Source of the DNA: a virus | Reading direction: 5' to 3' (one strand) | Virus record (IMG/VR): IMGVR_UViG_3300025009_000417 | Location: 1-20,227 of that record | DNA length: 20,227 bases | Shown here: positions 1 to 20,227 of the stretch, one piece after another | Numbering within the stretch: the first letter of the stretch is position 1 | How the letters are laid out: each line of letters starts with the position of its first letter | The notes under the pieces: model-generated | What the model was told of the DNA's origin: nothing | Database searches by the model: none | The model's input: only the letters and a program-made list of their open reading frames with translations | Position numbers and translations under genes: made by a program

Positions 1-2
1 AC

Positions 3-140
3 GATTTTAGCGGGCAGGAAATAATCGGAAACATTACGGCTTTCAAGAAAAATAACCGTGGACGTTTGCAGCAGCTTGATAACCAAGAAATTTATGACGC
101 GCTTGAAAAAGTTGAAAAATTAGCATTAGGGAAAAAATAA
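3..140 (+). CDS. C-terminal end of an unrecognised phage protein (5' partial)
   Basis: Reading frame 3 is open from the window edge to a TAA at 138-140 and encodes 45 residues ending in ALEKVEKLALGKK. The fragment is charged and probably helical at its end (EIYDALEKVEKLAL). The start lies outside the window. It reads in the same direction as the genes that follow and stops just before a block of tandem hairpins. No family motif is visible, so no function is assigned. By position it belongs to the early region of the phage. Confidence 0.6.
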   Translation, partial: DFSGQEIIGNITAFKKNNRGRLQQLDNQEIYDALEKVEKLALGKK

Positions 141-144
141 AGAA

Positions 145-216
145 TGGCGTACTGCCTGGAACAGTACGCTACTTCTCCCGCCCGGTGGGGAGTTACCCTC
201 GTTCTTCCCGCAGGGT
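145..216 (+). ncRNA. GC-rich stretch of three tandem hairpins (possible structured RNA or compound terminator)
   Basis: Three inverted repeats follow one another in 72 bases. The first pairs GCGTACTG (147-154) with CAGTACGC (162-169) around a 7-base loop and can be extended by a G-U and a T-A pair. The second pairs CTCCC (175-179) with GGGAG (188-192). The third pairs ACCCT (195-199) with AGGGT (212-216) and is followed by TTTAATTAAAA. The block is much richer in G and C than its surroundings. It could be a compound terminator or attenuator for the gene ending at 140, an mRNA-processing element, or a small RNA. The T-tract is short, so termination is not certain. A 26-codon frame (144-224) also runs through it but looks incidental. 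Confidence 0.5.
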
Positions 217-239
217 TTAATTAAAAGAGAAAAGATTGT

Positions 240-440
240 ATGCCGATAGATTATAAAAAATATCCAACAGACTGGAAAGAACGCCGGGAACGGATTCTGA
301 AACGTGCGAAAAATAAATGTGAGTTTTGCGGGACATTAAACGGTGATTTTGGTTATCGCGATAAAGACGGGAAGTTTTATTCATACAAAATAATTGCGGA
401 TGCCCTGGATAGAGGTGCGGTTAACGATTTATTCGAATAA
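240..440 (+). CDS. Truncated HNH endonuclease-like protein (N-terminal zinc-knuckle part only)
   Basis: This 66-residue product opens with MPIDYKKYPTDWKERRERIL and then KNKCEFCG, with C27 and C30 as a CxxC pair. Small phage HNH endonucleases commonly start this way. In that family a conserved His/Asp segment and a second Cys pair with the catalytic His follow. Here the protein stops after ADALDRGAVNDLFE, so the HNH core and second zinc ligands are missing. The next gene begins 15 bases downstream and no continuation of the domain is visible. It is therefore probably a decayed or remodelled HNH gene that cannot cut DNA by the normal mechanism. Alternatively it could be a small single-knuckle binding protein. 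The upstream ribosome-binding site is weak. Confidence 0.6.
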   Translation: MPIDYKKYPTDWKERRERILKRAKNKCEFCGTLNGDFGYRDKDGKFYSYKIIADALDRGAVNDLFE

Positions 441-455
441 AAATTTGGTGTAAAA

Positions 456-827
456 ATGATTGACAGAACACAGTTTATAGTTGAGCTAAGAAATTTTTCT
501 TCCGCCGAAAGACCGGTAACAGCGCGGGCTTTGTTTAACAAGCACGGCAGACCCGGGGAAAAGGTTGAAGATTACCAGCGAACAATTGCGCGTTTTGCCC
601 GTGAGATTCAAACAGAACAGTTTGAGTTATCATTTTTAAGCAAACCACAAAAATTAATCTTCTCTTGCAACGAGGGGTATTATGTAGCTAAAACCCGGCA
701 AGAAGCTGAAAAGGGATTGCGGTATTATCAAGAAAAACTTTATGAAATGCTGAAGCAAAGAAGCAAGCTGAAAAAGGTAATTAATCTAACCTATCCTGAA
801 GAAGCGCAAACAACAATGTTTCAATAA
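456..827 (+). CDS. Small phage protein with possible winged-helix fold and clamp-binding-like tail
   Basis: The 123-residue protein is basic. Its central segment LIFSCNEGYYVAKTRQEAEK is followed by a long helix (GLRYYQEKLYEMLKQRSKLKKV). That pattern resembles small phage proteins with a winged-helix wing and 'GYY(I/V)A' strand, often found in replication/recombination regions. This assignment is from memory of the pattern and not from a search. The last six residues, QTTMFQ, resemble the beta-clamp-binding motif QxxLF or QLSLF. The gene starts at ATG 456, 15 bases after the HNH fragment, and the next gene follows 22 bases on, so the three probably share a transcript. A role in phage DNA replication or recombination is inferred. 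Confidence 0.6.
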   Translation: MIDRTQFIVELRNFSSAERPVTARALFNKHGRPGEKVEDYQRTIARFAREIQTEQFELSFLSKPQKLIFSCNEGYYVAKTRQEAEKGLRYYQEKLYEMLKQRSKLKKVINLTYPEEAQTTMFQ

Positions 828-849
828 AATAATTTAAGGAAGAACCACA

Positions 850-1524
850 ATGAAAGAATTTACTAAAAGTTTTTTGGTCCCGCTAACCGACGCGGAAAGA
901 ATTGAACTCGGCAACGAGCTTGCTGAAAAAAGAATGCTTATGGCTCAATTGGTAGAAAAGAAAAAATCCATTATGGAAGATTATAAAAAACAGATTGACG
1001 GACTGGACGCTGAAGTTCTTGCAAAAAGCAGAATGATTAAATCCGGCAAGGCTTCAAAAGAAATTAATTGTTATGTAGTTTTTGATGATCCCGCAAAAAA
1101 CAAAAAATCATATTACCGTGCCGAAAGTGATGAACTATTCCCAAATGAATTAATTGAAATTGTTGATATGACTCCTGAAGAAATCGGCGATCCAAACCAG
1201 CTAAACGCTTTTGTGTCCGAAGAATCGGAAGATCAGCCGTTAAATTATTTCCTAAATATTTACGGTTTTGATCCAAACGTTATTGAGTATGAAGAAAAAG
1301 AAGTTTTTGTTGCAAGCAATCCTTCAGACTTGGAAGAACACGACATCCCGGAAGGGGAAATTGATAAAGTGCAGGGCTGTTTGTTGGTTAAAAGTTCTCA
1401 CGAAGCAATTAAGGAAATATTCAGCAATTTTTCCTTTATGCACAAACTTATGACTGACTCAAAAGGTGTTTTTTGGTATGCTTTTCCTGCTCTCCCAAAC
1501 AGCGAGACTGAAGGAAATTATTAA
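850..1524 (+). CDS. Conserved-type phage protein with N-terminal coiled coil, function unknown
   Basis: The product has 224 residues. Residues about 13-62 are strongly helical and charged (ERIELGNELAEKRMLMAQ and onward) and probably form a coiled coil. A short beta-like segment around EINCYVVFDD (71-80) comes next, then IVDMTPEEIG near 104-113. Small phage early proteins often combine a helical hairpin, a Cys-containing strand and an 'MTxEE' ending. This one continues for roughly 110 further residues that I do not recognise. The ATG at 850 is preceded by AAGGAAG. No enzymatic motif is visible. It lies in a co-directional early cluster and its role is unknown. Confidence 0.65.
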   Translation: MKEFTKSFLVPLTDAERIELGNELAEKRMLMAQLVEKKKSIMEDYKKQIDGLDAEVLAKSRMIKSGKASKEINCYVVFDDPAKNKKSYYRAESDELFPNELIEIVDMTPEEIGDPNQLNAFVSEESEDQPLNYFLNIYGFDPNVIEYEEKEVFVASNPSDLEEHDIPEGEIDKVQGCLLVKSSHEAIKEIFSNFSFMHKLMTDSKGVFWYAFPALPNSETEGNY

Positions 1525-1578
1525 TTCAAACAACAGGAATGTTTGTGTTAAAAAATGTTGAATGTCACAAGCTGATTT

Positions 1579-1584
1579 AGGAGG
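1579..1584 (+). promoter_or_regulatory. Strong ribosome-binding site for a GTG start
   Basis: AGGAGG lies six bases before the GTG at 1591. It is the strongest Shine-Dalgarno match in the first 4 kb, and it supports the GTG over any internal ATG. Confidence 0.75.
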
Positions 1585-1590
1585 TAAGCG

Positions 1591-1809
1591 GTGTATAAAA
1601 TTGATAAAAATATTCCAATCCCAGAAATAGAGAATAAAATAAAGGGGTTTAGGAAGCGAATTTATCCATTTAAGGAAATGGAAATAGGAGACAGCTTTTT
1701 TGTGCCAGGTAAAACCAACCTATCTTCGGTCGGTTCAAGTTTTTATAAATATATACAAAAAACGGGTAGAAAATATATTACAAGACGTCTCGTAGAAAAA
1801 AAATATTAG
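1591..1809 (+). CDS. Small conserved phage protein of the 'YPFxxMxxGDSFFVP' type
   Basis: The 72-residue product contains IYPFKEMEIGDSFFVPGKT, then a basic stretch ending GRKYITRRLVEKKY. The arrangement of a YP(F/W)xxMxxGDSFF segment followed by a G(R/K)K(F/Y)xTR segment recurs in many small phage proteins of unknown role. They may bind nucleic acid, given the basic C-terminal half. The start is GTG at 1591, chosen because a perfect AGGAGG lies at 1579-1584, six bases upstream. It is the last gene before the repeat-flanked accessory block. Its function is unknown. Confidence 0.7.
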   Translation: MYKIDKNIPIPEIENKIKGFRKRIYPFKEMEIGDSFFVPGKTNLSSVGSSFYKYIQKTGRKYITRRLVEKKY

Positions 1810-1857
1810 GCTGTAGGGTATGGAGAATTAAGTAAAAAATATTGGAGTGTGCAGAAA

Positions 1858-1869
1858 CGCAAGCTTGCG
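1858..1869. repeat. 12-bp perfect palindrome in the 1810-1958 intergenic region
   Basis: CGCAAGCTTGCG is fully self-complementary. It lies seven bases upstream of dispersed-repeat copy A. It has no loop, so as DNA it could be a dimeric protein-binding site. Otherwise the intergenic region from 1810 to 1958 holds only repeat A and the ribosome-binding site of the next gene. Confidence 0.45.
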
Positions 1870-1875
1870 CTGTGG

Positions 1876-1910
1876 ATAACGGGGTTGCAAATAAGCAGCG
1901 GCTGTTAGGT
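1876..1910 (+). repeat. Dispersed intergenic repeat, copy A (attC-like half site)
   Basis: ATAACGGGGTTGCAAATAAG continues as CAGCGGCTGTTAGGT. The first 19 bases are identical to copy B. Bases 1877-1899 match copy D except at two positions. Copy A ends in GTTAGGT, which fits the GTTRRRY core of integron attC sites. At about 35 bp the element is shorter than a normal attC, so this is resemblance only. It lies 49 bases before the next gene start. Confidence 0.6.
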
Positions 1911-1958
1911 ATTAACATGTAACATAATTAAATAACACGCTACGTGGAGAAAGGTTTT

Positions 1959-2819
1959 ATGTGTAAAGTAATTTGTTGGTTTTCGGGGGGCGTCACCTCA
2001 GCAGTCGCTGGTAAAAAAGCGTCTGAAATTTACGGGATTAATAATTGCCGTTTTATTATGATAGATACATTCAACGAGGACGAGGACACCTATAGATTCA
2101 AAAATGATTGTGAAAAATGGTATGGCAAGAAAATCGAAACAATCAGCGCAATACCAGAAAAATATAATAACATCGTTGAGGTTTGGGAAAAATATTTGAG
2201 CTTGAATGTTGCTCACGGGGCAATTTGTTCTTCGGAATTGAAAAGAGAAATTAGGAAAAGATGGCAGAAAGAAAATGAATACGATTATCAAGTGTTCGGG
2301 TTTGAGTTTACTAAGAAGGAATTTAATAGAGCGTTATCGTTGAGTATAAATTACCCGGAATCAAAGCCGATATTTCCTTTGCTTTTATTCGGTCTTGATA
2401 AAAAAAAATGTATAGAAATTTTACAAAATGCTGAAATAGAAATTCCAAGAACTTATAAACTGGGCTTCCATAATAACAATTGTTTTCAAACTGGATGCGT
2501 ACAGGGTGGCATCGGGTATTGGCAAAAAATGAAAGAAGAATTTCCAAATAAATTTTTATACATGGCAGATATTGAACATGATCTAACTAACCGGAAAGGC
2601 AAGCCGGTCACGATGCTGAAAGATCAAAGCAAGGCAGCTAAAATTAGCGGAAAAATAAATGTGTTTTTGAAAAAGCATCCAGATTATCCAGAGCTAAAAT
2701 CTCTTAACGATATGCCGAAATGTGAAGTTAAACCATTGTTTGAATGCAATGGCTTTTGCGGAATAAATGATTTGAATGACCAAAATAAAACGGAGTTAGA
2801 AATAAATTATGCCGAATAA
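1959..2819 (+). CDS. PP-loop ATPase of the phage 'PAPS reductase-like' family
   Basis: The product has 286 residues. The N-terminal strand ends in WFSGGVTSAVAGKKA (residues 7-21), an ATP-pyrophosphatase PP-loop of the adenine nucleotide alpha-hydrolase/PAPS reductase fold. Other marks are HGAICSSELKRE (86-97), GFHNNNCFQTGC (169-180) followed by VQGGIGYWQKMKEEFP, and a late Cys pair CNGFC (263-267). This order matches proteins common in phages annotated as PAPS reductase-like. Members probably activate a substrate by adenylation, and sulfate reduction has not been shown for them. C90, C175, C180, C255, C263 and C267 could bind metal or Fe-S. ATG 1959 is preferred over GTG 1944 because GGAGAAAGG (1946-1954) precedes it. 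The gene lies between repeat copies A and B. Confidence 0.8.
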   Translation: MCKVICWFSGGVTSAVAGKKASEIYGINNCRFIMIDTFNEDEDTYRFKNDCEKWYGKKIETISAIPEKYNNIVEVWEKYLSLNVAHGAICSSELKREIRKRWQKENEYDYQVFGFEFTKKEFNRALSLSINYPESKPIFPLLLFGLDKKKCIEILQNAEIEIPRTYKLGFHNNNCFQTGCVQGGIGYWQKMKEEFPNKFLYMADIEHDLTNRKGKPVTMLKDQSKAAKISGKINVFLKKHPDYPELKSLNDMPKCEVKPLFECNGFCGINDLNDQNKTELEINYAE

Positions 2820-2842
2820 AATCTTTTGTTTTTATGTTCTTC

Positions 2843-2942
2843 GCCAAATGTTAGTTGCTTTAAGCCGTCTGCTTGATTTGCTGGTTATAAAGCCGCCCAT
2901 TATTTGGCAATATCCTAAAACAAAAAGATGCGGCTTTATAAC
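2843..2942 (+). repeat. Two interleaved inverted repeats (possible pseudoknot or DNA cruciform) in the 2820-2994 intergenic region
   Basis: A perfect 13-bp inverted repeat, GTTATAAAGCCGC (2884-2896) and GCGGCTTTATAAC (2930-2942), encloses a 33-base loop. A second repeat, GCCAAAT (2843-2849) and ATTTGGC (2902-2908), places its right arm inside that loop. Both together would form an H-type pseudoknot. AAGCCG at 2862-2867 offers an alternative partner for CGGCTT at 2931-2936. The right arm overlaps repeat copy B. It could be a regulatory leader of the methylase gene, a terminator of the PP-loop gene, or part of a mobile-cassette end. No long T-tract follows. Confidence 0.6.
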
Positions 2943-2956
2943 GGGGTTGCAAATAA
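2938..2956 (+). repeat. Dispersed intergenic repeat, copy B
   Basis: ATAACGGGGTTGCAAATAA is identical to copy A over 19 bases, then diverges (CTTGCCGCC). It overlaps the right arm of the 13-bp inverted repeat and lies about 40 bases before the start of the methylase-like gene. Confidence 0.65.
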
Positions 2957-2994
2957 CTTGCCGCCAATAGTAAACATGAAAATGAGGTTTAATT

Positions 2995-3639
2995 TTGACA
3001 CAGACAACGAATAACACTGAAATAAAACGACCAGATGAAGCGGTCAATGTTGATTTGCTGGTTAGCCAGCCGACCCAGGAAAAGATAATACTTGATTTGT
3101 GTGGCGGAACTGGAAGCTGGAGCAAACCCTACTCAGATGCCGGGTATGACGTAAGAATAATCACTCTCCCGGAATATGATGTATTAACTTATTGCCCGCC
3201 GCATAATGTTTATGGAATTTTAGCAGCACCCCCTTGTGATCAATTCAGTATTGCAAGAGGTCATAAAAAGAAACGAGATATTAACGGAGCTTTAGAAATA
3301 GTAGACGCTTGTTTAAAAATAATTTGGCAATGCGAACCTAAATTTTGGGGTTTAGAAAATCCGGTTGGGATGCTGCGGAAATATTTAGGGAAGCCGCCGC
3401 TTACATTTGAGCCATTAGATTTTGGGGAAGATTATACAAAGAAAACTGATTTATGGGGTTATTACAAAACTCCTAAATTTAACCGGATTGAACAAAGCGA
3501 AGAATCTAAAATTTATCAAAAAATAAATCACATGCACAAACCACCGGCGGCGAAATTGTATCCGGGCACAACAAGAGCGGCTCGGCGGGCAATAACTCCT
3601 CAAGGGTTTGCGGAAGCATTTTACAAAGCTAATAAATAG
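2995..3639 (+). CDS. Short cytosine-C5-methyltransferase-like protein
   Basis: The product has 214 residues. DLCGGTGSWSKPY (34-46) matches the AdoMet-binding motif I. AAPPCDQFS (77-85) carries the Pro-Cys catalytic dipeptide of motif IV (C81). WGLENPVGML (118-127) resembles motif VI, with ENP in place of the usual ENV. The segment TKKTDLWGYYKTP follows. Motifs VIII-X and a target-recognition domain are not evident, and the protein is much shorter than typical bacterial C5 methylases. Phages carry many such short 'DNA cytosine methyltransferases'. A role in protecting phage DNA is inferred and the target site is unknown. The start is TTG at 2995, with GAGG at 2984-2987. The ATG at 2976 is in another frame. 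Confidence 0.75.
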   Translation: MTQTTNNTEIKRPDEAVNVDLLVSQPTQEKIILDLCGGTGSWSKPYSDAGYDVRIITLPEYDVLTYCPPHNVYGILAAPPCDQFSIARGHKKKRDINGALEIVDACLKIIWQCEPKFWGLENPVGMLRKYLGKPPLTFEPLDFGEDYTKKTDLWGYYKTPKFNRIEQSEESKIYQKINHMHKPPAAKLYPGTTRAARRAITPQGFAEAFYKANK

Positions 3640-3651
3640 AATGAGGACTGG

Positions 3652-3697
3652 CTAACGCAGTTGCGCATAAGCATTTTTTGAAAAGTTTTATAACGCC
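3652..3697 (+). repeat. Dispersed intergenic repeat, copy C (two partial units)
   Basis: CTAACGCAGTTGCGCATAAG (3652-3671) begins 12 bases after the methylase stop and shares the TAACG..GTTGCxxATAAGC layout with copies A and D. A second TATAACGCC (3689-3697) echoes the CTTTATAACG junction of copy B. It lies just before the GGAGG ribosome-binding site of the next gene. Confidence 0.55.
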
Positions 3698-3712
3698 AAA
3701 TGGAGGCTTAGC

Positions 3713-4183
3713 ATGATTAGGAAAGTATTAAAAACTATATCGGTAACATATTGTGATGTCTGCGGAGAAATATGTTACAGTTATTCAACACACAGACTAA
3801 CTGATGGTACAGAATATCATGCTTGCTCCAAATACCATGAAGGAATAAATAAAACATGTATGAATATTCTTTATGAAGGTCTGATCAATAAAAATTTTAC
3901 GCCGCATGTTCCGTTGCTTAATGAAAATATGCTTGATGCGTATGTTACTTTGCGCCCCAGCGTTCAGAAATTTGCCGAAGAAATGGAGCGCAAACTAAAG
4001 TTAAATGACCACAAAGGCGGTTGGATGGGAATGTCTCAAGATGAAATAATACAAGATATTAGAGAAGAAAATATTGAGTTGAGTATGGCTATAGCAAACA
4101 ATGATGTGAAAAATATTTTAGAAGAGTGCGCGGACATAGCTAATTACTTGATGATGCTTGCGGAAATATCGGCGTCAAAGTAA
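3713..4183 (+). CDS. Zinc-finger/MazG-like NTP pyrophosphohydrolase fusion
   Basis: The product has 156 residues in two parts. The N-terminal part has CDVC (C14, C17), then C21, C38, H42 and C49, which suggests a bound zinc ion. The C-terminal part (about 81-156) reads KLNDHKGGW (97-104 region), REENIEL (117-123) and EECADIANYL (137-146). EExxE followed 15 residues later by ExxD is the metal-binding signature of the all-alpha MazG/dUTPase-like NTP pyrophosphatase superfamily, which hydrolyses nucleoside triphosphates to monophosphates. In phages such enzymes may clear modified nucleotides or lower alarmone levels. The substrate here is unknown. GGAGG at 3702-3706 fixes the ATG. The stop codon overlaps repeat copy D. 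Confidence 0.75.
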   Translation: MIRKVLKTISVTYCDVCGEICYSYSTHRLTDGTEYHACSKYHEGINKTCMNILYEGLINKNFTPHVPLLNENMLDAYVTLRPSVQKFAEEMERKLKLNDHKGGWMGMSQDEIIQDIREENIELSMAIANNDVKNILEECADIANYLMMLAEISASK

Positions 4184-4203
4184 CGGGGTTGCGCATAAGC
4201 AGC
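4181..4203 (+). repeat. Dispersed intergenic repeat, copy D
   Basis: TAACGGGGTTGCGCATAAGC followed by AGC matches copy A over 23 bases with two differences (GC in place of AA). Its first three bases are the stop codon of the MazG-like gene. It closes the accessory block, since the following genes are on the other strand. Confidence 0.65.
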
Positions 4204-4260
4204 AGCCGTAATTGATAGATAAAAAATTGTTCTTTGATATTTTGAATTGACTTAACAAAA

Positions 4261-4292
4261 CAAAAAAGCAGACAGTAAAAGGCTGTCTGCTT
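4261..4292 (-). terminator. Rho-independent terminator of the minus-strand operon
   Basis: AAGCAGACAG (4266-4275) and CTGTCTGCTT (4283-4292) form a perfect 10-bp stem with a 7-base loop. Read on the minus strand, the stem runs directly into TTTTTTG (4267-4261), a classic intrinsic terminator placed 10 bases beyond the XRE gene stop. On the plus strand no T-run follows, so it mainly serves the minus operon. Confidence 0.9.
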
Positions 4293-4302
4293 GATGCGCT
4301 TG

Positions 4303-4506
4303 TTATTTTGCTTTTTGCCGGGAGTGGTGTTTTAATTTTCCTTGTTGCAAAAGTTTATAGAGGATGAGTAGTTGATTAGATGGATTATATTCTCCCGCTT
4401 CTAACTTGCTGACATAGTTTTGAGATGATAGCCCAAACAAATCAGCAAGCTGGGCTTGTGTAAGCCCAGCATCGAGACGGATTTGCTTGAGTTGTTTAGT
4501 TGTCAT
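4303..4506 (-). CDS. Small XRE-family helix-turn-helix regulator
   Basis: The product has 67 residues. LKQIRLDAGLTQAQLADLFG is the start of a Cro/CI-type (XRE) helix-turn-helix: TQAQLADLFG forms the first helix and turn, then SSQNYVSKLEAGEYNPS carries the recognition helix and the conserved LExG(E/R)xxP ending. The protein is essentially a bare DNA-binding domain with a basic tail (KLKHHSRQKAK). It is the last gene of a three-gene minus-strand operon and overlaps the preceding gene by 11 bases, so translation is probably coupled. A palindrome in the operon promoter is its likely operator, suggesting autoregulation. Whether it is also a lysogeny regulator cannot be told, because no integrase is in view. 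Confidence 0.85.
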   Translation of the reverse strand: MTTKQLKQIRLDAGLTQAQLADLFGLSSQNYVSKLEAGEYNPSNQLLILYKLLQQGKLKHHSRQKAK

Positions 4507-4915
4507 TTTTAACCTCGACTAACTTGTAAACTCTCTTGATCTCTTTATCGGTTTGCAAATACTTACGGATAGTTATCGTATCGTTATTAACCTCTACAGC
4601 AACGTCTGTATCGTTTGCATCGCTGCGGTATCCGGCTAACCAATCAAACTCACTATCATAAGCCCAAGTATTTATGCGTTTAGAGTTGGCGCCATCGTGA
4701 TAAGATTTATTTGCGACTGACATTAATAATCCATATTGTCTGCCGGTTAGCTCGTGGATTGCCATCTCCCATACTGAGGAGATATTATCCTCGATGTGTT
4801 TTATGGTTTGGTTGCCGTGATGTCCGTTGTAAAATTTAAGGGCAGCATTAAGCTTGCGGGTTGTGGGTAGTTGAGACTCTATAATATGTCCTCTACCGAT
4901 AATTTTAGTTGCCAT
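4496..4915 (-). CDS. Unknown protein, middle gene of the XRE operon
   Basis: The product has 139 residues and no recognised family. The central segment HELTGRQYGLLMSVANKSYH resembles a short helical motif I recall in small phage proteins found beside XRE genes, but I cannot name a family. The C-terminal half has beta-prone strands (VAVEVNNDTITIRKYL) and a charged end (VYKLVEVKNDN). No signal peptide or membrane segment is seen. ATG at 4915 is preceded on the minus strand by AAGGAG. It lies 26 bases after the first gene of the operon and overlaps the XRE gene, so the three are probably made together. Confidence 0.65.
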   Translation of the reverse strand: MATKIIGRGHIIESQLPTTRKLNAALKFYNGHHGNQTIKHIEDNISSVWEMAIHELTGRQYGLLMSVANKSYHDGANSKRINTWAYDSEFDWLAGYRSDANDTDVAVEVNNDTITIRKYLQTDKEIKRVYKLVEVKNDN

Positions 4916-4941
4916 TGTTCTTACTCCTTTTTTTTTGGTGA

Positions 4942-5541
4942 TTAAAAATTATGATCAAAATCATTAGCTATTTTATTTGCATCCGCAAGACTTGATCCGT
5001 TAAGCAATGCCTCTGCTGCTTTGTTTGCTTGATAACCAAAATTACTTGATGGGTCTCTGTTAATCCAATAAATATATTTTGCAGCCACCGGGTATTTGCT
5101 CTCAAGCTCTATAACTTTTTTCCCCGCTGCATCAACATCACCTTGATTACCACTGCCGATTGATGTCTGATATGCTCTCTCCATATAATTGCGGTTAACA
5201 TCAATTTGCTCTGAGCGATAATCATAAGCGGCTAACAACTCTGAGTAACCAGGTATTGCAGCATTTAGTTTTGCAAGTTTGTTAGCGGATTTTATAGACT
5301 CAATCTCACGGATAAAATTATTAACAGTCTCATAGTATTGTGTATCAATAGTAACTGGCTTGTCTAATAACATTGTCGGATAAGCTTTGCCAAGTTGCTT
5401 AACCATTACTGATTTGCTCAGGCGGATATAATCAGTTGTTTGGGTAAGGTTTACGGCCGGGACGCTAACTGTATAATTTGAGCCATCAAAGTTAATTTCA
5501 ACATCTTTTTCGGTTGGGGTTTTTACTGTTAAATTTTTCAT
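4942..5541 (-). CDS. Unknown protein, first gene of the XRE operon
   Basis: The product has 199 residues and no recognised family. The first 40 residues look beta-rich (VEINFDGSNYTVSVPAVNLT). A helical middle follows (YYETVNNFIREIESIKSANK) and an Ala/Asn-rich end (KAAEALLNGSSLADANKIAN). There is no signal peptide, transmembrane segment or catalytic motif. The start codon at 5541 has AGGAG (complement of 5548-5552) six bases upstream and sits about 50 bases downstream of the operon's -10 box, so it is the promoter-proximal gene. Its partner genes are another unknown protein and an XRE regulator. A moron-type (host-benefit or exclusion) role is possible but not shown. Confidence 0.65.
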   Translation of the reverse strand: MKNLTVKTPTEKDVEINFDGSNYTVSVPAVNLTQTTDYIRLSKSVMVKQLGKAYPTMLLDKPVTIDTQYYETVNNFIREIESIKSANKLAKLNAAIPGYSELLAAYDYRSEQIDVNRNYMERAYQTSIGSGNQGDVDAAGKKVIELESKYPVAAKYIYWINRDPSSNFGYQANKAAEALLNGSSLADANKIANDFDHNF

Positions 5542-5589
5542 TTTGAGCTCCTTTTTGTTTTGTTAAAGTCAATCATAATGTCTGATGTA

Positions 5590-5618
5590 AATATATAGTA
5601 ACTATATGCCAATGTCAA
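5590..5618 (-). promoter_or_regulatory. Sigma70-type promoter of the minus-strand XRE operon
   Basis: On the minus strand a perfect TTGACA (complement of 5613-5618) is followed by 17 bases and then TATATT (complement of 5590-5595). The operon's first start codon is at 5541, leaving a leader of roughly 40 bases. The spacing and matches are near ideal, so strong basal activity is expected unless it is repressed. Confidence 0.8.
5593..5607. promoter_or_regulatory. Candidate operator palindrome within the XRE operon promoter
   Basis: ATATAGTAACTATAT is a perfect inverted repeat with 7-bp arms around one central base. It lies across the spacer and the start of the -10 box, where a bound dimer would block RNA polymerase. 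The XRE protein encoded by the last gene of the same operon is the natural candidate ligand. I saw no second copy elsewhere in the window. Confidence 0.7.
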
Positions 5619-5661
5619 GTAAAATCGTAAAAAAAATAAAAATAATTTTAGAGTGTGCAAA

Positions 5662-5946
5662 ATGAGTGGGTTGAGAAATAAAAATACTGCTCGGTTTCAT
5701 TCGGATAAAGAGCAGTCTGAAAGAGCGTCCCGAGCAAATATATTATTTATTTATCAGAACATTTCTGCTTTTAAAATTAAAGCAACCAATACCGACTTAA
5801 TAGCTTTCGAGAATTTTAAGAATCAAATAGAAGCTTTTACAGATAAACAAAAAAGTTATATAGACTGCATGTATGAAAAAACAATGGGTGGACTTGGTTT
5901 ACCAGCTTATAAAGGAATAAAATCAAAATATGGAGTAAGGCTATGA
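5662..5946 (+). CDS. Unknown small phage protein
   Basis: From ATG 5662 the product has 94 residues. A GTG at 5653 in the same frame would add three. ATG is preferred because the weak GAGTG at 5651-5655 fits it better. The protein is charged and mostly helical, with LIAFENFKNQIEAFTDKQKS and a glycine-rich end (KTMGGLGLPAYKGIKSKYG). It overlaps the RusA gene by four bases (ATGA), so translation is coupled and a replication/recombination role is suggested by position only. No family is recognised. Its promoter may lie in the same short divergent region as the minus-strand operon's. Confidence 0.65.
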   Translation: MSGLRNKNTARFHSDKEQSERASRANILFIYQNISAFKIKATNTDLIAFENFKNQIEAFTDKQKSYIDCMYEKTMGGLGLPAYKGIKSKYGVRL

Positions 5947-6395
5947 TACTAACATTAAAAATTACTGGAATACCAAAACCAAAACAGTCTGCAAGGTTTA
6001 GAATCGCAAGCAACAGTAACGGCGCTCAGTTTATTCATAAATATCAGAAAAAAGAAGTTGTTGAAAATGAAAACAATATTAAGTTGGAGGTTCTTTCCCA
6101 ACTTCCGGAAGGTTTCCAGCCTTTTAGGAGTCCTGTTAAAGTGAATAAACTACATTACATTTTTCCCCCAACAAAGGGGATGAGAAAGCGAGATATTGCC
6201 CGGATTGAAGCGCATGAGATCGTTTATAAAAGCACAAAACCGGACCTGACAGACAATCTTCAGAAGGGTTTGTTTGACGCGCTTGAGGGTGTCGTTTTTC
6301 TTAATGACAGCCAAATTTGCAGTATAAATAATCTTAAAAAATATTATGGTTTTACTCCGGGAATTATTTTGGAATTAGAAGAGATTTTAAATTAA
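5943..6395 (+). CDS. rusA: RusA-family Holliday junction resolvase
   Basis: The product has 150 residues, slightly longer than E. coli RusA. The N-terminal strand ITGIPKPKQSARFR is the typical phage RusA opening. The core YKSTKPDLTDNLQKGLFDAL (95-114) with FLNDSQICSI (119-128) carries the acidic residues that bind Mg2+: D101 and D104, D112 and D122. RusA is a dimeric nuclease that cuts four-way DNA junctions, here probably to resolve recombination or replication intermediates before packaging. The first acidic pair is D-x-x-D, one residue wider than the D-x-D described for E. coli RusA. ATG 5943 overlaps the stop of the preceding gene. Confidence 0.9.
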   Translation: MILTLKITGIPKPKQSARFRIASNSNGAQFIHKYQKKEVVENENNIKLEVLSQLPEGFQPFRSPVKVNKLHYIFPPTKGMRKRDIARIEAHEIVYKSTKPDLTDNLQKGLFDALEGVVFLNDSQICSINNLKKYYGFTPGIILELEEILN

Positions 6396-6448
6396 AAAAA
6401 CACTCACAAAATATTTTTTTTAATGCTCGGAATATAAGGTAAAATACT

Positions 6449-7411
6449 ATGGCAAGGAAAAGAATGATTGACCCAAAAATATGGGAATCTGCTTACGACA
6501 AGGGATGGAAACCAGAAGAAATTACTGTGCTAATTGCCGCTATTTCTGCCGCAGATGACGAGGGAAGAGGACGAATTTCTCAGATAAAACGGAACGTTTC
6601 TGAGATGTTTTCAGATAGAAAATTAAAAAAAGTGATCGAAAACTTACAAGATTCTGTTCAAATTTATGATAAAATTTATTTTTTTCTTCCGAATTTCTCC
6701 GAATATCAGTCAATTAACCATCCAAAACCCTCTAAAATACCGCCACCAGATAAAAAGTCAAGTAATAGTAAAAATAATAACTTAGCTGAAAATGATAACG
6801 TAATGAGTCCCGGAACAAGTCCCGTACTAAGTCCCAAAAATGGCGCTGTAAGTGAAGTGAAGTTAAGTAAAGTTAATTTAAAAAGAAGTGAAGTGAAGGA
6901 AGAACTTTTTTCTTTTAATGAAATTTTTCTTGGAAAAATTAAAAACCTTTTTAAGGAACATACAAAATATTCTGATCCTAACTTACAAACTTTTGTTTAT
7001 CCAATTTATAATTTTTTCGAAAAGATTCCAGAAAACATGAACGAAAAAGATATTGAAAAATGCTTAACAGAAGTTTTTAAAAAGCTTACAAAAAATATAG
7101 GGATTAACATGGATTTTCTTGTTGAAAATATTCAAAAAGAAATTACTGCTGAACATGAGAAAATTTCTTTAAAAATAAAAAATAGATTGAACGGCGGAAA
7201 AGAAATTCCCCGGACATCCGTCAAACAATCTGACGAAGAAATTTTTATAGAAAATAGAAGATGCACCATACTTGCAGAAATTGAAAGATGCAAAGATAAA
7301 ATCCCTCCCTTGTCTTTATCCAAAATAAATGAATTTATGAAAAACAAAAAATTTACTCAAGCCGAACTTGAACTTCTGAACGCGATTGATCCCGGCAGCA
7401 AATGGAGTTGA
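6449..7411 (+). CDS. Phage replication initiator-like protein (winged-helix N-terminal domain)
   Basis: The product has 320 residues. MARKRMIDPKIWES, then ADDEGRGRISQI, then FFLPNFSEYQSINHPKPSKI with PPP form the pattern of phage replication proteins with an N-terminal winged-helix DNA-binding domain (residues about 1-90). A low-complexity Ser/Asn/Lys linker (about 100-150) follows, then a helical C-terminal region that may contact a helicase or its loader. I see no Walker motif, so it is not itself a helicase. The linker DNA contains iteron-like repeats, as in the lambda O gene, which would put the phage origin inside this gene. AAGG upstream of ATG 6449 supports the start. It follows rusA by about 50 bases. 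Confidence 0.8.
   Translation: MARKRMIDPKIWESAYDKGWKPEEITVLIAAISAADDEGRGRISQIKRNVSEMFSDRKLKKVIENLQDSVQIYDKIYFFLPNFSEYQSINHPKPSKIPPPDKKSSNSKNNNLAENDNVMSPGTSPVLSPKNGAVSEVKLSKVNLKRSEVKEELFSFNEIFLGKIKNLFKEHTKYSDPNLQTFVYPIYNFFEKIPENMNEKDIEKCLTEVFKKLTKNIGINMDFLVENIQKEITAEHEKISLKIKNRLNGGKEIPRTSVKQSDEEIFIENRRCTILAEIERCKDKIPPLSLSKINEFMKNKKFTQAELELLNAIDPGSKWS
6806..6841 (+). repeat. Three 12-bp iteron-like repeats inside the replication gene
   Basis: AGTCCC begins at 6806, 6818 and 6830, giving an exact 12-bp period: AGTCCCGGAACA, AGTCCCGTACTA, AGTCCCAAAAAT. They encode Ser-Pro repeats in the linker of the replication protein. They are GC-rich islets in a very AT-rich linker (TAGTAAAAATAATAAC upstream). 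They are candidate binding sites for the protein's own winged helix, and a repeated peptide is the alternative explanation. Confidence 0.55.
6850..6898 (+). repeat. Direct repeat pair AAGTGAAGTGAAG in the replication gene linker
   Basis: A 13-bp sequence occurs at 6850-6862 and again at 6886-6898, 36 bases apart, with a related AAGTTAAGTAAAGTTAA between. It lies directly after the 12-bp iterons and encodes SEVK repeats. It may be the second, AT-rich part of an origin, or simply codon repetition in a low-complexity linker. Confidence 0.5.
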
Positions 7412-7414
7412 AAT

Positions 7415-7654
7415 ATGCCAAGAATTACTTTTAAAGAATCGAAAAAATTAAGAGATATAGCACCAAAAGAATACTTTAAGGCTTTTTCTGATTTGTTAAA
7501 GAAAAAAGAATATAAAAAACAGTTGTTTGAAAAAAGAAAACTTCCTTCTGAAGCTAAAATATTTGAACTTATGTCAGAAAGAATGAGCATAAACCCTTTA
7601 ACCGTCCGGAGAATAATTGTTGAGATTTCGTGCATAAATCGGATGAAATCTTGA
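7415..7654 (+). CDS. Small basic protein, possibly helix-turn-helix, unknown
   Basis: The product has 79 residues and is strongly basic (KKKEYKKQLFEKRKLPSEAK). The segment FELMSERMSINPLTVRRIIV has the length and hydrophobic spacing of a helix-turn-helix, with NPLTVRRII as a possible recognition helix. I cannot place it in a family. It begins three bases after the replication gene stop, with GGAG at 7404-7407, so it is in the same operon. It is the last gene before the late promoter, so a regulatory role in the early/late switch is conceivable but unsupported beyond position. Confidence 0.6.
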   Translation: MPRITFKESKKLRDIAPKEYFKAFSDLLKKKEYKKQLFEKRKLPSEAKIFELMSERMSINPLTVRRIIVEISCINRMKS

Positions 7655-7670
7655 ATAAGTTACAAAAAAT

Positions 7671-7699
7671 TTGACAAACCTTTTTTTATTTTGTATGGT
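7671..7699 (+). promoter_or_regulatory. Candidate late promoter upstream of the packaging/structural operon
   Basis: TTGACA (7671-7676) is followed by 17 bases and TATGGT (7694-7699). It lies in the longest gap of the right half (7655-7745), just before the terminase genes, with an AT-rich spacer. The -35 box is perfect and the -10 box matches 4 of 6 consensus bases. About 45 bases of leader would precede the first ATG. Confidence 0.65.
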
Positions 7700-7745
7700 T
7701 GCAATTAAATAAAGCGAATAGTTTAGCGGAGAGAATAGCGGTGTC

Positions 7746-8123
7746 ATGCCAAAAGAAGAGACACAATTTAACAGCGAAACAGCAAAAGAAGCTCAAAAAA
7801 AGATGGCTGTTAAACGCAAGGGGATGACTTACTACACAACCCAAATTAAAGATAGGTTTGTTAAAAGCCGTGATGTTAAACAGATACCGTTAAATGTTGC
7901 AAAAAGATTAAATTTTCTAACAAACGAACTTGCAAAGGACGATTTGGAAGATGCTAAAAGAGAAAAACATCTTGAAGAAATTAAAGCTCTTTCAACTCTC
8001 CACAATAAATTTTTGGACAAAACGTTTGCTACTCAGTTTGAGTCTGATAATCGCAATCACGATACTTCATCCATCACAATCAACACCGTACAACCCGACC
8101 CACCAGAGCCAGAGCATGAATGA
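7746..8123 (+). CDS. Candidate small terminase subunit
   Basis: The product has 125 residues and is charged and mainly helical. The middle contains IPLNVAKRLNFLTNELAKDD and a long coiled-coil-like helix rich in Lys and Glu, and a Pro/Glu-rich tail ends the protein. The gene directly precedes TerL and overlaps it by 8 bases (ATGAATGA), the usual place of the small terminase, which binds the packaging site and delivers DNA to the motor. No sequence signature of a terS family is visible, so the call rests on position, size and helical character. The first 40 residues are rich in Lys and Gln and could be the DNA-binding part. Confidence 0.5.
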   Translation: MPKEETQFNSETAKEAQKKMAVKRKGMTYYTTQIKDRFVKSRDVKQIPLNVAKRLNFLTNELAKDDLEDAKREKHLEEIKALSTLHNKFLDKTFATQFESDNRNHDTSSITINTVQPDPPEPEHE

Positions 8124-9651
8124 TATTCAAGAAATTATATTTCAACCGCAACCCGGCGGGCAGCAGGAATTCCTTAAAAAAATTTATATTGATGAAGTTC
8201 TATTTGGCGGCGCAGCTGGTCCCGGGAAGTCTTGGGCGTTAGTGTTTGATGCTTTAGGAACGCAGTATCAATTTACTCCGCTTGGGAAACCAGCTTACGA
8301 CTGTTCAGACTACAGAGCAGTGCTTTTCAGACGGCAAACAACACAATTTTCAAAACTTATAGACGAAGGGAATAAACTATACACCCGCTTAGGCGCTGAT
8401 TACATTGCGCAAAGACGCGGTGATCCAGGGCCATCTTTTAATTTCAAGTCCGGTTTTGTTTCCGGCGTTGGTTATACCGGGCAAATTGGGGCAAGAATAT
8501 TTATTTGCCACATGTCTGAAGAAAAGAACAAAGAAGATCATCAAGGAATTGAATACCAATATGCCGGTTTTGACGAGCTAACACAGTTTACAGTAACGCA
8601 ATACACATACATCCTTTCGCGATTGAGAACAACGATTGAACATCTTAACGCACGGATGAGGGGGACAACCAACCCAACCGGAAGCGGGCTTGTTTGGGTG
8701 AAAAAAAGATTTATAAAAAACGGCGCGTTAGTTCTTGAACAAGGGAAAGTACATCATTTCAATCCCGATCCCGAAAACAGTATTGAGGATAACCCAACCG
8801 GCGTACTTGCAGAGAGACGCGGCGTTATGTCAAAGTCCAGAATGTTTATTCCCGGACTTTTGCTTGAAAATAAAGTTTTGATGAAAACAGATCCGACTTA
8901 CCAGTACAACATCATGGCCATGGGAAAGAAGTATGAAAAAGCCTTGTTGCACGGTGATTGGGATGCTTTCGGCGGAGAGTTTTTTGATGATTATTCTACC
9001 GACATGAACGTTGAGCCTTTTGATATTCCGCAAGATTGGTTTTTACTTGGTTCAATTGATCCCGGCTGGAGTTCACCTTGCAGTTTTGGACTTCACGCTG
9101 TTTCGCAAGAAGGGAAGAAATACCGCTTGTTTACCTACTACGAAAAAAAATTAGCTCCCTACGAACACGCTAAAAACATAAAAAAGAAAATTAAAGAATT
9201 CCCGTACACACACGGGAGAATGCCGGATATAATCGTTTCTGGCACTGATGCTTTTGCGAAAAAAGAAAAATTTGCTATTCAAGCAAACGAAACAACTTTC
9301 TCAGACGTGTTTGAAAGTTACGGGCTTCACCTAACCCCCGCGAAAACTGACAGGGCGTTAGGTTGGATGACCATGAAAAGTTTAATGCGCCGGGGGAAAT
9401 GGTTTTTGTTCAAAGATTATAACAATCAAGGAGTCGAAGAAATTGTTGCTGCCGAACATGATGAAAACGATCCCGAAGATATTAAGGGGCGCGGGAACAG
9501 TATTGAGGTTTCCGATCACTTCTTGGACGAGGAAAGATATTCTTGTATGAGCGCAATTGTACCAGCCTTGCAAGTTGAAAGCAGTTTGCCGGATTGGTAT
9601 GAAAAGGAAATGGATGATGATACCGAGAACTATTCAAGCATGGGAGTTTAA
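8116..9651 (+). CDS. terL: Terminase large subunit (packaging ATPase and nuclease)
   Basis: From ATG 8116 the product has 511 residues. The frame is open back to 7930, but a start there would overlap the small-subunit gene heavily. Walker A is GGAAGPGKS (31-39), Walker B is YAGFDE (149-154, with D153 and catalytic E154), and the coupling motif RGTTNPTG is at 182-189. The C-terminal RNase H-like nuclease shows SIDPG (D315), SGTDAF (D378) and EVSDHF (D467), the three acidic metal ligands. The protein drives DNA into the prohead and cuts concatemers. This layout fits the Terminase_6-type families. It heads the structural operon together with the preceding small gene. Confidence 0.95.
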   Translation: MNDIQEIIFQPQPGGQQEFLKKIYIDEVLFGGAAGPGKSWALVFDALGTQYQFTPLGKPAYDCSDYRAVLFRRQTTQFSKLIDEGNKLYTRLGADYIAQRRGDPGPSFNFKSGFVSGVGYTGQIGARIFICHMSEEKNKEDHQGIEYQYAGFDELTQFTVTQYTYILSRLRTTIEHLNARMRGTTNPTGSGLVWVKKRFIKNGALVLEQGKVHHFNPDPENSIEDNPTGVLAERRGVMSKSRMFIPGLLLENKVLMKTDPTYQYNIMAMGKKYEKALLHGDWDAFGGEFFDDYSTDMNVEPFDIPQDWFLLGSIDPGWSSPCSFGLHAVSQEGKKYRLFTYYEKKLAPYEHAKNIKKKIKEFPYTHGRMPDIIVSGTDAFAKKEKFAIQANETTFSDVFESYGLHLTPAKTDRALGWMTMKSLMRRGKWFLFKDYNNQGVEEIVAAEHDENDPEDIKGRGNSIEVSDHFLDEERYSCMSAIVPALQVESSLPDWYEKEMDDDTENYSSMGV

Positions 9652-9837
9652 ATGATAGCTGTTGTTACTAAAAAGCAAATGAAGAAATTAAAAAATGATC
9701 CAAGTTTTGAAAGAATTAATAATGAGAACTTTCATAAGATAGCTAAATATTGTTTTGGCGATCAATTTGAAAGATTATTAAAAGCGAAGAAAACAATGGT
9801 TGAAAAAGGTAAAAATGTCAGCGTTCCAGCAAAATAG
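9652..9837 (+). CDS. Small basic protein between terminase and portal, unknown
   Basis: The product has 61 residues and is rich in Lys and Asn, with KKQMKKLKNDPSFERINNEN and a helix around FGDQFERLLKAKKTMVEK. It begins on the base after the TerL stop, with GGGAG in the TerL tail as ribosome-binding site. It overlaps the portal start by 23 bases in another frame. Tight packing between two essential genes suggests it is expressed. There is no recognised family or motif. Confidence 0.55.
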   Translation: MIAVVTKKQMKKLKNDPSFERINNENFHKIAKYCFGDQFERLLKAKKTMVEKGKNVSVPAK

Positions 9838-11809
9838 CGTTTTTGAAGATATTCCAACAATATCCCGAGTGTCAAACGCTGAGGTAAATCTTTCTTCAGA
9901 CTTTGAGCAATTTTTTAAAGACCAAATGAGAAATTTTTATTTAGCTGCGGGATATATTTATTCTGATGCTGATCTTAAAAAATTGATTAAAGAAAAACGT
10001 CCAGCTTTTCAAGTGAATTTGTTTGCTCCGATTTTACTTGAGATTGTTGGCTCGTTTATAGGCAACCTTCCCGGTATTGATATTGTTGGGACAAATGATG
10101 ACGATCAGGCAAAGGCTCACGTGCTCAAAGAGCTTAACGATTCTGTTATGTACGTGAATAATGATTGTGAGGCTGAGTTTAAGAAAGCTTTCCTAACTGC
10201 GATTATTGCCCGTCGTTCTTGGATTAAGCAAGAGTGGAGGTTTAACAATCGCGGAGTTGGCAACATAATCATTGAGTTTTATAATTCCTTTATCAAACAT
10301 GACACATCTTCAACACGGTGGAGCGACACACAGTTTCTTTCCGACACTGCATGGCTTACTCCTGAGCAAATAATCAGAAACTATGCCCGTGGTAAAAGTG
10401 ATTTGGAAGCAGAGATAAAAGAAAAATCGCTTACCATTTTCGGAGAAAGCGAAAAGAAGAACAAAGAAATTGCACGTTGGTATGAACTTCTAACCGGTTC
10501 CGCAATGAGCTATAAGGGCGACGAGAAAGGTTTTGACTCACAAGATTTTAAAAACGAATGGGATGCGCACGGTGTTTGGCACAGACGCGAAAGTAGAAGA
10601 TTGAAAGTTGTTGATTTTTATGAGAAACGTTATGAGAAAACAAAAACTTTAATTGATCCGCAAACTTTTAAACCTTACGATGTGACCGATTTTAGTGATG
10701 AAGATTTAACTGCGATAGTGCAATCTTACCCAATACAGCCGCGTATAAAAGAAGATTACACAGAAAAAGTTTATCAAATATCTGTTGTGCCGGGGATAAA
10801 TGTAAAACTGTTTGAAGGGTTACAAGAAATACAGAACGGAAATTTTAAGTTTACAAAAATAGATTGTTTCGACTTCCACCCGGATCAGCTTGAAACAAAA
10901 TCAATTGTTGATAACATAAAAGACGGCGTGAGAAGTAGAACGTTGCTGAAGAATACTAATCTAACCTACATCATGCGAATGGCTCACGGCGGGTATTTGG
11001 CTGAAGAAGGGCTTGCAAAAGGACACACCGGATTAAAAGAACTTGATTCAAATAAAATTGGAGGCGTTACATACGTCCCAAATGGTTCTATTTCGGGCAA
11101 TCGGATTAAAGAAAAAACCGTCCCGAATCCAAACATCGCTATAGAAAGATTTAACGAGCAAGATTGGGAAGAAATTCAAACTGTTTCCGGTTCAACAGCT
11201 AACAGCAGGGGCAAGCAAGAAAGTTCTTCTGAGAGTGGAAAGTTATTTCAGAAACGTGTTGAGCGCGGGGCTGTACTGCAGGAATGGGTAAACAGTAATT
11301 TTCAAAGCGCGTTGAAGATAATTACTCAAAACAATATTTACTTGATTCAAAACAACATGACTGAAGATAGAGTTGTGCGCTTACTTCGTGACGAAAATAA
11401 ACCGGAATTTATGACAATAAATAAACGTGTACTTGGACAAGTTTTGAACGATGTGACTGTAGGTGATTTTGATGTCGAAATTTCTCATACAGCTTTTGGA
11501 CGTGAAGCAAAAGAACTTGACCGGGAAAAAGAAGGAGAGGTAATTTCAGTATTGATGCAGCTTAACCCGGCTTATGTTCCGGCGGCAACCATTGTGAAAA
11601 ATAGCGGAATAAAGAGTAAGGACGAGTATTTGGCACAAATTGAAATGGTTGACCAGCAAACAGAACAAGAAAAAACTATTGCTGAAGAAGATTTAAACCT
11701 TAGACGAGAAAGTACAATTTTACAAAACCAACAAAGCAGACTGAAAGCGCAAGAGCTTCAGAACGATGTCGGTTTTGATATGTTACTTAAAGACGCAATT
11801 GGATTTTAA
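9815..11809 (+). CDS. Portal protein, P22-type
   Basis: The product has 664 residues from ATG 9815, which follows AAAAAGG. A TTG at 9800 in frame is less likely. The N-terminal part includes PAFQVNLFAPILLEIVGSFI and GIDIVGTNDDD, the segment layout of P22-like portals, followed by AFLTAIIARRSWIKQEWRF. The C-terminal third has a long Gln/Glu-rich helix (EQEKTIAEEDLNLRRESTIL region), comparable to the barrel helices of large portals. Twelve copies would form the ring at one capsid vertex through which DNA enters and to which the adaptor and tail bind. The length suits the P22 family. It lies directly after TerL, as expected. Confidence 0.85.
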   Translation: MSAFQQNSVFEDIPTISRVSNAEVNLSSDFEQFFKDQMRNFYLAAGYIYSDADLKKLIKEKRPAFQVNLFAPILLEIVGSFIGNLPGIDIVGTNDDDQAKAHVLKELNDSVMYVNNDCEAEFKKAFLTAIIARRSWIKQEWRFNNRGVGNIIIEFYNSFIKHDTSSTRWSDTQFLSDTAWLTPEQIIRNYARGKSDLEAEIKEKSLTIFGESEKKNKEIARWYELLTGSAMSYKGDEKGFDSQDFKNEWDAHGVWHRRESRRLKVVDFYEKRYEKTKTLIDPQTFKPYDVTDFSDEDLTAIVQSYPIQPRIKEDYTEKVYQISVVPGINVKLFEGLQEIQNGNFKFTKIDCFDFHPDQLETKSIVDNIKDGVRSRTLLKNTNLTYIMRMAHGGYLAEEGLAKGHTGLKELDSNKIGGVTYVPNGSISGNRIKEKTVPNPNIAIERFNEQDWEEIQTVSGSTANSRGKQESSSESGKLFQKRVERGAVLQEWVNSNFQSALKIITQNNIYLIQNNMTEDRVVRLLRDENKPEFMTINKRVLGQVLNDVTVGDFDVEISHTAFGREAKELDREKEGEVISVLMQLNPAYVPAATIVKNSGIKSKDEYLAQIEMVDQQTEQEKTIAEEDLNLRRESTILQNQQSRLKAQELQNDVGFDMLLKDAIGF

Positions 11810-11842
11810 CATTTATCAACCAACTTAGGGGGGAAACCCAAA

Positions 11843-12325
11843 ATGAAAAAAATAGCTGTACTTATAACACTTCTGTTGGTTTTATCTGTATCTGTACAAG
11901 GACAGGTAACACTAAACGTAAGTTCTTTCCGTGCCGATGCGAACGGGGTAGAATTCCCATTTCAAGGCGCCATTGATACTGTAGGCGGGACTTATGATTC
12001 GCTTGCCTCGGGTTTGTTTGACATAAGAGATTATGACGGCTGTGATAGCTTGGACTGGTCGTGTTTAGTAGTGTCTGATACCGGCAACGTGAAATTTACT
12101 TTACGTTTACTTGGGTCTGATTACAGCACTTCTATTGCAAGCGCGGTAGTATTAAAAACAATACTTTCAGCAAGCACAACCGAAACAGAACAGGGCGGAT
12201 CGTTTTCACTTTCCGGGATAAGAAAAAAATATATGTGGCTGGATATTGAGCAAACAACCGGGACGGGCAAAAATGATGACGCGACTTTTAAGGTTAAGCT
12301 GAAGCTGCCGAAGCGGGATTTTTAA
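11843..12325 (+). CDS. Small secreted protein encoded between portal and scaffold, unknown
   Basis: The product has 160 residues. It starts MKKIAVLITLLLVLSVSVQG followed by Q, a textbook Sec signal peptide with likely cleavage after G20. The mature part is beta-rich and acidic (DSLASGLFDIRDYDGCDSLD, NVKFTLRLLGSDYSTSIASA) with a basic end (KVKLKLPKRDF). A strong AGGGGGG precedes the ATG. A signal peptide is unexpected for a gene inside the head-assembly cluster. It may act outside the cytoplasm, for example in superinfection exclusion, or the leader may serve membrane-associated assembly. There are two cysteines near residues 63-71. No family is recognised. Confidence 0.7.
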   Translation: MKKIAVLITLLLVLSVSVQGQVTLNVSSFRADANGVEFPFQGAIDTVGGTYDSLASGLFDIRDYDGCDSLDWSCLVVSDTGNVKFTLRLLGSDYSTSIASAVVLKTILSASTTETEQGGSFSLSGIRKKYMWLDIEQTTGTGKNDDATFKVKLKLPKRDF

Positions 12326-12373
12326 AAGCTTTTTTTAGCTTGTTTGGTAGTAATTAATTAAAGAGTACAAAAA

Positions 12374-12610
12374 ATGGAACCTATATTAAAAGTTGATACA
12401 GTTGAGTTAACTGCTGAAAGAATTCACAAAGAATTTGAACAGTCAATCGCCCTAAAAAAGTATTTGGTTGAACAGCGGAATACTGGACTGAATAGAATGA
12501 ACCCGAGCGGAATGACATTACTTGTACGGAAATATGGTAAAAAGATGTCTGAAGCTTTAGAAAATTACTATACAGAGGCTTTTGGTATAAAAATAATTTT
12601 AGAAAAATAA
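12374..12610 (+). CDS. Small unknown protein in the head cluster
   Basis: The product has 78 residues and is predominantly helical and charged: ELTAERIHKEFEQSIALKKY, then GMTLLVRKYGKKMSEALENY. It shows no signal peptide or zinc ligands. It lies 48 bases after the secreted-protein gene and 17 bases before the scaffold candidate, in the same direction, so it is probably in the late operon. The ribosome-binding site is weak (AAAGAG). No family is recognised. Confidence 0.55.
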   Translation: MEPILKVDTVELTAERIHKEFEQSIALKKYLVEQRNTGLNRMNPSGMTLLVRKYGKKMSEALENYYTEAFGIKIILEK

Positions 12611-12612
12611 AA

Positions 12613-12626
12613 CAAAGGATAAAACC
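12613..12626 (+). promoter_or_regulatory. Duplicated ribosome-binding leader, copy 1
   Basis: CAAAGGATAAAACC ends one base before the ATG of the scaffold candidate. An identical 14-base copy lies at 15815-15828 before another late gene. It contains the AAAGGA Shine-Dalgarno element. Confidence 0.5.
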
Positions 12627-12627
12627 A

Positions 12628-13863
12628 ATGTTCAAAAGATTAAAAGCAATAGCCCCTTTCTTCTACTCACCGGAAGGAGCTAACGAATCGGGCAAAACCG
12701 ATGAAAAAATAATTGACGGCGCGGATAAAACCGAAACCGTTGAAACAGACGTTGAGACAATTGAATCTCACGATTCCGCAACAGACAAAAATACCGAGCC
12801 GGACCCGGAATCACTTGAAGGTATGGAGATTGAATTAGAAAAAGCGAAAAGCAAATTATTCGATCCGGGCAAAACCGGGGAGAACAAAACTGATGATAGC
12901 AGCAAAGAAAAGCCCGAAGCTTCGGGACAAGCGGGTAAAACCGAAAAGGACAATTTGGGTAAAGCTAAATTTGTCAAAGTTGATGACGAGTTTATCAACA
13001 AAGCTTCTGAAGAAGATAAAGAATTTTTGCAATCTATAAAGGGCGAGTCTTTAAGCGAAAAAGCAATTAAGATTCATGTAAATGCTCAAAAGTATATTAA
13101 ACAATTAAAAGAGGGAACGGCAACTCCCGAAACTCTTAAAGCGGCTTCAACACAAGTTAAGCCAATGTCGAATGATCAAATTACCGAAGCTAAAAACAAT
13201 ATGATTTACAATCAGATTGCAGCAAGGTTTTCTGATTTTCCAAAAGAAGGTTTAACCGATCCAGAAGCGCGTGACGATTACGAAAGAGTTTTGTTTAATG
13301 AATCGCCGAGCAAACACAGAGAATTTACTAAACTGTTTGAGGACAGCGCAACACGTGTCGACCAATGGGAAAAAGGCTATCGTGATTTATCTACAACTTG
13401 GGAAGATAGAGCTTCCGCGCAGATTACGGCGGGCGTTGATACTTTTACCGAGGAGTTGAAGAAACACGGACTTTCTCCAAAAGATTTGGGGATTGAGTTT
13501 ACTGATCAGTGGATTTTGCAAAACTTAATTTATAAGAATGATGGGAAGCCTGACGAAAACGTTGTGCGTTTTCAACACAATATCCCAATAGTTCTTCCAA
13601 ATGCAGTCGGCACAAAACTTATTCAAAACTTTCTTCCGCAAATTATTGAAGCAACAAAAACGCAAGCGCGGAAAGAAGCTCTTGAGGGGAAGGAAAAGCT
13701 GACTCCAAATCCAAGTATTAGTAATTCAAATCTTAGCGCGAAAGATAAAATCAGCAAAGATACTCTCCTTGTTGATGATAACAGTTCGCTTGCAGAAATA
13801 GAAGCTGCTATTGAACAAGAAAAAGTAAAATTATTCGGTCCGGACGGTAAAGAACTTAAATAA
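12628..13863 (+). CDS. Candidate head scaffolding protein
   Basis: The product has 411 residues. After a short hydrophobic start (MFKRLKAIAPFFYSPEG), residues about 17-120 are very rich in Glu, Asp, Lys and Thr and look disordered. A helical, charged middle (DEFINKASEEDKEFLQSIKG) and a Lys/Glu-rich C-terminal helix (AEIEAAIEQEKVKLFGPDGK) follow. A position directly before the major capsid gene, high charge and low complexity are typical of scaffolding proteins, which guide procapsid assembly and then leave. No protease motif is seen. The assignment rests on composition and context. The last helix, with its basic residues, could be the coat-binding end. Confidence 0.65.
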   Translation: MFKRLKAIAPFFYSPEGANESGKTDEKIIDGADKTETVETDVETIESHDSATDKNTEPDPESLEGMEIELEKAKSKLFDPGKTGENKTDDSSKEKPEASGQAGKTEKDNLGKAKFVKVDDEFINKASEEDKEFLQSIKGESLSEKAIKIHVNAQKYIKQLKEGTATPETLKAASTQVKPMSNDQITEAKNNMIYNQIAARFSDFPKEGLTDPEARDDYERVLFNESPSKHREFTKLFEDSATRVDQWEKGYRDLSTTWEDRASAQITAGVDTFTEELKKHGLSPKDLGIEFTDQWILQNLIYKNDGKPDENVVRFQHNIPIVLPNAVGTKLIQNFLPQIIEATKTQARKEALEGKEKLTPNPSISNSNLSAKDKISKDTLLVDDNSSLAEIEAAIEQEKVKLFGPDGKELK

Positions 13864-13872
13864 AATATTCTT

Positions 13873-13877
13873 AGGAG
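13873..13877 (+). promoter_or_regulatory. Ribosome-binding site that decides the capsid start
   Basis: AGGAG lies 11 bases before ATG 13889. The next in-frame ATG, at 13982, has no Shine-Dalgarno-like sequence upstream. This supports the signal-peptide-bearing start for the capsid gene. Confidence 0.65.
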
Positions 13878-13888
13878 ATCGAATAAAA

Positions 13889-15358
13889 ATGAAGAACGTA
13901 AATAAATCACTATTGTTTGAACTGCTTACAATTGTGTTCGCTTGCTTCGCAATTTATTTTGTGAGTGACGCGTTTGCACAAATGACTGTTGGATCCGGGG
14001 GGATTCTAATAGCTACTGTTGTAGGCGGTCTTTACACACCCGACATGGTTCATTACAGAAAGTTAATATCTAAAAAAGTTAATAAAGAAATTTGGTATAA
14101 GGGGAAAATGTCCAAACTTCTTTCTGTTATTGATTATGACAAATTTGAAAAAACGGGCAGATATGCAGCCTTAAAAGATTCTCCAATGCCTAACGGCGGA
14201 ATTATCAATTTGATACGCGATTTCAAATCTAAGAAAGGCGTTGAAATGGATATTCCAATGATTAGACCTTTGACCGGACACGGTAAAATTGGTTCGGCAA
14301 GATTGAAAGGAACTGGCGAAGCAAGAAAAATTTTCAATCAAAAGGTTGCAATTAATTTAAGACGCCACGCTGTCACTATCCAAGATAATGACATGTCTGT
14401 ACAAAGCATTTTGGAAGATACTGAGCTTGCAACGATGTTGTTTGAAGATGGCGCGAACGATTTAAAAGATTGGTTCAGCCGTTTAATGCCTTTTGAATAT
14501 ATGTTCGGTTTGTTTAACGGTTATTCAGAAAACATTTACGATTCTGTAAATGGTTTGGGTACAAATTACGCAAGAAAATCACACCCGAACTTTTATGTAC
14601 AGGGATCAGGTTTGGTTGCGACACCAGCGACAATGTCAACACCTTACACTTTTAACGCTGCTTATGAAACACAGTGTAAAACTGCTCTTGCGACATTAGC
14701 AGCAGAAACTTCCACGACAAAGTTCAAATATCAATCATTGCGTAACATGAAATATTTGGCTGTTCAGAAAAAAATTGCTCATGTTCTTTTCAACGGAATG
14801 GAAGTTCATTTTGTTTTCATAACAGAATCCCAAGCATGGCAGTTAAAGTCTGATCCTGAATGGATTAGTTTGTGGAAAGATGCAGCTGCCCGCGCGAAAG
14901 ATAACCCGGCAATTAGCGGAATAATCGAAGGGTACATTGTTGATGGTTTGTACATCTGCGTTGACCCAACGATTCCTTCAGCTTATATAGACGGCGATGC
15001 TCAGTTTGTTGCCGCAGTTTCAACAACCGGCGCGACAACAGGCGTACAATACGGCGGAGTTGACAGCGATAACGTGCCGAGTTATATGGAAGATCCAAGA
15101 GACACCGGCCCAAGAAAACCGGCTATTCTTTTGGGTAAAGGCGCGATCCATGTTGGTGAAGGACGTGGTTTTGTTAAAACTGAAGAAGTTGACGATCACG
15201 ATCAATGGATTGAACACGGCGGAAAAATGATTTACGGCGTCGCTAGAGCCGATATTATTGACGCTGATAACTATTTGGGTAACGGTGCCGGATTATTCTA
15301 CGCTAACCAAAGTTCGTTATTGTACTGGACATATTCACCGGATTCAATAACAGTATAA
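13889..15358 (+). CDS. Major capsid protein, N4-gp56/DUF4043 type, with a signal-peptide-like N-terminus
   Basis: The product has 489 residues. From about residue 50 it matches the pattern of N4-gp56-family capsid proteins: HYRKLISKKVNKEIWYKGKM, FKSKKGVEMDIPMIRPLTG, GSARLKGTGEARKI, then NLRRHAVTIQDNDMSVQS and a DWFSRLMPFEYM segment. It forms the icosahedral shell of the head. The first 31 residues are unusual: NKSLLFELLTIVFACFAIYF then VSDAFAQ, with basic residues, a hydrophobic core and an AFA-Q cleavage-like site. An in-frame ATG at 13982 would give a leaderless protein but lacks a ribosome-binding site. The gene follows the scaffold candidate by 25 bases. The C-terminal part is glycine-rich and carries HVGEGRGFVKTEEVDDHDQW. 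Confidence 0.85.
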   Translation: MKNVNKSLLFELLTIVFACFAIYFVSDAFAQMTVGSGGILIATVVGGLYTPDMVHYRKLISKKVNKEIWYKGKMSKLLSVIDYDKFEKTGRYAALKDSPMPNGGIINLIRDFKSKKGVEMDIPMIRPLTGHGKIGSARLKGTGEARKIFNQKVAINLRRHAVTIQDNDMSVQSILEDTELATMLFEDGANDLKDWFSRLMPFEYMFGLFNGYSENIYDSVNGLGTNYARKSHPNFYVQGSGLVATPATMSTPYTFNAAYETQCKTALATLAAETSTTKFKYQSLRNMKYLAVQKKIAHVLFNGMEVHFVFITESQAWQLKSDPEWISLWKDAAARAKDNPAISGIIEGYIVDGLYICVDPTIPSAYIDGDAQFVAAVSTTGATTGVQYGGVDSDNVPSYMEDPRDTGPRKPAILLGKGAIHVGEGRGFVKTEEVDDHDQWIEHGGKMIYGVARADIIDADNYLGNGAGLFYANQSSLLYWTYSPDSITV

Positions 15359-15379
15359 TTCTGTAAAATAAAATTCAAT

Positions 15380-15405
15380 GGGGGAGTTTGAAACAAAACT
15401 CCCTC
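15380..15405 (+). terminator. Hairpin after the capsid gene (partial terminator or mRNA-stabilising)
   Basis: GGGAGTTT (15382-15389) and AAACTCCC (15396-15403) form an 8-bp stem with a 6-base loop, extendable by a G-U and a G-C pair. No T-tract follows, so it is more likely a leaky attenuator or an mRNA 3'-end stabiliser that raises capsid expression relative to downstream genes. Confidence 0.6.
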
Positions 15406-15440
15406 GCTTATAAAGATTACAAAGTTTAATTAAATAATGT

Positions 15441-15445
15441 AGGAG
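15441..15445 (+). promoter_or_regulatory. Ribosome-binding site for a TTG start
   Basis: AGGAG lies 8 bases before TTG 15454. No in-frame ATG occurs until the 19th codon, so the TTG is the supported start. Confidence 0.65.
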
Positions 15446-15453
15446 ATAACAAA

Positions 15454-15750
15454 TTGAGCGCAGGAAAAAAGTATAATTGTTCGGTGCCGGTGCAAGGAAG
15501 ATCGTTTATGGACGAATACGATTTAACAGCCGCCGCCGCAGCCGCCCTTGAAAACGTTATGATTATCCCCGGAGCAAACGGGGCTGATGATAAAGTCTTG
15601 GGGTGGTATAATGGGAGTGCTGGTATTACAGAATCACTCTATGCAAATCTTCCAAAAGGTTCTGTCCTTTTTGATATACAGACAACAAACATCAAAATCA
15701 AAACGGGTGCAAGAGGTACTGACAGTTGGGAAGATGCCGCAGTTTCATAA
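15454..15750 (+). CDS. Small capsid-associated candidate (head decoration or minor head protein)
   Basis: From TTG 15454 the product has 98 residues. It is compact, with an alanine-rich helix (DLTAAAAAALENVMIIPGAN) followed by beta-prone stretches (ADDKVLGWYNGSAGITESLY and VLFDIQTTNIKIKTGARGTD). It lies directly after the capsid gene, behind the hairpin, with its own strong AGGAG. Small proteins in this position often decorate the head, but no family signature is seen, so this is inference from place and size. Confidence 0.6.
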   Translation: MSAGKKYNCSVPVQGRSFMDEYDLTAAAAAALENVMIIPGANGADDKVLGWYNGSAGITESLYANLPKGSVLFDIQTTNIKIKTGARGTDSWEDAAVS

Positions 15751-15774
15751 TAGTTCCATAATTATTTTTCACAT

Positions 15775-15804
15775 GGGCGGAATTAAAACCTCCGTCCTAA
15801 TTTT
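15775..15804 (+). terminator. Weak terminator-like hairpin
   Basis: GGGCGGA (15775-15781) can pair with TCCGTCC (15791-15797), including one G-U pair, around a 9-base loop, and is followed by TAATTTT. It separates the small head gene from the next gene. The stem is short and the T-tract is interrupted, so termination is likely partial. Confidence 0.45.
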
Positions 15805-15814
15805 AACAACAAAC

Positions 15815-15828
15815 CAAAGGATAAAACC
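15815..15828 (+). promoter_or_regulatory. Duplicated ribosome-binding leader, copy 2
   Basis: CAAAGGATAAAACC is identical to 12613-12626 and ends two bases before ATG 15831. Confidence 0.5.
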
Positions 15829-15830
15829 TC

Positions 15831-16250
15831 ATGAAACTTGTAAAACTTATAAAAGTTAACCCGAACAAGACCGAAGAAGAGATTGAAGTTAATCCGAAAC
15901 ATGTTGCGGACTTGCTTGAATTCAAACCGGTTTCGGGTATGACTTATAGACTCCCGGAAGGTGTGAATCTGGAAGATTATTTGAATGAAGTACAGGCGGG
16001 GAACGTAACCGGCGGGAATGGTATTCCAGTTAATGATCTGATAAAAAAATCTTTGTTTTTGGATAAGAATGAAGATGGAACTTTTAAAATGCCGGATGAA
16101 ATATTTGCCGGGCATTATCTTGAAATGACGGGAAAGAAACCACATCACAGCGCGAAGAGAGAAAATCTTGTTGCTCAGTTGGTTGACGCTGAATTAGTTG
16201 TCGATGATTCAAAAAACGAAGATGATGAAACTGAAGAAATAGAGGAATAA
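15831..16250 (+). CDS. Unknown late protein with acidic C-terminus
   Basis: The product has 139 residues. The N-terminal part is beta-prone (MKLVKLIKVNPNKTEEEIEV). A middle with LPEGVNLEDYLNEVQAGNVT follows, then a helix-type segment GKKPHHSAKRENLVAQLVDA, and the tail is almost entirely Asp and Glu. An acidic tail of this kind can shield a basic surface or act in assembly. The gene lies between the small head protein and the adaptor, in the region where head-completion genes sit. No family is recognised. Confidence 0.6.
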   Translation: MKLVKLIKVNPNKTEEEIEVNPKHVADLLEFKPVSGMTYRLPEGVNLEDYLNEVQAGNVTGGNGIPVNDLIKKSLFLDKNEDGTFKMPDEIFAGHYLEMTGKKPHHSAKRENLVAQLVDAELVVDDSKNEDDETEEIEE

Positions 16251-16256
16251 TAAACT

Positions 16257-16919
16257 TTGAGCCGTACATCAAACATATACAGCCGGGTAGTCCGCAATGT
16301 TCGAAAATATATTCCGGATTATACCGGCGCAAACAAGCTTGAGATTTATGAAGCGATGCAGAAAGCACAAAATGAAGTGATTGCTCTTTGCGGACTTGAA
16401 CGCGAAATAACTCTCACAATGGTTTTAAACCAAGCTGATTATTCTCTTGTAAAAAGCAGTAAAAAAATAATCGGGGTTATATCTGAAATGATATTGCCTA
16501 CAACCTGGGAAGCTTCACGGGACACAGACCACGGTGAACCGTTATCCGGGCAAGGGCTAACATTTATTCCAAATAAAAAATGGGGTGAATTGTTGGCTGC
16601 AAACGTTTCGGCGAGTAACCCGATTTATTATACAATCTTCGGCAATGAATTAAAACTTAACCCGGCTCCTTCAACTGCAGGAGAAGAAATTATTCTTTGG
16701 TGTACGCTTACCGGAAGTGATACCGAAATTGCGGCTGCTGTTGACCCGGAGATAGAGGATATGTTTGATTCCGCTATTGAGTACGGCGCAAGTAATGAGC
16801 TTGTTGACCACTTAACAGACAAATATGAAGTTTTGTTTAAACAAGAGATTCAAAACAAGGGTTACATTCCACACTTAAAACAAAACCGGGATAAGGTTGA
16901 TCCGGTGGGAGATTGGTAA
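16257..16919 (+). CDS. Head-tail adaptor-like protein
   Basis: The product has 220 residues from TTG 16257, with AGAGG at 16241-16245. An N-terminal helical segment (KLEIYEAMQKAQNEVIALCG) is followed by a beta part with YSLVKSSKKIIGVISEMILP, then SNPIYYTIFGNELKLNPAPS and EEIILWCTLTGSD, and a C-terminal helix (MFDSAIEYGASNELVDHLTD). This layout of helical start, 'P.YY.i.GN.L.l.PaP' strand and terminal helices is what I recall for phage adaptor proteins that bind under the portal ring. The position after the capsid genes agrees. Exact family membership would need a profile search. Confidence 0.65.
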   Translation: MSRTSNIYSRVVRNVRKYIPDYTGANKLEIYEAMQKAQNEVIALCGLEREITLTMVLNQADYSLVKSSKKIIGVISEMILPTTWEASRDTDHGEPLSGQGLTFIPNKKWGELLAANVSASNPIYYTIFGNELKLNPAPSTAGEEIILWCTLTGSDTEIAAAVDPEIEDMFDSAIEYGASNELVDHLTDKYEVLFKQEIQNKGYIPHLKQNRDKVDPVGDW

Positions 16920-17167
16920 TGAAAAAAGTTTTAGAAAGTGAAGTCGAAAAAATTATTGATACTTCTCTTATTCAATTCCAAACGATGGGATTAAAAACAA
17001 CCGTTGTAACTTTAACGCTTCCAAATGGATTTGAAATCACCGAATCCGCCGCTTGCGTTAACCCGACTGATTATGATGTTCAAATTGGAAAAGAAATTTG
17101 TTTACGCAGGATAAAAGATAAAATTTGGGAATTGGAAGGTTATCGTAACCATTCTGAAAAGGAATAA
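16919..17167 (+). CDS. Phage Gp49/66-family protein
   Basis: The product has 82 residues. TTVVTLTLPNGFEITESAAC (27-46) and PTDYDVQIGKEICLRRIKDK followed by IWELEGYRNH match the layout of the N4 Gp49/Sf6 gene 66 family: a conserved LPNGFE, an acidic-aromatic 'Y/FD..IG' segment and a C-terminal WxLEGY (70-75). The molecular function of that family is not established. The start is the ATG at 16919, which overlaps the adaptor stop codon (TAATG). A TTG two codons earlier is in frame but less likely. It sits inside the head-tail junction cluster. Family members are found in several unrelated phages. Confidence 0.85.
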   Translation: MKKVLESEVEKIIDTSLIQFQTMGLKTTVVTLTLPNGFEITESAACVNPTDYDVQIGKEICLRRIKDKIWELEGYRNHSEKE

Positions 17168-17173
17168 TTAAAA

Positions 17174-17806
17174 ATGCCAACGCCGAAATTTGACAGAATA
17201 GCAAAAGAATTTATGAGCCGGATCGGGGATAATTTTGAGACGGAATTTATTATCGGCGCGGCAATGCCGGAAGGAGAGATATTATCGGCTGCGGATATTT
17301 CGGCTTATGTGAATAAGGCTTTGTTTATTCTTTTCAATTCCGAATGGGATAGGGTTGAAGGGGACAAACAAAGGTTTATAAACATCTTCCCGGAATTAGT
17401 TTTTCCTACACCTTCGGCAGTAAATTTAACAAGCGGGATTTATACAATAGCCGCAAACTATCTAGATTTTTTTGTTATTGTAAACGGTTTAACCGCCACA
17501 AACAAATTTATAAAAGTTTGGACTCCCGACAAATACGCTATGGTGAAGGGAAGTGTTTTTGATGAGTTGGTCCCAACGGCTGATGAACCTGTAGTTATAC
17601 AAATTAATGAGAACAAATTAAATTTTTTCCCTACTACTTTAACAACGGCAACTTTGGTTTATATAAAACAACCTTTGAATCCTACTGATGGGAGTTTCTT
17701 AACACAAAACGGCACTTATGACAGTCCGTTTAATATTCAATGGAATTCAAAAATCGCTGAAATAGCTGAAAAGCTTTATAAGACTGATAGACAAATGGAG
17801 CAATAG
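17174..17806 (+). CDS. Probable head-tail junction or tail protein, unknown family
   Basis: The product has 210 residues. A helical N-terminal part with ILSAADISAYVNKALFILFN leads into strands (NLTSGIYTIAANYLDFFVIV), a WTPDKYAMVKGS segment, and KLNFFPTTLTTATLVYIKQP, ending in helix (SKIAEIAEKLYKTDRQMEQ). The order of helices, strands and a final helix is like that of the adaptor at 16257-16919 and of the next gene, although residues are not obviously shared. It may be a second connector component. It starts seven bases after the Gp49/66 gene, whose tail carries AAGGA. Confidence 0.55.
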   Translation: MPTPKFDRIAKEFMSRIGDNFETEFIIGAAMPEGEILSAADISAYVNKALFILFNSEWDRVEGDKQRFINIFPELVFPTPSAVNLTSGIYTIAANYLDFFVIVNGLTATNKFIKVWTPDKYAMVKGSVFDELVPTADEPVVIQINENKLNFFPTTLTTATLVYIKQPLNPTDGSFLTQNGTYDSPFNIQWNSKIAEIAEKLYKTDRQMEQ

Positions 17807-17812
17807 AAATAA

Positions 17813-18694
17813 ATGGCACTTTCAAAAATTTATACGCTGAAAAAAGTAAGAAGTATTTTGCAGAGATGGCTTAACGAATTGGATAAATCGAAACTTGATC
17901 CGACTATGGTTGACGATTTAATAAATCTTGCTACTATTGACACAGCCGAAATATTAAACGGCGCGAAGATTCCGGATTACGGCAAAACGGCAAATCTTTC
18001 AGACGCGGCTTCTTCACTTTCTACATCAATTGTAACAGGCGCTACTTATACAAACAGTACGCGCAAAGTTACGAAAACAACGCACGGTTTTACCTCAGCG
18101 AGTATTGGAAGAAGAATTGCCGCTTGGGTTTCAACTACCCGAATTGTTGTTGCTGAAATTGAATCAATTGTTGATGTAGATAATTTTATAACAACAAAAG
18201 CTCTTGGTGATGATGCTGCGGGGACTCTTAACTATGCCGTATTTTCTGCGCATTCCGGGCTTAATTTGGATTTATCAAGTCTCAAAATGGATAAGATAGA
18301 AAAACTTGTTGATTCTATAAATGGCGAAGTTCTGTTAACACCATCAAAACACTTTGATAATTTGGACGGATTTGATGAGAAACAAAGCAACATATTCTAT
18401 TATCAGCATGGCGAAACAATATTTTTATATCAGGGAACTTCTGTTGCTTCAATAGGAACGCTTACGCTTCATTATTATGGCTATCCCGCGTTACCGGCGA
18501 GCGAAACAGATTATTTGGATATTAGAGACAAATATATTCCTTTGGTGATCGCAAAGGCGAAAAATTATTTATACGAGCATTTAGAAATGTCTGTGCCAAA
18601 AGAATTGTTATCGCAAATAGATCAAAAGACAGCTTCGATAAGAGGCTCCAATTTAGAGGAAAAGAAAGCAATTAAACAGGGTACTCATAACTAA
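17813..18694 (+). CDS. Probable tail or connector protein, unknown family
   Basis: The product has 293 residues. The N-terminal helix region (KVRSILQRWLNELDKSKLDP, then VDDLINLATIDTAEILNG) is followed by a Thr/Ser-rich beta region (TNSTRKVTKTTHGFTSASIG) that looks like an inserted beta domain. A connector-like end comes next: IFYYQHGETIFLYQGTS, then LTLHYYGYPALPASETDYLD and IPLVIAKAKNYLYEHLE. The last part resembles adaptor proteins ('Y.g..i.ly.p....tl.l.YYgyP'). It stops in TAATG, overlapping the start of the next gene. Inference: a head-tail junction or tail-tube component. Confidence 0.55.
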   Translation: MALSKIYTLKKVRSILQRWLNELDKSKLDPTMVDDLINLATIDTAEILNGAKIPDYGKTANLSDAASSLSTSIVTGATYTNSTRKVTKTTHGFTSASIGRRIAAWVSTTRIVVAEIESIVDVDNFITTKALGDDAAGTLNYAVFSAHSGLNLDLSSLKMDKIEKLVDSINGEVLLTPSKHFDNLDGFDEKQSNIFYYQHGETIFLYQGTSVASIGTLTLHYYGYPALPASETDYLDIRDKYIPLVIAKAKNYLYEHLEMSVPKELLSQIDQKTASIRGSNLEEKKAIKQGTHN

Positions 18695-20227
18695 TGCGAA
18701 AATACCCGGTAGAAATATCAAATTTTAAGGGGATGCAGACTGGAATTGCTGACCCGGATATTAACGCGATGGATTATCTTCAGAATGTTGATACGTTTGA
18801 GGAGCCCGGAATTATTACGCTTCGTCCGCCGTATGAATTAAAATACGCGGCGCCTACTTTACCAACAAATTTTGAGTTGATGGGTTATTTAGGCTTTGCT
18901 CATTTTAATGATAAGCAAGCTGTTCTAACCGGGCAAGAAGTAACTTTGGCAGTTTGCGCAGGCGCGTTGACGGCGATTGATAACGGCGGGAGTCCGATTG
19001 TTTCCAATGAGTTGGAAATTTTACTTTATTACATAAGACCGTACTGGAATCCAACTACTCAAAAATGGGTTGATGAATGGCAGTGGCTGAATGATATTAT
19101 TATCACAAAAGTAACTGTCGCGAGTGACGCTACTTATTCGAGTATGTTTAAAGTTTACGGGGGAAGTTCTCACGGTTTGGGGGATGATTCTGTTGATAAA
19201 TGGACTTGCATAAATTTAACGCAGAATATTATTTCTCAAGTAATTACTTCAAAGGCTGATTCAGCGAATACAAGAATTAATCATACTCTTTATAGTTCTT
19301 CGTTTGTTGTTGATGATGTTATAATTTTTATGAAGAATTACATTCCGCTTACAGAACTTCAGGGAAGTTTCAATACGACTGATAAAGAAATTAATTTTCA
19401 TAATATTCTGCATGATTTGAGAATAGGCTTTGGCGGTTACGAAAACCGTTTGGGTTTAGGAATTGGTTATAGAAAGAAATTTTTCAAGTGCAAAGAATTT
19501 GATTTTACAAACGTTCATTCTGATTTAACAGAAACAGCTTTAGAGAACTTTGCAACTATTGACGATGTAATTTTAAACCCATATTCATTTATACCACAAA
19601 ACGCTTACGGGCTTGATCTTGTTGCTGTTGCCGGGACTTTGGTTGCGGGGACTAAGTATTTCCGTTTAACCGGGAAACTTGATGGATATGTTGACTGCCT
19701 ACTTTATGAAGGAAGTTTGGAGGTTGACGGTACAAAAAATATTGAGATTTACCCTTATATAAAATTAGGGGCGCACAATAAAAGGATTACACATTTTTCT
19801 GTTTATTACGCTGAAGATGAAAATAGTAATTATTATAAAATAAAAGATTATGTATTAACTGCCGACACAATAACAAAAAGCGAATGGAAAGTAACTGAGA
19901 ACGGATTTTTATATTTAGATGGTGTTGTCCCAGAATTACATAGTGAAAGTAATGCAGTTAGTATTAATGCTGATATAAATTCTGTAGGAAGCTGGAAAAG
20001 ATATAGCAGTTTGGGGCAATCATTCGCTGAGTTTGCGACAACATTATCAATAAATACAGGGTCAGGTGCCCCTTCTACCTATTATTTTAATATTTCATCA
20101 ACTTTAGGATGGAGTTACTCAGTTGATGTAAGGACAGGATATGAGTTTCCAGTTTCAGGGCTGAAAAAAAATACAAAATATAAATTAACTGTTTATTTGA
20201 AAACAACGAAAAGCGGCGGCAGTACGG
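18694..20227 (+). CDS. Large tail stabilisation/tail-needle-region-like protein, 3' partial
   Basis: The frame opened by ATG 18694 (overlapping the previous stop as TAATG) stays open for 511 codons to the window edge. The N-terminal part reads MRKYPVEISNFKGMQTGIAD, then YLQNVDTFEEPGIITLRPPY. An early 'F.G....d....l.NVd.....G....RP.Y' stretch is typical of phage tail and stabilisation proteins with repeated beta blades, such as those comparable to P22 gp10. The last visible 40 residues (EFPVSGLKKNTKYKLTVYLK) resemble a carbohydrate-binding or fibronectin-like beta sandwich, which could mean a receptor- or host-surface-binding end. The C-terminus is not in the window, so size and class remain open. 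Confidence 0.7.
   Translation, partial: MRKYPVEISNFKGMQTGIADPDINAMDYLQNVDTFEEPGIITLRPPYELKYAAPTLPTNFELMGYLGFAHFNDKQAVLTGQEVTLAVCAGALTAIDNGGSPIVSNELEILLYYIRPYWNPTTQKWVDEWQWLNDIIITKVTVASDATYSSMFKVYGGSSHGLGDDSVDKWTCINLTQNIISQVITSKADSANTRINHTLYSSSFVVDDVIIFMKNYIPLTELQGSFNTTDKEINFHNILHDLRIGFGGYENRLGLGIGYRKKFFKCKEFDFTNVHSDLTETALENFATIDDVILNPYSFIPQNAYGLDLVAVAGTLVAGTKYFRLTGKLDGYVDCLLYEGSLEVDGTKNIEIYPYIKLGAHNKRITHFSVYYAEDENSNYYKIKDYVLTADTITKSEWKVTENGFLYLDGVVPELHSESNAVSINADINSVGSWKRYSSLGQSFAEFATTLSINTGSGAPSTYYFNISSTLGWSYSVDVRTGYEFPVSGLKKNTKYKLTVYLKTTKSGGST

What the first reader, a model, noticed from the sequence alone, without database searches (positions are those of the whole stretch)
13889..13981. 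Major capsid protein starts with a signal-peptide-like leader
The capsid reading frame, begun at the only start with a ribosome-binding site, encodes a hydrophobic 30-residue leader ending AFA-Q before the capsid fold. Export of a capsid protein makes no sense, so the leader may anchor assembly at the membrane, be cut as a maturation step, or be a recent fusion. A nearby gene (11843) also has a leader, so this may be a property of the group.
Basis: partly seen in the sequence, partly recalled or inferred. Interest (0 to 1): 0.65.

Follow-up and report, generated by a model that had tools for sequence, protein, structure and literature searches.

The report
Membrane-targeting leader on phage capsid protein
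A small group of phages, probably infecting Ignavibacteria, makes its main shell protein with a greasy front end of the kind cells use to send proteins to a membrane; related shell proteins lack it, so these phages may build their heads on the host membrane in a way not described before.

Summary
The window's capsid gene (phrog_334 / Phage_capsid_3, HK97-type) starts at ATG 13889, behind AGGAG, directly after the scaffold gene. Its first 31 codons encode a positively charged, strongly hydrophobic leader ending AFA|Q.

Five further lineages of the same clade carry such leaders at the same place (17-residue hydropathy 2.39-2.85). Six nearest outgroups do not (at most 0.82), nor do nearly all of about 70 more distant homologues. 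Leaders differ strongly in sequence (6-45% identity) while capsid domains stay 41-77% identical. Hydrophobicity and positive N-terminus are therefore selected, not the letters.

The cleavage site is not conserved. Q at +1, the rule for host signal-peptidase substrates, is in 1 of 6 capsid leaders but in 6 of 6 leaders of the small gene beside the portal. The tail spike of the window's own virus also has a Q-rule signal peptide.

Best reading: a signal-anchor that brings new capsid subunits to the cytoplasmic membrane for prohead assembly. Cleavage is possible in the window virus but is not the group's conserved feature. Translation, clade-wide presence and constraint are supported by sequence; membrane targeting and its role are inferred. 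I found no described precedent.

The parts
13873..13877 (+). Shine-Dalgarno sequence AGGAG (within GGAGAT, shared with leaderless relatives) of the capsid gene
13889..15358 (+). Major capsid protein gene, 489 aa, phrog_334 / PF13252, with N-terminal leader
13889..13981 (+). Leader, residues 1-31: positive n-region, hydrophobic core, AFA|Q
13910..13963 (+). Hydrophobic core, residues 8-25 (LLFELLTIVFACFAIYFV); modelled as helix 6-32
13970..13981 (+). Possible signal peptidase I site AFA|Q (residues 28-31); not conserved in relatives
14003..14047 (+). N-arm motif ILIATVVGGLYTPDM, alignable in all six leader-bearing lineages; ordinary capsid sequence follows
11843..12325 (+). Small beta-rich protein with cleavable signal peptide (VQG|Q); syntenic gene between portal and scaffold in all six lineages
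12628..13863 (+). Scaffold protein gene (by position and composition; homologues in L161-L170)
9815..11809 (+). Portal protein, P22-like (PF16510, phrog_156); ATG 9815 with Shine-Dalgarno sequence preferred over TTG 9800
8116..9651 (+). Terminase large subunit; the probe that found the relatives
15454..15750 (+). Small gene after the capsid gene (candidate cement protein); no leader here, but its homologue in L162 has one

Best explanation
In this phage clade the HK97-type major capsid protein is made with an N-terminal signal-anchor: a positive start followed by a 17-19-residue hydrophobic helix. Most likely host SRP/Sec/YidC recognises it as it emerges from the ribosome and brings new capsid subunits to the cytoplasmic membrane, where proheads assemble on the membrane; the leader then detaches, is trimmed, or remains as an N-terminal arm. 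Supported by sequence: translation as part of the capsid protein, one origin, retention and constraint on hydrophobicity. Inferred: membrane targeting, prohead assembly there, and the fate of the leader.
For: Start codon and context orthologous to leaderless relatives. Six lineages with leader at hydropathy 2.39-2.85 against six outgroups at 0.82 or less, one change on the capsid tree, support 79/99, 82% of bootstrap trees. Leader identity 6-45% while capsid identity is 41-77%; simulated drift to 25% identity keeps this hydropathy in only 3% of cases. N-terminus net positive in all six. Capsid leaders are more hydrophobic (p = 0.01) and have longer polar-free stretches (p = 0.02) than signal peptides of the same phages, and mostly lack the Q site. 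Hydrophobic leaders also occur on the scaffold of the L164 group and on the post-capsid protein of L162. Precedent: T4 proheads start on the inner membrane through portal gp20, gp40 and YidC (PMC9958956).
Against: By the positive-inside rule the leader would place its C-terminal side, the capsid domain, outside, which DNA packaging forbids; something must stop translocation or the leader must associate differently. No biochemical data exist. SRP targeting is argued from hydropathy alone; SignalP/TMHMM-type programs were not available.
Confidence: 0.5

Rival explanations
1. A true cleavable Sec/SPI signal peptide: host signal peptidase I cuts after AFA, exposing Q31, as a maturation or release step at the membrane.
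For: AFA|Q fits the -3/-1 rule and the Q-rule, and Ignavibacterium album has a Q-value of 77% (PMC5837995). Truly exported proteins of these phages show the same pattern.
Against: Q at +1 is in only 1 of 6 capsid leaders, against 6 of 6 in the neighbouring gene (Fisher p = 0.015). Signal peptidase acts on the periplasmic side, so cleavage implies export of the capsid domain.
Confidence: 0.2
2. A hydrophobic assembly arm: the leader never enters a membrane but packs inside the prohead against scaffold or neighbouring subunits, like the HK97 delta domain in place but not in sequence.
For: The leader is N-terminal and next to the scaffold gene; one clade member has a hydrophobic scaffold N-terminus.
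Against: The conserved positive N-terminus and hydropathy of 2.4 or more are typical of membrane targeting and would invite SRP. No head-module gene of the window matched a protease family. Scaffold N-termini of the other five lineages are not hydrophobic.
Confidence: 0.2
3. Start-site error: the capsid protein begins at Met32 or later and the leader is not made, or two starts make a minor leader form.
For: ATG occurs near codon 32-33 in window, L246 and L164.
Against: No Shine-Dalgarno sequence there. L162 and L167 have no start there and L247 only a TTG. The leader start has its own Shine-Dalgarno sequence or overlaps the scaffold stop in most lineages; only this frame is open and hydrophobic in all six.
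Confidence: 0.05
4. Neutral fusion: a host signal peptide was captured once and kept without function.
For: Leader sequences vary greatly; an unrelated Firmicutes-type phage, L215, has a lone hydrophobic capsid extension that its relatives lack.
Against: Hydrophobicity is kept through deep sequence divergence in six lineages.
Confidence: 0.05

Closest known systems
phrog_334 / Phage_capsid_3 major capsid proteins (phages RHph_Y1_10, JC1, LASTA, Pam5); structures of Pan3, GP4, Pam1
   Same: Family match above the curated cut-off; fold search finds Pan3 and GP4 capsids first; portal, scaffold, capsid gene order.
   Different: None of the listed relatives has a hydrophobic leader.
T4 membrane-bound prohead initiation (gp20, gp40, YidC)
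   Same: Heads of a tailed phage begin on the inner membrane (PMC9958956).
   Different: In T4 the portal attaches, helped by a chaperone; here the shell protein itself carries the membrane signal.
Filamentous phage coat protein pVIII
   Same: A major coat protein that forms a transmembrane helix in the inner membrane (PMC3185693).
   Different: Different fold and virion; the coat is extruded through the envelope, no DNA-packaging prohead.
Bacteroidetes Q-rule signal peptides
   Same: AFA|Q in the window; VQG|Q at 11843; TEA|Q on the tail spike.
   Different: The capsid leaders of the other five lineages do not follow the rule.
HK97 delta domain
   Same: N-terminal extension of an HK97-fold capsid protein present during assembly (own knowledge).
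   Different: The delta domain is a long charged scaffold-like domain cut by a phage protease; here about 30 hydrophobic residues and no protease found.

Membership tests
phrog_334 / Phage_capsid_3 major capsid protein | Profile match above curated cut-off | tested here: met
   PF13252 39.2 bits against cut-off 23; phrog_334 E 2.7e-21
phrog_334 / Phage_capsid_3 major capsid protein | HK97 fold | tested here: met
   Foldseek best hits are phage capsids (Pan3, GP4, Pam1, KHP30), probability 0.99-1.00, E 7e-6 to 1e-3; the model is weak (pLDDT 54, TM 0.3)
phrog_334 / Phage_capsid_3 major capsid protein | Gene order terminase, portal, scaffold, capsid | tested here: met
Cleavable Sec/SPI (Q-rule) signal peptide | Positive n-region and hydrophobic core | tested here: met
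Cleavable Sec/SPI (Q-rule) signal peptide | Conserved cleavage site with Q at +1 | tested here: not met
   Present in the window, absent in five relatives
Cleavable Sec/SPI (Q-rule) signal peptide | Actual cleavage | not testable with these tools
   needs virion protein
Signal-anchor (uncleaved membrane helix) | Hydrophobic stretch of 17 or more residues with positive flank | tested here: met
   helix 6-32 modelled
Signal-anchor (uncleaved membrane helix) | Location in the membrane and topology compatible with a cytoplasmic capsid domain | not testable with these tools
   the positive-inside rule speaks against simple insertion
HK97-type delta domain with prohead protease | Phage protease in the head module | tested here: inconclusive
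   No protease family among the window's head genes searched; several genes unassigned

The most novel reading that the evidence does not exclude
These phages route several virion proteins through the host export machinery: capsid subunits are tethered to the cytoplasmic membrane by a signal-anchor, while the tail spike and the portal-adjacent protein are exported with Q-rule signal peptides and join the particle in the periplasm or at lysis. A tailed phage would then finish its virion across two compartments.
Probability: 0.2. Interest if true: 0.88.

Novelty: new variant of a known kind. Interest (0 to 1): 0.66.

Why it matters
Major capsid proteins of tailed phages are treated as soluble cytoplasmic proteins. 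A conserved membrane-targeting leader on one would show a different route of head assembly and bears directly on the old question of whether and how proheads form on membranes. It also gives a marker for phages of Ignavibacteria, which are barely described, and warns that gene callers or curators may trim such leaders as start errors.

Tried and rejected
Capsid search in the phages collection and single-protein scans of viral and genome contigs gave only the same virus or nothing. A broad terminase alignment gave mostly Firmicutes-type phages without a close portal or capsid. A capsid alignment was too divergent to scan with. Class-wide searches, Ignavibacteria (391 genomes) and Calditrichota (82), added only leaderless capsids. 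Substitution counts within the L164 group were useless: one difference in the leader. DNA duplication of the L162 leader: only the start region matched. The model of the 11843 protein was too poor for a fold match. The PF00717 search served mainly to obtain handles; it is not a prohead protease family. Leader peptides found nothing in the phages collection. Literature searches found no capsid protein of a tailed phage with a signal peptide. crAss001, B40-8, FCL-2 and part of phi14:2 show no leader on the capsid or tail-spike genes inspected.

Full report
What is in the window. The 20,227-base window is an IMG/VR phage record. The same virus occurs in two other contigs with identical sequence around the capsid start. 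Gene order is terminase, P22-like portal (PF16510), a small protein with a signal peptide (11843), a 78-aa gene, scaffold, capsid gene, a small gene, then tail genes. The capsid protein matches PF13252 and phrog_334. A weak AlphaFold model (pLDDT 54) finds Pan3, GP4, Pam1 and KHP30 capsids first in the PDB.

The start is real. ATG 13889 follows the scaffold stop by 25 nt and AGGAG (13873-13877) by 11 nt. ATG 13982 has no Shine-Dalgarno sequence. In leaderless relatives L151 and L159 the same layout, scaffold stop, GGAGAT, ATG, begins the ordinary capsid protein. In the L164 group the scaffold stop and leader ATG overlap by four bases. The leader therefore sits between the native start signal and the native N-arm. 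Among six frames over the leader, only the capsid frame is stop-free and strongly hydrophobic in all six lineages.

Relatives. A DNA pattern for the terminase motif FGGAAGPGKSW found L151 and L159. A terminase alignment of these with the window found L160 (Calditrichota MAG), L161 (Ignavibacteriales MAG) and L162-L171, and a capsid alignment found L246 and L247. Leader-bearing capsids: window; L246 MKKQILINAFLFILTVIATVFSGG; L247 MRYSVIFKILALCLFAVIYATYNV; L162 MRKSYFMLLMVVSAAIAFVLDA; the L164 group including L161, MKTKLIKDFYIRIFLAGLFTCIVAILIKVDA; L167 MKRRILFAATFGLVALVCLVLDA. Leaderless: L151, L241, L171, L168, L159/L160, L242. The maximum 17-residue hydropathy is 2.39-2.85 against 0.33-0.82. 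Among 80 capsid-like ORFs of the wider family only L215 outside the clade exceeds 1.52. L246 was given a wrong start by the survey script and is corrected.

One origin, constrained property. On a tree of the capsid domains with leaders removed the leader needs one change, support 79/99, in 82% of bootstrap trees, none of 500 shuffles as low. L162, L164 and L167 share 70-77% of capsid residues but only 23-33% of leader residues, and the clade-wide range is 6-45%, yet all are strongly hydrophobic with a positive N-terminus. Simulated drift of the window leader to 25% identity keeps its hydropathy in 3% of trials. This pattern, free letters and fixed physics, is that of signal sequences.

Cleaved or not? 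The gene between portal and scaffold has a classical signal peptide in all six lineages, each with Q at +1 (VQG|Q, SYA|Q, VSA|Q, MFA|Q, TFS|Q, ISA|Q). Q at +1 is the Bacteroidetes Q-rule for signal peptidase I substrates, and Ignavibacterium album scores 77% (PMC5837995). Capsid leaders have Q at +1 only in the window: 1 of 6 against 6 of 6, Fisher p = 0.015. A larger comparison of 12 signal peptides gives p = 0.0007 but is partly circular, since some were chosen by their Q site. Capsid leaders are also more hydrophobic and longer. The conserved feature is thus an anchor-like helix, not a cleavage site. AFA|Q may still be cut in this particular virus.

Wider pattern. The tail spike of the window's virus (L256:1499-5005, phrog_2234, beta helix) begins MKKFILLFFLIAALITEA|Q, and that of L247 begins MKKHAYYLCIIVTLFCLQFETNA|Q. 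The scaffold of the L164 group and the post-capsid protein of L162 have hydrophobic leaders too. L168 and L242 have no capsid leader but have a signal-peptide gene next to the capsid gene. In crAss001, B40-8 and FCL-2, phages of other Bacteroidota, few ORFs have such N-termini and the inspected capsid and spike genes have none.

Mechanism. The best account is co-translational targeting of capsid subunits to the cytoplasmic membrane, with prohead assembly there. T4 offers a precedent for membrane-bound prohead initiation through its portal (PMC9958956). The weak point is topology: a positive N-terminus predicts that what follows is translocated, yet the capsid domain must stay with the packaging machinery in the cytoplasm. 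Either translocation is blocked by fast folding and assembly, or the helix lies at the membrane surface, or it is used inside the prohead. These cannot be separated by sequence. L215, an unrelated Firmicutes-type capsid, has a hydrophobic N-terminus behind a strong Shine-Dalgarno sequence with positive charges after the helix, which would keep the capsid domain inside; its relatives lack it. It is a single unverified case.

Host. The L164-type phage lies in an Ignavibacteriales MAG that also holds a second, leaderless member of the family, and the Q-rule fits. Binning of phage contigs is error-prone, so the host is probable, not shown.

Novelty. No paper found describes a signal-type leader on a tailed-phage capsid protein; the library is limited to open-licence papers, so this is not proof of absence.

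Noticed in passing
L256:1499-5005 (same virus as window, contig 3300025000_000271): Tail spike with beta helix (phrog_2234) begins with a Q-rule signal peptide; the L247 tail spike does too. Virion spikes with export signals are unexpected.
   Followed up: partly
L215:14641-15813: Unrelated Firmicutes-type capsid gene with a 43-residue hydrophobic then basic N-terminal extension behind AAGGAGG, absent in its relatives: possible independent case with opposite charge order.
   Followed up: partly
L164:14441-15805 and L162:11202-11609: Scaffold and post-capsid proteins with strong hydrophobic N-termini in single lineages of the clade.
   Followed up: partly
L112:6776-8764, L119:12342-14348, L011:13206-15042: Capsid genes of some distant relatives appear split, with about 0.9 kb between the parts in L112 and L119; in L011 an endonuclease-like gene precedes a shortened capsid ORF. 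Perhaps introns or homing elements.
   Followed up: no
L168:17033-17512 and L242:592-1161 (minus): Signal-peptide protein directly after the capsid gene in leaderless outgroups: the portal-adjacent gene may have a counterpart in a different place.
   Followed up: no
L161:7132-8553: The Ignavibacteriales MAG copy of the capsid gene is broken next to a short run of N; likely an assembly fault.
   Followed up: no
window 9800-9815: The portal gene probably starts at ATG 9815 with a Shine-Dalgarno sequence rather than at the upstream TTG.
   Followed up: no
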